64,000 nt of DNA from Mycolicibacterium confluentis (GTDB taxonomy: Bacteria; Actinomycetota; Actinomycetes; Mycobacteriales; Mycobacteriaceae). Below, in pieces: positions 1 through 64,000 of this stretch. Position 1 is the stretch's first letter, and each line of letters opens with the position of its first letter. The position numbers and the translations under genes were made by a program. The stretch spans positions 3,100,001-3,164,000 of the forward strand of contig NZ_AP022612.1 in the NCBI RefSeq assembly GCF_010729895.1, given 5' to 3'. The notes under the pieces were generated by a model. The model did not search any database. It was given only the letters and a program-made list of their open reading frames with translations, and was not told the origin of the DNA.

Positions 1-13
1 CCCTCCCACTCTG

Positions 14-31
14 CGCGAGCGACCGCTCGCG
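14..31. other. short GC inverted repeat at window edge
   Basis: Eight-base arms CGCGAGCG and CGCTCGCG are separated by two bases. It could be the end of a terminator for a gene lying left of the window, but there is no flanking U-tract and no gene in view to anchor it. Confidence 0.2.
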
Positions 32-88
32 GGGGCAGGGCGAGAATCAGGCTCTCTTCTGAGGAGAACGGGGTGATACCGTGTCCGC

Positions 89-472
89 GTGACGGAGACC
101 GTGCACATCCTCCACCTGCTCGGCTACCGCATGGTCGAGGAGACCGACGAGCGCGTCGTGATGGAGATGGACAACCGACCGGACCTGACCAACGTGCGCG
201 GTGCGTTGCAGGGCGGTTTGGTGGCCACGCTGATCGACATCGCCGGTGGCATCCTGGCGGGGCGAAACGTCGGCGCCGACCAGGACGTCACGACCGCCGA
301 CCTGACCATCCACTACGTGGCACCCGTGGTCGAGGGCCCGGCACGCGCCGAGGCGACGATCGTGCGGGCAGGAAAAAGGCTGATCGTCACCGCGGTCGAC
401 CTGTACGACGTCGCGCGGGATCGGCTGGCCGCGCGCGCGACACTCAGCTTCGCGGTGCTCGACAAGCGCTGA
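89..472 (+). CDS. PaaI-type hotdog-fold thioesterase
   Basis: A 127-residue protein of the size and pattern of PaaI/YbgC-like acyl-CoA thioesterases. The central stretch GALQGGLVATLIDIAGG corresponds to the hotdog helix with its preceding loop (G-G-x-x-A-x-x-D), and the C-terminal half has the alternating beta pattern. The family hydrolyses acyl-CoA thioesters in the cytoplasm; the substrate cannot be read from the sequence. The start is the GTG at 89, because an in-frame stop at 74 leaves no earlier codon. A GAGGAG motif at 61-66 is about 20 bases upstream, rather far for a ribosome site. The next gene converges on it with three bases between the stops. Confidence 0.85.
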   Translation: MTETVHILHLLGYRMVEETDERVVMEMDNRPDLTNVRGALQGGLVATLIDIAGGILAGRNVGADQDVTTADLTIHYVAPVVEGPARAEATIVRAGKRLIVTAVDLYDVARDRLAARATLSFAVLDKR

Positions 473-475
473 GGG

Positions 476-1060
476 TCAGCCGCGGCGCAGTCCGCGCCAC
501 GCCCTGCGGGGCCCGCGGACGTCCACTGACCCGCACACCACCTTGCCGGACAGCACCACATGGGGTCGGCCCTCGCCCGGGGCGTCAGCGCGGTGGTCAT
601 GCGCGCTGCCCACGACCACCTCGACGTCGTCGATGGACGCGCTCGCACCGTCGGGCAGGCGCAGGTCCAGGGAGCCGAACTTCAGGTCGAGTTCGATGAC
701 GACGATCGGGCCTGCGAAGCGCGCCCGGGTCAGGTCGAGGTCGACCGAACCCATGCGCCGCACGAGGGCGAGCCGCGTCGGCACGGTCCAGGCGCCCTGC
801 CGCTTGAGCGAGCCCATCACACCGCGCAGTTCGACGCGATCGGTGGCCGAGGAGACGATGGCGCCGGGGCCGGGAAGGTCGTCGACCAGGACGTCGAGTT
901 CGGCACGCATCCGCGCCACCGACACCTGAGCGGACCGCTCCTCGAACTCGTCGATGTCGATCAGGCCGAGCGCGACGGCGTTGTGCAGCCGACGCAGCGT
1001 GCCGTTGCGGTCGGCATCCGAGATCCGCAGCGCGATGGACGATTCGTCGATTCCGGTCAT
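476..1060 (-). CDS. DUF1707 domain protein
   Basis: A protein of 194 residues. The first ~55 residues (LRISDADRNGTLRRLHNAVALGLIDIDEFEER with its flanks) are the DUF1707 SHOCT-like domain common in actinobacteria. The rest, with LTRARF and an alternating hydrophobic C-terminal half, resembles the beta-helical cell-wall-stress response domain (LiaF-like) often fused to DUF1707. No transmembrane helix is evident. The ATG at 1060 was preferred to a TTG four codons upstream because the conserved domain begins immediately after it and GGAAA lies eight bases before. The function is unknown; a role in envelope-stress regulation is inference from domain company only. Confidence 0.8.
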   Translation of the reverse strand: MTGIDESSIALRISDADRNGTLRRLHNAVALGLIDIDEFEERSAQVSVARMRAELDVLVDDLPGPGAIVSSATDRVELRGVMGSLKRQGAWTVPTRLALVRRMGSVDLDLTRARFAGPIVVIELDLKFGSLDLRLPDGASASIDDVEVVVGSAHDHRADAPGEGRPHVVLSGKVVCGSVDVRGPRRAWRGLRRG

Positions 1061-1114
1061 GGCGGTTTCCAACTTACTCGCCGAAACCGCTCACACCCTG
1101 TGATGCGGACGACG

Positions 1115-2929
1115 TCAGGCCAGGTAGCCGTCGGGCAGGCTGTCGAACATCACCTTGGTCATGCGGACCGCGTACTCCGAACTGCCGCCCCCGACGATGA
1201 GCGACGCGAAGGCCATATCGCCGCGATAGCCCGCGAACCAGGCATGCGAGCCACCCGCGAACTCGGCCTCACCGGTCTTGCCGCGCACATCGCCGTAGCC
1301 GGCGAGGTCTTTGGCCGTGCCGTTGGTGACCACCATCCGCATCATGGATCGCAGGCCCTCGAGCATCTCGGGATTGGCCTCGGGGCGTTCGCCCGTGATC
1401 TCGGTGTGCCGTCCGACGATCAGCTGCGGCACGGGTGCGCGGCCCGAGGCCACCGTCGCAGCGGCCAGCGCCATGCCGAATGGACTGGCCAGCACCTTGC
1501 CCTGGCCGAATCCGTCCTCGGTGCGCTCGGCAAGGTCGACGGTCGGCGGGACCGAACCGGACACCGTCGCGATGCCGTCGATCATGTAGTCGGGGCCGAT
1601 TCCGAACTGTGCCGCGGCCTGGTTCAGCGCGCGCGGTGGCATGCGGCTCGCGAGTTCGGCGAACGTCGTGTTGCAGGAGTTGGCGAACGCCTTGGACAAC
1701 GGGACGGTGCCGAGGTCGAAGCGGTCGTAGTTGGGGATGGTCCGGTGCCCGATGTCGATCGTGCCGGGGCAGCCCAGCAGTGTGTTCGGGGTGGCCATGT
1801 CGCGGTCGATCGCCGCACCCGCGGTGACGATCTTGAATGTCGACCCGGGCGGGTACAGGCCCATCGTGGCGGTGGGCCCGTCGACGTCGGCCGCGGCGTT
1901 CTGGGCGACCGCCAGGATGTCGCCCGTCGACGGTTTGATCACGACGAGCATGGCTTTGCGGCCCTGGGCGTTGACGGCGTTCTGGGCGGCGTTCTGCACA
2001 GCGCGGTCCAGCGTGATCGACACCGACGCTGCGGGGTCCGGTTCGACCTCGTTGAGCACGTCGACGTCGACGCCGTTCTGGTTGACGCTGACCACGCGCC
2101 ATCCGGCCGCGCCGTCGAGGTCGCCCATCACCGACTTCTTGACCTCGCTGATGATGGCCGGGGCGAAGGTCGGGTCGGTGGGCAGCAGATCGGCCAGTGG
2201 GCTCACGATGACGCCGGGCAGGTGCGCGATGGCCGGGGCCACCCGGTCGTTGTCGTCCTTGCGCAGCGTCACGAGTTCCATCGGAGTGGCTGTCGCGCTG
2301 GCCTGTTCGGCCAACCGCTGCGGGTCGAGCGTGTCGTCGAACGGGTGCAGCGCGTCGACGACCGAACGCGCCGTGGCCATCAGGGCCGGGCCGGCCTCGC
2401 GCGCGTCGATCGAATACTTGTAGAGGTTGCCGGGCACCAGGACATCGGTGCCGCCGAGTTCGTTCACCGATGCCCGCCGCGGCGGGTCAGCGCGCAGTTC
2501 CAGCGTCTGGTTCTCCCCCAGCCTCGGGTGCAGACCCGTTGCGGTCCAACGGACCTGCCAGCCGCCCTCGTTGCGCACCATGTTCAGCACGCCGTCATAC
2601 GTCCAGGTCCGGTCCTTGGGCAGATGCCAGGTGTAGCGGAAGTTGACCGCGCCGGTGTCCTCGGTGAAGCGCGAGCCGAGAAGCTGGGCGTCGAGGTGAT
2701 GGGCCTGCAGGCCCGACCATGCCGCGTTCAGCGCGGTGCGCGCCTCCTCGGGGCGGTCCGCCAGGTCGGCGGCGCCACTGGTGTCCCCCTTGGCCAATTT
2801 GGCGAAGAACTGCTCGGCCACCGGGGCCGGGCCGTCGGGGCGCGGCGTGCACGCAGGCAGCGCCGCGGTGAGAACAGCAGCCGCCAGCAGTGCTGCTACG
2901 CGTGTTGCTCTTGATCTAATTGTGACCAT
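1115..2929 (-). CDS. penicillin-binding lipoprotein (transpeptidase, PBP2a-like layout)
   Basis: A 604-residue homologue of M. tuberculosis Rv2864c. The N-terminus is a lipoprotein signal ending in LPAC, so the mature protein should be lipid-anchored outside the membrane. Next come an NTF2-like MecA-N type domain, a dimerisation domain, and a penicillin-binding transpeptidase domain with its three active-site motifs: STFK near residue 360, SCN near 419 and KTG near 551. It is expected to cross-link peptidoglycan and bind beta-lactams. The start ATG at 2929 lies eight bases after TAACAT (2938-2943), a TAnnnT -10 box, with no Shine-Dalgarno, which fits a leaderless transcript. It is separated from the GNAT gene by 129 bases in which I see no gene. 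Confidence 0.93.
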   Translation of the reverse strand: MVTIRSRATRVAALLAAAVLTAALPACTPRPDGPAPVAEQFFAKLAKGDTSGAADLADRPEEARTALNAAWSGLQAHHLDAQLLGSRFTEDTGAVNFRYTWHLPKDRTWTYDGVLNMVRNEGGWQVRWTATGLHPRLGENQTLELRADPPRRASVNELGGTDVLVPGNLYKYSIDAREAGPALMATARSVVDALHPFDDTLDPQRLAEQASATATPMELVTLRKDDNDRVAPAIAHLPGVIVSPLADLLPTDPTFAPAIISEVKKSVMGDLDGAAGWRVVSVNQNGVDVDVLNEVEPDPAASVSITLDRAVQNAAQNAVNAQGRKAMLVVIKPSTGDILAVAQNAAADVDGPTATMGLYPPGSTFKIVTAGAAIDRDMATPNTLLGCPGTIDIGHRTIPNYDRFDLGTVPLSKAFANSCNTTFAELASRMPPRALNQAAAQFGIGPDYMIDGIATVSGSVPPTVDLAERTEDGFGQGKVLASPFGMALAAATVASGRAPVPQLIVGRHTEITGERPEANPEMLEGLRSMMRMVVTNGTAKDLAGYGDVRGKTGEAEFAGGSHAWFAGYRGDMAFASLIVGGGSSEYAVRMTKVMFDSLPDGYLA

Positions 2930-3058
2930 TGAGGCTGATGTTAAGACTCCGCGCGGGGGGAATCGGGGAACGACGCGCAGGTCTGGGCGTCGAATCGAGA
3001 TGAACGAAAGGTCGTCACAGGGCCAAAAACACGACCGCGGCGTGCAATTCGCCGAGGA

Positions 3059-3913
3059 TCAGTCGAGCAGCACTGTGGCGAACGTGCCGACCTGCGTGAA
3101 GCCGACGCGCTCATAGGCCGCGCGGGCCGCGGTGTTGAAACCGTTGACGTACAGGCTCGCGATGCGACCACCCTCGACCACCGCACCGGCCAGCGCTGCC
3201 GTACCGGCCGCACCGAGTCCTTGTCCGCGGCGCTCGGGATGCACCCAGACCCCCTGGATCTGGCCCACCCGTGGGGACTGCGAGCCGACCTCGGCCTTGA
3301 ATATCACCTCACCGTGTTCGAACCGGGCCCAGGCGCGGCCCGCGGCGATCAGGCTCGCGACGCGGCGCCGATAGGCCCGGCCGCCGTCGCCGAGACGCGG
3401 GTCGATGCCGACCTCGCCGATGAACATGTCGATCGCGGCCACGAGGTACGCGTCCAACTCGTCGATACGCACCTTGCGGACAGTGGGGTCCGCCGGGATG
3501 ACCGGCGGCCCCGACAGCGCCAGAAGCGGTTGCTGCCCACGCACGTCGCGGGCCGGGCCCCACGCGGCGTCGAGGCGCTGCCACATGGGCAGCACCAATT
3601 CGGCGGGACCGACGAGCGAGGAACAGCGCCGTGCCGAACTCATGGCCTTGTCGGCGAACGCGTTGAGATCGTCGGGAGTCCCGCGAAGCGGAATGATGTT
3701 CGCCCCGGCGAAGCACAGGGACTCCTCCGCGTTCCGGCGGGTCCACAGCTCACCGCCGATCGCGGTGGGATCGATGCCGTAATCGGCCACCCGCGCGTCG
3801 ACCATGCACGCGGCCACCGGATCAGCGTCGAGCACGCGGCGCACCGCAGCGGCGTCACGCACCACCGACACCCGTCGTTCATCGACCAGGCGAAAGAGCG
3901 GTGGAGCCGACAT
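3059..3913 (-). CDS. GNAT-family N-acetyltransferase
   Basis: A protein of 284 residues corresponding to Rv2867c. The C-terminal half carries the GNAT acetyl-CoA site: GVWVHPERRGQGLGAAGTAAL is the R/Q-x-x-G-x-G/A signature, followed by VNGFNTAARAAYERVGF, the usual motif B. The N-terminal ~140 residues form an extra domain seen in this actinobacterial group. The substrate is unknown. The start at 3913 (MSAPPLF) was chosen over an ATG 14 codons upstream because GAGAG precedes it at a normal distance and the upstream residues are uninformative. It is last of the dxr-rip1-ispG-GNAT run and lies 48 bases after the ispG stop. Confidence 0.85.
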   Translation of the reverse strand: MSAPPLFRLVDERRVSVVRDAAAVRRVLDADPVAACMVDARVADYGIDPTAIGGELWTRRNAEESLCFAGANIIPLRGTPDDLNAFADKAMSSARRCSSLVGPAELVLPMWQRLDAAWGPARDVRGQQPLLALSGPPVIPADPTVRKVRIDELDAYLVAAIDMFIGEVGIDPRLGDGGRAYRRRVASLIAAGRAWARFEHGEVIFKAEVGSQSPRVGQIQGVWVHPERRGQGLGAAGTAALAGAVVEGGRIASLYVNGFNTAARAAYERVGFTQVGTFATVLLD

Positions 3914-3961
3914 GGGCACTCTCTCTACGACTGCGGCCATCCTTGCAGGCCGCACCTGGCG

Positions 3962-5128
3962 TCAGCTTACGGTCACGACCGGCGGTCCGCTGGGACTTGC
4001 CTCGTCAGCGCGCGCCGAGCCCATCTCCTCGGCGAGTCGCAGTGCCTCCTCGATGAGAGTCTCCACGATCTGGGCCTCGGGCACGGTCTTGATCACCTCG
4101 CCCTTGACGAAGATCTGGCCCTTGCCGTTGCCCGACGCCACACCGAGATCGGCCTCGCGCGCCTCACCGGGTCCGTTGACGACGCAGCCCATCACCGCGA
4201 CACGCAGCGGGACGTCCATACCCTCCAGGCCTGCGGTGACCTCGTTGGCCAGCGTGTAGACGTCGACCTGCGCGCGTCCGCACGACGGGCACGACACGAT
4301 CTCCAGGCCACGCGGACGCAGATTCAGCGACTCCAGGATCTGCGTGCCGACCTTGACCTCTTCGACCGGCGGCGCCGACAGCGACACCCGGATCGTGTCG
4401 CCGATGCCGCGCGACAGCAGCGCGCCGAACGCGACCGCGGACTTGATCGTGCCCTGGAAGGCCGGGCCGGCCTCGGTGACGCCGAGGTGCAGCGGGTAGT
4501 CGCACTGCGCCGCAAGCTGCTCGTAGGCGGCGACCATGATCACCGGGTCGTTGTGCTTGACGCTGATCTTGATGTCGCCGAAGCCGTGCTCCTCGAACAG
4601 CGAGGCCTCCCACAGCGCCGACTCGACCAGCGCCTCCGGGGTGGCCTTGCCGTACTTCTTGAGCAGCCGGGGATCGAGCGACCCCGCGTTGACGCCGATG
4701 CGGATCGGGATGCCCGCGTCACCGGCGGCCTTGGCGACCTCCTTGACCCGGCCGTCGAACTCCTTGATGTTGCCCGGGTTCACGCGCACCGCGGCGCAAC
4801 CCGCGTCGATCGCGGCGAAGATGTACTTGGGCTGGAAGTGGATGTCGGCGATCACCGGGATCTGCGACTTCTTGGCGATCGCCGGCAGCGCGTCGGCGTC
4901 CTCCTGGCGCGGGCACGCCACCCGGACGATGTCGCAGCCCGACGCGGTCAGCTGCGCGATCTGCTGCAGCGTCGCGTTGATGTCGTGGGTCTTGGTGGTG
5001 CACATCGACTGCACCGCGATGGGATGGTCGCTGCCGACCCCAACGTCGCGGACCATAAGCTGACGGGTCTTGCGGCGGGGCGCCAGAGTGGGCGCGGGCG
5101 GCGCCGGCATCCCCAGTCCGATGGACAT
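3962..5128 (-). CDS. ispG: 4-hydroxy-3-methylbut-2-enyl diphosphate synthase (flavodoxin)
   Basis: IspG (GcpE), 388 residues, converts ME-cPP to HMBPP in the MEP isoprenoid pathway using a [4Fe-4S] cluster. The N-terminal TIM barrel is clear (RVNPGN and [10 protein letters not shown] motifs). The C-terminal cluster ligands are visible as CPSCGR near residues 281-284 and a third cysteine in GCVVNGPGE near 315. The start has AAGGAAG at a normal distance. It shares a strand and short spacing with rip1 and dxr, as in M. tuberculosis, so two MEP-pathway enzymes flank a membrane protease. Confidence 0.97.
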
Positions 5129-5160
5129 TCTTGCTTCCTTCTTCTGTGCTCTTCGGTGCT

Positions 5161-6387
5161 CTAGAACAGGGTGATCGGGTTGACGACGTCGGCGGTGACG
5201 GTCAACAGCATGTAGCCGGTCACGACCACCAAGACTACGTAGGTGGCAGGCATCAGCTTGAGATAATTCACCGGACCTGCGGGAACGAGCCCGCGGGCCC
5301 TGCGGAACAGGTTGCGGATCTTCTCGTACACCGCGATCGCGATGTGTCCGCCGTCGAACGGCAGCAGCGGGATCAGGTTGACCACGCCGAGCACGAAGTT
5401 CAGCTGGGCCAGGAAGAACCAGAACGCCACCCAGATTCCGTGCTCGACGGTTTCGCCGCCGATCCGAGACGCACCCACGACGCTGATCGGGGTGTCCTGG
5501 TCGCGCTCACCGCCGCCGATCGCCTCGACCAGCGCTCCGACCTTCGTCGGGATGTTGAGCAGGGCCTTGCCGAGGTGCACGCTCAACTCGCCGGTGAAGA
5601 CGAAGGTGCCCGGCACCGCCGTGAGCGGGTTGTACTCCGTGAAGGCCGGACCGGTGTCGGCGCTGCTGACACCGATGGCGCCGACCGTGCTCGGCGCGGT
5701 GGCCTCGGCGCTGGTGAAGCGCTGCGTCTGGGTGACGTCGACGACGGTCTCGATCCGTGTTCCGTCGCGCTCGAGGACGATGGGGACGGGGCCGGCGAGG
5801 CCGCGGATCACCTCGGCCATCTCCGCGAAGCTCGCGACGTCTTTGTCCCCGACCTTGACGATCGCGTCGCCGGGTTGGATTCCCGCCAACGCCGCGGGTC
5901 CGGGCCCGGTGCAGTCGGTGAGGTCGGTGTCGTCCTTCGTGAGTTGCGGTGCCACGCAGGTGGTCTGGCCCACAACCGCGGTGGCGGTCTGGCTGAGGTT
6001 CGGCAGGCCCCAGATGACCGCGACACCGTAGAGGATCACCAGTCCGAGCACGAAGTTCATGCCGGGACCGGCGAACAGCACCGCGACGCGCTTCCACACC
6101 TTCTGCCTGTACATCGCGTACGGGCGGTCCTCGGGCGAAAGCTCCTCGACCGCGGTCATACCGGCGATGTCGCAGAAGCCGCCCAGCGGAATGGCCTTGA
6201 TGCCGTACTCGGTCTCCCCGAGGCGGTTGGGCCTGCGGGTGGACCACAGCGTCGGGCCGAAGCCGACGAAGTAACGCCGCACCTTCATGCCGGTGGCGCG
6301 CGCCACCCACATGTGGCCGCACTCATGCAGTGCGACCGAGAACAGAATGGCCAGCGCGAACAGCGCAACGCCCAGTACGTACATCAT
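5161..6387 (-). CDS. rip1: site-2 (M50) intramembrane metalloprotease Rip1-like
   Basis: A polytopic membrane protein of 408 residues. The zinc site HECGH (residues 21-25) is in the first transmembrane helix, the third ligand lies in [13 protein letters not shown] near 345, and a PDZ domain with GIQPGD sits between them. In M. tuberculosis Rip1 (Rv2869c) cleaves anti-sigma factors and controls envelope composition; the same position between dxr and ispG supports orthology. Its start codon overlaps the dxr stop by four bases, suggesting translational coupling. Confidence 0.95.
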
Positions 6388-7559
6388 CGGGCCGACGAAA
6401 CCTCCTGTGCGAACGCGTTCTGTGCTCGCTCCCGGGCCCAGCGCTGCGCGTCAAGTACGTCCTCAACGGTAGCTGGTGCGGCCGCCCACTGTTCTGCGGC
6501 GTGCAGTACGTCACCCACAGTTCGCACGATGGCCGGGAATGAGATGCGGCCGGCGAGGAACGCTTCCGCGGCCTCCTCGTTGGCCGCGTTGTACACCGCG
6601 GTCATGCAGCCGCCGGTCCGCCCAGCGTGCCGCGCCAGGTCGACCGCGGGAAACACCTCGTTGTCCAGCGGTTCGAAATCCCACCGCGACGCCGTCGAGA
6701 AGTCGCATGCGAACGCGGCGCCTGCGACCCGGTCGGGCCAGCCCAGCGCCAGCGAGATCGGCAGCTTCATATCGGGCGGACTGGCCTGGGCGATGGTCGA
6801 CCCGTCGGTGAACGTCACCATCGAGTGCACGATCGACTGCGGGTGCACCACGACATCGATGCGGTCGTAGTCGACGCCGAACAGCAGGTGCGTCTCGATG
6901 AGTTCGAGTCCCTTGTTGACCAGCGACGCCGAGTTCAGGGTGTTCATCGGCCCCATCGACCAGGTCGGGTGCGCCCCGGCCTGTTCGGGTGTGACGCTCT
7001 CGAGGTCGTCCGCGGCCCAGCCGCGGAACGGTCCGCCAGAGGCCGTCAGCACGAGCTTGGCCACTTCGTCGGCGGATCCCGAACGCAGGCACTGCGCCAG
7101 GGCCGAGTGCTCCGAGTCGACGGGCACGATCTGCCCCGGCGCTGCCGCGGCGAGCACCAGGGGGCCGCCCGCCACCAGGGACTCCTTGTTGGCCAGCGCG
7201 AGCGTCGCGCCGCACTCGAGAGCAGCCAGCGTCGGTGTGAGTCCCAGCGCGCCGACCAACGCGTTGAGGACGACATCCACCCCGGTCTTCTCGGCGGTCT
7301 CCTCCACGATGCGGGTCGCGGCCTCCGGGCCCACAAAGGGCACGTCCCCGAGGGCCGCCGCGGCGCGCTCGTCGGCGACGGCGATGTTCGTCACGCCGGT
7401 CGCGGCCCGCTGAGCAGCCAGGACGTCCGGATTTCCACCACCCGCGGCCAGCCCGACGATCTCGAATCGGTCCGGATTGGCGGCGATCACCTCCAGGGCC
7501 TGGGTGCCGATCGACCCGGTACTGCCGAGGATCAGGACCTTGCGACGCTCATCTGCCAC
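6384..7559 (-). CDS. dxr: 1-deoxy-D-xylulose 5-phosphate reductoisomerase
   Basis: DXR (IspC), 391 residues, makes MEP from DXP with NADPH and a divalent metal. The dinucleotide motif GSTGSIG is at residues 12-18. The metal and substrate region shows NKESLVAGG and PVDSEHSA, and the flexible loop [10 protein letters not shown] is intact. The GTG at 7559 puts [11 protein letters not shown] at the N-terminus, the family's usual spacing; longer in-frame reading would add residues unlike the family and run through the divergent gene's operator. No strong Shine-Dalgarno is visible. It is the first gene of the dxr-rip1-ispG group. Confidence 0.95.
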
Positions 7560-7614
7560 CCAACCATTGTGCCGCCTGCAGCGCATACCTCCCGCATTGA
7601 GAAAGCCAACAAAT

Positions 7615-7653
7615 TTCCTACCACGTGTTGGAATTTCCGACACCCTGTAGGAA
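7615..7653. promoter_or_regulatory. 39-bp near-palindromic operator between dxr and the MpaB-TetR unit
   Basis: The 19-base half TTCCTACCACGTGTTGGAA (7615-7633) and its reverse-complementary partner (7635-7653) match at 15 of 19 positions around a central T. The inner core GTGTTGGAA-T-TTCCGACAC is nearly perfect. Such long palindromes are typical of TetR-dimer sites. The site ends nine bases before the MpaB start, so bound repressor would cover its promoter. Inferred binder: the TetR protein encoded at 8736-9359. Confidence 0.6.
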
Positions 7654-7662
7654 TATCGGTTC

Positions 7663-8739
7663 ATGAACATCCGCGAATGGCTGATGCCGCCGGTGATCGA
7701 GCCGGCACAGGACTACGGCTTCTTCGGGCCCGATTCGGTGACCTGGAAGGTGTGGAGCTTCCCGACGTCGCTGACGATCGGCTTCCAACGCGCCGTCGTC
7801 ATCGAGGAACTGGACCCCGCTCTGGTCGCGGCGGTCGACAAGACCCACGACATCTACCGCCGCCCCCGCACCCGCTACGACCGCACGCTGCGTTACTTCG
7901 CCATGGTCGCCTTCGGCGACAGCGCGTCGACCGCCAAGGCCGCCGACGTTCTGGTCAAGATCCACTCCAAGGCGGTGGGGACCGACCCCGTGACCGGTGG
8001 TCGTTACGACGCCAACGATCCGCACTCCCAGCTGTGGATCCACCTGACGGCTTGGCACTCGATCCTCAAGGCCTACGAGCAGTACGGGCCGGGCCGACTC
8101 TCGGAGGCCGAGGAGAACCAGTACTGGGCCGAGTGCGCACGGGCCGCCGAACTGCAGACCTGCGATCCCGCCGACGTGCCGCGCACCCGCGAGGGCGTGC
8201 TGGCCTACTTCGAGAGCATGCGACCGCAGTTGATCGGCTCCGACATCGCCCGGCAGGCCATGAACCACCTGCTGCGGGCCGACGTCATGCTGCCCGAGAT
8301 GCCGCGCGTGCTGCGCCCGGCCACCCGGGTCGTCAGTGCGTTCCTGCGCCGCGGGACACTGGCCACCATGCCGGTGTGGATGCGCGAGATGTCGGGCCTA
8401 CCGACCTCGCGCGTGCTCGACGCCGCCGTGGCGCTGCCCCTGCGCGTGTCGTTCGCGACGGTCGCCACCAACACCCGCCTGCAGTTGATGCTGCTGAGGC
8501 TGCTGTCCCCGACCACCATCGAGGTGGCCGCACCGGTGCTGCGGTCGGTTCCGGCGATCGACCCCGTGACCACCACCCCGTACGAGACGCAGAAGGCGTT
8601 GGGCCTGGACCGCCCCCGCGACGCGCACCTCGCCCTGCGCACCCGCCAGCACAACCGGGTATTCGGCCAGCACCTGCCGCCCAGCGACGAGGGCCTGATC
8701 GAATCCCAGCCGATCCTGGGCCGGGTCGGCGCCACGTGA
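7663..8739 (+). CDS. MpaB-family (DUF2236, latex-clearing-like) oxygenase
   Basis: A 358-residue protein with the DUF2236 landmarks: [13 protein letters not shown] near the N-terminus, the [13 protein letters not shown] block near residue 85 and the [15 protein letters not shown] block near 125. Relatives include heme-b rubber oxygenase Lcp and fungal MpaB; most mycobacterial members have no known substrate. The ATG has no Shine-Dalgarno, and GAATAT (7651-7656) lies six bases before it, which fits a leaderless transcript. The stop overlaps the start of the TetR gene (GTGA), so the two are an operon. Confidence 0.88.
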
Positions 8740-9359
8740 ACCTGCGCCGAGCAGGTGTGCGGGCCGAGCACCTCGGCCCGCAGCGGCGCCGCCCGCAGGT
8801 TCTGGACACGGCGCTGGACATCGCCGCCGATGAGGGCCTGGCCCAGATCACCTTCGCCAACATCGCAGCCCGGATGGGGGTGAGCCGACCTGTGGTCTAC
8901 GACTGCTACCGAACCCGTGGCGACCTCCTGGCCGCGCTGCTCGAACGCGAGACCGAGGTGGCGCTGAGCCGGCTCACCGCGATCCTGCCGCCGCTGAAGA
9001 CCGGATCGGTCGAGGACATGTTCGTCGAGGGCTTCCGGTCCCTGCTCGGCGACGTCCGAGAACGTCCCGCCTCATGGCGCATCATTTTTACCGAGGACCC
9101 GGATCCGACTCTGGCCGAAGCGATTTCGGGAGGCCGCAGGCAGTTGACCGAGCACACCGCGGCCGTCATGCGCCCACTGTTCGAGCGGTGGCAGATCGCC
9201 GACCTCGAACGCGTGCTGCCCGTGCTGACCGAGGTGTTCCTCGGGATCTGTGAGACGTCAGTCAGGACCATGCTCGCCCCGGAATCCACCTGGGCGCCCG
9301 ACGAACTCGCCGACATCGTCGGACGCGCGGCGTATCGCGCGCTGCGGGCCAGGACTTGA
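8736..9359 (+). CDS. TetR-family transcriptional regulator
   Basis: A protein of 207 residues. The N-terminal helix-turn-helix is clear: VLDTALDIAADEGLAQ, then FANIAARMGVSRPVVYDCY with the recognition helix, followed by the effector-binding helical domain. The GTG at 8736 overlaps the upstream oxygenase stop. It probably represses its own operon through the 39-bp palindrome at 7615-7653; that link is inferred from position and symmetry. The ligand is unknown. Confidence 0.92.
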   Translation: MNLRRAGVRAEHLGPQRRRPQVLDTALDIAADEGLAQITFANIAARMGVSRPVVYDCYRTRGDLLAALLERETEVALSRLTAILPPLKTGSVEDMFVEGFRSLLGDVRERPASWRIIFTEDPDPTLAEAISGGRRQLTEHTAAVMRPLFERWQIADLERVLPVLTEVFLGICETSVRTMLAPESTWAPDELADIVGRAAYRALRART

Positions 9360-9388
9360 TGACGTAACTGTGACGCCTGTCACCGTGA

Positions 9389-9416
9389 CCACTCCGGGAC
9401 GGCGGCGGCCCCGAAT
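9389..9416 (+). promoter_or_regulatory. SigK-like promoter of the FAS1 lipoprotein gene
   Basis: CCACTC (9389-9394) and CCGAAT (9411-9416) are separated by 16 bases. The SigK-dependent mpt70/mpt83 promoters of the M. tuberculosis complex, as I recall them, read CCATCC-N16/17-CCGAAT; the -10 is exact here and the -35 differs. The start codon is 38 bases after the -10 box, with AAAGGAG at 9440-9446. Confidence 0.45.
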
Positions 9417-9454
9417 GCCGGGTGTAGTGCACATCTGACAAAGGAGTCCGCCCC

Positions 9455-10120
9455 ATGAAAACGTTCAAGTCGATCACGTTCGGCATCGCCGCCGTTGCAG
9501 CCCTGGGGTTGTCGGCCTGTTCCAGCGACACCTCAAACTCCGATGCCGACGCCACCACCTCAATGGCGGAGGCGACCTCGGTGTCGGTCACGCCGATGAA
9601 GACCACCCCCACCTCGGGATCCTCGAGTGGGCTCATCGGCTCGGGGTGCGCGGCCTACGCCGAGCAGGTGCCGTCGGGCCCCGGATCGGTGGACGGCATG
9701 TCGAAGGATCCGGTGACCGTCGCGGCATCCAACAACCCCATGCTCAAGACGCTCACGCAGGCACTGTCGGGCCAGTTGAACCCCGACGTCAACCTGGTCG
9801 AAACGCTCGACAACGGCGAGTTCACAGTGTTCGCGCCGACCGACGACGCCTTCGCCAAACTCGACCCGGCGACCATCGACACGCTCAAGACGGACTCCAA
9901 GTTGCTGACGTCGATCCTGACCTACCACGTGGTGCCCGGTCAGGCGGGCCCGGACAAGGTGGCCGGCGAGCACGTCACCGTGCAGGGCGCCCCCGTCACC
10001 GTCACGGGCGCCGGCGATGGCCTGAAGGTCAACGACGCCGGATTGGTGTGTGGCGGTGTGAAGACCGCGAACGCCACGGTGTACATGATCGACACCGTGC
10101 TGATGCCGCCGGCGGCCTGA
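9455..10120 (+). CDS. FAS1 (fasciclin) domain lipoprotein, MPT83-like
   Basis: A protein of 221 residues. The signal peptide ends in LSAC, a lipobox, so the mature protein should be a cell-surface lipoprotein. A Ser/Thr-rich linker follows, then a single FAS1 domain with [14 protein letters not shown] and [14 protein letters not shown], the H1 and H2 family blocks. It is the positional and structural counterpart of M. tuberculosis Rv2873 (MPT83), close to dxr. FAS1 proteins act in adhesion; the ligand here is unknown. AAAGGAG gives a strong ribosome site, and a SigK-like promoter precedes it. Confidence 0.93.
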
Positions 10121-10140
10121 GCACGGGCGTCCTCGAGGCC

Positions 10141-10911
10141 TCACACGGTGCGCACGGTGCCGCCGTCGACGACGATGTCGGCACCCACCACCGACGAGGC
10201 CGCCTCTGACGCCAGAAAGGCCACCACATCGGCGATCTCGCTGGGCCGGGCCGGCCGGCCCAGCGGGATCCCTCCGAGCGCGGCCATCACGGATTCCAGC
10301 GCCGCCACTTGATCGATGTCAGCCGCCCGGGATATCCGCTCGATCAGCGCGTCGGCGGCGTCGGTCTGGATGAAACCCGGTGATACAGTGTTGACGCGAA
10401 CACCCTTGGGCGCCAACTCGACTGACAGACCCTTGCTGTAGACGCGCAGCGCCGCCTTGGCCGCCGCGTAACCGAGGGTGCCGTCGTACAACGGCATTCG
10501 GCTCTGGATGGAGCCGATGTGGATGATCACCCCAGACCCCGCCTCCAGCATCGCCGGGATGAGAACACGATCCATCCGCACGGCCGCAAGCAGGTTGAGG
10601 TTCAACTCGGCCGCCCAGTGCTCGTCGGTCATCACCGCATGTCCACCCGCCGGCGTGGCCGAGCCTCCCGCGACGTGGACCACGATGTCCATCGGACCGT
10701 GTGCCGCGACATGCTCGGCCACCGCGGCGACACCGGCGCCGGAGGTGATATCCGCGGCCACGAAATCGTCTGCGATCACACCGATTTCAGGACGCGAGCG
10801 GGCCACCGCAGTGACATGCACTCCGTCGCGGCGTAACGCCGCCACGACCGCCGCACCGGCACCCCTGGTGCCGCCCGTGACCAGGGCGCGCCGTCCCGTC
10901 GTGGCACTCAT
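10141..10911 (-). CDS. SDR-family oxidoreductase
   Basis: A short-chain dehydrogenase of 256 residues. The cofactor motif is TGGTRGAG near residue 14, and the catalytic YAAAK lies near 158 with the preceding serine in HIGSIQS. The C-terminal IVVDGG is typical of classical SDRs. The substrate cannot be deduced. The ATG at 10911 overlaps the MerR stop in an ATGA arrangement, so it is the second gene of a MerR-SDR operon and probably the regulator's target. Confidence 0.93.
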
Positions 10912-11720
10912 GCGTCCGCCCTGAACACCGGCCAGCACAACTCCGTCTCCCACTCCGCCAGATCTTCTGTGTCCCAGTAAAACCGGCGGTAGTACTCGCG
11001 CAGCGGCGCCGCCACGCTGATCTCGTGACGCGTCGCGTAGGCGCCGAGCTCGCTGTATGCGAGATCGGCGTCGTCATGGCGGCCATGGTGAGTCAGCACC
11101 ACCAGGTCGGCGGCGGGGAGCACAGCGGTTCGGATCCGGCCGGCCGGGTCGCCGACGAGGCCGCCCACCGGGAGGAACACCGTCACCTCACCGCGGTCTC
11201 GTTCGAAGATGTCGAAAGCGAACAGGGCTCCCGGCACACCGCGGGCCCCGACCTCGCCGGCGGCCGCTCGCAGTTCCTCCATTGCGGCCTCCCACCAGGA
11301 CGTCAGTTGGTCCCGGTCCACCGTGGCGGTGATCAGCCACACCGGCGTCGCCGGCGCCGTGCGCCGCTGAATCCGGGACGTCGCGGGCGGCCGTTCCAGG
11401 ATGGCCCGCAGTGACTCCACAGCCCGCCCAGTCGCAGCCAACTGCGTCTCGAGCCTGGCCAGATGCCCAGCGATCAGCGAGTTGCGCTGTTCGGGCGTCG
11501 CGGCCAGCACCGCCCGAACGTCCGGGATCGGCATATCGAGTTCACGCAGGCGCCGGACCACGGCCGCGGTGGCCACCTGCTCCGGCAGGTAGTACCGGTA
11601 ACCCGTCGCCGGATCGACCTGATCGGGCACGACGAGCCCGACGTCGTGATAGTGCCGCAGGGCCTTGACCGTGAGTTGCGTCATCCGGGAGAAGTCCCCG
11701 ATCGACAGGAGTGTCGCCAC
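10908..11720 (-). CDS. MerR-family regulator with GyrI-like effector domain
   Basis: A protein of 270 residues. The winged-helix N-terminus reads [20 protein letters not shown] with the usual YYLPEQ wing, followed by the dimerisation helix. From about residue 120 the C-terminal half (LITATV to CWPVF) looks like a GyrI/AraC effector-binding domain, which binds small hydrophobic molecules. It is not the cobalamin domain of light-sensing CarH/LitR. The GTG at 11720 sits seven bases after the -10 of a MerR-type promoter and has no Shine-Dalgarno, so the mRNA is probably leaderless and the gene autoregulated. Confidence 0.9.
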
Positions 11721-11727
11721 GAGGAGA

Positions 11728-11758
11728 AGTCTGGTGCCTCCCCCAACGGGAGGGTCAA
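11728..11758 (-). promoter_or_regulatory. MerR-type promoter with 19-bp spacer and dyad operator
   Basis: Reading leftwards, TTGACC (11758-11753) and CAGACT (11733-11728) are 19 bases apart, the long spacing that MerR proteins correct by twisting DNA. Between them is a dyad with arms CCTCCC and GGGAGG (11737-11742 and 11748-11753). Transcription should begin about seven bases after the -10, at the GTG of the MerR gene itself. Confidence 0.65.
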
Positions 11759-11795
11759 GTTTCGCCGACGACCGGACGGGGCAGATGCTGTAACC

Positions 11796-13103
11796 ATGGC
11801 AGGAGCGACGCGTGTCCTCTGGTTTCGTCGCGATCTGCGCATCCACGATCACCCGGCACTGCTCGCGGCCGCGGCCGACGGCGCCGACGTGCTCGCGTGC
11901 TACGTGCTGGACCCGCGACTGACGGCCTCGGCCGGAGCGAGGCGCCTGCAGTTCCTCTACGACTCCCTGCGCGAGGTTCGCGATGCGCTGGACGGGCGGC
12001 TGCTGGTGACCCGGGGCCGGGCGGAGACGCGAATCCCCCACCTGGCCAAGGCCGTTGGCGCCGAGTCGGTGCACATCACCGCCGACTGCACGCCGTTCGG
12101 CACCCGTCGCGACGACGCGGTCCGGGCCGCACTCGGTGACGTCCCGCTCGAGGCGACGGGGTCGCCATACCTGGTTTCCCCCGGCCGAGTGACCAAGAAT
12201 GACGGCTCGGTCTACAGGATCTTCACGCCGTATCACCGGCGCTGGGTCGAACACGGCTGGCGTTCCGCCGCGACGTCGACGCCCACGTCCGCCCGGTTCC
12301 TGTCACTCGAGGACACCGGCGAGAAGACGCAGAAGATTCCCGACCCCGGAACCGAATTGAGCCTGCCCGCCGGAGAGCAGGCCGCCCGCGCGCGCTGGCA
12401 CGAGTTCGTCGACGACGGTCTCGCCGACTACGCCACCACACGTGACCGCCCCGATCTGGACGCGACCAGTCGCATGTCGGCCTACCTGCACTTCGGCAAC
12501 ATCCACCCACGCACCATGGCAGCCGACCTGACCGGACCGGGCGAGGGGCCGCGGGCCTATCTGCGGGAACTGGCGTTCCGCGACTTCTACGCCACGGTGC
12601 TCAACGAGTGGCCCCGCAGTGCGTGGTCGAACTTCAACTCGGGCTTCGACGCGATGCAGGTCGACGAGGACGCCGAGGCCGAACAGGCCTATGCGGCCTG
12701 GAAAGCCGGGCGGACAGGGTTCCCCATCGTCGACGCGGGCATGCGCCAACTGCTCGAGACCGGGTTCATGCACAACCGAGTCCGGATGATCACCGCGTCA
12801 TTCCTGGTGAAGGACCTGCACCTGCCTTGGCAGTGGGGAGCACGCTGGTTTCTGGAGCAGTTGATGGATGCCGACATGGCCAGCAATCAGCACGGCTGGC
12901 AGTGGGCCGCGGGGACCGGCACCGACGCCGCGCCGTACTTCCGGGTGTTCAATCCCGACTCCCAGCGCGACAAGTTCGATCCGACCGGCGACTACGTGCG
13001 GCGCTGGGTGCCCGAGATCAACACCGCCGGCTATCCGGCGCCCATCGTCGACCACGGTCAGGAGCGTCGTGAGGCGCTGCGCCGCTACGGGGAGATCAGC
13101 TGA
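11796..13103 (+). CDS. phr: deoxyribodipyrimidine photolyase (cryptochrome/photolyase family)
   Basis: A protein of 435 residues. It has an N-terminal Rossmann antenna domain beginning VLWFRRDLRIHDHPAL. The C-terminal FAD-binding domain shows HFGNIHPRTM, MRQLLETGFMHNRVRMI and the WQWAAGTGTDAAPYFRVFNP block typical of class I CPD photolyases. It repairs UV-induced pyrimidine dimers using blue light. The ATG at 11796 is the only start matching the family N-terminus; no clear Shine-Dalgarno precedes it. It diverges from the MerR gene with a 75-base gap that holds the MerR-type operator. Confidence 0.94.
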   Translation: MAGATRVLWFRRDLRIHDHPALLAAAADGADVLACYVLDPRLTASAGARRLQFLYDSLREVRDALDGRLLVTRGRAETRIPHLAKAVGAESVHITADCTPFGTRRDDAVRAALGDVPLEATGSPYLVSPGRVTKNDGSVYRIFTPYHRRWVEHGWRSAATSTPTSARFLSLEDTGEKTQKIPDPGTELSLPAGEQAARARWHEFVDDGLADYATTRDRPDLDATSRMSAYLHFGNIHPRTMAADLTGPGEGPRAYLRELAFRDFYATVLNEWPRSAWSNFNSGFDAMQVDEDAEAEQAYAAWKAGRTGFPIVDAGMRQLLETGFMHNRVRMITASFLVKDLHLPWQWGARWFLEQLMDADMASNQHGWQWAAGTGTDAAPYFRVFNPDSQRDKFDPTGDYVRRWVPEINTAGYPAPIVDHGQERREALRRYGEIS

Positions 13104-13137
13104 GAACGCGCCGGGACCGTATGCCAGAATGTCGGGC

Positions 13138-13392
13138 ATGGTCAGCACCGAAGTTGAGCGCTACAACGACGTCGATCCGGCCGACGTGCCGTCGGCCAAG
13201 TGGGGCTGGAGCAGGGTCAATCACCGGACGTGGCACATCACGGGCCTGGTGATCGTGGTGTTCCTGCTCGCAATGCTGCGCGGCAACCACACCGGCAGGG
13301 TCGAGGACATCTTCCTGGTGGCGTTCGCGGTGCTGGTGCTCGGTGTCGTGGTCCGCGACATCTGGGGCCGCAAGCGGGGTTGGCTGCGCTGA
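13138..13392 (+). CDS. DUF2631 small membrane protein
   Basis: An 84-residue protein like Rv2876. A hydrophilic N-terminus with AKWGWSR is followed by two predicted membrane helices (ITGLVIVVFLLAML and EDIFLVAFAVLVLGVVV) and a short basic tail. A second ATG three codons upstream (13129) is possible. No function is known. It lies between the photolyase and rlmN, converging on the latter. Confidence 0.82.
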   Translation: MVSTEVERYNDVDPADVPSAKWGWSRVNHRTWHITGLVIVVFLLAMLRGNHTGRVEDIFLVAFAVLVLGVVVRDIWGRKRGWLR

Positions 13393-13423
13393 CGCGCGGC
13401 CCCGTCCCAGCCCTCGTGGCCTT

Positions 13424-14515
13424 CTAGCCTTCCGCGGCCAACTGGCCGCACGCCGCGGCGATCTCCTGCCCGCGCGTATCCCGCACCGTGCACGACACAC
13501 CCTTGGCGCGCACCCGGCGGACGAACTCACGCTCGACCGGCTTGGGGCTGGCATCCCACTTGCTGCCCGGCGTCGGGTTGAGCGGGATCAGGTTCACGTG
13601 CACCAGCGACCCGAACACCGAGTGCAGCTTTTTGCCCAGCAGATCGGCGCGCCACGGCTGATCGTTGATGTCGCGGATCAGGGCGTACTCGATCGACACC
13701 CGGCGTCCCGTCACGTCGGCGTAGTGGCGCGCGGCCTCCAGCGCCTCGTCCACGGCCCAGCGGTTGTTCACCGGGACCAGGGTGTCGCGCAGTTCATCGT
13801 CGGGCGTGTGCAGCGACAACGCCAGGGTCACCCCGAGGTTCTCCTCGGCCAGTCGGCGGATCGCGGGTGCAAGACCCACAGTCGACACCGTCACCGAGCG
13901 CGCTGAGATGCCGAAGCCGTTCGGCGGCGCCTCGATGATGCGCCGGACGGCGGCCAGCACCCGGTTGTAGTTGGCCAGCGGCTCGCCCATGCCCATGAAG
14001 ACGATGTTGGACAGCCGGCCGTCGAACTCGTCACGCATCGTGGCGGCCGCACTGCGCACCTGCTCGACGATCTCGGCGGTCGACAGGTTGCGCGTCAGCC
14101 CGCCCTGGCCCGTCGCGCAGAACGGGCAGGCCATGCCACATCCGGCCTGTGACGAGATGCACACCGTCGCGCGATCCGGGTAGCGCATCAGCACCGACTC
14201 GAACGTGGTGCCATCTCCGGCCCGCCACAACGTCTTTCGGGTCTCCCCCGCATCGCACTGAATCTGGCGCAGCGGTGTCAGCAGCGTCGGGAACAGCGCC
14301 TCAGCCACCTGCTCGCGCACTGCGGCAGGAAGATCCGTCATCTCTCGGGGGTCGGCGATCAGCCGCCCGTAGTACTGATTGGCCAACTGCTTGGCGCGGA
14401 ACTTGGGCAGCCCCAGTTCGGCGACCGCTTCGGCCCGGCCGTCCTCGTCGAGGTCGGCGAAATGCCGGGGCGGCAGTGCCCGGCGCGGAGCTTCGAAGAC
14501 CAGTTCCTGTTTCAT
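13424..14515 (-). CDS. rlmN: 23S rRNA (adenine2503-C2)/tRNA A37 methyltransferase
   Basis: RlmN, 363 residues, is a radical-SAM enzyme that methylates C2 of A2503 in 23S rRNA. The cluster motif CGMACPFC lies near residues 125-132, followed by GMGEPLANY. The catalytic and resolving cysteines are near the C-terminus ([11 protein letters not shown] and AAACGQ). Its ATG overlaps the stop of the LysR gene (ATGA), so the two are translated together although a functional link is not obvious. Confidence 0.96.
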
Positions 14516-15381
14516 GCGGACACCTTCGTTACGACGTCGGCGCTGAGTACATCGCGCACCGCGGCGTCGACGGTCTCAAGCAGTCTCTGTTCCACCCCGG
14601 GCCGGCCCCGCACGAACACCGAGGCCCGATTCGCCTCGGGCAGCTCCTCGGCGACACACAACCCGTCGGGCAGTCGGCCGATCATGGGCAGCAGCGCCAC
14701 GCCGAGCCCGGAGCGCACGGCCGACGCCAGACCGGAGAGGTCCGAGCATTCCGCGGCGATCTCGTAGGACGTGCCGATCTTGTCGAGGGCGGCGAATGTC
14801 GGCTCCCGCAGCGTGCACGGTTCCGAATAGACGACCAGGGGCAGCGGGCCGTCCGCCGGAACGCTGAACCCGCGCGCCGAGATCCAGCGCAGCGCCACCA
14901 TGCCCGACGCGTTCGAGCGGTCCCAGCCGGAACCGTCGAGCAGAACCGCCAGGTCGACAGCACCGTGCTCGATGGCGTCGGCGAGCGTGACGTTGCGATC
15001 GAGCCGGAACCGGATGCGCCACGCGGGAAGCCGTTCACTGAGCGCATCGGTCAGGCCCGGCAGCATCACGTCGGCGCCATGTTCGGTGGCGCCGATCGTC
15101 AGCACCTTCTCCTGTGTCGCGCCGAGATCGGCCAGCGCCGCGTCGTGGGCGGCCAGGATCCGACGCGCGTGCACGACGACCCGGTGGCCCACTTCGGTGA
15201 ACACCGCGCCCCGGCCCGACCGTTCGACGATGGGCGCCCCGACGACACCCTCGATGCGGCGGACATGCTGGCTCACCGCGGACTGCGTCAGGTGCAGAAC
15301 GGCGGCGGCGCGGTGAAATCCGCCACAGTCGGCCACCGCGACGACACTGCGCAGCGGGGCGATGTCGAGTACCTGAGGCAT
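14512..15381 (-). CDS. LysR-family transcriptional regulator
   Basis: A protein of 289 residues. The N-terminal winged helix is recognisable by [36 protein letters not shown], here spanning about residues 9-45, and the rest is the two-lobed inducer-binding domain. The ATG at 15381 gives the family's normal N-terminus. It diverges from an EamA transporter across 146 bases containing repeated GATCA sequences, the usual arrangement for a LysR regulator and its target. The ligand is unknown. Confidence 0.93.
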
Positions 15382-15458
15382 TGCGACAACGGTACTCTGA
15401 TCAGCAGAGCCGATCAATTTCGCTGGCCTGGGTCACATTACCCGGGACAAACGATCAG

Positions 15459-15480
15459 CGATCACGATCAGTGGTGATCG
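15459..15480. promoter_or_regulatory. probable LysR operator between lysR and eamA genes
   Basis: Seven-base arms CGATCAC and GTGATCG are separated by eight bases. The same intergenic DNA has a perfect CTGATCAG palindrome (15397-15404) and further GATCA copies at 15412 and 15453, suggesting multiple half-sites. Binding by the neighbouring LysR protein is inferred. Confidence 0.45.
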
Positions 15481-15527
15481 GAGAAAATCGTTGGACGCGC
15501 CCCACTTCCGGCTTCCACGATGTCGGA

Positions 15528-16478
15528 GTGACTCAGCCCCGGATGTCCGCCCAGACCGCGTCGACCGTGACGTTCTTCTATGCCCTGGGCTACCCCGTGG
15601 GCAACGCCGCGGTCGCGGCCATGTCACCGATGGCTGTGTTGGTGTTCCGCTTCGGACTGGCGGCGGCGATCCTCGGCACCTGGGCCCGTGTCGCGGGCGT
15701 GTCGTGGCCGCGCGGAACCAAACTGGGCCACGTCGCGGTCACCGGCCTGCTCATGCAGGCCGTGCAGTTCTGTTTCCTCTACCTCGCGATCGAGCGCGGC
15801 GCCCCGGCGGTGCTGTGCGCCGTGCTGATCGCGATGAACCCGGTGGCCACGGCACTGCTGGCGACGGTGTTCCTGCGGGACCGCCTCGGTGCACTGCGGG
15901 TCGTCGCGCTGTCCCTCGGCGTGGCGGCGGTGTTGGCCGCGTGCGCGAGTCGTCTGCGGGCCGAACACGGCGTCGACCCCGTCCTGGGACTGCTGCTCGT
16001 CGCGCTGCTGGGACTGGCGACCGGGGGCGTCTATCAGCAGCGGTTCTGCGCCGACGTCGACTTCCGGGCGGCCGCGACGGTGCAGAACGTCGTGGCCCTG
16101 GTCCCGGCCACGGCGCTGGCCGCCATCACTCCGTTCGCGGTGCACAACACCGCGCATGCGGTGTGGGCGGTCGCGGGGGTGGTCCTGCTGAACGCGGTGG
16201 TCGGGGTGTCGCTCTACGTCCGCGCGATCAGCATCCACGGCGCCACCGCGGTCACGATGCTGTTCTGCGTCATCCCCGCGGTCGCGGGTGCCCTGTCGTG
16301 GGCGATGCTGGGTCAGCGGATCGACATCGGGGTGGGCATCGGCCTCGCGTTGGGGGCGGCGGCGTGCTGGCTCAATGCCCGCGCGTCGTCACACCAGAAG
16401 CGTCAGGACGATCCACGTCGCGGTGGCCGACGGCAGGATCGAGTCGATGCGGTCCATGATGCCGCCGTGGCCGGGTAG
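15528..16478 (+). CDS. EamA/DMT-family transporter
   Basis: A membrane protein of 316 residues with about ten hydrophobic helices in two EamA repeats. The first repeat ends in the family-like AVLIAMNPVATALLATVFL and the second in MLFCVIPAVAGALSWAMLG. DMT transporters export amino acids, nucleosides or drugs; the substrate is unknown. The start could be GTG 15528 or ATG 15543. The last ~30 residues are hydrophilic and basic and overlap the 3' end of cdsA on the other strand by 90 bases. The divergent LysR gene is the likely regulator. Confidence 0.88.
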   Translation: MTQPRMSAQTASTVTFFYALGYPVGNAAVAAMSPMAVLVFRFGLAAAILGTWARVAGVSWPRGTKLGHVAVTGLLMQAVQFCFLYLAIERGAPAVLCAVLIAMNPVATALLATVFLRDRLGALRVVALSLGVAAVLAACASRLRAEHGVDPVLGLLLVALLGLATGGVYQQRFCADVDFRAAATVQNVVALVPATALAAITPFAVHNTAHAVWAVAGVVLLNAVVGVSLYVRAISIHGATAVTMLFCVIPAVAGALSWAMLGQRIDIGVGIGLALGAAACWLNARASSHQKRQDDPRRGGRRQDRVDAVHDAAVAG

Positions 16479-17255
16479 CAGCGTGCCCATGTCCTTGATG
16501 CCCAGATCGCGTTTGACCTGGGACTCGACCAGGTCGCCGAGCGTGCCCGTGATCACCAGGAAGATGCCCAGCGGGATGCCGACCCAGGCCGGCTTCTCCA
16601 ACAGGAAGGCGACTGCCACGACTGCCATCGCGGTGCCGCAGATCAGCGACCCGGCGAAGCCCTCCCAGGACTTCTTCGGGCTGATCGCGGGGACCATGGT
16701 GTGCTTGCCGAACAGCACGCCCGCGGCGTAACCGCCGATGTCGGAGAACACCACGGGCAGCAGCAGGCAGAAGACCCGCGCCCAGCCGTCGTCGGGATAG
16801 ACCAGCAGCACACCGAAGGCCCCGAACAGCGGGATCCAGGCCGCCAGGAAGACCGTCACCGCGACGTCGCGCAGGTAGTTCTCGGGCGCACTCTTGAGCC
16901 CCTGGGACAGCAGGCGCCACACGAGGCAGACCAGGACCGTGCCACCGAATCCGCCGAGCGCACCGGCCGCACCGAAGGGCCAGGTCAGCCAGATCATGGC
17001 CTGACCGCCCACGAGCAGTGGCACGACGGGGATCGAGTAGCCGCCGTCGCGCAGTCGGCGCACCACCTCGTGGGTGGCGATCGCGATGGCCGCCGCGACG
17101 ACACCGATCCAGATGTAGGGCGCCAGCAGCAGGATCGCGATGAGGCCGCCGCCGAGGGCGGCTCCGACGGCGATGGCCGCCGGCAGGTTGCGGCCCGCGC
17201 GGGACGTCTTGGGCGACGGCTCGGTGGAGGACTGACCGGTGTCGGTTTCAGCCAC
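16389..17255 (-). CDS. cdsA: phosphatidate cytidylyltransferase
   Basis: CdsA, 288 residues, is an integral membrane enzyme that makes CDP-diacylglycerol from phosphatidate and CTP, the precursor of phosphatidylinositol and cardiolipin. Multiple transmembrane helices follow a hydrophilic N-terminus. The C-terminal signature is present as SQVKRDLGIKDMGTLLPGHG followed by GIMDRIDS. It lies downstream of pyrH and frr in the conserved pyrH-frr-cdsA order, 18 bases from frr. Confidence 0.95.
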   Translation of the reverse strand: MAETDTGQSSTEPSPKTSRAGRNLPAAIAVGAALGGGLIAILLLAPYIWIGVVAAAIAIATHEVVRRLRDGGYSIPVVPLLVGGQAMIWLTWPFGAAGALGGFGGTVLVCLVWRLLSQGLKSAPENYLRDVAVTVFLAAWIPLFGAFGVLLVYPDDGWARVFCLLLPVVFSDIGGYAAGVLFGKHTMVPAISPKKSWEGFAGSLICGTAMAVVAVAFLLEKPAWVGIPLGIFLVITGTLGDLVESQVKRDLGIKDMGTLLPGHGGIMDRIDSILPSATATWIVLTLLV

Positions 17256-17273
17256 GGGAATGATTGCTGGAGG

Positions 17274-17831
17274 TCAGACCTCCAGCAGTTCACCTTCCTT
17301 GTGCTTCACCAGGTCATCGATCTGGCTCACGTACTGCGCGGTGCTCTTGTCCAGGTCCTTCTCGGCCCGACCGACCTCGTCCTCGCCCGCTTCGCCGTCC
17401 TTCTTGATCCGGCCCAGCTCCTCCATGGCCTTGCGGCGGATGTTGCGCACCGCGACCCTGGCGTCCTCACCCTTGCCCTTGGCCTGCTTCACGAGTTCGC
17501 GACGGCGCTCCTCGGTCAGCTGCGGGACCGAGATCCGGATGACGTTGCCGTCGTTCGACGGGTTCACCCCAAGGTCGGAGTTGCGGATCGCATCCTCGAT
17601 GTTGCGCAGCTGCGACGCCTCGTAAGGCTTGATCACCACGAGCCGTGGCTCGGGGACGTTGATGCTCGACAGCTGGGTGATGGGGGTCATCGAACCGTAG
17701 TACTCGATGTTGATGCGGGAGAACATGCCCGGATTGGCGCGGCCGGTCCGAATGGACGCGAGGTCATCCCGCGCGACCGCCACGGCCTTCTCCATCTTCT
17801 CCTCGGCATCGAACAATGCCTCGTCGATCAC
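17274..17831 (-). CDS. frr: ribosome recycling factor
   Basis: RRF, 185 residues, the standard length. With EF-G it splits post-termination ribosomes. Domain I helices are clear: [14 protein letters not shown] near residue 27, the [17 protein letters not shown] block near 109, and the long C-terminal helix. It is downstream of pyrH by about 40 bases and upstream of cdsA. Confidence 0.97.
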
Positions 17832-17872
17832 CGTCTCTTCTCCCGTCGCTTCGCTGCCCGCCCGATGTCCAC

Positions 17873-18619
17873 CTAGGTGGTGACCAGGGTTCCGATCTTC
17901 TCACCTGCGACTGCCCGAGCGATATTGCCGTCGGCCAACAGGTTGAACACCAGGATCGGCATGCCATTGTCCATGCACAGACTAAACGCGGTGGCATCAG
18001 CCACACGCAGACCACGGTCGATGACCTCACGATGGGTGATCGCGGTCAGAAGTTGGGCCTCGGGGTTGGTCCGCGGGTCGTCGGTGTACACCCCGTCGAC
18101 CGCCTTGGCCATCAGGACCACCTCGGCGCCGATCTCAAGCGCGCGCTGCGCGGCGGTGGTGTCGGTGGAGAAGTACGGCAGGCCCATGCCCGCACCGAAG
18201 ATGACCACCCGCCCCTTCTCCAGGTGCCGCACGGCCCGCAACGGGAGGTAGGGCTCGGCGACCTGACCCATTGTGATCGCGGTCTGCACCCGGGTGTCGA
18301 TGCCCTCCTTCTGCAGGAAGTCCTGCAGCGCAAGGCTGTTCATCACCGTGCCGAGCATGCCCATGTAGTCGCTGCGCGTCCGTTCCATCCCGCGCTGCTG
18401 CAGTTGGGCGCCGCGGAAGAAGTTGCCGCCGCCGATGACCACCGCGACCTGGACGCCGCTGCGCACCACCTCGGCGATCTGCCGCGCCACCAGCGCGACG
18501 ACATCGGGGTCGAGGCCCACCTGGCCGCCGCCGAACATCTCACCACCGAGCTTGAGCAGCACCCGCGAGTACTTGGGGCGCAGTGCTGATGTGTTGCCGG
18601 TGGTGCTGGGCTCCCCCAT
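17873..18619 (-). CDS. pyrH: UMP kinase
   Basis: PyrH, 248 residues, phosphorylates UMP to UDP. The amino-acid-kinase fold shows [13 protein letters not shown] near residue 19, [10 protein letters not shown] near 72 and the DDPRTNPEA loop near 185. The ATG at 18619 (MGEPSTTG) was chosen; in-frame codons further upstream would add an arginine-rich stretch unlike the family. Actinobacterial members also have a short variable N-terminus before the kinase fold. Confidence 0.96.
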
Positions 18620-18759
18620 GGGATTCGGCCTCCTCGCATGACAGTGCCATCCGGCCATCCGTTCTGTCCTCCGAACGGCCTCAACCATCCTGCCTCATCG
18701 CCGCCGGAAAACTCGGCGCGGGGCGGAATGGGTCGGCTCCGCGTGGCGTTCGAGTCGAC

Positions 18760-19461
18760 ATGGACCTCTCCTCTTCGACCGCATTGATCACCGGCGCCAA
18801 CCGTGGGCTGGGCGCAGCCTTCGCCCGGGACCTCGTCTCCCGCGGCGCCAAGGTGTACGCCGGCGCCCGTGACCCCGCCTCCGTGCACATCGACGGCGTC
18901 ATCCCGGTGCGTGTGGACACCACCGATCCGGCCTCGATCGCGGCGGTCGCCGCACAGGCCGGCGACGTCACCCTGCTGGTCAACAATGCGGGCATCGCCC
19001 GCGACGTCGACCTGCTCACGGGCGACCTCGCCGACGCGCGCGCTGAGATCGAAACCAACTACTTCGGCACCCTGGAGATGATCCGCGCGTTCGTCCCCGT
19101 ACTCGAGGCCAACGGCGGGGGCGCCATCCTCAACGTGCTGTCGGTGTTGTCGTGGCTGAGCTCACCCGACACCGGCGGTTACTGTGCGGCCAAGTCCGCG
19201 GAGTGGTCGATGACCAACGCCGTGCGCGCACAGTTGGCCGGTCGCGGGGTCGCCGTCACGGGCCTGCACGTGGGTCTCATGGCCACCGATATGGCGGCCA
19301 ACTTCGACGCGCCCAAATCGAATCCCGCCGACGTCGCACGCCTTGCCCTCGACGGGGTGGCCGCCGGCGCGTACGAGGTCCTGGCCGACGATCTGAGCCG
19401 CCACGTGCAGGCCAACCTGTCCTCCGGGGTCGCCGCCCTCTACCCCAGCCTGGCCGGCTGA
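18760..19461 (+). CDS. SDR-family oxidoreductase
   Basis: A compact short-chain dehydrogenase of 233 residues. The cofactor motif TGANRGLG is near residue 11, NNAG near 73 and the catalytic YCAAK near 142. The substrate is unknown. It diverges from pyrH, and its stop is one base from the stop of the copper amine oxidase on the other strand. Confidence 0.92.
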   Translation: MDLSSSTALITGANRGLGAAFARDLVSRGAKVYAGARDPASVHIDGVIPVRVDTTDPASIAAVAAQAGDVTLLVNNAGIARDVDLLTGDLADARAEIETNYFGTLEMIRAFVPVLEANGGGAILNVLSVLSWLSSPDTGGYCAAKSAEWSMTNAVRAQLAGRGVAVTGLHVGLMATDMAANFDAPKSNPADVARLALDGVAAGAYEVLADDLSRHVQANLSSGVAALYPSLAG

Positions 19462-19462
19462 C

Positions 19463-21430
19463 TCAGCAGGAGTGACAGCCCTTGGGCGCTGACGGCGGCA
19501 GGTCCATCGCCGGATTGCCGTCGAAGAAGCCCACCGGCTTGATCTTGAAACCGGTGTAGTGGCACGGCATCACGGGCCAGTCCTCGGGGCACACCACGTG
19601 GTGGGCACCGACGGTGTACCAGAGCACGAGGTCGGTGTTCTCCAGCGGTGCGTCGTCGGCGATGAACTGCGGCAGGCCCTGCGCCTCGGCGCACTGGTAC
19701 ATGTAGTCCCCCGCCGCGTAGCGTTCGGCCGGGTCGTACTTGGTCACCCACAGGTTGTGCTGGACGAACCGGGCACGGTCGTAGATCACCGAGCCCTCCT
19801 GCACCATCACGGGCACCACGTCCTTGGGCATGATCTTGTAGCCCACCGGGCTGCCCAGGCCGTTGAGCTTGTTGGGGTTGACCACCTTCCAGTACCGGCC
19901 CGTCTTGTGCTCCCAGTCGCGCCCGCCCTCGGCCTCCGAGGCCACCAGCGTGTCGCGGGTGATCCAGGCGTTGTGGTGCGGGTTCAGCTCGGGATCGGGC
20001 TCGGGGATCGAATCCACCTCGTACACACTGTTTCCTGGACCGTCGACGTTCATGTCGAGCCGGAAGTTGAAGAAGTGCTGGTGGTTCGGCCCGTACATGC
20101 CGGGGGCCACGACCTTGCCGTACCGCGACGTCTCCCCCTCGGCCAGCGCGCCGGTGGTGATGATGCCCGTCAGCTTGACCTCGACCTCGATACCGGCGTC
20201 GTTGTAGAAGTACCAGAAGAAGCCATACTCGTAGTTGCCGACGGTGCAGATCATCGAGATCACCAGACGCCGGGACCGGCGCACCTCGACATCTCCCGTG
20301 CGGAAGTCGGTGTGTTTCCAGGAGATTCCGTAGTCCTCCTCGTGCATGCAGATGGCGTTGGGGATCACCACCGCGTTGCCGTTGGAGTCGTTGAGCGTGG
20401 CGTCGAAGTAGTGGATCTCGCCCAGGCAGTCGCAGCCCAGCCGCAGCGAGTTGGCCGAGAAGCCCATGCCCACTTCGCCCATGTCGAAGACGTTCTTGTT
20501 CCACTGCATGGGCGACGAGTCGCCGTAGGGCACCACCATCTCCGAGAGCGCGCCGCGGTACATGATGGGCCGCACCTGGCCGCGGTCGGTGTAGGTGATG
20601 TCGTGCAGCGTCAGACCCTCACGCGGGTTGAATCCCACACGCATCGACCACTTCTGCCAGGTGACCTTCCAGCCGTCGACGGTGAAGCTCGGCCCGTCGG
20701 GCTGGACGATCTCGAGAGGCTTGACGCCGTCGCGGAATTCGGTGAACGCCGGCAGGTTGTCGGCGTCGAACATGAACTCCGGCGTGTAGTTGCCGGGCTT
20801 GGTCGGCAGCGGCACCACGCCGTGGTCCTCGATGTCGATGACGCTCATGGTGTCGAGGTCGAACAGCACGATCAGGCCCTCGACGGGGCGTGCGTAGCCG
20901 TTCTCCCCCGGTGCGGACCGGACGAAGGTCAGCGGACGGCAGACCCACGGCGAGTTCTCGTAGTCGTCCTGCGGGCCGTAGTAGCCCGCAGGCCACGGAT
21001 CGACCATCGTAAGGCTGAAGTCGGTGACGCCGCGATTGCGCATGGCCTCCTGCCAGCGCGGGTCCGCCTGCACCGCCTCCTCGATGCCCATGAAGGCATC
21101 CGACAGGTACGACGGGAACTTCCCCGGGATCGACTTCCACGAGTCGACCGTGCCCGCCCGCACGTCGACCACGGCCTCGTAGACCACCTTCTTGTCGTAC
21201 GTCGACACGAACGCCCGGCGCGGAACAGGGATGGCGGGATCGAAGGTCAGCGTCGCCGGCTTCTCCGGCTCGGCCAGCTCGATCATCACGAACTTCAATG
21301 TCGGCGTGCTGTATTGGGATTCAGTGACAATCCGGGCTGCCGCCTCGATCTCGGCGCCGGTCAACGGGTCCAGCGGGTGGGGCGCTGCGGCCGTGTCCTC
21401 GACCTTCGCGATTGTGCTGTCCATCGTCAT
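19463..21430 (-). CDS. copper-containing primary amine oxidase
   Basis: A protein of 655 residues, typical of bacterial quinone amine oxidases. It oxidises primary amines to aldehydes with release of ammonia and hydrogen peroxide. The tyrosine that becomes topaquinone is in VGNYEYG near residue 398; the copper histidines are in HQH near 449 and CHYTGF near 623; the catalytic aspartate is in NVFDMGE. The ATG at 21430 has GGAGG ten bases upstream. No signal peptide is seen, so the enzyme should be cytoplasmic. The substrate is not determined. Confidence 0.95.
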   Translation of the reverse strand: MTMDSTIAKVEDTAAAPHPLDPLTGAEIEAAARIVTESQYSTPTLKFVMIELAEPEKPATLTFDPAIPVPRRAFVSTYDKKVVYEAVVDVRAGTVDSWKSIPGKFPSYLSDAFMGIEEAVQADPRWQEAMRNRGVTDFSLTMVDPWPAGYYGPQDDYENSPWVCRPLTFVRSAPGENGYARPVEGLIVLFDLDTMSVIDIEDHGVVPLPTKPGNYTPEFMFDADNLPAFTEFRDGVKPLEIVQPDGPSFTVDGWKVTWQKWSMRVGFNPREGLTLHDITYTDRGQVRPIMYRGALSEMVVPYGDSSPMQWNKNVFDMGEVGMGFSANSLRLGCDCLGEIHYFDATLNDSNGNAVVIPNAICMHEEDYGISWKHTDFRTGDVEVRRSRRLVISMICTVGNYEYGFFWYFYNDAGIEVEVKLTGIITTGALAEGETSRYGKVVAPGMYGPNHQHFFNFRLDMNVDGPGNSVYEVDSIPEPDPELNPHHNAWITRDTLVASEAEGGRDWEHKTGRYWKVVNPNKLNGLGSPVGYKIMPKDVVPVMVQEGSVIYDRARFVQHNLWVTKYDPAERYAAGDYMYQCAEAQGLPQFIADDAPLENTDLVLWYTVGAHHVVCPEDWPVMPCHYTGFKIKPVGFFDGNPAMDLPPSAPKGCHSC

Positions 21431-21466
21431 GGGGAATACGCCTCCTGCTGTGATTCGACTGGCATA

Positions 21467-21480
21467 TGGTCGGACGACCA
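21467..21480. promoter_or_regulatory. palindrome upstream of the amine oxidase (GntR/FadR-like site)
   Basis: TGGTCG-GA-CGACCA is a perfect 14-base palindrome 37 bases upstream of the amine oxidase start. FadR-subfamily GntR regulators favour TGGT-N3-ACCA-type palindromes; the spacing here is longer, so the assignment is tentative. No GntR gene is in the vicinity. Confidence 0.4.
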
Positions 21481-21581
21481 GGTTTCGCGGGACGCCGCGC
21501 TCCGTGACCGCCGCGTAAACTCCACGCCCTCTCCGGTTACTTCGGGATTTCGCACCACCAGTCGCCCGGTGCCCTACAGTC

Positions 21582-23108
21582 ATGCGGATGCGATCGAGGA
21601 TGGCGGTGCTGACCGCGTTCGCACTGCTGATGTGCGGGTGCGGTACCCCACCCGTCGCCGAGGAACCCGAATCCCCCACCGCGGCTTTCGAATCCGCACC
21701 GTGCCCGCAGTTCGCGCCGATGCCCGAGACCACGCTCGGACCCGAGTTCTCGTGCGGTTTCCTGGTGGTGCCCGAGAGCCGCGACCGACCCGACGGCCGC
21801 ACCATCAGGATCGCCGTCGCCCGCGCGAAGGCGCAGTCGGCCGCGCCGAAACCGGACCCGTTGGTGTACCTCACGGGCGGCCCCGGTGGGCCCGGCCTGC
21901 TCCTGGGCAACGGCCTGGCGACTGTCGGACTCAACCGCGACCGCGACCTCATTGTCGTCGACCAGCGCGGCACACTGTTCTCGCAACCGACGCTCACCTG
22001 CCCCGAGGTGGACGAGTTCCTCGAGGCCGCGTGGGAGATGCCGACGCAGGCGCCGGGCACCGCCGAGAAGGATCTGGCTGCGGTCAGGGCCTGCCGGGAC
22101 CGGCTCGCGGGGCAGGGAATTGATCTGTCCGCCTTCAACACCCGCGAGAACGCCGCGGACATCGCCGACCTGCGCACGGCACTCGGCATCGAGGAGTGGA
22201 ACGTCTACGGCGTGTCCTATGGCAGCGACCTCGCGCTGCAACTGCTGCGTGACCATCCCGAGGGCATCCGCAGCATCGCGGTGGATTCGGTGGTGCCACC
22301 CCAGACGAACCTGGTGGAGCAGATGTGGCCTAGCGCCGCCGAGGGCCTCGACGCGCTGTTCACGGCGTGTGCGGAACAGCCCGCGTGTGCCGCAGCCCAC
22401 CCTCGGCTTCGCGACGAGTTCACGGCCACGGTGCGTCGTCTCGCGAAGGAACCCGCCGTCATCGAGGTGCCCGGCACCGCCGAGGTTCCGCCGCGGCGCG
22501 TGGTCGTGGACGGCTACGCGATGGCCAACCTGGTGATCCAGGCAACCCTGGACACCCGGAAGATCCCCGGCCTGCCGAAGGTCATCCACGCGTTCGCGAC
22601 CGACGACCACGCGACGCTGGCCGCAGGCGTGCTGGCTCCCGCGCCTGCCGTGCCCGGCCTCGTCGCCTACGGCCTGACGTATGGCGTGTTCTGCCGCGAG
22701 GGAGCGGCTTTCACCGACACCGCCGGAATCCTCGCGACGGCGCAGCAGGCCCTCCCCGAGCTGCCCAGCGAGGTGCTCTCGCTGGTCCCGCAGATACCGC
22801 GGGTGGTCGCCGAATGCGGCGTCTGGGACGTCGGGCGCGCCGACGACAGCGTCCACGACCCCGCCGGCGCGGACATCCCCGCGGTGTTGTTCGCCGGGAC
22901 ACTCGACGCCGTCACGCCACCCAGTCAGGCCGACCTCGCCGCGCAGCGCTTCCCCAACGGCCGGGTCGTGCGCATCGCGGGTTCGGGTCACGACGTGCTG
23001 AGCAAGTCGACGTGTGCGCAGCAGATCCTGATCGACTTCCTCGACGATCCCACCGGCTACGACGTCACCTGCGCCGGCGAACTGCGCACGCCTGCGTTCA
23101 CCACCTGA
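21582..23108 (+). CDS. exported alpha/beta hydrolase lipoprotein (TAP-like)
   Basis: A protein of 508 residues. An N-terminal signal ends with a lipobox-like LLMCGC, so it is probably lipid-anchored outside the cell. The hydrolase fold shows the oxyanion GGPGGPG near residue 104, the nucleophile elbow GVSYGS near 210, the acid near FAGTLDAVTPP and the histidine in GSGHDVL. The layout matches tripeptidyl-aminopeptidase-like mycobacterial proteases of the Hip1/Slp type. TACAGT (21575-21580) lies seven bases before the second ATG at 21588, so translation may be leaderless and begin there. Confidence 0.88.
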   Translation: MRMRSRMAVLTAFALLMCGCGTPPVAEEPESPTAAFESAPCPQFAPMPETTLGPEFSCGFLVVPESRDRPDGRTIRIAVARAKAQSAAPKPDPLVYLTGGPGGPGLLLGNGLATVGLNRDRDLIVVDQRGTLFSQPTLTCPEVDEFLEAAWEMPTQAPGTAEKDLAAVRACRDRLAGQGIDLSAFNTRENAADIADLRTALGIEEWNVYGVSYGSDLALQLLRDHPEGIRSIAVDSVVPPQTNLVEQMWPSAAEGLDALFTACAEQPACAAAHPRLRDEFTATVRRLAKEPAVIEVPGTAEVPPRRVVVDGYAMANLVIQATLDTRKIPGLPKVIHAFATDDHATLAAGVLAPAPAVPGLVAYGLTYGVFCREGAAFTDTAGILATAQQALPELPSEVLSLVPQIPRVVAECGVWDVGRADDSVHDPAGADIPAVLFAGTLDAVTPPSQADLAAQRFPNGRVVRIAGSGHDVLSKSTCAQQILIDFLDDPTGYDVTCAGELRTPAFTT

Positions 23109-23109
23109 G

Positions 23110-23453
23110 TCATTTCGCCTCACCCTCGGCCTTGTCGAGATCGAAGACCGCCAGGTGCGCCAGCGCGTCCTCCTGGGAGACCTTGTGGGCCGAGCGCCTA
23201 CCGAAGACGTAGACCGTGAGGCCGAGCGCAGACATGCCCAGGCTGATGCTGCCCACCCACGTCATCCACGTGGCGGACGGCACGTCGATCCACGGCGTGA
23301 CGAACGAGTAGTAGATGCCGCCGACGGCCCCCAGCGATCCGCGTACTTCTTCCGGCGGCCGAATGTGCTGCCGGGGGCGGCGGCGATCGACGTCGATCGA
23401 GAGAGGGGCTCAGTGGCCGGGGTGGACGCTGTGGTCGCAAAATCACCGGTCAC
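23110..23453 (-). pseudogene. small membrane protein gene with apparent frameshift
   Basis: A GTG at 23453 with GGAG seven bases upstream opens a frame encoding TGDFATTASTPATEP and then FGRRKKYADRWG. A second frame, open only from a stop at 23410, encodes GGIYYSFVTPWIDVPSATW, a second hydrophobic stretch ending in VYVFGRR, and a tail ending AVFDLDKAEGEAK before the stop at 23110. The frames join at a run of five C (23328-23332); one more base there would give one protein of about 115 residues. The tail resembles the C-terminus of APC-type amino-acid permeases, so this may be the remnant of one, but I cannot confirm that. A sequencing error is possible. Confidence 0.5.
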
Positions 23454-23472
23454 AGTGTCACTCCGGTTAACT

Positions 23473-23498
23473 ACTCCCGACTTGGGTAACGCGGGAGT
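23473..23498 (-). terminator. hairpin after the amidase gene
   Basis: Perfect seven-base arms ACTCCCG and CGGGAGT flank a 12-base loop, ten bases after the amidase stop. There is no U-tract. It may limit read-through into the small gene downstream. Confidence 0.35.
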
Positions 23499-23507
23499 GT
23501 CATGACC

Positions 23508-24932
23508 TCAACGGATTTCGTCGTGTGCTCGGTCCTGGATGCGCCGGAACGGTTGCGCCTGCTCCAACTCGAAGGCGAGTTCCAGCAGCGTGGCCTCACG
23601 TCCCGCGTCCGCCGCGAACATCATCCCGATCGGCAGACCGTCCGCGGATTCCGCAAGCGGGAGCGAGACCGCCGGGTCGCCGGTCACGTTGTGCAGCGGC
23701 GTGAACGCCACCCAGTCGATCAACCGGTCGATGATCTGGTCGTAGTCCGCCATGGGGTCCAGGTGACCGATGCGGGGCGGTTCGTCGGCCAGTGTCGGGG
23801 TGAGCACGACATCGAAGCGCTGGGCCAGTGACCGCAGGTGCCGCCTTGTCCGCGCAAGGCGCGCCATCGTCAACGGCATGCGGTGCAACTGCCGGGTGGC
23901 GTGCCGGTCAAGACCCAGCGACAGGTTGTCCAGCCGGGTGCGGTCGAACGACGGGCCGAACCGCTTGCGCCCGCCCCGCACCAGCGCGGTCGCCAGGAGC
24001 GCCCAGTAGCGGACGAAGTCGTCGACGAAGGTCGCGGGCACGGGCATCTCGTCGAGCGTCTCGACATGGTGTCCCAGGCTCTCGAGCAGGGCCGCGGTCT
24101 TGGCGGTGGCCTCGCAGACCTGTGCCCCGCTCTCCCGGCGGATCGAGCGCGTCACGACGGCGATCCGAAGGCGCTTCGACGACGGGCCGGTGATGTCGCC
24201 GATCGGCGGCAGTTTGGGGTTGCGCCAGGCGCGCTCGGCCTCACGGTAGAACGCCGCGGTGTCGCGCACCGAGCGGGTCAGCACACCGTTGGCGACGATC
24301 TTGATCGGCATCTCGCCGTGCTCGGCCTCCAGCGGCAGCCGGCCCCGGGTCGGTTTCAGGCCGATCAGGCCGTTGCAGGCGGCCGGGATTCGGATCGACC
24401 CGCCGCCGTCGTTGGCGTGCGCGATGGGCACCGCTCCCGCGGCAACCAGGGCGGCCGACCCCGACGACGATGCGCCCGCGGTGTGCTCGGTGTTCCACGG
24501 GTTGCGGACCGAGCCGAGTCGCGGGTGCTCCGCGGCGGCGCTGAACCCGAACTCCGACATCATGGTCTTGCCGAGGATGTTGAGCCCGGTCGAGAAGTAC
24601 AGCCTGGTGAAGTCACCGTCGACGGCCGCGGGAAACGGCTCCCAGGCGTCGGCGCCCTTGCCGGTGGGCATGCCCGCCACGTCCGAGTTGTCCTTGATGA
24701 AGGACGGCACGCCGTCGAAGAAGCCGCCGTAGGGCGCCTCGGCCCGCTCCCGGGCCCGCTCGTAGGACTTGTAGACCACAGCGTTCAGCTGTGGGTTGAC
24801 GGCCTCGGTACGGGCGATCGCGGCGTCGGCGGCCTCGGAGCGGGAGATCGCGCCGGACTGGATCGCCTCGGCGACGCCGACCGCGTCGAGGTCTCCGAGC
24901 GCGTCATCGGTGAATGCATGTACGTGGCCCAT
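23508..24932 (-). CDS. amidase-signature family amidase
   Basis: A protein of 474 residues. The Ser-cisSer-Lys triad is visible: lysine in SFIKDN near residue 81, the glycine-serine-rich GASSSGSAALVAAG near 155 and the serine in DGGGSIRIPA near 178. The family hydrolyses carboxamides. The substrate is unknown, and it is not GatA because no gatB or gatC is present. The ATG at 24932 is preferred to a GTG seven codons upstream. It follows the LLM oxidoreductase on the same strand with a short gap, so they may be co-transcribed. Confidence 0.9.
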   Translation of the reverse strand: MGHVHAFTDDALGDLDAVGVAEAIQSGAISRSEAADAAIARTEAVNPQLNAVVYKSYERARERAEAPYGGFFDGVPSFIKDNSDVAGMPTGKGADAWEPFPAAVDGDFTRLYFSTGLNILGKTMMSEFGFSAAAEHPRLGSVRNPWNTEHTAGASSSGSAALVAAGAVPIAHANDGGGSIRIPAACNGLIGLKPTRGRLPLEAEHGEMPIKIVANGVLTRSVRDTAAFYREAERAWRNPKLPPIGDITGPSSKRLRIAVVTRSIRRESGAQVCEATAKTAALLESLGHHVETLDEMPVPATFVDDFVRYWALLATALVRGGRKRFGPSFDRTRLDNLSLGLDRHATRQLHRMPLTMARLARTRRHLRSLAQRFDVVLTPTLADEPPRIGHLDPMADYDQIIDRLIDWVAFTPLHNVTGDPAVSLPLAESADGLPIGMMFAADAGREATLLELAFELEQAQPFRRIQDRAHDEIR

Positions 24933-24959
24933 TGGGCCGACGGTATCAACCACGCGCGG

Positions 24960-25823
24960 TCAGCGGTGAAGGCCCGCGTCGGCGGCCACCCGGGCCAGGG
25001 CCGCCACGTGGTCGTCGACCGTCGCCAGGCCGGCCTTCATCGTGTTGACCGACACGTGGGTGGCGCCCGCGTCTTTCCATGCAGTGAGTCCGGACGCGGC
25101 CTTGTCGGGGTCACCCACCCAGGTCACGCGCCCCTCCATCCCGAGCGCGGCCGCGTCACGTCCGGCGTCCTCGGCGGCCTTCACCACGTGCCCACGCGCG
25201 TCGTCAAGGGCCGGGCCGGGTTCCATCATCGGGAACCAGCCGTCTCCGAGTCGGCCTGCCCGCGCATAGGCGCGCTCCGACGCGGCGCCGAACCAGACCG
25301 GGATCGAGCGCGTGGGCAGCGGCGCCAAACCTGCTCCGGTGATCTGGTGGTGCTTCCCGGTGTAGGTCACCGTCTGCTCGGTCCAGAGCCGCCGCATGAC
25401 GTCGACCTGCTCTTCGCTGCGTCGGCCGCGGTTGGAGAAGTTCTCCCCCAACGCCTCGTATTCGACAGGGTTCCACCCCACTCCGATGCCCAGCCGGAAC
25501 CGTCCGTTGGTCAACAGGTCCACCTCGGCGGCCTGTTTGGCCACCAGCGCGGTTTGGCGCTGCGGCAGGATGATCACCCCGGTGACGAGCTCCAGCGTCG
25601 TGACGGCGGCGAGGAACCCGAACATCACGAACGGTTCGTGGAACGTCGTGTGGACGTCATACGGGCCCTGCCAACCCTGGTGCACCGCTGGGTCGGCGCC
25701 CAGCACGTGGTCGTAGGCCAGGATGTGGGTGAACCCCAACTCCTCGACGGCCTGGGCGTAGGACCGCAGGGCCCCAGGATCGCCGCCGAGTTCGGTCTGA
25801 GGGAAGACAACTCCGATGCGCAT
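24960..25823 (-). CDS. LLM-class F420-dependent oxidoreductase
   Basis: A TIM-barrel protein of 287 residues related to luciferase-like monooxygenases. It begins MRIGVVFPQTELG and contains the family blocks AYDHVLG, LPQRQTALVAKQAAEVDLLTNGR and GIGVGWNPVEYEALG. Mycobacteria carry many such proteins that usually use coenzyme F420; the substrate is unknown. The start at 25823 fits the family N-terminus. Confidence 0.92.
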   Translation of the reverse strand: MRIGVVFPQTELGGDPGALRSYAQAVEELGFTHILAYDHVLGADPAVHQGWQGPYDVHTTFHEPFVMFGFLAAVTTLELVTGVIILPQRQTALVAKQAAEVDLLTNGRFRLGIGVGWNPVEYEALGENFSNRGRRSEEQVDVMRRLWTEQTVTYTGKHHQITGAGLAPLPTRSIPVWFGAASERAYARAGRLGDGWFPMMEPGPALDDARGHVVKAAEDAGRDAAALGMEGRVTWVGDPDKAASGLTAWKDAGATHVSVNTMKAGLATVDDHVAALARVAADAGLHR

Positions 25824-25844
25824 CGGTCCAGTCTGCCGAAAGGC

Positions 25845-25886
25845 GAAACCCCACGCCTCCGGGATCACCGGATGGCGCGGGGTTTC
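25845..25886. terminator. bidirectional terminator hairpin downstream of tsf
   Basis: GAAACCCC (25845-25852) and GGGGTTTC (25879-25886) extend inward through GCC/GGC to a stem of about 13 pairs with one mismatch. It lies 114 bases beyond the tsf stop and 22 bases before the F420-dependent oxidoreductase start. The A/T-rich outer ends serve as weak U-tracts in both directions. Confidence 0.55.
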
Positions 25887-25999
25887 ACAAATGAGCGGTT
25901 GGTGCGCCGCTCAAGTTTCTAGGCCCGAAGGCTCAGATCAGGCCTGGGCTCGATTGGCCCGACTCCTCCGCCGGGCTCGTCCCTCGCCCGGCTTCGTCG

Positions 26000-26815
26000 T
26001 CAGGCCTGGCCGACCTCGAAGCGGGCGAACCGCGTGACAGTCACGCCGGCCTCGTCGAGCAGGGCCTTGACGGTCTTCTTGTTGTCGGACACCGACGGCT
26101 GATCCAGCAGCACGACGTCCTTGTAGAAGCCGTTGACGCGACCCTCAACGATCTTGGGCAGAGCCTGCTCGGGCTTGCCCTCGGCCTTCGCGGTCTCCTC
26201 GGCGATGCGACGCTCGTTGGCGACGAGATCCTCCGGCACGTCCTCACGGGTGAGGTAGCGGGCCTTGAGCGCGGCGATCTGCAGGGCCACGGCGTGCGCG
26301 GCTTCCTTGGAATCACCGGTGTACTCGACCAGCACACCCACGGCCGGCGGCAGATCCGCGGCGCGCTTGTGCAGGTAGGTCTCGACAGTGCCGTCGAAGT
26401 AGGCGGCGCGACGCAGTTCGAGCTTCTCGCCGATCTTCGCCGACAGGTCGGCGACGGCCTGCTCGACCGTGGTGCCGTCCAGATCGGCCGCCTTCAGGGC
26501 GTCGACGTCGCCGGCCTTGGCAGCCAGCGCAGCGGCGACGACCTTGTCGGCCAGGGCCTGGAACTCGGCGTTCTTGGCGACGAAGTCCGTCTCCGAGTTC
26601 AGTTCGATGAGCACGCCGTCCTTGGCGGCCACCAAGCCCTCGGCGGTGGCGCGCTCAGCGCGCTTGCCGACGTCCTTGGCGCCCTTGATACGCAGCACCT
26701 CGACGGCTTTGTCGAAGTCGCCATCGCTTTCGGCGAGCGCGTTCTTGCAGTCCAGCATGCCGGCGCCGGTCAGCTCCCGAAGGCGCTTGACGTCGGCAGC
26801 GGTGTAGTTAGCCAT
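26000..26815 (-). CDS. tsf: elongation factor Ts
   Basis: EF-Ts, 271 residues, the actinobacterial length. It recycles EF-Tu-GDP. The N-terminal UBA-like domain has [19 protein letters not shown], and the conserved TDFVAKN loop is near residue 80. It lies 27 bases after rpsB, the universal rpsB-tsf pair, with a Shine-Dalgarno AGGAGAA before the start. Confidence 0.98.
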
Positions 26816-26842
26816 TGAAAGCTTCTCCTGGGGATGAAGAGG

Positions 26843-27664
26843 TTAGGAAGCGTCGGTGGTGGGTTCGGCGGCAGGAGCCTCGGCTGCACCAGTCGTGGTG
26901 GCCGAAGCCAGCAGCTCCTGCTCCCACTCGGTCAGGGGCTCGCCCGCATCGGGCTTGCCGTCGCTGGCGGAGGCGCCGGCACGGGCCTGCAGACCCTCAG
27001 CCACCGCGGAGGCGACGACCTTGGTCAGCAGAGCAGCCGAGCGGATCGCGTCGTCGTTGCCCGGGATCGGGTAGTCGACGAGGTCGGGATCGCAGTTGGT
27101 GTCCAGGATCGCGATGATCGGGATGTTCAACTTGCGAGCCTCAGCGACCGCGAGGTGCTCCTTGTTGGTGTCGACGACCCAGATCGCCGACGGCACCTTC
27201 TGCATGTCACGGATACCGCCGAGCGAGCGCTCCAGCTTGTTCTTCTCACGCGTCAGCATGAGGATTTCCTTCTTGGTGCGACCCTCGAAGCCACCGGTCT
27301 GCTCCATGGCCTCAAGTTCCTTCATGCGCTGAAGACGCTTGTGCACGGTCTGGAAGTTGGTGAGCATGCCGCCGAGCCAGCGCTGGTTCACGTACGGCAT
27401 GCCGACGCGGGTGGCCTCGTCCGCAATGGACTCCTGGGCCTGCTTCTTGGTGCCGACGAACAGCACGGACCCACCGTGGGCGACGGTCTCCTTGACGAAC
27501 TCGTACGCCTTGTCGATGTAGGTCAGCGTCTGCTGCAGGTCGATGATGTAGATGCCGTTGCGGTCGGTGAAGATGAACCGCTTCATCTTGGGATTCCAAC
27601 GACGGGTCTGGTGCCCGAAGTGTGCGCCGCTGTCAAGCAGCTGCTTCATGGTCACGACGGCCAT
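26843..27664 (-). CDS. rpsB: 30S ribosomal protein S2
   Basis: S2 (uS2), 273 residues. The family start [20 protein letters not shown] is at residue 6, and [20 protein letters not shown] and [20 protein letters not shown] are intact. The C-terminal ~40 residues are an acidic/alanine-rich actinobacterial tail. A leader of about 145 bases upstream can fold, suggesting control at the mRNA level. Confidence 0.98.
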
Positions 27665-27732
27665 GGGTGTGCCTTACCTTTACTTTGTCGGTTGTCGTTC
27701 GACTGGTTGAGCCGAACCCTGGCGACTGCTTC

Positions 27733-27766
27733 GATGCCGGACCCCTTTCAGGGACCACCCGGCATC
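27733..27766 (-). promoter_or_regulatory. structured rpsB mRNA leader hairpin
   Basis: Arms GATGCCGG and CCGGCATC (eight perfect pairs) enclose an inner CCCT/AGGG pairing, forming a long hairpin about 70 bases before the rpsB start. S2 represses its own mRNA in E. coli; whether this is the binding site here is inference. Confidence 0.4.
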
Positions 27767-27817
27767 CAGGTTGTGCAGACGCGCGAAGTCAGCCCGCGCA
27801 AACGAGCTGCGGAGAAG

Positions 27818-27823
27818 AGTTTA
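27818..27823 (-). promoter_or_regulatory. probable rpsB-tsf promoter -10 box
   Basis: TAAACT fits the mycobacterial TAnnnT -10 pattern. TGGACA (27849-27844) is a -35-like match but 20 bases away, which is long. Transcription from here would give a leader of about 145 bases containing the hairpin at 27733-27766. Confidence 0.4.
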
Positions 27824-27921
27824 CACCGTCTCAGCACGTGCTCTGTCCACAGCGACGTGCCGGTCCACAGACCGCGACGTCGGGTCTGGCCTTGCCGTCA
27901 TCCACGCGCTGAACTGGGCCG

Positions 27922-28620
27922 ATGCGCGTGGTTGTCTCCATCATGGTCGCACTGCTGACCGCGGCGCCTGCCTTTGTGACCGCCGCCCCTGCCTTCGGCG
28001 CCCCCGAGCGTCTGCAGTGGCCGCTGCGGCCGCCGCCTGCGGTGGTGGGTGAGTTCGACCCGCCCACTCCCGACTGGCTGCGAGGCCACCGTGGGGTCGA
28101 CCTAGCCGGGTCTGTCGATCAGGTCGTCTACGCCGCGGGACCGGCAACCGTGGTGTTCGCCGGGGTTCTGGCGGGCCGCGACGTCGTCTCGCTGGCACAT
28201 CCCGGCGGCCTGCGCACCAGCTATGAACCGGTACGCGCGGCCGTGCGGGCGGGCCAGCGAGTCGATGCGGCCATCCCGATCGGCACGCTGCAGCCAGGCC
28301 ATCCGGGCTGTCCGGGCGCGGTCTGCCTGCATTGGGGTGCGATGTGGGGGCCGGCCTCGCGCGCCGACTACGTGGACCCGCGTGGACTGTTGGAGTCGAC
28401 GCCCGTGCGGCTCAAACCGCTGAGAAACTCCGTGATCGCGGCCAGCACCCGTGCCGGGTTGTCACGCTGCACCCAGTGCCCCGCACCGGGGACCTCGACC
28501 AGAGTGGCGTCGGGAATCAGCGCGGCCGCCGCACGGGCGCGGGCGATCGGCACCGCGGAGTCCTCACTGCCGTGCACGAGGAGTGCGGGGGGTGCGAACG
28601 TGCCCAGCTGCGAGGTGTAG
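27922..28620 (+). CDS. exported M23-family metallopeptidase-like protein
   Basis: A protein of 232 residues like Rv2891. A signal peptide of about 30 residues is followed by the LytM/M23 fold: HRGVDLAGS has the first zinc ligands, GDR-like turn residues follow, and CLHWGAMWGP is the H-x-H-like block with one histidine replaced. It would act on peptidoglycan outside the cell if active. The fold normally ends near RLKPL (residue ~163). Here about 70 further residues are read from DNA that is antisense to the neighbouring hydrolase, so the annotated end may reflect a lost stop codon. Confidence 0.8.
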   Translation: MRVVVSIMVALLTAAPAFVTAAPAFGAPERLQWPLRPPPAVVGEFDPPTPDWLRGHRGVDLAGSVDQVVYAAGPATVVFAGVLAGRDVVSLAHPGGLRTSYEPVRAAVRAGQRVDAAIPIGTLQPGHPGCPGAVCLHWGAMWGPASRADYVDPRGLLESTPVRLKPLRNSVIAASTRAGLSRCTQCPAPGTSTRVASGISAAAARARAIGTAESSLPCTRSAGGANVPSCEV

Positions 28621-29288
28621 TCGGTGGTCAATCCGCGGAAGCCGACCTGTTCGCGTTGCCATTGAGCGAACTGGGCCAGGCCACGACCCTGCTTGCCGGC
28701 GCGGCGCACCGCGTCCTGCAACTCCGGCGTGCGCTGATCGGGGCTTCGGACGAGGCTGGCCAGGCTCGCGGAGACGGCGGTCGCGTTGGCCGAAAGCCAG
28801 CGCGTGCTCCAGGCCAGGGCTCCGGTTCGCACCAGCAGCCATGTCGTGGCCTCGCGCAGCGCCGACAGGGGGCCGTCGGAAAGCCGAGGCATCAGCCCGT
28901 AGCTCGCGAGAAGCATTGCCCCGCTGACCTTCTCGGGGCTGGCCAGCACATGACCGACGGCCATCCCGCCACCCAGCGACAACCCGCCGATCGCGTAGCG
29001 GGCGAGGCCGAGGGAGTCGACGAATTCACCCGTGTAGCCGACAAGGCGCTGTTGGGTCGCCGGCCAGGGTGCGGGCGGGCTCTCCCCGTATCCAGGGTGG
29101 TCGGGGGCCAGCACGCGGTAACCGCTGCGGGCGAGGTCGGCGCCGAGGCCGCCCCACGACAGCAGCGCGCTGTCGACTCCCCCGCCGTGCAGCAGCACGA
29201 CTGTCCTCTGGTGGGCTGCGGTCTGTTCCGGAGCCCACTCCAGGTAGCTCACCGGGCCCCACGACAGGGTCACGGTCCGCCGGTTCAT
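28368..29288 (-). CDS. alpha/beta hydrolase
   Basis: A protein of 306 residues, Rv2893-adjacent in position but of the alpha/beta-hydrolase fold. The oxyanion HGGG is near residue 34, the nucleophile GGLSLGGG near 96, the acid in HGSEDSAVP near 240 and the catalytic histidine in [11 protein letters not shown] near 270. The substrate is unknown. Its start codon overlaps the xerC stop by four bases, and its 3' end overlaps the M23 gene on the other strand by 253 bases. Confidence 0.92.
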
Positions 29289-30199
29289 GCCCGCGGGTGC
29301 GCCTGATCGTGCACGGCCCGCAGACGGGCGACGGTGACGTGCGTATACAGCTGGGTGGTCGCGAGCGTCGAGTGGCCGAGCAGTTCCTGGACGATGCGCA
29401 GGTCGGCGCCGCCCTCCAAGAGGTGGGTGGCCGCGCTGTGCCGAAGCCCGTGCGGGCCGAGGTCGGGCGCGCCGTCGACGGCCGAGACGGTCTGGTGGAC
29501 GACCGTGCGGACCTGCCGGGGGTCGATCCGGCGACCGCGTGCGCCGAGCAGCAGCGCAGGCCCGGAGTCTGGGCGGGCGAGTGCGGGCCTGCCCTCAGTG
29601 AGCCAGTCCCGCAGCGCCTCTTCGGCGGGCTCGCCGAACGGTGTGGTGCGCTGTTTGTTGCCCTTGCCCAGTACGCGCAGCACTCGGTGGCTCACATCGA
29701 TGTCGTCGATGTCGAGGCCACAGAGTTCGCTGACGCGGATGCCGGTCGCGTACAACAGCTCGACGATCAGCCGGTCCCGCAGTGCCAGCGGATCACGCTC
29801 AGCCGCACCGGCTTTGGCCGCGGCCATCGCCTCCAGCGCCTGGTCCTCGCGGAGCACGGAGGGCAGCGTGCGATGAGATTTCGGCACCTGCAGGCGTACG
29901 GCGGGGTCGATGGCCAGGTATCCGCGGCGCAGCGCCCAGGCCGTGAACGTCTTGACCGCGGATGTGCGCCGGGCCAGGGTGCTGCGAGCTACGCCGGCGG
30001 TGGCCTGGCTGGCCAGCCACGATCGCACGGTCGGCAGCGTCAGTGTCGTGAGGTCGGCGCCGGGAGTGCGTTCGGCAACGAAGGCGAACAGCGCGCGCAG
30101 GTCGCCGAGGTAGGCGCGCCGGGTATGCGCCGACCGAGACCGCTCCAGACCGAGGTGTTCGTCGAACTCCTCGAGGATCACGTCAAGGGGTGGGTGCAC
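29285..30199 (-). CDS. xerC: tyrosine recombinase XerC
   Basis: XerC, 304 residues, acts with XerD at dif to resolve chromosome dimers. The catalytic residues are all present: arginine in GIRVSEL, HGLRHS (H-x-x-R), histidine in [11 protein letters not shown] and the nucleophile tyrosine in QLYTHV. The N-terminal SAM-like domain ([18 protein letters not shown]) is normal. The start may be GTG 30199 or GTG 30181; the latter matches the M. tuberculosis N-terminus better. It is a chromosomal housekeeping gene, not an integrase, because neighbours are conserved. Confidence 0.94.
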
Positions 30200-30217
30200 T
30201 CCCCTACGGTGCCAGAC

Positions 30218-31063
30218 TCAGTCGGCTTTGCCTGCCTCCGACTCGGCGAGTTCGCGCTTCCACTGCCGGAACGTCTCCTCGGTGCGCCCGCGGCGCCAGT
30301 ACCCCGAGATCGAGTTGGCCCACTTGGCGTCCACACCACGCTCTTTGCGGATGTACGAGCGCAGATTGTGCATGACGGCTTGGGCTTCACCGTGGATGAA
30401 GACCTGCACCTGGCCGGGCAGCCACGGCGAGCCCTTGACGGCCTCGATGAGGGGTGCGTTGTCCCCGGCCTGCTGATCGGTGACCATGTCGGCGCGACCG
30501 CCGCGGTACACCCACCGCAGTTCCACACCGTCCGGCCTGGTCAGTTCCAGTTCGTCGTCGGGACCGGAGATCTCGATGAAGGCCTGCCCCACGGCGTCGT
30601 CGGGCAGAGCCTCGAGTGCGGCACTGATGGCGGGGATGGCGGCTTCGTCACCTGCGAAGAGGTGCCAGTCCGCCGCGGGGTCCGGCGAGTAGGCACCATT
30701 CGGGCCCGCGAGGTACACCACGTCGCCGGATTGGGCCGATGCGGCCCACGGACCGGCGATGCCGTGCTCACCGTGCACGACGAAGTCGATGGTCACTTCC
30801 CGGGCCGACGGGTCGGCGCGGCGGACCGTGTAGGTGCGCAGCGTGGGTGCCTGATCTTTGGGGAAGCTGTCGAGCGTCAACGGGTGCGGCAGGCCCTCGA
30901 CGTCGACGCCCGCGGGGACGAACGCGATCTTCACGTACGAGTCGGTGAATTCGCTCGGGGTGAAAGTGTCGAAACCCTTGCCTCCCAAGACCACTCGAAC
31001 GATGTGGGGCGTGAGCCATTCGGTGCGGACCACTTCGAACGTATGCAGGGGGCGACCGGCCAT
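30218..31063 (-). CDS. viuB: siderophore-interacting FAD-binding protein (ViuB-like)
   Basis: A protein of 281 residues, the counterpart of Rv2895c. The FAD-binding SIP domain shows LRTYTVRRAD (R-x-Y-T/S) near residue 99 and the NAD-like domain shows FAGDEAAIPAI near 158. The C-terminal FIHGEAQAVMHNLRSYIRKERG and ISGYWRRGRTEE are hallmarks of ferric-siderophore reductases of the ViuB/YqjH group. It should release iron from siderophores in the cytoplasm. TATAGT (31071-31076) lies seven bases before the ATG, so the mRNA is probably leaderless. No IdeR box is evident here. Confidence 0.92.
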   Translation of the reverse strand: MAGRPLHTFEVVRTEWLTPHIVRVVLGGKGFDTFTPSEFTDSYVKIAFVPAGVDVEGLPHPLTLDSFPKDQAPTLRTYTVRRADPSAREVTIDFVVHGEHGIAGPWAASAQSGDVVYLAGPNGAYSPDPAADWHLFAGDEAAIPAISAALEALPDDAVGQAFIEISGPDDELELTRPDGVELRWVYRGGRADMVTDQQAGDNAPLIEAVKGSPWLPGQVQVFIHGEAQAVMHNLRSYIRKERGVDAKWANSISGYWRRGRTEETFRQWKRELAESEAGKAD

Positions 31064-31148
31064 AACGCCGACTATACGAGGACCGCCGACGTGGCGGCGG
31101 TGTCGGTTGCCCGCACGCATGACCCGTCGCAGCCCGCACGCATGAAAA

Positions 31149-31172
31149 GGGGCGCCCACAGTGGGACGCCCC
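31149..31172 (-). terminator. terminator of small peptide gene 1
   Basis: GGGGCGCCCAC and GTGGGACGCCCC pair through eleven bases with one bulged A, 20 bases past the stop of the peptide gene. On the transcript strand the stem is followed by TTTTC, giving a good intrinsic terminator. Confidence 0.6.
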
Positions 31173-31192
31173 CCTTCACAAGAGTTTCCTGG

Positions 31193-31456
31193 TCAGCGAC
31201 CTTCTCCGGCAGTGCTGAACATGGGCCGATCCGGGCCGGCGCCGAAGCCGGGGCCCTGGACGCCGGTGCGGGGACCGCGATCCCCCAGCACACCGAAGTC
31301 TTCGTACTGATCGCCCGGGGCGTTGAGGCTGTAGGGCACGCCACTGGTGGCGGGGAGCTGAATGTCCTGCGCAGACGCGATGGCCGTCGAGGCCAGTCCT
31401 ACGCTCACTGCGGCCAGAGCGCCTGCGGCGATGGAGGCGATCGTGATGCTCTTCAT
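31193..31456 (-). CDS. small exported peptide, family copy 1 (unrecognised family)
   Basis: An 87-residue protein with a signal peptide (MKSITIASIAAGALAAVSVG, then LASTAIASA). The mature part is about 55 residues and carries YSLNAPG and then DFGVLGDRGPRTGVQGPGFG, the motif shared with the three other copies at 33.7, 34.4 and 36.5 kb. It is the most divergent copy, with a longer C-terminal tail ending in FSTAGEGR. The ribosome site AGGTGGGA precedes the ATG. The upstream region has the same paired TGGCAG and GTTTTCTTCCA boxes as the other copies. No function is known to me; secretion is inferred from the signal sequence. Confidence 0.72.
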   Translation of the reverse strand: MKSITIASIAAGALAAVSVGLASTAIASAQDIQLPATSGVPYSLNAPGDQYEDFGVLGDRGPRTGVQGPGFGAGPDRPMFSTAGEGR

Positions 31457-31548
31457 TGGAAATCCCACCTAGTTCGTTTGCCGTGTCTTCCGTCTCGTGG
31501 GGCGGGAGGCGTGTTGTCGTTCTGATCGTTGGAACCGGCGTGTGAAGT

Positions 31549-31609
31549 GTTTTCTTCCATGCCATTTCACTCTTTTCGACGTTGGCAGGATGTTGGCGCT
31601 GAGTGGCAG
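31549..31609 (-). promoter_or_regulatory. shared upstream module of peptide copy 1
   Basis: GTTTTCTTCCA (31549-31559) is followed by a 23-base gap, TGGCAG (31583-31588), 15 bases and TGGCAG (31604-31609). The same boxes with the same 23-base gap precede all four peptide genes. It probably includes regulator-binding sites, with the two TGGCAG copies 21 bases apart, about two helical turns. Confidence 0.55.
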
Positions 31610-31627
31610 CAATGCGTCGCACCGGAC

Positions 31628-33361
31628 TCAGAACGGTGGTTCTTCGGTGTCGTCGATGGGTGGTGGGGGTGGTGGTTGCCAGTCGGGGGGCAGGGTTTCG
31701 GGTTCGGGTGGGTCGTTGACCCAGGTGCACCAGGGGCTGGTGGAGGGGGTGCCTTTGAACAGGTGCAGCATTCTGCGCATGTGGTTGCGCCACTGGCGCT
31801 GGTCGATCTCTTGGCGGCGGGCAGCGTTGAGGCGGCGTTGTTCGGCGTTGCGGGGCCGGTGGGCTGTGAGTTGCGCGCGGGCGTGGGTGTGGCGGCGGGC
31901 TTTGTCGCGTTGGCGGTGGCGGCGCCGTGGTGGTGGCGGTGGGCCGAACAGGTCGGGGGCTGGCGGTGGGCCGAACAGGTCGGGGGCCGGCGGTGCGCCG
32001 AGCAGGTCGGGGGCCGGCGGTGGGCCGAGCAGGTCGGGGAACAGTTCGGCCCCGGCGGGGGTGGTTGTGTAGGTGCGGCCCGTCGGTGAGGTCCACACGA
32101 TGGTTCCGTCGCCTTGTTGTTGGTCGGTCCAGTCGAGGAAGGTTTTGTCGCGGTGGTGTTCGCGGCAGTAGCAGCCCAGATTCCACGGCGCGGTCAGTCC
32201 GCCGGCGGTGGGGTTGGTGTGGTGGAACGGGGTGGTGTGGTCGAGGTCGGCGAACCAGGCTGGGCGGTCACAGCCGGGGAATCGGCAGGTCAGGTCGCGG
32301 GTCTTGATGAACCGCGCCAACCCCGCTGACGGGGTGTAGGTGTGTGCCTGGGCCGCGGTGGCGGTGAGGGTGGGGCAGGACACGGGGCGCAGCAGGGCGG
32401 TCGGCACCAGGTCGCGGACCTGGGCGGCGTCGATGATCCCGAAGCCCTGCAGGTAGCCGGGCTGATCACTGTCGCCGGAGACGGTGGCCGCAGACGCGAC
32501 CACGTTGATCACGGTGCGCACCGCCGGCACCCCCGCGGCACCGGTGGCCGCGCCGCCTGCACGGGCACCTTCCCCGCGGGCACCCGCTGCCGCCGCGGCG
32601 TCGGCGGCGGCGGTGTGGGCCGCGGTGCGGCTGGGGCATTGGGCCTGTCCGCAGTCGCAGCTCAGCAGCTGGTCTTGGTTCAGGGCGGTCAGGGCGTCGG
32701 CGCGGCGCTGCCGCACAGTCCGCGAATCCGCGGCGCACACCGAGGTCGCCATCGCTGCCAGGCGGGCATCCAGGATTGCGGCGCCGGGGCCGGTCAGGAT
32801 GCCGCGCAACTGGGCCGTGCCGTCGGGTTGAGCGGTGACCGTGACGTGGCGGCCGGCTTCGGCGTGCACGCGGCGTTCCTTGGCGGCCTCGGGATCGAGG
32901 GTGCGGATGGCGGCGTCGACGGCGTCGATGACCCGGCGCCGCGACCACGACGACCAGGTGGTCAGCTTCTGCGTCATCTGCGCATCGATCTGCGGCATCA
33001 AGGTGCCGGTGACGTATTCGGTGCGGGTCAGGATGAGTTTGACGGTGGGCCAGTCGACGTCGCCGCCGCGCAGCAGCGCCCCCACCAGCGGCAGGCGGGT
33101 GTCGAGGGCTTCGGCGTGGGCGACGGTGTCCTGGGCCAGTTTGGGCGCCAGGTTCAGGGCGGCGCCGATCTCGGCGCTGGTGCGGGTCAGGCCGGTGATG
33201 ATGCAGTAGCCGGGATCGGGATCGTCCGCCTCGGCCTCATAGGTGCGGTGTTCGACCAGCCGGGCGATGGCGGCCATGCGGCGGCCGATGAGCATCGTCT
33301 CGAAGCGGTGGCACGCCTCGATTTCGGTGAGCAGCCCGTCCGGCGAATCATCATCGAACAC
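31628..33361 (-). CDS. DUF222/HNH endonuclease-domain protein (13E12 type)
   Basis: A protein of 577 residues. The N-terminal ~330 residues are the DUF222 helical domain found in the 13E12 repeat proteins of mycobacteria. An HNH domain follows with CRFPGCDRPAWFADLDHT, PWNLGCYC and REHHRDK, so the D-H, N and H ligands are in place. The C-terminal region has four 9-residue proline-rich repeats, a basic stretch and a WQPPPPPP tail. The start GTG at 33361 was chosen because CATACT lies seven bases upstream (33369-33374), suggesting a leaderless transcript, and because VFDDDSPDGLLTEIEA fits the family N-terminus; GTGs at 33385 and 33400 are alternatives. Nuclease activity is unproven for this family. 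Confidence 0.85.
   Translation of the reverse strand: MFDDDSPDGLLTEIEACHRFETMLIGRRMAAIARLVEHRTYEAEADDPDPGYCIITGLTRTSAEIGAALNLAPKLAQDTVAHAEALDTRLPLVGALLRGGDVDWPTVKLILTRTEYVTGTLMPQIDAQMTQKLTTWSSWSRRRVIDAVDAAIRTLDPEAAKERRVHAEAGRHVTVTAQPDGTAQLRGILTGPGAAILDARLAAMATSVCAADSRTVRQRRADALTALNQDQLLSCDCGQAQCPSRTAAHTAAADAAAAAGARGEGARAGGAATGAAGVPAVRTVINVVASAATVSGDSDQPGYLQGFGIIDAAQVRDLVPTALLRPVSCPTLTATAAQAHTYTPSAGLARFIKTRDLTCRFPGCDRPAWFADLDHTTPFHHTNPTAGGLTAPWNLGCYCREHHRDKTFLDWTDQQQGDGTIVWTSPTGRTYTTTPAGAELFPDLLGPPPAPDLLGAPPAPDLFGPPPAPDLFGPPPPPRRRHRQRDKARRHTHARAQLTAHRPRNAEQRRLNAARRQEIDQRQWRNHMRRMLHLFKGTPSTSPWCTWVNDPPEPETLPPDWQPPPPPPIDDTEEPPF
31938..32045. repeat. four 27-bp tandem repeats inside the DUF222/HNH gene
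   Basis: Four in-frame units of 27 bases encode variants of PDLFGPPPA. Units differ at a few positions, so the array is not very recent. Such coding repeats can change length by slippage without breaking the frame. Confidence 0.8.
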
Positions 33362-33716
33362 ATGTTCGAGTATGCCCTCACCCACCGACAGATCACGCAC
33401 GTCAAGCCGCAGGCTGTGGACCAACTCGCAACTGTGGATAACCCCGGATCTGGGGGTGGCGGCAGGCAGGAGCCCGGGGCCAGCGGTGCGGAGGGTGCCG
33501 TGTCCCGGCTGGCGATCACTGGTGCGTGGCCACGCAAGCGGTGATTCTTGCCGGCGCTGCGATCGTCGATGGCAATGTTCGCGACGGTGGCGGCGACGCA
33601 ACCGGGAGACGGCGGGCCGTGGCCGGTTCCGATGGTCAGGCGACGACGGCCAGCACCGGTGAGAACACACACTATGAGGGGCGCCCCCGTGGGGGCGCCC
33701 CTCATAGTGGTGGGGA
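33362..33716. other. intergenic stretch between DUF222/HNH gene and peptide copy 2
   Basis: No convincing coding sequence on either strand. It holds the putative leaderless promoter of the DUF222 gene near its left end and the peptide copy 2 terminator at 33670-33709. The middle part shows nothing I can name. Confidence 0.6.
33670..33709. terminator. 19-bp perfect stem terminator after peptide copy 2
   Basis: Both arms are 19 bases (CACTATGAGGGGCGCCCCC and its complement) with only GT between them, seven bases past the stop. The symmetry means it can act on either strand. There is no U-tract. Confidence 0.7.
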
Positions 33717-33950
33717 TCAGCGGCGCGCGGTGCCCGAACCGAAGCCGGGACCGGCAACACCGGTACGCGGGCCGCGATCGCCCAGCACACCGAAGTCAAC
33801 GCCGTAGTCGCCAGGAGCGCTCAAGCTGTACCCAGCGCCCGCGGCAACCTGCTCAACCTGACCGACCGCGGCCACCGCCGGAGCGGCCAAACCCACGGCC
33901 ACCACAGCCAGGGCACCAGCAGCGATCGAGGCAATCGAAATGTTCTTCAT
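33717..33950 (-). CDS. small exported peptide, family copy 2 (unrecognised family)
   Basis: A 77-residue protein. The signal peptide is MKNISIASIAAGALAVVAVG followed by LAAPAVAA. The mature part, about 48 residues, has YSLSAPG, DFGVLGDRGPRTGVAGPGFG and the end SGTARR. It is identical to copy 3 at 34407-34640. The ATG at 33950 follows AAGGTGGGA. A longer in-frame reading upstream exists, but it runs through the conserved non-coding module and lacks a signal peptide, so it was not used. No function is known to me. Confidence 0.78.
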   Translation of the reverse strand: MKNISIASIAAGALAVVAVGLAAPAVAAVGQVEQVAAGAGYSLSAPGDYGVDFGVLGDRGPRTGVAGPGFGSGTARR

Positions 33951-34039
33951 TGGAATCCCACCTTGCTTATTCCAGGTCTTCCGTCTTGTGGGCGGGAGGC
34001 TCGTTGTCTGTTCTGATGGGTGCAACCCCAACGGGAACC

Positions 34040-34100
34040 GTTTTCTTCCAACAGATTTCACCAACACAAGGCCTGGCAGGAAATTATCGACCCCTGGCAG
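34040..34100 (-). promoter_or_regulatory. shared upstream module of peptide copy 2
   Basis: GTTTTCTTCCA at 34040-34050, then 23 bases, TGGCAG 34074-34079, 15 bases, TGGCAG 34095-34100. On the transcript strand it reads CTGCCA, CTGCCA, TGAAAT, TGGAAGAAAAC. The start codon is 90 bases downstream. Confidence 0.55.
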
Positions 34101-34204
34101 AATCGAACCGAATTTCAACCGCGCCGTTCGGCGGCCCCGTGGGCACCCCCGACGGGAGCGCGATGACCCGACGAACAGCGAGAGCTGGCGGGAAGCCAAA
34201 ACTC

Positions 34205-34284
34205 GACGAAATCAAAACCCGACAAAATCAACGCCCGCCAGAATCAAAGCCCGCCAGAGCCAAAGCCCGCCAGAGCCAAAGCCC
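34205..34284. repeat. five 16-bp minisatellite units
   Basis: Five head-to-tail units of 16 bases, the last two identical (GCCAGAGCCAAAGCCC) and the first three increasingly divergent. There are no spacers, so it is not a CRISPR array. It lies between the two copies of the 440-bp repeat and is itself not duplicated. Confidence 0.8.
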
Positions 34285-34359
34285 GCCAGGTCCATGACCA
34301 CCCTGAAACATCTACGTCGACGAGATCCCTCCAGTTCAAACCATTTCAGGGTCACAACA

Positions 34360-34399
34360 CACTATGAGGGGCGCCCCCGTCGGGGCGCCCCTCATAGTG
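34360..34399. terminator. 18-bp perfect stem terminator after peptide copy 3
   Basis: Arms of 18 bases (CACTATGAGGGGCGCCCC and complement) with loop CGTC. It differs from copy A by one loop base, which preserves the stem. Confidence 0.7.
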
Positions 34400-34406
34400 G
34401 TGGGGA

Positions 34407-34640
34407 TCAGCGGCGCGCGGTGCCCGAACCGAAGCCGGGACCGGCAACACCGGTACGCGGGCCGCGATCGCCCAGCACACCGAAGTCAACGCCGTAGTCG
34501 CCAGGAGCGCTCAAGCTGTACCCAGCGCCCGCGGCAACCTGCTCAACCTGACCGACCGCGGCCACCGCCGGAGCGGCCAAACCCACGGCCACCACAGCCA
34601 GGGCACCAGCAGCGATCGAGGCAATCGAAATGTTCTTCAT
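34407..34640 (-). CDS. small exported peptide, family copy 3 (unrecognised family)
   Basis: A 77-residue protein identical to copy 2, encoded in copy B of the 440-bp repeat. It has the same signal peptide, YSLSAPG block, DFGVLGDRGPRTGVAGPGFG motif and ribosome site. Identical coding and upstream sequence implies that the two copies are co-expressed and increase dosage, unless one has been inserted very recently. It lies downstream of the ArsR-SRPBCC pair on the same strand but has its own module. Confidence 0.78.
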   Translation of the reverse strand: MKNISIASIAAGALAVVAVGLAAPAVAAVGQVEQVAAGAGYSLSAPGDYGVDFGVLGDRGPRTGVAGPGFGSGTARR

Positions 34641-34729
34641 TGGAATCCCACCTTGCTTATTCCAGGTCTTCCGTCTTGTGGGCGGGAGGCTCGTTGTCTG
34701 TTCTGATGGGTGTAACCCCAACGGGAACC

Positions 34730-34790
34730 GTTTTCTTCCAACAGATTTCACCAACACAAGGCCTGGCAGGAAATTATCGACCCCTGGCAG
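34730..34790 (-). promoter_or_regulatory. shared upstream module of peptide copy 3
   Basis: GTTTTCTTCCA 34730-34740, TGGCAG 34764-34769 and TGGCAG 34785-34790, in the same spacing as copy 2. It sits immediately after the end of the SRPBCC gene. Confidence 0.55.
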
Positions 34791-34808
34791 AATCGAAGCG
34801 GAATACCT

Positions 34809-35240
34809 TCAGTGAAGAACGCCAGCCAACTGCTCGAAGGTGAGTTCCCAGCCACTGTGGAAGCTCTCGTACTCCTCGGGCGGTAGCAGGGTGTGCTCGA
34901 TCGCCATCAGGGTCTGCCCATCGGCAACAGGCGAGAACGTCACCTCAACGATGCTCACGACGGTGGGGTCCGCCCAGTTTGAGTTGCTCCAGGTGAACCG
35001 CAGCAGTCGCGGACGGTCGATCGCCAGGAACTGCCCCACGATCAGGACCGACTTCCCGGAGTCATCGAGGTCAAAGCGCACGCCTCCCCCGACCCGGGGT
35101 TCAACGGCAACCGCGACGCAGAAGACGGGACGCGGGCACATCCAGTCGGCAAGGGATTCCGGGTCCAGCCACTGATCGAACACGACCTCGGGCTCGGCGG
35201 GCATCACCCGCCGCACCCGCACTGTCGCTGCGTCGGTCAC
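34809..35240 (-). CDS. SRPBCC (AHSA1-like) domain protein
   Basis: A 143-residue START-like protein. Family features are FDQWLDPESLADWMCP near residue 21, LRFTWSN near 80 and the C-terminal GWELTFEQLAG helix. AHSA1-like proteins downstream of ArsR regulators are common; they bind hydrophobic ligands or have unknown roles. The start overlaps the ArsR stop (ATGA), so the two form an operon. Confidence 0.9.
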   Translation of the reverse strand: MTDAATVRVRRVMPAEPEVVFDQWLDPESLADWMCPRPVFCVAVAVEPRVGGGVRFDLDDSGKSVLIVGQFLAIDRPRLLRFTWSNSNWADPTVVSIVEVTFSPVADGQTLMAIEHTLLPPEEYESFHSGWELTFEQLAGVLH

Positions 35241-35614
35241 GGAGTCCGCTTCCGCCGCAGGCGGTCGGAGAGCGCATCAGCCCGCGCCGACCAGAAGTCA
35301 GCCTGTTCATCAATCCACTTCTGCGCCATGGTCAAACCACGGGGATCGAGCGAGAACCAGTGCTCCCGCCCACGAATCTCGCGCCGAACCAGACCCGCCC
35401 GCTCGAGCACGCCTACGTGGCGGGAGACCCCCGCGAAGGTCATCGGCAATGGTGCGGCCAGATCGGTGAGACGCGCATCGCCGTGCCGGAGCGCCTCCAG
35501 GAGCGCCCGACGAGTCGGATCCGCCAGCGCGGCGTAGGCGCGATCCAGCACCTGATCTTCAACCACCTTGTTGACTATAGCCGCCAACCGTGGTGTGCTG
35601 GACCGATCCAACAT
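35237..35614 (-). CDS. ArsR-family transcriptional regulator
   Basis: A protein of 125 residues. The winged helix is typical: ALADPTRRALLEALRHGDARLTDLAAP, then MTFAGVSRHVGVLERAGLV and the REHWFSLD wing. There is no obvious cysteine metal site, so it belongs to the non-metal ArsR group paired with SRPBCC genes. The ATG at 35614 is five bases after TTATAT, a -10 candidate lying in the palindromic operator, so the transcript would be nearly leaderless; downstream GTGs are alternative starts. Confidence 0.88.
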   Translation of the reverse strand: MLDRSSTPRLAAIVNKVVEDQVLDRAYAALADPTRRALLEALRHGDARLTDLAAPLPMTFAGVSRHVGVLERAGLVRREIRGREHWFSLDPRGLTMAQKWIDEQADFWSARADALSDRLRRKRTP

Positions 35615-35632
35615 TCAACATATAAGTTGAAT
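35613..35632. promoter_or_regulatory. ArsR-type operator between divergent arsR and DUF899 genes
   Basis: ATTCAAC and GTTGAAT arms flank ATATAA, forming a 20-base dyad. It covers the start of the ArsR gene and lies 15 bases before the DUF899 start, so one regulator could repress both. Binding is inferred. Confidence 0.55.
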
Positions 35633-35646
35633 AATGCGGAGGACAT

Positions 35647-36390
35647 ATGAAACCCGAGATCGTCACTGCGACTGAGTGGGACGCCGCCTACGAGACACTG
35701 CTGGCCAAGGAGAAGGAACACACCCGAGCGGGAGATGCGCTCGCGGCCCTGCGCCGCCGAATGCCCTGGACGAAGGTGGACGGGAAATACGCCTTCGAGG
35801 GACCGCGGGGCTCAACGACACTGCTCGACCTGTTCGAGGGACGCCGACAGTTGATCGTCTATCGCGCGTTCATGGACCCCGGTGTGCACGGCTGGCCCGA
35901 GCATGGGTGCGTGGGCTGTTCCCCGATGGCAGACCACATCGGCAACCTGGCGCACCTCAACGCCCGCAACACCACACTCGTCTATACCTCCCGCGGATCC
36001 CAAGAGGACATCGCCAGAATCAAGTCCCGAATGGGCTGGAACATCCCCTGGTACACCATGATTCCCGACGAGAACGACCACGCGTTCGACAACGACTTCG
36101 GCGTCCGGGACTGGCACGGCACCAACGCGTTCATTCGTGACGGCGACGACGTGTTCCGCACCTACTTCATCAACAACCGCGGTGACGAGGCCTTCGTCAA
36201 CACGTGGGCCTTCCTCGACATGACCGCATTGGGCAGGCAGGAGACCTGGGAGGACTCGCCAGCGGGTTACCCGCAGAGCCGGCCCTACGAATGGTGGAAC
36301 TGGCACGACGAATACGGCGACCGCGAACCGTACCGCTGGTTCGGAGATCCCACTCCCGAGGATCGGCACGACCCACGTCCACCGCGCTAA
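35647..36390 (+). CDS. DUF899 (thioredoxin-like) protein
   Basis: A protein of 247 residues. The DUF899 blocks are FMDPGVHGWPEHGCVGCSPMADHI near residue 77-100, with a CVGC pair in place of a thioredoxin CxxC, and FGVRDWHGTNAFIRDGDDVFRTYF near 150. The WWNWHDEYG tail is typical. The family is related to thioredoxin folds; the activity is unknown. GGAGG seven bases before the ATG gives a strong ribosome site. It diverges from the ArsR gene across one operator. Confidence 0.9.
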   Translation: MKPEIVTATEWDAAYETLLAKEKEHTRAGDALAALRRRMPWTKVDGKYAFEGPRGSTTLLDLFEGRRQLIVYRAFMDPGVHGWPEHGCVGCSPMADHIGNLAHLNARNTTLVYTSRGSQEDIARIKSRMGWNIPWYTMIPDENDHAFDNDFGVRDWHGTNAFIRDGDDVFRTYFINNRGDEAFVNTWAFLDMTALGRQETWEDSPAGYPQSRPYEWWNWHDEYGDREPYRWFGDPTPEDRHDPRPPR

Positions 36391-36411
36391 CAAGCCGACC
36401 AGCAGACACAG

Positions 36412-36445
36412 CATGAGGGGCGCCCCATTTGGGGCGCCCCTCATG
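36412..36445. terminator. 15-bp perfect stem terminator between DUF899 gene and peptide copy 4
   Basis: CATGAGGGGCGCCCC, ATTT, then the exact complement. The genes on either side converge on it, so it should stop both transcripts. The core is the same as in the other peptide-gene hairpins. Confidence 0.7.
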
Positions 36446-36454
36446 TGGTGGGGG

Positions 36455-36682
36455 TCAGCGGCGCGCGGTGCCTGAACCGAATCCAGGACCTGCAACACCG
36501 GTCCGCGGGCCACGGTCGCCCAGCACGCCGAAGTCGTCTCCGTAGTCACGGCCCGGGGCACTCAAGCTGTATCCGGCGGCAGTTGCCACCTCACTCGCGG
36601 AGGCGACGGCCGGAGCGGCCAGACCCACGGCCACCAGGGCCATAGCACCAGCTGCGATTGCGTTGATTGTGTACTTCATCAT
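36455..36682 (-). CDS. small exported peptide, family copy 4 (unrecognised family)
   Basis: A 75-residue protein. The signal peptide is MMKYTINAIAAGAMALVAVG followed by LAAPAVASA. The mature part has YSLSAPGRDYGD and then DFGVLGDRGPRTGVAGPGFG, ending SGTARR as in copies 2 and 3. The first of two adjacent ATGs aligns with the other copies and follows AAAGGTGGG. It is downstream of dprA on the same strand but has its own upstream module. Confidence 0.77.
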   Translation of the reverse strand: MMKYTINAIAAGAMALVAVGLAAPAVASASEVATAAGYSLSAPGRDYGDDFGVLGDRGPRTGVAGPGFGSGTARR

Positions 36683-36735
36683 TGGAATACACCCACCTTT
36701 CATGTTGTCTGCACGGCTCAACCGACACCAGAAGG

Positions 36736-36797
36736 GTTTTCTTCCAACAGATTTCATCACCGGCGAACTTGGCAGGAAGTTGTCGGAACAGTGGCAG
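36736..36797 (-). promoter_or_regulatory. shared upstream module of peptide copy 4
   Basis: GTTTTCTTCCA 36736-36746, 23 bases, TGGCAG 36770-36775, 16 bases, TGGCAG 36792-36797. Spacing between the TGGCAG boxes is one base longer than in copies 1-3. The start codon is 54 bases downstream, closer than in the others. Confidence 0.55.
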
Positions 36798-36812
36798 AAT
36801 CACGTCACAGGG

Positions 36813-37949
36813 TCAGGTCCCCGACGGTTTTCGCACCAGCTGCCAACCTCCGTCCACCCGGGAGATCAGCCCCGCAAGCTCCAACATCGCCAGCGGCCCC
36901 AGCACCCGCTGCGGCGGCATGGCGGCGTTGACCCCGATCTGCTCGACGGTCGCCACACCACGGCCCGGCATCGCCTCGAACACCACACGTTCGGCGTCCG
37001 TGAGCTGATCCAACGGGGTCTGCGGATGCACCGGATCCTCGGCGAGCTCCCCCATCCGCCCGACGATCTCCACGATCTCGTCGCTCCGCGACACCAACTG
37101 CGCACCCGACCGCAACAGCGCATGGCAGCCCGCCGAGGCGGCCGACGTCACGGGACCGGGAACCGCACACCGCACCCTCCCCAGGGCCTCGGCCCACGCC
37201 GCGGTGTTGGCCGCCCCGCTGCGTAGACCGGCCTCCACCACGACCGTCGCGCCAGACAGCACGGCCACCAACCTGTTGCGGGTCAGGAACCGATGCCGCG
37301 CGGGACGGATGCCCGGCGCATACTCCGACACGATCAACCCCGCACTCGCGATTCGATGCAGCAGCGCCGAATGTCCCGACGGATAGAACACGTCCACACC
37401 CCCGGCCAGCACCGCGACCGTGCAACCCTCGGCGGCCAGCGCAGCACGGTGCGCCGCGCCGTCAATGCCGAAGGCGCCGCCCGACACCACCGCCACATCG
37501 CGCTCCACGAGCCCACTCGCCAAATCGGCGGCCACATGCTCGCCGTAACTGGTGGCCGCACGCGTACCCACGATCGCCGCGGCACGCATCGCTACCTCGT
37601 CCAGCCGCTGCGGCCCCAACACCCACAACACCAGCGGGGCCCAACCCCCGGGCCGCTTCTGGGCCTTCTCGGACTCAAAGGCCCTGAACGCCAGCGTCGG
37701 CCATTCGTCATCGACCGGCGTCACCAGCCGCCCACCCCGACGATCCAGTGTCTCGAGATCCTCTGCCGCACAGTCAAGATCGCGACGCGCCAGCGTGCGA
37801 TCACGCAGATCCACGTCGACGCCGCCGCTGCGGACCATCCCCGCGGCCTCGATCGGCCCGACCGCGTCGACCAACCGCGCCAACGTCGGGCACGGCGGTT
37901 CGACCACGCGCGACAGGTAGGCCCAGGCCAGGCGCTCCTTGTCGGTCAT
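36813..37949 (-). CDS. dprA: DNA-processing protein DprA
   Basis: DprA (Smf), 378 residues, binds single-stranded DNA and loads RecA during uptake or recombination. The Rossmann-like core shows AIVGTRAATSYGEHVA, VSGGAFGIDGAAHRAAL, VLAGGVDVFYPSGH and LTRNRLVAVLSGATVVVEAG. A C-terminal winged-helix domain follows. It overlaps yifB by four bases in the yraN-yifB-dprA group, as in M. tuberculosis. Confidence 0.95.
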   Translation of the reverse strand: MTDKERLAWAYLSRVVEPPCPTLARLVDAVGPIEAAGMVRSGGVDVDLRDRTLARRDLDCAAEDLETLDRRGGRLVTPVDDEWPTLAFRAFESEKAQKRPGGWAPLVLWVLGPQRLDEVAMRAAAIVGTRAATSYGEHVAADLASGLVERDVAVVSGGAFGIDGAAHRAALAAEGCTVAVLAGGVDVFYPSGHSALLHRIASAGLIVSEYAPGIRPARHRFLTRNRLVAVLSGATVVVEAGLRSGAANTAAWAEALGRVRCAVPGPVTSAASAGCHALLRSGAQLVSRSDEIVEIVGRMGELAEDPVHPQTPLDQLTDAERVVFEAMPGRGVATVEQIGVNAAMPPQRVLGPLAMLELAGLISRVDGGWQLVRKPSGT

Positions 37950-39457
37950 CGCGGAGCCCCCGACTGGCGGAAGCTCAACGCCGTCGCCACATCCTCACGG
38001 CTGGGCGAATCGCGGCCCGACAGATCCGCGAGAGACCACGCCACCCGCAACGATCGATCCGCCCCGCGCACACTGACGGCGCCGTTGTCCAGCGCGGAGC
38101 GCAGCGGTGCCATCGCCTCACGGCTGAGCCGAAAGGAACGCCGCAACACCGGACCCGGCACTTCGGCGTTGGTCCGGACCCCGACGACGCTCCACCGCTG
38201 CGCCGCGGCCTCCCGTGCCGCCGCGACCCGAGCCCGCACCACCGCCGTCGACTCCCCGACCTCGCCGGCCAGTGCCCCGGCGCGCACCGGGTTCATCGCC
38301 ACCCGCAGATCGACGCGGTCCAGCAGCGGCCCGGACAGCTTGCCGAGGTAGCGACGCTTGATTCCGCCGGGACAGATGCAGTCCTGCGGGGCAGCGGGTG
38401 CACAGGGACACGGGTTGGCGGCCATGATCAGCTGAAACCGCGCCGGATACCGCGCCACGCCGTCGCGGCGCGCGAGCCGGATCTCCCCCTCCTCCAAGGG
38501 AGTTCGCAACGCCTCCATGACGCTGACGCCGATCTCGGCGCATTCGTCGAGGAACAGCACCCCGCGGTGGGCACGACTGACCGCGCCGGGCCGCGCCATG
38601 CCCGCCCCGCCCCCGACCATCGCGGCGACGCTCGACGTGTGGTGCGGTGCGACGAAGGGTGGTCGAGTGATCAGCGGCGTGCTCTCCGACAACAGCCCGG
38701 CGACCGAGTGGATCGCGGTGACCTCGAGCGACTCGTCATGCGACAGCGGCGGCAACAACCCGGGCAGCCGCTGGGCCAGCATGGTTTTGCCGATGCCGGG
38801 CGGTCCGGTCAACATCAGATGATGCCCGCCGGCAGCGGCCACCTCGACCGCGTAGCGGGCCTGGGTCTGCCCCACCACGTCGGCGAGATCAGCAGTCGAT
38901 TCGTCCTCGGGCGTCTGCACCTCGACCCTCCCGGACAGCTTCGTCGATCCCCCCAGCCAGGCCTTCAGTTGCCGCAGTGTGCGGGCACCGAGCACCTCGA
39001 TACCGTCGATGAGGCTGGCCTCGGGCAGGTTCTCGACGGGCACCACCACGGAGGGCCAGCCCTCACGACGGGCCGCCATGACCGCAGGCAGCACGCCGCG
39101 CACCGGGCGGACCCGGCCATCGAGCGCCAACTCCCCGAGCAGCACGGTCTTGTCCAACTGCGACCACTGCTTCTTGAGACCCGCCGCCAGCACCGCACAG
39201 GCCAATGCGATGTCATACACGCTGCCCATCTTCGGCAGGGTCGCCGGCGAGAGCGCCAGGACCAACCGGGACTGGGGCCACTCGCTGTCGCTGTTGATGA
39301 TCGCCGACCGCACCCGATCACGGGACTCCTGCAGCGCCGCATCCGGCAGCCCAACCAGATGCACACCGGGCAGACCACTGGTGATGTCGGCCTCGATCTC
39401 GACAACCTCACCGTTGAGGCCCGCCACCGCGATCGAGTACGCCCGCCCCAGCGTCAT
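37946..39457 (-). CDS. YifB/ComM-family Mg-chelatase-like AAA+ ATPase
   Basis: A protein of 503 residues. The N-terminal Lon-like ChlI domain is followed by a Walker A motif GPPGIGKTM near residue 212, Walker B LFLDECAE near 286 and a C-terminal helical domain. ComM in Vibrio drives branch migration during transformation; the mycobacterial role is less clear. Cysteines near AANPCPC and DCICPGG are typical. The ATG at 39457 overlaps the yraN stop, so yraN-yifB-dprA are probably co-translated. Confidence 0.93.
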   Translation of the reverse strand: MTLGRAYSIAVAGLNGEVVEIEADITSGLPGVHLVGLPDAALQESRDRVRSAIINSDSEWPQSRLVLALSPATLPKMGSVYDIALACAVLAAGLKKQWSQLDKTVLLGELALDGRVRPVRGVLPAVMAARREGWPSVVVPVENLPEASLIDGIEVLGARTLRQLKAWLGGSTKLSGRVEVQTPEDESTADLADVVGQTQARYAVEVAAAGGHHLMLTGPPGIGKTMLAQRLPGLLPPLSHDESLEVTAIHSVAGLLSESTPLITRPPFVAPHHTSSVAAMVGGGAGMARPGAVSRAHRGVLFLDECAEIGVSVMEALRTPLEEGEIRLARRDGVARYPARFQLIMAANPCPCAPAAPQDCICPGGIKRRYLGKLSGPLLDRVDLRVAMNPVRAGALAGEVGESTAVVRARVAAAREAAAQRWSVVGVRTNAEVPGPVLRRSFRLSREAMAPLRSALDNGAVSVRGADRSLRVAWSLADLSGRDSPSREDVATALSFRQSGAPR

Positions 39458-39831
39458 CAGCCCACCCCCCGCAGATGGCTGATCTCCGGGGTGCGCGAAC
39501 GGCCGATCCGCACCCTGATCACATCGATGCGCACGGCCGGCCAATGACGGTCCTGCTGTTGCAACCACAACCCGGCCAACCGACGCAGCCTGCGCACCTT
39601 GGCGTGAGTGACCGCCTCCGCCAGGCCACCGAACCCGTCCCCGGTGCGGGTCTTCACCTCAACGAAAACCACTGCGCCCGAATCGTTGTCGACCGCGACG
39701 ATGTCGAGCTCACCGTAGCGGCAGCGCCAGTTGCGAACCAGTACGGTCAGCCCGAGACCGCCGAGATGCTCGACGGCAAGATCCTCCCCGAGCGCACCGA
39801 TCTCCGCACGCGTCCACTGCATTTCAGCCAT
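39457..39831 (-). CDS. YraN/UPF0102 endonuclease-fold protein
   Basis: A protein of 124 residues with a restriction-endonuclease-like fold. The motif GELDIVAVD followed by VVFVEVKTR corresponds to the E-x-D...E-x-K site. The substrate is unknown. The ATG at 39831 (MAEMQWTR) fits the family. It is the first gene of the yraN-yifB-dprA run. Confidence 0.9.
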   Translation of the reverse strand: MAEMQWTRAEIGALGEDLAVEHLGGLGLTVLVRNWRCRYGELDIVAVDNDSGAVVFVEVKTRTGDGFGGLAEAVTHAKVRRLRRLAGLWLQQQDRHWPAVRIDVIRVRIGRSRTPEISHLRGVG

Positions 39832-39930
39832 GCGCCCAGACTGACCCGCACGACAGACAACTCGCACTCACGCACGGGCGAATCCGCCCAGTTGTCCACA
39901 GTCACGCACTCATCCACAACCCAGAACGGG

Positions 39931-40347
39931 TCAGCCGGAGACGTCCTCATCCTCGGGCAGATCATGGCGGACGACCTTCACCCGCCCATGCGGCAGGCAG
40001 GCCATGTAGCCGTGGTGCTTTCCGTACAACTCCCACGACGTCGCACTGTCGTCGGGATCGACATCGATGCGATGCCCCTTGGAGAAGTTCAGATGCAGGG
40101 CTCCCTCGTCGCTGCACCAGGCCTCGGTGCACACCGCACCCGCGAGATCCAACAGAGGACGCTCCTGAACGGAGACATGCGACGGGTCGATGACGACCTG
40201 TTCCTCCGGGTAACCGTCGAGGGGCGGCAGAGTCAGCCGGATCGGACGCGAGATGACCAGTTCGTTGTAGTCCTCGAGATCCAGAACCAAGCCACCCCGC
40301 AACGACACGCGCTGGACGGTGCACTTCTCAATCCACTGGGTGAGCAT
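39931..40347 (-). CDS. DUF6188 family protein
   Basis: A 138-residue protein of alternating hydrophobic pattern: VQRVSLRGGLVLDLEDYNELVIS near the N-terminus and LHLNFSKGHRIDVDPDDSATSWELYG in the second half, which match DUF6188. No catalytic motif is visible. Function unknown. The start at 40347 has no Shine-Dalgarno in view. Confidence 0.75.
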   Translation of the reverse strand: MLTQWIEKCTVQRVSLRGGLVLDLEDYNELVISRPIRLTLPPLDGYPEEQVVIDPSHVSVQERPLLDLAGAVCTEAWCSDEGALHLNFSKGHRIDVDPDDSATSWELYGKHHGYMACLPHGRVKVVRHDLPEDEDVSG

Positions 40348-40445
40348 GAGCGCTCCCTTCGCCACGCCATTGGGGCCAAGCCCCATCCTAGGCCGGGTGC
40401 GCACTCCGAGACTATGAGTCTCGAAAACTGCGAGAACCAGAAGAC

Positions 40446-40751
40446 CTACTCCGGCAGCCGAAGCTCAGGCTTCTCGACTTCCTCGATGTTGACGTCCTTG
40501 AACGTGATCACCCGCACCTGCTTGACGAAGCGCGCCGGCCGGTACATGTCCCACACCCAGGCGTCGGCCAACCGCAGCTCGAAGTACACCTCGCCGTCGG
40601 CGTTGCGCGGAATCAGCTCAACGCTGTTGGCCAGGTAGAACCGTCGCTCGGTCTCCACCACATAGCTGAACTGCCCGACGATGTCCTTGTACTCGCGATA
40701 CAGCGAGAGCTCCATCTCGGTTTCGTACTTCTCGAGATCCTCAGCGCTCAT
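40446..40751 (-). CDS. DUF2469 family protein
   Basis: A protein of 101 residues homologous to Rv2901c and highly conserved among actinobacteria. It reads MSAEDLEKYETEMELSLYRE and has VVETERRFYLANSVEL, VYFELRLADAWVWDMYRP. The function is unknown. It lies 47 bases after rnhB, consistent with co-transcription of the lepB-rnhB-DUF2469 run. Confidence 0.92.
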   Translation of the reverse strand: MSAEDLEKYETEMELSLYREYKDIVGQFSYVVETERRFYLANSVELIPRNADGEVYFELRLADAWVWDMYRPARFVKQVRVITFKDVNIEEVEKPELRLPE

Positions 40752-40798
40752 CTGTCCAGCAGTCCTTCGTGTCCGATCGTCTTGCCTGCCATTGTCGG

Positions 40799-41494
40799 TT
40801 ACCCGTTCTCGCGGCGCTGTTCAGGTTCGCACGGCGCCGCGACCCGCCGCACGTTGATGAACGAATAGCGGTGTTGACTGCACGGGCCCAACGCCGTCAA
40901 CGCCGCGGAGTGCGACGGTGTGCTGTAGCCCTTGTGCTCGGCGAACCCGTACCCGGGAAAGTCTTTCTCCATCTCGACCATAAGCCGATCGCGGCTGACC
41001 TTGGCGAGCACGCTGGCCGCCGCGATGCAGGCCGCCGCGGCGTCCCCGCCGATCACCGGCAACGAAGGCATCGGCAGCCCCGGCACCCGGAAGCCATCGG
41101 AGAGCACGTAACCGGGCCGCACCGACAGTCCCGCGACCGCGCGCCGCATGCCCTCGATGTTGGCGACGTGGACACCGCGCCGGTCCACCTCGGTCGAGGG
41201 GATGAACACCACGTGGTAGGCCAGCGCGTAGCGGCGGATCAGCGGGAAAAGCTGCTCGCGCTGCTTCTCGGTCAACTTCTTGGAGTCGTCCAGCAGCGAC
41301 AGGCTCTCCAGCCGATTCGGGCTCAGCACACACGCCGCGACGACGAGTGGGCCGGCGCAGGCACCACGGCCGACCTCGTCGACCCCGGCCACCGGCCCCA
41401 AACCGCTGCGATACAGGGCCGACTCCAGTGTCCGCAGTCCGGACGACTTACGGATCACGGTCCGTGGCGGCCAACACCGGTTCGTCGGGGGCAT
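40799..41494 (-). CDS. rnhB: ribonuclease HII
   Basis: RNase HII, 231 residues, removes ribonucleotides from DNA-RNA hybrids. The catalytic acidic residues are in [21 protein letters not shown] and [18 protein letters not shown], and the [15 protein letters not shown] block is intact. It is one base after the lepB stop, so the two are translationally linked. Confidence 0.96.
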
Positions 41495-42298
41495 TCAGTC
41501 ACCCTGTTGTGGATTGGGCGAGCTGATTCCGCCCCACCGGGTCGGCGGCCACGCGATGAACTGGGCCTTGCCGATCACGTTCTCCACCGGGATCGTCCCG
41601 TTGGTGGGATCGCCGGTGCAGATCAGGCCCTTCTGGAAGTCCTCGGGCGTGCTGGTGCAGTGCGCCCGCGAATCCGCCGAATGGGTGCGGTTGTCGCCCA
41701 TCACCCACAGCCGGTCCTCCGGCACCTTGACTGGGCCGAACTCGCCGCCCAGGCACGGAATGAGGGCCGGGTCGGCCAGCATCGTCTCGGGGTCCAGGTA
41801 GGGCTCGTTGAGGCGCTTGCCGTCGACGGTCAGACCTGTGTCGGTGCGGCACTCCACGGTCTGGCCCCCGACCGCGATCACACGCTTCACCAGGTCGTTC
41901 TGGTCGGGCGGGACGAAGCCGACGACCGCCAACGCGTTCTGCAGCGTGCGGATTGTCGGGTTGTCGGACCGGATCGACTTATAGCCGACGCTCCACGAGG
42001 GCGGGCCCTTGAACACGACCACGTCGCCGGGTTGCGGCTCGCCGAAGCGGTAGGACACCTTGTCGACCATAATCCGGTCGCCGACACAGCCGTTACAGCC
42101 GTGCAGCGTGGGCTCCATCGACTCCGATGGAATCAGGTACGGCCGTGCCACAAACGTCAACATGACGTAGTAGAGGCCGACCGCGATCACCACCAGGATG
42201 ACGGCTTCACGAAGGGCAGATTTCGCCTTGCTCGGCTTCGCGGAGTCGCCTTCCGGCGGTGATTGCGATGAGTTGGCCGAGTCCTCGGTGTCGGTCAC
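41495..42298 (-). CDS. lepB: signal peptidase I
   Basis: LepB, 267 residues. A cytoplasmic acidic N-terminus is followed by one transmembrane helix (AVILVVIAVGLYYVMLTF) and the catalytic domain. The nucleophile serine is in PSESMEP near residue 78 and the general-base lysine in VKRVIAVGG near 140. It cleaves Sec and Tat signal peptides at the outer membrane face, so it would process the exported proteins in this window. Confidence 0.96.
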   Translation of the reverse strand: MTDTEDSANSSQSPPEGDSAKPSKAKSALREAVILVVIAVGLYYVMLTFVARPYLIPSESMEPTLHGCNGCVGDRIMVDKVSYRFGEPQPGDVVVFKGPPSWSVGYKSIRSDNPTIRTLQNALAVVGFVPPDQNDLVKRVIAVGGQTVECRTDTGLTVDGKRLNEPYLDPETMLADPALIPCLGGEFGPVKVPEDRLWVMGDNRTHSADSRAHCTSTPEDFQKGLICTGDPTNGTIPVENVIGKAQFIAWPPTRWGGISSPNPQQGD

Positions 42299-42361
42299 GG
42301 GATCAGAGTAGCGATGACGCCGATGAGACCGCGCAACGCGCGCCCACGACAGGCGCGAGGA

Positions 42362-42703
42362 TCAGCGCTTCTCCTTGATCTTGGCCTTCTTGCCACGAAG
42401 TTCGCGCAGGTAGTACAGCTTCGCGCGACGGACGTCACCACGGGTGACCACCTCGATCTTGTCGAGGTTGGGCGAGTGCACCGGGAAGGTGCGCTCGACG
42501 CCGACGCCGTAGCTCTCCTTGCGAACGGTGAAGGTCTCGCGGATGCCACCGCCCTGACGGCGGATGACGACACCCTTGAAGACCTGGATGCGCTCCTTCG
42601 CGCCCTCGATGACCTTCACGTGCACATTCACGGTGTCGCCAGGGCCAAAGGCTGGGATGTCGTCGCGCAGCGACGCCTGGTCGACGAAGTCCAGCGTGTT
42701 CAT
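42362..42703 (-). CDS. rplS: 50S ribosomal protein L19
   Basis: L19 (bL19), 113 residues. It reads [17 protein letters not shown], has [18 protein letters not shown] and ends [15 protein letters not shown]. It lies at the 30S-50S interface. AAGGAAGAG precedes the ATG. Confidence 0.97.
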
Positions 42704-43020
42704 CGGTGACTCTTCCTTGCGGTAGCGGGCTGGCGGACAGCATCGACGCCTGGTGGCGAGCGGTGCGGTTGCCGAGCCGATGTTCGGGCTTGTCTTGTCC
42801 TCGCGCAGCGGGCGATCAAACCTCAACCCGCGCGGACAACTGCTCAATTGTGCCAGATTGCGCGCACGCAGCGAAATCGCCGCCGGCGAGCAGTTCCGAA
42901 CACCATGGTGACAGACCGTGGCCGGCTACGCGATCTCGACCCCCCGAGGTTAGTCTTTAGGGGCGGGTGACGGCAGCGCAGCACCCCGATTCCGCCCCTC
43001 ACAACCTCTTGAGGAGAAGC
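42704..43020. other. intergenic region between divergent rplS and lppW
   Basis: No gene is seen. It must hold both promoters. TAGTCT at 42951-42956 is a TAnnnT-type -10 candidate for the lppW gene. A CACAAT box near 42843 could serve rplS, giving a leader of about 140 bases. Neither has a convincing -35. Confidence 0.45.
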
Positions 43021-43938
43021 ATGCGTCGGCGCCCGATCCTGGTGCGGGGCATGGCGGCGTTGTTGACGGGGGTGCTGCTGGCCAGCAGCGCGGGGTGCGA
43101 GGCACGGGTCTACGGCGCACCGGACAGGAGAGCCGAGGCGCCTCAGCTGACGGTGGTGGCCCCCAAGGCCCCGACCGACGCAACTCCCGCGGCGGCCCCA
43201 CATGTCCCGTCCCCCACGTTCGACGGGCTCGACGTGCGCGCTCGCCAGTCGGTGGCCGAGGCTTCGGAGAAGGGCGCGGACATCACCTTCATGGTGCTCG
43301 ATCGCGAAACCCGCCAGCAGGTGAGCGTCGGCGACGGCGAGTGGGCCACGGCTTCCGTGGCCAAGCTGTTCATCGCCGACGATCTGCTGATGCGCGAGCC
43401 CAACCTGTCGCCCGAGGACCGTGAGTCGCTGGAGGTCATGCTGCGCTCGTCCGACGACGACGCAGCCGAGATCTTCTGGAATCGCGGCGGCGGCGGGGAG
43501 ATCATCGAGAGGGTCGCGGCGCGCTACGGCCTGACCGACACCGCACCGCCGGAGCAGGACGGCTGGTGGTTCACCGTCACCTCGGCGCCGGATCTGGTGC
43601 GCTACTACGACATGCTGCTCAACGGCACGGGCGGCCTGCCGCCGGAGCGCGCCAACATCATCGTCAACAACCTCGCGCAGTCCACTCCGTTCGGCATCGA
43701 CGGCTATCCGCAGCGCTTCGGCATCCCCGACGGCCTGTCCGGGGAACCCGTTGCCGTCAAACAGGGTTGGATGCCCCTGATCGGAAACGACTGGATGCAC
43801 CTGTCCACCGGAATCGTGGGCCCGGGCAGGCGCTACGTCATGGTGATCCACTCGCTGCAGGCCGCCAACGACGCGACCGCCCGCGCCACCATCACCGAAG
43901 CCGTCAAGACGATGTTCCCCGACGGCCGGATTCGGTGA
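43021..43938 (+). CDS. lppW: lipoprotein with beta-lactamase-like fold (LppW-like)
   Basis: A protein of 305 residues, counterpart of Rv2905. The signal ends in the lipobox SAGC. The mature part has a serine-hydrolase layout with SVAKLF near residue 117 (S-x-x-K), and KQGWMP in place of KTG, similar to class A beta-lactamase relatives. Enzymatic activity is unproven. GAGGAG precedes the ATG at 43021. It converges on trmD with no gap between the stops. Confidence 0.88.
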   Translation: MRRRPILVRGMAALLTGVLLASSAGCEARVYGAPDRRAEAPQLTVVAPKAPTDATPAAAPHVPSPTFDGLDVRARQSVAEASEKGADITFMVLDRETRQQVSVGDGEWATASVAKLFIADDLLMREPNLSPEDRESLEVMLRSSDDDAAEIFWNRGGGGEIIERVAARYGLTDTAPPEQDGWWFTVTSAPDLVRYYDMLLNGTGGLPPERANIIVNNLAQSTPFGIDGYPQRFGIPDGLSGEPVAVKQGWMPLIGNDWMHLSTGIVGPGRRYVMVIHSLQAANDATARATITEAVKTMFPDGRIR

Positions 43939-44637
43939 CTAGTTCTCGCCCAGCAGATCCGGACCCAGCAGATCAGGACGGCGATCCCGCGTCCGCTGCA
44001 GGGACTGCTCATGCCGCCAGGCCGCGACGCGCGCGTGGTCACCGGACAGCAGCACCGGCGGCACATCGAGGTCGCGCCAACTCGGCGGCCGGGTGTAGCT
44101 CGGCCCCTCAAGCAGTCCGTCGGAGTGTGAATCCTGTTGGTGGGACGCAGGATTGCCCAGCACGTCGGGCATCAGGCGCACGACGGCCTCGATCATGACC
44201 AGGGCGGCGACCTCTCCGCCGTTCAGCACGTAGTCGCCGATCGAGACCTCCTCGACCCGCATCCGGCGCGCCGCGTCGTCGGCGACGCGCTGATCGATGC
44301 CCTCGTAGCGGCCGCACGCGAACACCAGGTGCTCCTCAGCGCTCCAGCGCGCGGCGGTGGCCTGGTCGAAAAGCCGTCCCGCCGGGGTCGGGATCACCAG
44401 AACTGTTTTGTCCGTGCAGATCTCGTCGAGTGCCTCGCCCCAGACCGGGGCTTTCATGACCATGCCCGGGCCGCCCCCGTACGGGGAGTCGTCGACCGAC
44501 CGGTGCACATCGTGGGTCCAGTCACGCAGATCGTGGACTGCCAGGTCGACGATGCCGGATTCAATCGCCTTGCCGGGCAGTGACTGACGCAGTGGACTCA
44601 GGTAATCCGGAAAGATCGTGACGACATCGATCTTCAC
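43939..44637 (-). CDS. trmD: tRNA (guanine37-N1)-methyltransferase
   Basis: TrmD, 232 residues, a SPOUT enzyme that makes m1G37 and prevents frameshifting. Blocks are [37 protein letters not shown] and [17 protein letters not shown], the AdoMet knot. It overlaps rimM by four bases. Confidence 0.97.
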
Positions 44638-45161
44638 AGCTCGTCCAAGTTCAGCAGACCGTCGGGCGGGTCGATCTCGACGAATCCGCCCGACACCGAG
44701 ACGGTGGGCACGATCGCTGTGACGAACGGGATCAGGATCTCCTTGCCCGCCTCGTTCTTCACGCTCAACAACTCCCCCGCCGCGGTGTGCAGCACCTCCG
44801 CGATGCGGCCGACGGCGGCACCGTCGAGCGTGCGCACCGCGAGGCCTTCGAGTTGGTGGTCGTAGTACTCGTCGGGCTCGTCGATCGGCGGCAGGTCCTC
44901 GGAGTCGACCACGAACAGCGTGCCGCGCAACGCGTCGGCGGCAGTGCGGTCGGAGACCCCGACCAACCGCACCAGGAGTCGTTCCCCATGCGGACGGACC
45001 GACTCAACTGTGAAATTCCGTGCCGGTTTGTCGCGAGAAGCCCTGGCGTGCAGGGTCTTTCCCGCGACAAACCGGGAATCGGGATCGTCGGTGCGGACGT
45101 CGATGACGACCTCACCTGTGATGCCGTGCGCCTTGGCGACGCGGCCGACAATCAGCTCCAC
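44634..45161 (-). CDS. rimM: 16S rRNA processing protein RimM
   Basis: RimM, 175 residues, helps assemble the 30S head. The N-terminal beta-barrel ([14 protein letters not shown]) and PRC-barrel with [12 protein letters not shown] are clear, and [16 protein letters not shown] is near the C-terminus. It sits between khpA and trmD. Confidence 0.96.
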
Positions 45162-45167
45162 AAGAAG

Positions 45168-45410
45168 TTACTGGTCGGTGTCCACTACGTCGACGCGGAT
45201 GCCCCGACCGCCGATGCCCGCAACCAGTGTGCGCAGCGCGGTGGCGGTGCGTCCTCCGCGTCCGATCACCTTGCCGAGATCGTCGGGATGGACGTGCACC
45301 TCGACGGTGCGGCCACGCCGCGACGTGACCATGTCGACACGCACATCGTCAGGGTTGTCGACGATTCCGCGGACCAGATGCTCCACGGCGTCGACGACGA
45401 CCGTGCTCAT
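45168..45410 (-). CDS. khpA: KH-domain RNA-binding protein KhpA
   Basis: An 80-residue protein with a single KH domain. The motif [18 protein letters not shown] is the G-x-x-G loop. It binds RNA with KhpB in other bacteria. Its start overlaps the rpsP stop by four bases. Confidence 0.93.
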
Positions 45411-45871
45411 TCGGCGGGCGTCTCGGCGGTCTCAGCCTCAGTGGCCTCAGCCTCTGCCGGAGCGGCCTCGTCGGCCTTCTTCGGCGCCTTCTTCTTCTTG
45501 AGCGTGGTGGCCTCGCCGCCGGAGGCGCCGTCAGCCTGGGCCAGCGCGGCGTTGAACAGGTCGAGCTTGCTGGGCTTGGGCTCCTTGACCTTCAGGGTGC
45601 CCTCGGCGCCCGGCAGACCCTTGAACTTCTGCCAGTCACCCGTGATCTTCAGCAGCGCGAGGACGGGCTCGGTGGGCTGTGCACCCACACCCAGCCAGTA
45701 CTGCGCACGCTCCGAATCGATCTCGATCAGGCTGGGCTCTTCCTTCGGGTGGTACCGGCCGATGACCTCGATGGACCGGCCGTCGCGGCGCGTGCGCGCA
45801 TCGGCGACGGAGATGCGGTACTGGGGGTTGCGGATCTTCCCGAGACGGGTGAGCTTGATCTTGACAGCCAT
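45407..45871 (-). CDS. rpsP: 30S ribosomal protein S16
   Basis: S16 (bS16), 154 residues. The first 85 residues are the conserved protein ([22 protein letters not shown], then [17 protein letters not shown]). The remainder is an alanine- and glutamate-rich tail with a lysine stretch, the actinobacterial extension. It is first of the rpsP-khpA-rimM-trmD operon. Confidence 0.97.
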
Positions 45872-46058
45872 GTGAAGCTTCTTCTCCTACGATTGCCACG
45901 CTGCAATTCAGCGATGCGGGCGGGTTGCCCGGATCCGGTTTTGCCTTACGTGTGTGACGCCGCGCGGCGCATCCGGACCAGCCGAAAGCCGCAGGGCAGA
46001 CAGCCGACCATTGTGCCAGACCACGGGGCAGCCACAAAAACCGCTGAACTCGCCGCCC

Positions 46059-46478
46059 TCACAGCAGCTTGTCGAAGCACTTCACCTCGACCCGCCGGGT
46101 CATCCGCCACCCTGGGTCGGTGCGCAGGAGTTCGTCCTCGTACCAGATCCCGACGAAGAGGATCTGCTTGCTCTCGGAGTCGAAGACCATCGGGTTGAAG
46201 CAGATCGTGCGCGCGGTGGCCGTGTCCCCGTCGATCCGGATGTCGAAGTTGCCGAGCATGTGGGAATACGCCGGAAAGTTCGGTAGCACGTCCTTCAGCC
46301 AGGCCTTGACCTCGGGAAACCTGCCGTCGATGCCTCCGGTGACGCGGTAGTCGATGTAGGCATCCGGGGTGAACACCCGGTCCAGGTCGTCGAACCTCCG
46401 CTGGTCGATCGCGCTCGAATAGTCGACGAGCAACTGCTGGATCTCCAGGCGGTCGGAGATCTCCTCCAGGCTGAGCAT
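46059..46478 (-). CDS. SnoaL/NTF2-like protein
   Basis: A 139-residue protein homologous to Rv2910c. It has the NTF2-like cone: LEIQQLLVDYSSAIDQRRFDDLDRVFTPDAYIDY near the start and MVFDSESKQILFVGIWYEDELLRTDPGWRMT in the second half. The substrate is unknown. The ATG at 46478 was taken; a GTG five codons upstream is possible. It diverges from the diflavin reductase across a region holding the IdeR-like box. Confidence 0.87.
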   Translation of the reverse strand: MLSLEEISDRLEIQQLLVDYSSAIDQRRFDDLDRVFTPDAYIDYRVTGGIDGRFPEVKAWLKDVLPNFPAYSHMLGNFDIRIDGDTATARTICFNPMVFDSESKQILFVGIWYEDELLRTDPGWRMTRRVEVKCFDKLL

Positions 46479-46533
46479 GGGTCGATTCAACACCGGCCAA
46501 CCGAAAAAGGGAGCACCCACAAGCACCCGACAC

Positions 46534-46552
46534 CTAAGTAAGGTCACCCTAA
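46534..46552. promoter_or_regulatory. IdeR-like iron box
   Basis: The 19 bases starting CTAAGTAAGG match the IdeR consensus palindrome TTAGGTTAGGCTAACCTAA at 13 positions, including the CCTAA right arm. It is 31 bases before the diflavin reductase start and 55 bases before the SnoaL gene start on the other side, so iron-loaded IdeR could repress either. Confidence 0.55.
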
Positions 46553-46583
46553 GTTGCGGTTCGCCTGAGTGAGGGGTTCTCCA

Positions 46584-48149
46584 GTGTCTGATCAGCCCGA
46601 GTTCTCGCTGATGGTCGGTTACGGCAGCGATATGGGCAGCGCCGAGTACGTCGCCATGCAGTTCGCCGAAGCCACCACCGCCATCGGCATCACGGCGACC
46701 GAGACCGAGCTCAACCAGATTCCGCTCGAAGCCCTGCGGGACGTCACGCACTTCGTCGCGGTGACCTCGACCTTCGGTGATGGCGAGTTCCCGGACAACG
46801 CCGCCCTGTTCTGGGAGGCGATCAGCGCCGACGACGCGCCCCGTCTGGACCACCTCAGCTTCGCAGTGCTGGCCCTCGGCGACTCCGGTTATGAGCTGTT
46901 CTGCAACGCCGGACGCCTGCTCGACGACCGCCTTGAGGGTCTCGGCGCCACCCGGCTGGCGGACCGCCAGGAGATCGACGGCCACTACGACCCCGACTCC
47001 GGCGTGTGGATCGCCGACATGGTCAAGATCGTGCAGGCGCTGCACGCGGAGGCGCCCGCGGCCATCACCGTCTCCGAATCCCCCTCCCCTGCCCCGCCCC
47101 GGCCCGAACTGGCCGGATGGGACCGCGACAACCCGTACGAGGCCACGCTCGTCGTGAACCGACTGCTGTCCGCGCCGGGTGCGGACAAGGAGGTCCGCCA
47201 CTACGAGATCGATCTCGGCGACTCCGGCATCACCTATCAGGCGGGCGATTCGATTGCGGTGCACGCCACCAACGACCCGCACCTGGTCGAACAGTTGTTG
47301 GACGCGCTGGGCGTCGGCCCCGACCACCAGGTCGAACACCACGATCACCCACTGGGGACGCTGCTGACCGAACACCTCGAGATCCGCACGCCGTCGAAGG
47401 CCCTGCAGACCCTGGTCGGCGTGGACGGCCATGACGTGCTCGACCTGGTGAGGCGGGCCGACCTCGGGGTCGACGAGGTGGTGGAGACGCTGCGCCCGCT
47501 GCAGTTCCGCGACTACTCGATCTCCTCGAGTCCCGTCGTCGACCCGCGGCGGGTGCACCTGACTGTGGCCACCGTGCACTACGTCCACGCGGGCAGGCGC
47601 CACGGCGGTGTCGCCTCGACGTTCCTTGCCCAGCGGTGCGACACCGTGCGGGTGCACCTGCGGCCCAACCAGCATTTCCGCCTGCCCGCCCCGGACGTGC
47701 CCATCATCATGATCGGCCCCGGCACCGGCGTCGCGCCGTTCCGCGGCTTTCTGCACGAACGGCAGGCGACGTCGGCGTCGGGTTCGTCATGGCTGTTCTT
47801 CGGCGACCGGCGCCGCGCGACGCACTACCTCTACCGCGACGAGTTGGAGGGCTTCGTGGACTCCGGTGGGCTGACGCGCCTGGACCTCGCGTTCTCTCGG
47901 GACGGAAAGGCCGGGGCCGCCAAGCATTACGTCTGGCACCGGATGCTCGAGCAGGCCTCTGACCTGTGGGCGTGGCTGCAGGAAGGGGCACATCTGTATG
48001 TGTGCGGCGACGCCGACCGGATGGCCCGCGACGTCGACGCCGCGCTGCATCAGGTGATCGCGCAGGCCGGCGCACTGGACTCCGACGACGCGCACGCCTA
48101 CCTCAACCAGATGGTCCGAGATCACCGCTACGCTCGCGACGTGTACTGA
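46584..48149 (+). CDS. diflavin reductase (flavodoxin plus FNR domains, CysJ/CPR-like)
   Basis: A protein of 521 residues. The N-terminal flavodoxin-like FMN domain shows STFGDGEFPDNAALFWE and LGDSGYELFCNAG. The FAD/NADPH half has DYSISSSPVVDP (the R-x-Y-S FAD block), MIGPGTGVAPFRGF and YVCGDADRMARDVD. It resembles sulfite reductase flavoprotein and cytochrome P450 reductase, passing electrons from NADPH to an unidentified acceptor. The start GTG at 46584 has AGGGG seven bases before it. An IdeR-like box suggests induction at low iron, unlike a plain sulfite reductase subunit. Confidence 0.92.
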   Translation: MSDQPEFSLMVGYGSDMGSAEYVAMQFAEATTAIGITATETELNQIPLEALRDVTHFVAVTSTFGDGEFPDNAALFWEAISADDAPRLDHLSFAVLALGDSGYELFCNAGRLLDDRLEGLGATRLADRQEIDGHYDPDSGVWIADMVKIVQALHAEAPAAITVSESPSPAPPRPELAGWDRDNPYEATLVVNRLLSAPGADKEVRHYEIDLGDSGITYQAGDSIAVHATNDPHLVEQLLDALGVGPDHQVEHHDHPLGTLLTEHLEIRTPSKALQTLVGVDGHDVLDLVRRADLGVDEVVETLRPLQFRDYSISSSPVVDPRRVHLTVATVHYVHAGRRHGGVASTFLAQRCDTVRVHLRPNQHFRLPAPDVPIIMIGPGTGVAPFRGFLHERQATSASGSSWLFFGDRRRATHYLYRDELEGFVDSGGLTRLDLAFSRDGKAGAAKHYVWHRMLEQASDLWAWLQEGAHLYVCGDADRMARDVDAALHQVIAQAGALDSDDAHAYLNQMVRDHRYARDVY

Positions 48150-48170
48150 GCCGCCTTAGGCTGGTGGCCC

Positions 48171-49043
48171 ATGCGCAGACTTCTCGCGGGTGCGGCGATG
48201 CTTCTCAGTGCGGTCCTGGTGGCCCCAGTGGCCGGCGCGGACACCATCAACGTCCAACCCGCCGGGTCGGCGCCGATCCCCGACGGACCCGCGGTGGCCT
48301 GGATTATTGCCGACATGGACTCCGGTGAAATCCTCGCGGGCCGCAACGAGAACGCGCACCACGCCCCCGCCAGCACCATCAAGACCCTGCTGGCCCAGGT
48401 CGTGCTCGACGAGGTTCCCCTCGACGCGACGATCGTCGCGACCGACGAGGACACCCGCGTCGAGTGCAACTGCGCGGGTGTGGCGCCCGGACAGACCTAC
48501 ACCACCCGCCAACTGCTGGACGGACTGCTGCTGGCCTCGGGCAACGATGCCGCCAACACCCTGGCGCGCATGCTCGGCGGAGCCGACAGCGCCGTCGCGA
48601 AGATGAACGCCAAGGCCGCCCAACTCGGAGCGTTGGGCACCAACGCCGGCAGTCCGTCGGGCATCGACGGCCCCGGTATCGCGATGTGGTCCACCCCGCA
48701 CGACCTCGCGGTGATCTTCCGCGGTGCCATGGCGTATCCGGTGTTCGCCGAGATCGTCGCGCAGCCCTCCGCGGTGTTCCCCGCCAAGTCCGGCGACCGC
48801 GTCCTGGTCAACCAGAACGAGATGCTCGCGCGGTATCCGGGCATGCTCGGCGGCAAGACCGGCTACACCGACCTGGCCCGCAAGACCTATGTCGGCGCGG
48901 CCCAGCGCGACGGCAGGCGCCTGGTCGTCGCGTTGATGTACGGCCTTGTCAAAGAGGGCGGTCCGACCTACTGGGACCAGTCGAGCGCACTGCTGGACTG
49001 GGGCTTCGGGCTGGGCCGCGGTTCCAGCGTCGGGGTGCTGTAG
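48171..49043 (+). CDS. exported D-alanyl-D-alanine carboxypeptidase, first of tandem pair
   Basis: A DacB-type S11 peptidase of 290 residues. A signal peptide ends near VAGADT. Active-site motifs are PASTIKTLLA near residue 69 (S-x-x-K), SGNDAAN near 124 (S-x-N) and GKTGYTD near 229 (K-T-G). It trims the terminal D-Ala of peptidoglycan. No C-terminal amphipathic anchor is evident. It corresponds to Rv2911 (DacB2) in position; a close paralogue follows at 49101. Confidence 0.93.
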   Translation: MRRLLAGAAMLLSAVLVAPVAGADTINVQPAGSAPIPDGPAVAWIIADMDSGEILAGRNENAHHAPASTIKTLLAQVVLDEVPLDATIVATDEDTRVECNCAGVAPGQTYTTRQLLDGLLLASGNDAANTLARMLGGADSAVAKMNAKAAQLGALGTNAGSPSGIDGPGIAMWSTPHDLAVIFRGAMAYPVFAEIVAQPSAVFPAKSGDRVLVNQNEMLARYPGMLGGKTGYTDLARKTYVGAAQRDGRRLVVALMYGLVKEGGPTYWDQSSALLDWGFGLGRGSSVGVL

Positions 49044-49100
49044 CCGGTTCGATACCGCATCGGGGCCGTGACTTGACCTGCGCTCCCTACGCTTCGGCGA

Positions 49101-49934
49101 GTGCCTGCGTCCAGACCCCTTCCCCGGGCGGTCGCCGCACTGGCCTGCCTGCTGACCCTGGTCCTCCCCGGCACAGCCACAGCTCAACCCGGGATCCCGG
49201 CGGCCTCGGCGCCCGACGGCCCGGCCCGCGCCTGGCTCGTCGCCGACATCGACACCGGCGCCATCCTGGCCAGCAAGGACCCCTACGGCCACTACGCACC
49301 GGCGAGCACCATCAAGGTGCTGCTCGCGATGGTCGTGCTCGACCATCTGCACCCCAACGCGGCCGTGCGCGCGAGCCAGGTGCACACCCAGGTGGAGTGC
49401 TCGTGTGTCGGACTGGTGCCGGGGCAGGCCTACACCACCCGCCAACTGCTCGAGGGTCTGCTGATGGTGTCGGGCAACGACGCGGCCAACCTGCTCGGCG
49501 ACATGCTCGGCGGCTACCGCGCGGCGATCGCCCGGATGACGGCCAAGGCACAGAGCCTGGGCGCGAAGAACACTCGCGCCATGTCACCGTCGGGCCTCGA
49601 CGGTCCGGGCTGGGAATCCATCACGACGCCGCACGACCTGGCCCTGCTCTTCCGGTCGGCGCTGGCCTACCCGCTGATCGCGCACATCATGCGCCAGCCC
49701 AGCGCGCAGTTCCCGTCGCGCACCGGCTACAAGACGCTGGCCAACCAGAACGAACTGCTGCAGCGGTATCCGGGCGATCTCGGTGGTAAGACGGGCTACA
49801 CCAACCTGGCCGGAAAGACCTACGTCGGTGCGGCCCAGCGTGGTAATCGCCGTCTCGTGGTGGTCCAGATGAAGGGCAGCGGAGACCTCTACGGGCAGGC
49901 GATCGGCCTGCTGGACTGGGGTTTCACGCAGTGA
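49101..49934 (+). CDS. exported D-alanyl-D-alanine carboxypeptidase, second of tandem pair
   Basis: A 277-residue paralogue of the preceding protein, sharing the layout and motifs PASTIKVLLA, SGNDAAN and GKTGYTN, and ending LLDWGFTQ. The signal peptide is different (start GTG at 49101). The two genes are separated by 57 bases. A duplication in this lineage is inferred; which corresponds to DacB2 is uncertain. Confidence 0.92.
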   Translation: MPASRPLPRAVAALACLLTLVLPGTATAQPGIPAASAPDGPARAWLVADIDTGAILASKDPYGHYAPASTIKVLLAMVVLDHLHPNAAVRASQVHTQVECSCVGLVPGQAYTTRQLLEGLLMVSGNDAANLLGDMLGGYRAAIARMTAKAQSLGAKNTRAMSPSGLDGPGWESITTPHDLALLFRSALAYPLIAHIMRQPSAQFPSRTGYKTLANQNELLQRYPGDLGGKTGYTNLAGKTYVGAAQRGNRRLVVVQMKGSGDLYGQAIGLLDWGFTQ

Positions 49935-51003
49935 GCTTCCGGTACACCTGACCGCGCAGCATCACCAGGTCCGGGTGTGCCAGCACGCCCGGATCCCGAG
50001 GGTCGGCCGAGTAGCAGATCAGGTCGGCGGGCGCGCCGTGGGCCAGTGCGGGCCGGCCCAGCCACTCGCGCGCACCCCAGGACGCCGCCCCCAGGGCTTC
50101 GGTGGCGCTCATCCCGACGCCGCGCAGCGCCTCCACCTCGTCGGCGATCCGCCCATGCGCGACGAAACCGCCCGCATCGGTGCCCGCGTAGATCGGCACG
50201 CCGGCCTCGCGCGCGGCGCCCACCCGGTCCCGACACGAGGCGTACAGGTCCTGCATGTGCTTGGCGTACGTCGGGTATTTCGTTGCCCCAGCGGCGATTC
50301 CGGGAAAGTTCTCGATGTTGATCAGGGTCGGCACCAACGCCGTGCCGTGCTCGAGCATCAGCGGAATGATGTCCTCGGTGATGCCTGTGCCGTGCTCGAT
50401 GCAGTCGATGCCTGCCCTGATCAGGCCGGGCAGCGCGTCCTCGCCGAACACATGAGCGGTGACGCGGGCGCCGTTGGCGTGCGCGGCGTCGATGGCCGCG
50501 GTGAGCACGTCGTCGGACCACAGCGGGGCCAGGTCCCCCACGCCACGGTCGATCCAGTCGCCGACGAGCTTGACCCACCCGTCGCCCCAGCGGGCCTGCT
50601 GCGCGACGTACTCCGGCAGCTGGGACTCGTCCTCGATGTCGATCGCGATGCCGTGGCCGTACCGCTTGGGCCGGGCCAGGTGCCTGCCCGCGCGGATGAT
50701 GCGCGGCAGGTCGTCACGGTCGTCGAAGCTGCGGGTGTCGACGGGTGATCCGGCGTCGCGCAGCAGCAGCGCACCGGCGTCGCGCTCGATCTCGGCCTGC
50801 TCGACGGCCTCGTCGAACTCGACGATCCCGTGCGGGCCGAGGCCCACATGGCAGTGCGCGTCCACCAGGCCGGGGATGATCCAGCCACCCGCGAAGACTG
50901 TCTGCGCGTCGGCGACCGGTTCGGCCGACAACACACCGTCGACGATCCACCAGTCAACGGGTTCGCCGTCGGGCAGGCCGATGCCGCGCAGGTGCAGCCG
51001 CAC
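49924..51003 (-). CDS. amidohydrolase family protein
   Basis: A protein of 359 residues like Rv2915c. The metal-binding HCHVG is near residue 50, with further histidines in THAHVF-like VTAHVFGED near 186 and IEHGTGI near 203, and an acidic residue in YAGTDAGG near 275. The substrate is unknown. It overlaps the second carboxypeptidase gene tail-to-tail by 11 bases and begins two bases after the ffh stop. Confidence 0.9.
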   Translation of the reverse strand: MRLHLRGIGLPDGEPVDWWIVDGVLSAEPVADAQTVFAGGWIIPGLVDAHCHVGLGPHGIVEFDEAVEQAEIERDAGALLLRDAGSPVDTRSFDDRDDLPRIIRAGRHLARPKRYGHGIAIDIEDESQLPEYVAQQARWGDGWVKLVGDWIDRGVGDLAPLWSDDVLTAAIDAAHANGARVTAHVFGEDALPGLIRAGIDCIEHGTGITEDIIPLMLEHGTALVPTLINIENFPGIAAGATKYPTYAKHMQDLYASCRDRVGAAREAGVPIYAGTDAGGFVAHGRIADEVEALRGVGMSATEALGAASWGAREWLGRPALAHGAPADLICYSADPRDPGVLAHPDLVMLRGQVYRKLTA

Positions 51004-51005
51004 GG

Positions 51006-52571
51006 TTACTTCTGTCCCGGGAACTTCAACTTCGAAAGGTCGAAATCGGCGAGGCCGGGCGGCAGCTCGTCGAGGCCGGCGGGCATACCCGACAGGTCGG
51101 GGAAGCCGCCGGGAACGCCGAGCGGGTTGCGCACCTTCGGCGGCGTCGGTCCCCTGCCCTTGCCCTTGCCCTTCTTGCCCTTGGCGTTCTTGCCGCCCTT
51201 GCGGTTGTTGGCCTTGCGGCCGCCGACTCCGGGCATGCCGAACTTGCCTGCCATCGAGGCCATCATCTTGCGGGCCTCGAAGAACCGGTCCACCAGCTGA
51301 TTGACCTCGGAGACGCTGACGCCCGAGCCGTTCGCGATGCGAAGCCGGCGGGAGGCGTTGATGATTTTGGGGTCGTCGCGCTCCTGCGGGGTCATGCCGC
51401 GGATGATCGCCTGCAGACGGTCCAGCTGTTTGTCGTCGACGGCGGCCAGGGCGTCCTTCATCTGCCCGGCGCCGGGCAGCATGCCCAGCAGGTTGCCGAT
51501 CGGCCCCATCTTGCGGATCGCGAGCATCTGCTCGAGGAAGTCCTCCAGCGTCAGTTCACCGGAGCCGATCTTGGCGGCGGCCTCCTCGGCCTTCTCCGCG
51601 TCGAAGACCTGCTCGGCCTGCTCGATCAGGCTCAGCACATCGCCCATGCCGAGGATGCGGCTGGCCATCCGGTCGGGGTGGAAGACGTCGAAGTCCTCGA
51701 GCTTCTCGCCCGTCGACGCGAACAGGATCGGCACGCCGGTGACCTCACGCACCGACAGCGCAGCGCCACCGCGCGCGTCACCGTCGAGCTTGGTCAGCAC
51801 CACACCGGTGAAGCCGACGCCGGCGCCGAACGCCTCGGCGGTGGCGACGGCATCCTGGCCGATCATGGCGTCCAGCACGAACAGCGTCTCGTCGGGTTGC
51901 ACGGCGTCGCGGATCGCGGCGGCCTGCGCCATCAGCACATCGTCGATGCCGAGGCGACCCGCGGTGTCAACGATCACGACGTCGAAGTGCTTGGCCTTGG
52001 CCTCAGCCAGGCCCGCGGCAGCCACCGCGACGGGATCGCCCGGGCCCGCACCCTCGGTCACGGCGGCGCTCGCCGCCGTGCCCGGATGCGGCGCGAAGAC
52101 GTCCACACCCGCGCGTTCACCGACGATCTGGAGCTGGCTGACGGCGCCGGGACGCTGCAGGTCACAGGCCACCAACAGCGGGGTGTGCCCTTGTCCACGA
52201 AGCCATTTGGCGAGCTTGCCGGCCAGCGTCGTCTTACCGGCGCCCTGCAGGCCCGCGAGCATGATGACCGTCGGCGGGGTCTTGGCGAAGGCCAGCTGCC
52301 GGGTCTCGCCGCCGAGGATGCCGATGAGCTCCTCGTTGACGATCTTGACGACCTGCTGGGCGGGGTTGAGCGCGCCGGAGACCTCAGCGCCCTTGGCGCG
52401 GTCCTTGATGCGGGCGATGAACTCGCGCACCACGGGCAGCGACACGTCGGCTTCGAGCAGGGCCAGACGGATCTCGCGAGCGGTGGCGTCGATGTCGGCG
52501 TCGGTGAGCCGGCCCTTGCCCCGCAGGCCCGCCAGCGCACCGGTCAACCGGTCGGACAGGGATTCAAACAC
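51006..52571 (-). CDS. ffh: signal recognition particle protein
   Basis: Ffh (SRP54), 521 residues, binds 4.5S RNA and signal sequences and delivers them with FtsY. The NG domain has GLQGAGKTTLAGKLA (P-loop) near residue 106, DTAGR near 200 and TKLDGDARGG near 260. The M domain contains LEQMLAIRKMGPIGNLLGMLPG and VNQLVDRFFEARKMM. A glycine- and lysine-rich tail (GGKNAKGKKGKGKGRG) is typical of actinobacteria. Confidence 0.97.
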   Translation of the reverse strand: MFESLSDRLTGALAGLRGKGRLTDADIDATAREIRLALLEADVSLPVVREFIARIKDRAKGAEVSGALNPAQQVVKIVNEELIGILGGETRQLAFAKTPPTVIMLAGLQGAGKTTLAGKLAKWLRGQGHTPLLVACDLQRPGAVSQLQIVGERAGVDVFAPHPGTAASAAVTEGAGPGDPVAVAAAGLAEAKAKHFDVVIVDTAGRLGIDDVLMAQAAAIRDAVQPDETLFVLDAMIGQDAVATAEAFGAGVGFTGVVLTKLDGDARGGAALSVREVTGVPILFASTGEKLEDFDVFHPDRMASRILGMGDVLSLIEQAEQVFDAEKAEEAAAKIGSGELTLEDFLEQMLAIRKMGPIGNLLGMLPGAGQMKDALAAVDDKQLDRLQAIIRGMTPQERDDPKIINASRRLRIANGSGVSVSEVNQLVDRFFEARKMMASMAGKFGMPGVGGRKANNRKGGKNAKGKKGKGKGRGPTPPKVRNPLGVPGGFPDLSGMPAGLDELPPGLADFDLSKLKFPGQK

Positions 52572-52613
52572 GCAGCCAGCCTAGCTGCTGGCCGATGTCG
52601 AGCACGGACAGCA

Positions 52614-55088
52614 TCAACTCGCCTCTTCGGCCGGTTTGGCCGGCGGCGGCGCGGGCAGTGCTTCGTAGAGTTCGCGCTCCAGCGTTTCGCGCTTGCCCTC
52701 GAGGTCCGCGCCGACGATGCCGAACACGTCCACCACCGAGGACCCCAGCGTCGTGACCCGCGCCCATTCGATGTCCACGTCGGCCCGCTCAAGCACGGTG
52801 GTGAGCACCGCGAGCATGCCTGTGCGATCGGTCGTACGGACCTCGACGGTGAGCTGGTCGGGCGTGGCGCCGCTATGCCAGATGATCCGTGGCGGTGCCG
52901 CGGGCGCGTTGATCGGCACGGCCTGGCGCACCTCACCGGCCCGTCCGCGCGGGGCATCCTGCGCCTCCCGGTCGCGGCGCTGCAGCGCACCGATTACGTC
53001 CAGTTCGCCGTCTAGCGCCAGAATCAGCTGCTGGCGCAGCAGTTCCACGGCGGGTGGATCACCGAAGTGGGGCGCGACCACGAACGAGTTGATCGCCGAG
53101 CCCTCGTGGCTGTTGACCGACGCCGAGTACACCCGCAGCGAGTTCAGCGCCAGCACACCGGCCGTCTTGGACAGCAGGCCTCGCCGATCCGGAGCGATCA
53201 TGGTCACGTTGTAGGTTCGGGTGCTGTCGCCGGGTGTCATCTCGACGTACACCCCGCCGACCTCGGTGGCCAGCGAAAGGTGCCGCGGGTCAATGGGTTC
53301 GGCGTGCGGCAGCGGCTCACCGGCCATCACCAGGCGGCAGCGCCGAACCAGGTCGCCGATCAGCGACGCCTTCCAGTCTCCCCACACGCCGGGCCCGGTG
53401 GCCAGCGAATCGGCCTCGGCCAGGGCGTCAAGCAGTTCGAGCAGAACCGGATCGCCGCCCAGCCTGTCCACCACGGCGGCGATGGTCTCGGGATCCTGCA
53501 GGTCCTTTCGCGTCGCGGTGCCCGGCAGCAGCAGGTGGAAACGGACCATCGCGGACAGGATCTCGATGTCCGAGGGCCACAGTCCGAGGCGCGTGCCGAT
53601 CTGGGTCGCCAGTTCGGCACCGATCACGCTGTGGTCACCTCCCCGGCCCTTGCCGATGTCGTGACACAGCGCGCCCAGCACCAGCAGGTCGGGTCGCGAC
53701 ACCCTGGTGGTCAAAGCGCTTGCCTGGGAGACGGTTTCGACCAGGTGCCGGTCCACCGTCCAGATGTGCACGACGTCGCGCGGCGGCAGGTCGCGGATCG
53801 CGCCCCACTCCGGAAACAGCCTGCCCCACAACCCGGTTCGATCCAGCGCCTCAACCGTCGTGACCATTGCGGGTCCGGCCGCGAGCAGGACCAACAGGTC
53901 CTTCAGCGCCGGCCGCGGCCAGGGGGTGCGCAGTTCCGGAGCCGAGGCGGCCAGTCGACTCAGTGTCGACGCCGACATCGGCAGCCCCGTGGTCGCCGAG
54001 GCCGCTGCCACGCGCAGGATCAGGCCGGGGTCACGCTCGGGGCGCGCGTCGCGCGCCAGGATCACCTCGCCGTTGAACTCGATGACACCCTCGTCGAGAG
54101 GCCGGCGGGCGGGCCTGCGCAAGGCCGCGAAGCCGCGCTTCGGCAACGCGTTCCTCGCCGTGCGAACCCCGGCGTCGACGTAGTAGCTGATGGTGCGGGC
54201 CGAGTCGGACAGCGCGCGGGCCAGGTCGAAACGGTCGCCGATGTGCAGTGCAGCACCGATCTCGTCGGCGTGCTGAGCCAGCAGCAGGTCACGTCCCCGG
54301 CCCGAGACCCGATGCAACTCGGTGCGCACGTCGAGCAGCACGCGGTGCGCATCCCCGAGAGACCCCATGGGTGAGGCCAGCAGTCGGCTGGGATAGATGT
54401 CGGCCAACTGGGCGATCGCGAGAGCATTGAGGAGTTGGACGTCGCGCAGCCCGCCTCGCCCGCACTTCAGGTCGGGCTCGGCTCGGTGCGCGATCACACC
54501 GCTGCGCTGCCACCGCGCCTCGGTGTGCGCGACGAGTTCCTCGAAACGGCCCGCGATTCCGGTCCGCCACTGCCTGCGGGCACCGCCGATCAGCAGTGCG
54601 GACAGTTCGGCGTCACCGGCGATGTGCCGGGCCTCGAGCATCGCCAGGCCGGCCGAGATGTCGTCGCCGGCCACCTGCAGCGCCTCCGGCACCGTGCGGA
54701 CGCTGTGGTCGATGCGAATGTTGGCATCCCACAGCGGATACCACAGAAGTTCGGCGACCTGAGTGACGATCTCAGCCGGCATGTTGTCATGCAGCAGAGT
54801 CAGGTCGAGGTCGGAGTGCGGCACGAGTTCACCGCGGCCCAGGCCGCCCGTGGCGACGATGGCGAAACCACTGGTCGGCGTGATTCCGATCTCGGTCGCC
54901 TTTGTGGTCAGCCAGAATTCATGCAGGTCGAGCAGTGCCTCGCGCAGTGCGGCGGCATCGAGTCGATGCGCGGATCCCGCCAGCAGGTTCTTGACCGCTG
55001 CGGCAAGGTCTTTCGCGGGCTTGGACGCGCCGGCCGCCGGCGCCTCCCAACGGGAGGCTCCGGCGGCGGGTTCCGGTTTCTGGCCCAT
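52614..55088 (-). CDS. glnD: PII uridylyltransferase / adenylyl-transferring GlnD
   Basis: GlnD, 824 residues, modifies the PII protein GlnB according to nitrogen state. The nucleotidyltransferase motif [19 protein letters not shown] is near residue 81, the HD domain [20 protein letters not shown] near 475, and two C-terminal ACT domains. The ATG at 55088 follows GAGGGGAC. In mycobacteria GlnD adenylylates rather than uridylylates GlnK/GlnB, as known from relatives. It lies 42 bases before ffh. Confidence 0.95.
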
Positions 55089-55175
55089 ATTCGTCCCCTC
55101 TTTCCAACTGCCGATCAACGCTCACCGGTCAGGTGAGGTCGAGGACGACGGAGAACCGTCAGAAACCGTTGCGCA

Positions 55176-55514
<339 letters not shown>

Positions 55515-55553
55515 TTAGTTGATCCCTTCCAAGACACTGTCGATTGTTCCCGA

Positions 55554-56906
55554 TCAGGCGAGTTCGTAAGCAGTTTCTGCATGCTCGGTCTCATCGATGC
55601 CGGTGTGCTCGGCCTCTTCGCTGATTCGCCAACCGAGCGGCTTGACGATGAAGGCGATGATCGTCGTCAGAACCGCGGTGAAGATGACCGCCGCCAGCGC
55701 GATGACGACCTGAACCACCAACTGCTCGATGCCGCCGCCGGTGAACAGGCCGGTTTCAGTGGCGAAGAAGCCCAGCGAGATGGTGCCCCACAGGCCGGCG
55801 ACGAGGTGCACGCCCACGACGTCCAGCGAGTCGTCGTAGCCGAACTTGTACTTCAGCCCGATGGCCAGCGCCGACAGCGCACCGGCGATGGCACCCACGA
55901 CCAGTGCCCAGACGGGTGTCAGGTTGCCGCACGCCGGGGTGATCGCGACCAGGCCGGCGACGATGCCCGATGCGGCACCCACGCTGGTGGCGTGTCCGTC
56001 GCGCAGGCGTTCGACCAGGAGCCAGGCCAGCATCGCGGCCGCGGTGGCGGCGGTGGTGTTGATCCAGACCAGGCCTGCGGCCATGTCGGCGGCACCCTCG
56101 GAGCCCACGTTGAAGCCGAACCAGCCGAACCACAGGATGGCGGCACCCAGCATCACGAACGGGATGTTGTGCGGGCGGAACGCGGTCTTGCCGAATCCGA
56201 CGCGCTTGCCCAGCAGGATCGCGAGCACCAGCGCGGCCATACCGGCGTTGATGTGAACCACAGTGCCACCGGCGAAGTCGATGGGAGACACATTGGCCGC
56301 ACCCTCGTCGTCAACACCGAACAGCTTCGCCGCGATGCCCTTCTCGGAACCCGACAGCAGGCCGCCACCCCAAACCATGTGGGCCAGCGGGAAATACACG
56401 AAAGTGACCCAGAGACCACCGAAGACCAGCCAGGTGCCGAACTTCATGCGCTCGGCGACCGCGCCGCTGATCAGCGCGACGGTGATGACCGCGAAGGTCA
56501 GCTGGAAGGCGGCCCACACGATCGCGGGCACGGTGCCGAATCCACCGGAGACGAAGGTGTCGACGCCGTCGATCTCGCGCACCTCGGTCAACTGGTTGAG
56601 TCCGAACAGTGCAAACGGGTTGTCGAAGATACCCGCGAAGTTCCCCTCACCGGTGTGACCCGAGGAGAAGGACATCGAGTAGCCCCAGAGCACGTAGATG
56701 ACGCTGACGACGCCGATGGAACCGAACGACATCATCATCATGTTCAGGACTGACTTCTGCCGCGACAGGCCACCGTAGAAGAAGGCAAGCCCGGGTGTCA
56801 TGAACAACACCAGTGCGGCGGCGGTGAGCACCCATGCGGTGTCACCGGCACTCAGGCCGTCTGGCCCAAATGGCAGGAATACGTCGTCTGGCAAGGCTAA
56901 GACCAC
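55554..56906 (-). CDS. amt: ammonium transporter
   Basis: Amt, 450 residues, an eleven-helix membrane protein. Landmarks are DTAWVLTAAALVLFMTPGLAFFYGG near the start, DFAGGTVVHINAGMAALVLA near residue 210 and the twin-histidine regions HINAG and VHLVAGLWG. The start GTG at 56906 follows GAGGAGG at ten bases; longer in-frame reading was rejected. A four-part GlnR-type box is 69 bases upstream. Confidence 0.95.
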   Translation of the reverse strand: MVLALPDDVFLPFGPDGLSAGDTAWVLTAAALVLFMTPGLAFFYGGLSRQKSVLNMMMMSFGSIGVVSVIYVLWGYSMSFSSGHTGEGNFAGIFDNPFALFGLNQLTEVREIDGVDTFVSGGFGTVPAIVWAAFQLTFAVITVALISGAVAERMKFGTWLVFGGLWVTFVYFPLAHMVWGGGLLSGSEKGIAAKLFGVDDEGAANVSPIDFAGGTVVHINAGMAALVLAILLGKRVGFGKTAFRPHNIPFVMLGAAILWFGWFGFNVGSEGAADMAAGLVWINTTAATAAAMLAWLLVERLRDGHATSVGAASGIVAGLVAITPACGNLTPVWALVVGAIAGALSALAIGLKYKFGYDDSLDVVGVHLVAGLWGTISLGFFATETGLFTGGGIEQLVVQVVIALAAVIFTAVLTTIIAFIVKPLGWRISEEAEHTGIDETEHAETAYELA

Positions 56907-56974
56907 TTTGTGTGAACCTCCTCGGGGAATGGGCACCGACAGGATCGGCGTCACGAGAAGACTCTTTTGCCGAG

Positions 56975-57012
56975 GTTTCGCACGTGGTTCTGTTGTGTTT
57001 CTGCAATGTGAA
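56975..57012. promoter_or_regulatory. GlnR-type box of the amt-glnB-glnD operon
   Basis: On the amt strand the four five-base sites read TTCAC, GAAAC, GAACC and GAAAC with six bases between each. This matches the mycobacterial GlnR pattern of alternating GTnAC and GAAAC sites at 11-base period. A further GAAAC-N6-GTAAC pair is at 57029-57044. GlnR should activate amt under nitrogen limitation. Confidence 0.7.
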
Positions 57013-57089
57013 CGCAGCGCCGATGACCGTTACGCTCACGTTTCGTCACGCTGTGACAGCACTTTTCGCGCCCGGGAACGCGGTTTCGG

Positions 57090-58421
57090 TCAGCCCAACA
57101 GCGCGTCGACGAAGGCCGTCGGCTCGAACGGCGCGAGGTCGTCGGCCCCCTCCCCGAGACCCACCAGCTTCACCGGAACACCCAGTTCCTGCTGTACCCG
57201 GAACACGATGCCACCCTTGGCCGTTCCATCGAGCTTGGTCAGCACCACACCCGTGATGTCGACCACTTCGGCGAACACCTTGGCCTGCGCGAGACCGTTC
57301 TGACCGATGGTCGCGTCGAGCACCAGCAGCACCTCGTCGACGGCGGCACGCTTGCTCACCACGCGCTTGACCTTGCCGAGTTCGTCCATCAGACCGGTCT
57401 TGGTGTGCAGTCGCCCCGCGGTGTCGATCACCACCACGTCGGCGCCCGTGACGATGCCCTTGTCGACCGCGTCGAACGCCACCGAGGCCGGATCGGCACC
57501 CTCTGGACCGCGGACCACCTCGGCGCCCACCCGCGAGGCCCAGGACTCCAGTTGATCGGCGGCCGCCGCGCGGAACGTGTCCGCGGCGCCGAGCACCACG
57601 CGGCGCCCGTCGGCGACCAGGACGCGGGCCAGCTTGCCGACCGTCGTCGTCTTCCCCGTCCCATTGACGCCGACGACCAGAAGCACCGAAGGCGCATTGT
57701 CGTGGGGCAGGGCCTTGATGGACCGGTCGAACTCGGGATGCAGCTGCCCCACCAGCGCCTCTCGCAGCACCGCACGGGCGTCCGCACCCGTACGCACACC
57801 GCTGGCGGCCACCTTGGCCCTCAGCTGTTCCATGACCGCGGCGGTGACGGTCGGGCCCAGGTCGGCGATCAGCAGCGTGTCCTCGACGTCCTGCCAGGAG
57901 TCCTCATCCAGATCACCGCCGCCGAGCAGCCCCAGCATGCTCTTGCCCAGCGCGTTCTGTGACTTGGCCAGCCGCCCGCGCAGCCGGTCGAGGCGACCCT
58001 CGATGGGGGCAATGGTGTCGAGTTCGACGGCAGGGGCCGGCTCGGGAATCGGGACCGGCGCGGGCTCCAGGGTCGGGATCGGCGCAGGTTCGGGCTCGGG
58101 CTCAGGGACCACCTCGGGTTCAGGGGTGGGCACGGGCGCGGGTGCCACGTCGGCTTCGGGCAGCTGAACGTTGGAGATGGTGCGCTTGGGCGCGTCCCGG
58201 GGGATCTCGGCGTCGTCACCGATGACGGGGATCTGGTCCTCGCTGCGGCTGAACGTGATGCCCGAACCCGCGGTGTAACCGCCGGAGCGGTCGATCGACT
58301 TGTCGGCCTCCGTCGGCGGCAGGCTGATTCTGCTGCGCCGATAGCGCACCAGGCCGACGATGAGCGCAGCGATGACCAGGACAGCGACGACCGCTACAGC
58401 GATCCAGAGACCTTCTGACAC
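57090..58421 (-). CDS. ftsY: signal recognition particle receptor FtsY
   Basis: FtsY, 443 residues. An N-terminal transmembrane helix (LWIAVAVVAVLVIAALIVGL) anchors it; a proline- and glutamate-rich linker with repeated PEPEP units follows to about residue 135; the NG GTPase has GVNGTGKTTTVGKLA near 254, DTAGRLHTK near 335 and TKLDGTAKGG near 415. It receives SRP-bound ribosomes at the membrane. The membrane helix is the actinobacterial type. Confidence 0.96.
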   Translation of the reverse strand: MSEGLWIAVAVVAVLVIAALIVGLVRYRRSRISLPPTEADKSIDRSGGYTAGSGITFSRSEDQIPVIGDDAEIPRDAPKRTISNVQLPEADVAPAPVPTPEPEVVPEPEPEPAPIPTLEPAPVPIPEPAPAVELDTIAPIEGRLDRLRGRLAKSQNALGKSMLGLLGGGDLDEDSWQDVEDTLLIADLGPTVTAAVMEQLRAKVAASGVRTGADARAVLREALVGQLHPEFDRSIKALPHDNAPSVLLVVGVNGTGKTTTVGKLARVLVADGRRVVLGAADTFRAAAADQLESWASRVGAEVVRGPEGADPASVAFDAVDKGIVTGADVVVIDTAGRLHTKTGLMDELGKVKRVVSKRAAVDEVLLVLDATIGQNGLAQAKVFAEVVDITGVVLTKLDGTAKGGIVFRVQQELGVPVKLVGLGEGADDLAPFEPTAFVDALLG

Positions 58422-58469
58422 CCCGCCATTGTTTCAGCGCGTCCGGGCAAAGTGGGTACCCGGGCAGTC

Positions 58470-58919
58470 ATGGCAACCGTTGACGTATCCCAATCCTCGA
58501 CCCTGACCCCAACGCAGGCCTGGGCGCTGGCCTCGGACCTGCGGCGATTCGACGAATGGCTGACGATCTTCGGCGGCTGGAAGGGCCCGGTGCCCGACGA
58601 GGTGGCCGAGGGCACAGAGGTTTCGTCGCTGATCAAGGTCAAGGGGTTTCGCAACGTCATCACGTGGGCGGTGGTCGGTTATGACGAACCGCGGTGCATC
58701 GACATGCGGGGCCACGGCCGAGGCGGCGTGCAGATCCGGCTGACGATGACGGTCTCCGATGAGGACCCCGGGTCGACGTTGCACCTGATCGCCGACCTGG
58801 GCGGCGGCCTGTTGTCCGGGCCGGTCGGCCGCCTGGTGGCCAAAGTCCTGGAGTCGGATGTCCGGCGGTCGGTGCGGAACCTGGCGAGGCTCGCGCCCGT
58901 GGACTCGCAGCGCCGCTAA
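58470..58919 (+). CDS. SRPBCC (polyketide cyclase/dehydrase-like) protein
   Basis: A 149-residue START-like protein. The N-terminal [28 protein letters not shown] and the C-terminal helix with [12 protein letters not shown] are typical. The ligand is unknown. The ATG at 58470 was chosen over a GTG six codons earlier because MATVDV is the usual start. Its stop codon overlaps the smc stop region by four bases. Confidence 0.87.
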
Positions 58920-61900
58920 GCGGAGCTGACGAGTTCCTGACCGCGCATCCGCTGCGAGATCACCTGCGTGATGCCATCGCCCTGCATGGTGACGCCGTAG
59001 AGCGCGTCGGCGATCTCCATGGTCGGCTTCTGGTGGGTGATGACGATCAGCTGCGAACGGTCCCGAAGCTGTTCGAACAGGCCGATGAGCCTGCGCAGGT
59101 TGACGTCGTCGAGCGCGGCCTCGACCTCGTCCATGACGTAGAACGGCGACGGCCGGGCCCGGAAGATCGCGACCAGCATGGCGACCGCCGTCAACGACTT
59201 CTCGCCGCCGGACAGCAGGGACAGACGCTTGACCTTCTTGCCTGGTGGGCGCGCCTCCACCTCGATGCCCGTCGTGAGCATGTCCGAGGGGTCGGTGAGC
59301 AGCAGCCTGCCCTCTCCACCCGGGAACAGCGACGAGAACACGTCGCTGAACTCACGTTCGACGTCGGCGTAGGCCTCGGCGAACACCTGCAGGATGCGCT
59401 TGTCGACGTCCTCGATCACGTCCAGCAGGTCCTTGCGCGCGGCCTTGACATCCTCAAGCTGTGTCGACAGAAAGTTGTAGCGCTCCTCCAGCGCCGCGAA
59501 CTCCTCGAGTGCCAGCGGGTTGACCCGGCCCAGTTCGGCCAGTTCCTTCTCGGCGCGCTTGGCCCGGCGTTCCTGGGTGGGCCTGTCGAACGGCATGGGC
59601 GCGGGCGCGGTCACCTGCTCGCCGCGCTCGCGGGCCTGCTCGTACTCGGCCATCTCCAGCTCGGTGGGCGGCAGCGCGACCTGCGGACCGTACTCGGCGA
59701 CCAGGTCGGCCGCGGCCATGCCGAACTGCTCGAGCACCATCTGCTCAAGCTGTTCGATGCGCAGGGCGGCCTGCGCCTTGGCCATCTCGTCGCGGTGCAG
59801 CGAGTCGGTGAGCGCCGAGATGCGGGTGTTGAGCGCATCGACCTCTTCGCGGGCCGCCGTGAACGCGGCGGCACGGCGCTGCCGTTCGGCGGCCAACTGA
59901 TCGCGGGATGCCGACGCCGCGGCCACCACCACGGCCAACCGCGCGGCGACCGCGCGACCCGACTCCGCCACCGCCGCGGCCACTGCGGCCGCATGCTCCC
60001 GTGCGGCTGCCGCGCGTTGCGCCCGCTCGCGTGCCTCACGTTCGGCGGCCGCGGCTCGGCGCAGTGAATCAGACCGGCCCCGAACGGCATTCGCGCGCTC
60101 CTCGGCGGTGCGCACGGTGAGTCGGGCCTCGACCTCGGCGCTGCGGGCCTCGTCGGCCGCCGCGGTGAACAGCTCCCGGTCGACCGGTTCGGACACGTCC
60201 TCGGCCGGGATGTCCTGGGCGTTGTGCAGCCGCGTCTCAAGCTCGGTCAGTTCGGCGACGGTCTGCGCGCGGCTCAACTCGAGTTCGGCGCGCTGGTCCA
60301 TCTGCCTGCGGAACTCCTCGTCGGCGATCCGGGACTCCTGCCCCAGCCGACCCAACTGCTCGTAGATCTGCGAGATCGCGGCGTCGGACTCGTTGAGGGC
60401 GGCCAACGCCTGCTCGGCGGCGTCGGAGCGGGCTGCCTGCTCCGCGACCGCACCGGCCAACGCCGCGGACAACTCCGCGGACTGCGTCTCGGCCGCCGCG
60501 AGTTCGTCGCGGGCCGTCTCGATCCGGGTGGCGATCTCGAGGGTGGACGGCTTGCGGTCCGATCCGCCCGTCACCCACCCCGGTCCCACCAGGTCACCGT
60601 CCGCGGTCACGGCACGAAGCTGCGGTTGCTTCGCGACGATGTCCACCGCGGAGTTCAGGTCGCCGACCACGACGACATCGCCCAGCAGTGCCGTGATCGC
60701 TCCTCGCAGCCGGTCCGGTGCCTCGATCAGGTCCAGCGCCCACTGGGCTCCGGCGGGCAGTTCACCGGTGGCGCGGGCCGGCACCGGCCAGTCTCCGACG
60801 ACGATCGCCGCGCGTCCGCCGTCCGCCGCCTTGAGCGCCTCGACGGCCGTGCGCGCGGCGTGCGGGTTCTCGGCGGCCATCGCATCGGCAGCGGTGCCCA
60901 GCACCGCGGCCAACGCGGTCTCGTGGCCGGGCCGCACCTTCAGCAGCTTGGCGACCGTTCCGAAAAGTCCGTCCCCGGAATGGTTCTCGGCGAGCCAGGC
61001 GGCGCCATCCTTGCGGTCGAGGCCCACCGCGAGCGCGTCGATGCGGGCCAGCAGCGAGGCGACGAGCCGCTCGGAGGCACGCTCGGCGGTCTGCAGTTCG
61101 GCGACCCGCTCATCGGCCAAGCGCAACGCGGCCACGGTGCGGTCGTGGTGTTCGTCGAGGCCGACCTCGCTCTCATCCAGCTCGCCCACGCGGCTCTGCA
61201 CGGTCTCGAACTCGGCCCTGGCGACCTCGACCCGGGACGCGGCCTCCTCGATGCCCTCGGTCAGCTGAGCCACCCGCTCGTCGATCGATTCGACGCGGGC
61301 CCGCATGGTCTCGACCTGACCGGACAGCCTGGCCAGCCCCTCACGGCGATCGGCCTCGGCCCGCACCGCGGCAAGATGGGCGCGCTCAGCCTCGGTCGCG
61401 ACGCGTTCGGCATCGGCCAGCGCCGAGCGGGCGCCGTCGAGCCGAATCCGGGCCTCTTCGAGGTCGGCCAGCAGTTCCTGCTCCTGCTCGGCGATCGCGT
61501 CGGCTTCGGCCTCGAGTTCGTCGGGGTCGCGGCCACCGGTGTGCACCGGCTGAGCCTCCAGCAGTTGGGCGCGCTCGCTGGCGATGCGCACTGTCGCACT
61601 GACCCGCTCGGCCAGCGCTGAGAGCCGGAACCAGGTCTGCTGCGCATGGTCGGCCCGCTCGCTCAGCGTGGCCACAGCGGTCTCGTGCTCGGTCAACTCG
61701 TCGGTGGCCACCGCGAGCCGCTCGACGGCCTCCTCGTGGTCCCTGCGCAGGGCCGCCTCGGTGCCGCCGACGCCGTCGAACTCGGCCTGTCTGGTCACCA
61801 GGTCGTCGGCGGCCAACCGCAGTCGCGCATCGCGCAGGTCCATCTGGATGGTCTGCGCGCGGCGCGCCATCTCGGCCTGGCGGCCCAGCGGCTTGAGCTG

Positions 61901-62500
61901 ACGACGCAACTCGGTGGTCAGATCCGTCAGCCGGGCCAGGTTGGCCGCCATCGCGTCGAGCTTGCGGACCGCCTTCTCCTTGCGCTTCCGGTGCTTGAGC
62001 ACACCGGCGGCCTCTTCGATGAAGGCGCGGCGGTCTTCGGGCCGGGACTCCAGGATCTGCGAGAGGCGGCCCTGACCGACGATGACGTGCATCTCACGAC
62101 CGATGCCGGAGTCCGACAGGAGTTCCTGGACGTCCATCAAGCGGCAGCTGCTGCCGTTGATCTCGTACTCACCGGCGCCGTCGCGGAACATCCGGCGCGT
62201 GATCGACACCTCGGAGTACTCGATGGGCAGCGCGTTGTCGGAGTTGTCGATGGTGAGGGTGACCTCGGCGCGGCCCAGCGGCGCGCGCGTCGAGGTGCCG
62301 GCGAAGATGACGTCCTCCATCTTGCCGCCGCGCAGCGTCTTGGCGCCCTGCTCGCCCATCACCCAGGTCAGGGCGTCGACGACGTTGGACTTACCCGAAC
62401 CGTTGGGGCCGACGACGCAGGTGATCCCGGGCTCGAAGCGCAGAGTCGTCGGCGCGGCGAAGGACTTGAACCCCTTCAGCGTCAGACTCTTGAGGTGCAT
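58916..62500 (-). CDS. smc: chromosome segregation protein SMC
   Basis: SMC, 1194 residues. The N-terminal ATPase half has [14 protein letters not shown] near residue 32 (Walker A) and the C-terminal half [10 protein letters not shown] near 1093 with [11 protein letters not shown] (signature and Walker B). Between are two coiled-coil arms separated by a hinge near 500-660 ([18 protein letters not shown], and [13 protein letters not shown]). It condenses chromosomes with ScpAB. The end is tail-to-tail with the SRPBCC gene. Confidence 0.97.
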
Positions 62501-62529
62501 GGCAGGCCAGCGTACCGGCCCCGGTCAGC

Positions 62530-62814
62530 TCAGCGTTCAGCGAAACCCTGGATCGGCTCGATGTTCTCCGACCAATCGGAGATGACCTTGTCCACCTGGC
62601 CGGGAGTGGCGGGGCCACCGAGCAGTTCCAGCAGCTGTTCGCACGCCCGCCGCGGCCCCTGCGCCACCACCAGGACGCGGCCGTCGGCCTGGTTCTTGGC
62701 GTAGCCCGTCAGCCCCAGCTCGAGCGCCCGAGACCGCGTCCACCAGCGGAAACCCACGCCCTGCACGTAGCCGTGCACCCAGGCGGTCAGCCGGACCTGC
62801 GGCTCCTCGGTCAC
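62530..62814 (-). CDS. acyP: acylphosphatase
   Basis: Acylphosphatase, 94 residues, hydrolyses acyl phosphates. The motif VQGVGFRWWTRSRALELGLTG includes the catalytic arginine; the asparagine is in YAKNQADGRV. Its start overlaps the OsmC stop by four bases, and it precedes smc, the order seen in M. tuberculosis. Confidence 0.94.
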   Translation of the reverse strand: MTEEPQVRLTAWVHGYVQGVGFRWWTRSRALELGLTGYAKNQADGRVLVVAQGPRRACEQLLELLGGPATPGQVDKVISDWSENIEPIQGFAER

Positions 62815-63224
62815 GGTCGGTGGTCGTCGATGTCGAAGGTCACCTGCGTGCCGGCCTTCAGCGTCCGGCCCACGGTGCAGACCTGGTCGATCGCGCGGTT
62901 GACGACGATGCGCAGCCGCTCGGCGTCTGCCTCGGTCAGTCCCGACAGGTCGATCTTCAGGGTCTCCTCCAGCAGGGGGTAGACCTCACGCTCGCGGTCG
63001 GCCGCACCCGTGACCTCGATGGTGGCGTCGTAGTCGTCGCCGAGGCGCCGCGACAACGGTGCATCGCTGGCCATGCCACTGCAGGCCGCGAGCGCGATCT
63101 TCATCAACTCACCGGGGGTGAAGACGCCATCGACGGTCTCCGAACCCACGAGCACCTCGGCGCCCCGGGAACTGCGCCCGGTGTAGCGGCGGGTGCCGGT
63201 GCGTTCGACCCACAGTTTGGTCAT
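62811..63224 (-). CDS. OsmC/Ohr-family protein
   Basis: A protein of 137 residues. OsmC family features are the short N-terminal [13 protein letters not shown], the helix [17 protein letters not shown] with a cysteine near residue 49, and the second cysteine in [13 protein letters not shown] near 116. Relatives detoxify organic peroxides. The ATG at 63224 follows GAGGAG and overlaps the fpg stop. Confidence 0.92.
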
Positions 63225-64000
63225 GACGTGCTCCTCTGCTCTCCGCCGACCGCCCGTGTCGGTACGGTTTTCGGCGGCGTGTTGCGTACCGCTGCGGACG
63301 CTCGCGGTGTGATTTGGCGCGGTTTGGGTTGGCAGCGTGGACAGTAGAACGACGAGCGGTTCATGAACCTTTCCCGGCGGATGATGGCTCCGCACCGCCG
63401 GCATGGTTCCCCCTCGCGCCCGTAGGCGTCCAGCGACCGGTCGAAGTATCCGGACTCCCCGTTGACGTTCACATACAGCGAGTCGAAGGATGTGCCGCCC
63501 TGGGCCAGCGCCTCGCGCATCACCTCGGCGGCCGCGTCGAGCACCTGCGCCAGCTTGGCCCGGCTCAGCGTCTCCGCGATGCGGGTGCCATTGACCTTGG
63601 CCCGCCACAGCGACTCGTCGGCGTAGATGTTGCCGACTCCTGACACCACGGTCTGATCAAGAAGTTGACGCTTGATCTCAGAATGCTTGCGGCGCAACAC
63701 CTTCACGACAGCATCGCGGTCGAACAGGGGATCCAGCGGATCGCGCGCGATGTGGGCGACGGGGACCGGCACGGCACTGCCGTCGACCTCGACGAGGTCC
63801 GCCAGCTGCCAGCCGCCGAACGTCCGCTGGTCCACGAAGCTCAGCGCCGTGCCGTCGTCGAGCAGGGCTGCGATGCGCACGTGGTCGCTGCGGGGCACGG
63901 GCCCGAGCAGCATCTGCCCGCTCATCCCGAGGTGCACCACGAGCGCCTGCTCCCCCACCCCGTCCTGGTCGGCAAGCAGCAGCCACAGGTATTTCCCGCG
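63221..64000 (-). CDS. mutM: formamidopyrimidine-DNA glycosylase (partial)
   Basis: The C-terminal part of Fpg/MutM, cut by the window end; the reading frame is still open at 64000, so the N-terminal proline and the start are outside. Visible features are GMSGQMLL, the H2TH-domain blocks [18 protein letters not shown] and [16 protein letters not shown], and the zinc finger [24 protein letters not shown]. It removes oxidised guanine. A basic, disordered-looking tail of about 35 residues follows the zinc finger. Confidence 0.95.

Follow-up and report, generated by a model that had tools for sequence, protein, structure and literature searches.

Closest described systems

The described systems closest to the locus reported here are the promoters of SigH/SigE-type ECF sigma factors and the sites of MtrA-like regulators of the OmpR/PhoB family, to which we take MtrA to belong. 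In the promoter passages of PMC4803200, the optimal SigH promoter of Mycobacterium tuberculosis is given as GGAAYR-N17-18-GTT, with positions 2, 5 and 6 tolerating variation; at -35 position 6 a purine is favoured by SigH and a pyrimidine by SigE. The PrshA promoter of Corynebacterium glutamicum is given as GGAAGA / GTTAAA (PMC5483222). MtrA sites are described in part of PMC6265350 as a 9-nt direct repeat whose units stand 2 nt apart.

The DNA analysed, called the window, is a stretch of 64,000 nt from the genome of Mycolicibacterium confluentis and contains four genes for small, probably exported peptides. The promoters of this family, like those next to related operators across the genus, match the GGAA / 17-18 nt / GTT layout of the SigH/SigE-type ECF promoters in the passages cited. 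The window family has A at -35 position 6, a purine as for SigH; of 72 cases across the genus, 69 have a pyrimidine there, as for SigE (PMC4803200). The SigH optimum GGAAYR is not reproduced, since the window family has GGAAGA or GGATGA, as the search pattern demanded, with G at position 5. Unlike the promoters described in these passages, the modules carry a conserved tandem operator upstream at helical-turn distances, and small exported peptides are not mentioned in the SigH/SigE promoter passages of PMC4803200 and PMC5483222. The operator resembles MtrA-like sites in its direct repeats stepping by ~11 bp, but its sequence, TTYCTGCCA / YCGATCAA / TYCTGCCA, is unlike the MtrA motif in the part of PMC6265350 seen. 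MprA was weighed as a candidate regulator; the C. glutamicum MprA motif given in PMC12113857 (TKTTAAGAAM) bears no resemblance to the operator. Exact-word matching in open-licence papers yielded no recognised literature on these peptides or this operator. Other small mycobacterial exported peptides have the same signal-peptide style as the window family and, if found with the module model described below, the same operator; they differ in their mature parts, which fall in other clusters.

The joint reading preferred here, and held to be reasonably probable, is that of one-gene exported-peptide units under a SigH/SigE-type ECF sigma factor and an activator, with an operator reused genus-wide and a role in stress.

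Features of the locus

The four genes encode proteins of 87, 77, 77 and 75 aa. As originally predicted, all four ORFs have a signal-peptide-like start and a common C-terminal motif, DFGVLGDRGPRTGV followed by GPGFG. The features of the locus, all on the minus strand, are the following.

31193..31456 (-), peptide gene copy 1, 87 aa, MKSITIASIAAG...AGEGR (ORF list, family alignment)
33717..33950 (-), peptide gene copy 2, 77 aa (ORF list, family alignment)
34407..34640 (-), peptide gene copy 3, 77 aa (ORF list, family comparison)
36455..36682 (-), peptide gene copy 4, 75 aa (ORF list, family alignment)
31583..31609 (-), paired operator of copy 1, CTGCCA...TCCTGCCA, 24 nt from the -35-like box (pattern)
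34074..34100 (-), paired operator of copy 2 (pattern)
34764..34790 (-), paired operator of copy 3 (pattern)
36770..36797 (-), paired operator of copy 4, CTGCCA-CGACAA-TCCTGCCA (pattern)
31533..31558 (-), ECF-sigma-like promoter of copy 1, GGAAGA-N17-GTT (pattern against shuffles)
34024..34049 (-), ECF-sigma-like promoter of copy 2 (pattern against shuffles)
34714..34739 (-), ECF-sigma-like promoter of copy 3 (pattern against shuffles)
36720..36745 (-), ECF-sigma-like promoter of copy 4 (pattern against shuffles)
31143..31178 (-), hairpin 3' of copy 1, possible terminator, z -1.7
33670..33709 (-), hairpin 3' of copy 2, terminator-like, z -7.3, T-tail pattern present
34360..34399 (-), hairpin 3' of copy 3, z -7.3
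36412..36445 (-), hairpin 3' of copy 4, z -5.3
33667..34113 (-), tandem duplicate unit A (hairpin, gene and promoter), 99.1% identity to unit B over 448 nt
34357..34804 (-), tandem duplicate unit B, 99.1% identity to unit A over 448 nt
31628..33427 (-), DUF222 gene, start assumed, between copies 1 and 2, judged a passenger

Each copy is a complete cassette, as had been proposed, with module, gene and hairpin at all four. The description of the hairpins as strong terminators holds less well: a hairpin follows each of the four genes, but that of copy 1 is weak, and the T-tail pattern of terminators is satisfied solely by the hairpin of the 33717 copy among the four examined. Action as terminators is plausible from these sequences. 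The proteins of copies 2 and 3 are identical, both genes lying inside the direct tandem repeat. A conserved upstream leader ORF was considered and rejected, as the in-frame stretch 5' of copies 2-4 is closed at copy 1 and at a further copy at 1628 kb. In a search for known RNA elements near the peptides, only a tRNA reached gathering score (locus L048), and it lies away from the peptide.

The four ORFs are flanked by a SIP-type gene (30218-31159) on one side and, on the other, by a gene (36813-37949) that we take from its sequence to be dprA. Further genes of the island are the DUF222 gene, an AHSA1-domain gene, an ArsR-type regulator and a DUF899 gene. Among 19 relatives whose SIP locus was retrieved, dprA lies 200 nt or less from the SIP gene in 10, and a gap of ~0.6-1.2 kb containing other ORFs separates them in 6; in the remaining 3, dprA was not seen or the stretch was masked. 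The window locus is thus an island relative to the ten relatives in which the two genes adjoin. The island is also conserved in Mycobacterium sp. ACS4331, with gene order unchanged.

In the original prediction, the peptides formed a secreted system specific to this locus and linked to the DUF222/HNH gene. One DUF222 gene does lie between copies 1 and 2, in an island that is conserved in ACS4331. However, the genome has 19 DUF222 matches, none of them within 100 kb of the two copies at 611.8 and 1628.4 kb, which have other genes annotated as neighbours, and elsewhere in the genus the module heads other peptides. A system tied to this gene is largely refuted by these findings and is now hardly credible. 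Given the number and positions of the DUF222 matches, the association is incidental and the DUF222 gene is judged to be a passenger. The earlier interpretation as a whole is partly supported.

Distribution of the family

The genome contains six copies, four in the window and one each at 611.8 kb and 1628.4 kb; the interval originally given takes in the four but not the two outlying copies. With one copy as query against the genome, the four window copies were found at E 9.7e-42 to 4.0e-24 and the two others at 2.7e-13 and 3.2e-12, the next place being at E 0.098. The similarity among the window copies is far from chance. ACS4331 (genome G166) has seven copies, of which one is cut short by a stop codon soon after its start.

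The family profile was searched against a sample of 396 Mycobacterium genomes out of a larger group, the M. confluentis genome among them. A match at E <= 0.01 was found in 141 genomes, strong matches (E <= 1.8e-25) in the window genome and ACS4331 only, and the best match beyond these two had E 5.1e-6. No convincing member was found among the other 394 genomes sampled; 28 other loci from this search had the signal-peptide style or less in common with the family, and lacked the C-terminal motif. It had been suggested that the C-terminal motif be searched and its hits checked for constant proximity to DUF222 genes. In 397 genomes the C-terminal profile reached E <= 2.2e-14 in the same two genomes and nowhere else better than 5e-4, confirming the restriction, but the copies are not always near a DUF222 gene. 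Of the 26 genomes with C-terminal matches at E <= 0.01, two are the strong ones; the weak matches were inspected in 8 of the other 24, taken as unrelated frames and rejected as family members. Protein searches gave 21 members at E <= 4.2e-15 and one more, 22 in all, of which 7 come from the window genome and ACS4331 and 15 from other sources (further public relatives). By these comparisons, the mature sequence of the window family is restricted to a lineage of very few species, and the predicted lineage specificity is upheld in both the 396- and the 397-genome searches.

The family was also rightly called unrecognised with respect to the curated libraries searched. Pfam, PHROGs and PADLOC gave, over 24 members, single-member matches alone at E 0.011 or worse. 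For three copies, the best match in Pfam and NCBIfam had E 0.12, under the cut-off, and the PDB had no match to the family at E <= 1. No window-family match was found in IMG/VR with the C-terminal profile, or in phage and plasmid sets with the 611.8-kb copy as sole query; a mobile or phage origin is unsupported by these viral, phage and plasmid searches.

Protein features and selection

The signal peptides (basic start, hydrophobic stretch, AxA) were called by eye and with simple, crude scripts, and on these features the peptides are probably exported. The six translated copies of this genome contain no Cys, and so no lipobox cysteine of mycobacterial lipoproteins. Five mature parts were measured; they too are free of Cys, and their net charge is -3 to 0.

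In the three orthologue pairs compared between the window genome and ACS4331, dN and dS were 0.072 and 0.291 (copy 1), 0.054 and 0.348, and 0.066 and 0.309, values that indicate that the orthologues are under purifying selection. Copy 4 was left out of the comparison, as its ACS4331 counterpart stops after three codons. For the C-terminal motif, dN was 0.039, 0.013 and 0.071. These values bear on export without an extracellular function, in which a stress-responsive promoter and a signal peptide form the unit, an RNA or the leader acts, and mature parts are loosely constrained. Such a unit would fit the constancy of promoter and signal peptide across lineages whose mature parts differ; it is nevertheless quite unlikely, because the C-terminal motif evolves slowest in 2 of the 3 pairs and is the most conserved stretch across 24 members.

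Copies 2 and 3 have dS 0 in the window genome, their counterparts in ACS4331 have dS 0.115, and the values across the species are 0.23-0.25. Because dS is lower within each genome than across species and the gene order is the same, the likeness of the two copies suggests either concerted evolution or separate recent duplications.

The upstream module of the family

The upstream regions of 13 copies, six from the window genome and seven from ACS4331, were compared. The promoter pattern GGAWGA-N17/18-GTT occurs in 12 of them (53 of 13000 dinucleotide shuffles), the matched -35 boxes having GGAA in 10 copies and GGAT in 2. The paired operator CYGCCA-N13..15-TCCYGCCA occurs in 11 of the 13 (1 of 13000 dinucleotide shuffles). 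Both elements are missing at one copy (L049, 15223) and the operator at another (L052, 6095), while the four window copies all have the common module that was predicted for them. Across both host genomes, two composite patterns matched family upstreams only (5 of 5 and 8 of 8 places), with 0 matches for the reversed controls. A looser operator pattern matched 8 places in the window genome, 5 of them in the family and 3 elsewhere, against 6 for its reversed control. By the two composite patterns, the full operator is near-private to this family within both host genomes.

This near-privacy, together with the several like copies, would fit peptides for cell-to-cell signalling with a receptor, in which the answering regulator binds the operator and closes an autoinducing loop. 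Against this, the peptides are long for a signal, no recurrent receptor or kinase gene was seen among the scanned neighbours, and the same operator serves unrelated peptides elsewhere. Signalling of this kind is very unlikely.

For the preferred reading, the layout of the module suggests that it is driven by a SigH/SigE-type ECF sigma factor. Both host genomes have a SigH gene and further SigH-like factors. Neither the SigH optimum nor the family pattern is present in ~1500 nt upstream of sigH in either genome, so sigH provides no positive control for the sigma assignment.

The module across the genus

A sequence-only model of the module, made from 13 module copies, was run over the 396 genomes. 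A match at E <= 0.1 was found in 173 genomes versus ~40 expected, the E-values being rough. Strong, near-full-length matches (E <= 1.4e-9) occur in five genomes (G000, G166, G280, G262 and G012); outside these, the match is mostly to the 35-nt operator part. A strict composite pattern matched 24 places in 14 genomes: 14 of these places are at peptide genes, in four genomes, and the other 10 lie elsewhere. Its reversed control gave 20 (counted by eye). The strict form was rejected as a genus-wide feature, being at chance outside the four genomes, and it is the shorter operator part that is seen by the profile model.

The operator was followed in the first 100 matches outside the five genomes, taken unselected in rank order, of which 95 had enough downstream sequence. 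To be counted, an ORF had to lie 10-260 nt downstream in the same orientation, be closed and no longer than 150 aa, and have both a ribosome-binding site and a start resembling a signal peptide. Such an ORF was found at 77 of the 95 matches. On the opposite side and strand, which served as control, 14 of 95 had such a start, counted without length limit; by script, 18 of the 95 matches had no small exported ORF. The 77 ORFs come from 55 genomes. When their mature parts were joined with six examples of other types, short-query BLAST sorted the 83 into 8 clusters (45, 29, 2, 2, 2 and three singles). Peptides of the ...TVYVDVK-like type make up one of the two large clusters and those of the ...VDTTVHQSR-like type the other; two further clusters are the window family and the family of G012, G280 and G262. 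Every cluster has an operator-bearing member except the L019 type, which has no operator. Other peptide types are of about 99 aa (...TVYVDVK) or of 55-72 aa (...HHDWLDQIGPHVTVPQVDTTVHQSR), and none of 10 scanned members of them reached the Pfam or NCBIfam cut-off. By this clustering, at least five unrelated mature types stand under the same operator. The module thus lies upstream of other, unrelated small exported peptides in many mycobacteria and is not private to the window family.

The second family was found in arrays in G012, G280 and G262 (20 regions retrieved); its alignment comprises 4, 5 and 2 members from these genomes, respectively. The module was found by the model in 9 of these 11 members, four of the nine being model seeds, and two members lack the operator. 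In a profile comparison with the window family, the alignment was confined to the signal-peptide end. The operator was present at 3 of ten signal-peptide-only matches in other genomes. In the reverse direction, 13 of the 28 loci found by signal peptide have a model match (two of the 28 include model seeds), and all 18 model matches in the 86.9 kb of these loci sit just upstream of small peptide genes. Among the 15 loci without a match are DUF732-like proteins and also some peptides that belong to the same types.

Relatives of the other peptides occur on Mycolicibacterium plasmids, where they are annotated as hypothetical proteins; at the best place in each of 4 Mycolicibacterium records (7 places in total) there was no model match at E <= 1. 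Plasmid carriage, tandem arrays and lineage turnover would be expected from competition if the peptides were bacteriocin-like agents of antagonism or kin recognition, with fast turnover of the mature part and retention of promoter and signal peptide. Unrelated mature parts under one operator and concerted evolution of copies 2 and 3 would also agree with this. The net charge of -3 to 0 and lack of Cys of the mature parts and the purifying selection on the C-terminal motif argue against it, and among the scanned neighbours no immunity candidate was recognised, nor, by Pfam, any modification or dedicated export gene. Antagonism or kin recognition is considered unlikely. The scan for modification or export genes also bears on a possible modified-peptide (RiPP) precursor; a TldD/PmbA-type pair of genes lies ~1.4 kb from the 1628-kb copy, past a beta-lactamase-family gene.

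Because the module stands upstream of different small exported peptides across the genus, the window family looks, from sequence, like one lineage's branch of a wider peptide regulon that is apparently undescribed and probably under stress control.

Spacing of operator and promoter

The base frequencies of 87 operators give TTYCTGCCA-NCSG-YCGATCAATTYCTGCCA-NCGGAATT, then GTTT. Tandem direct repeats with ~11-bp steps are seen in these operators and in the alignment of the 13 module copies. GGAA follows the operator directly in 65 of the 87, and GTT starts 19-20 nt after GGAA in 62 of these 65, being rare at other distances. By regex, 8 of the 100 retrieved matches lack the paired site; GGAW-NN-N17/18-GTT lies within 45 nt of 73 of 92 operators (13 of 1840 shuffles). 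The genus-wide gaps between operator and promoter are 1-3 nt (64 cases), 13 nt (8) and 35 nt (1). The two seed families have both elements in 20 of 24 copies, with gaps of 24-25 nt (14), 34-35 nt (4), 15 nt (1) and 37 nt (1). The gaps thus cluster near 2, 13, 24 and 35 nt, about helical-turn steps, which a protein would need if it binds the DNA from one face. The gaps of 15 and 37 nt are a poorer fit to these steps.

Proposed mechanism

Each gene would be a unit of promoter, signal peptide, mature part of ~45-60 residues and hairpin. It would be switched on by a SigH/SigE-type ECF sigma factor together with a putative activator, which would bind the tandem operator CTGCCA / CGACAA / CTGCCA (~11-bp steps) upstream on a fixed helix face. 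In many other mycobacteria, unrelated peptides of this small exported kind would be driven by the same layout of operator and promoter. The window family would be the branch of this lineage, multiplied by duplication, with tandem copies 2 and 3 perhaps kept alike through concerted evolution. The peptides may be released to the cell envelope or the medium under envelope or oxidative stress and may act there, outside the cytoplasm, on a putative partner via the conserved C-terminal motif. Of this picture, the sequences themselves show the family, the selection on its protein and the module with its reuse and spacing, whereas export, sigma factor, activator, stress control and function are inferred.

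A broader reading is put forward tentatively, as possible. It describes a shared mycobacterial export platform, with a conserved promoter, an operator at whole helical turns and one signal-peptide style, into which each lineage would have placed unrelated payloads as single genes or tandem arrays, the window family among them. All payloads would be what one envelope-stress circuit sends out of the cell, and competition among strains may have diversified them. If the payload reading is true, extracellular peptides turn over while their control persists.

Small exported proteins of mycobacteria are poorly annotated, and the shared promoter allows them to be found and named by regulation rather than by sequence; it also makes the inducing condition and the regulator of the peptides testable in a laboratory strain. 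The module would further be a clear example from nature of an ECF promoter whose activator site is held in phase with it.

Genomic context of the peptide genes

The interval 31160-36812 of the window is the junction between dprA and a SIP-type gene, and looks like a permissive insertion site, since the inserts found there differ among several mycobacteria (loci L094, L098, L101, L105, L107 and L110). Outside the window, a PmbA/TldD-type gene pair precedes the 1628-kb copy of M. confluentis, with a beta-lactamase-family gene standing between them. Mycobacterium sp. ACS4331 carries one prematurely terminated copy, for which intact relatives are known.

L048:2174-5070, PmbA/TldD-type gene pair of the 1628-kb locus, ~1.4 kb upstream of the peptide gene
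L050:4273-4497, peptide copy with a premature stop close to its start, ACS4331

Elsewhere in ACS4331 (L049:6126-15190), ORFs of 1505 and 1514 aa are located between two peptide copies. The pair begins immediately 3' of the stop codon of one copy, and a domain scan identified two LysM domains in the second, 1514-aa ORF; in M. confluentis a Beta_elim_lyase gene follows the peptide in their place. Strong SigH-like sigma factors (E <= 1e-57) number five in the whole genome of M. confluentis versus three in that of ACS4331.

Related peptide types and possibly duplicated units

Two small exported peptide types are common among the first 100 operator-model matches outside the five seed-like genomes (L202-L301), one of ~99 aa often ending in TVYVDVK and the other of 55-72 aa often ending in VDTTVHQSR. 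Among the representatives scanned, none of either type reached the cut-off of a Pfam or NCBIfam model. Relatives are encoded on plasmids of Mycolicibacterium vanbaalenii, M. aubagnense, M. gilvum and M. arabiense (L302-L305), where the operator was not detected at the places examined. In two genomes, nearly or fully identical operator-peptide units (L225/L226 and L253/L254) lie megabases apart, a possible sign that they were duplicated or transferred recently.
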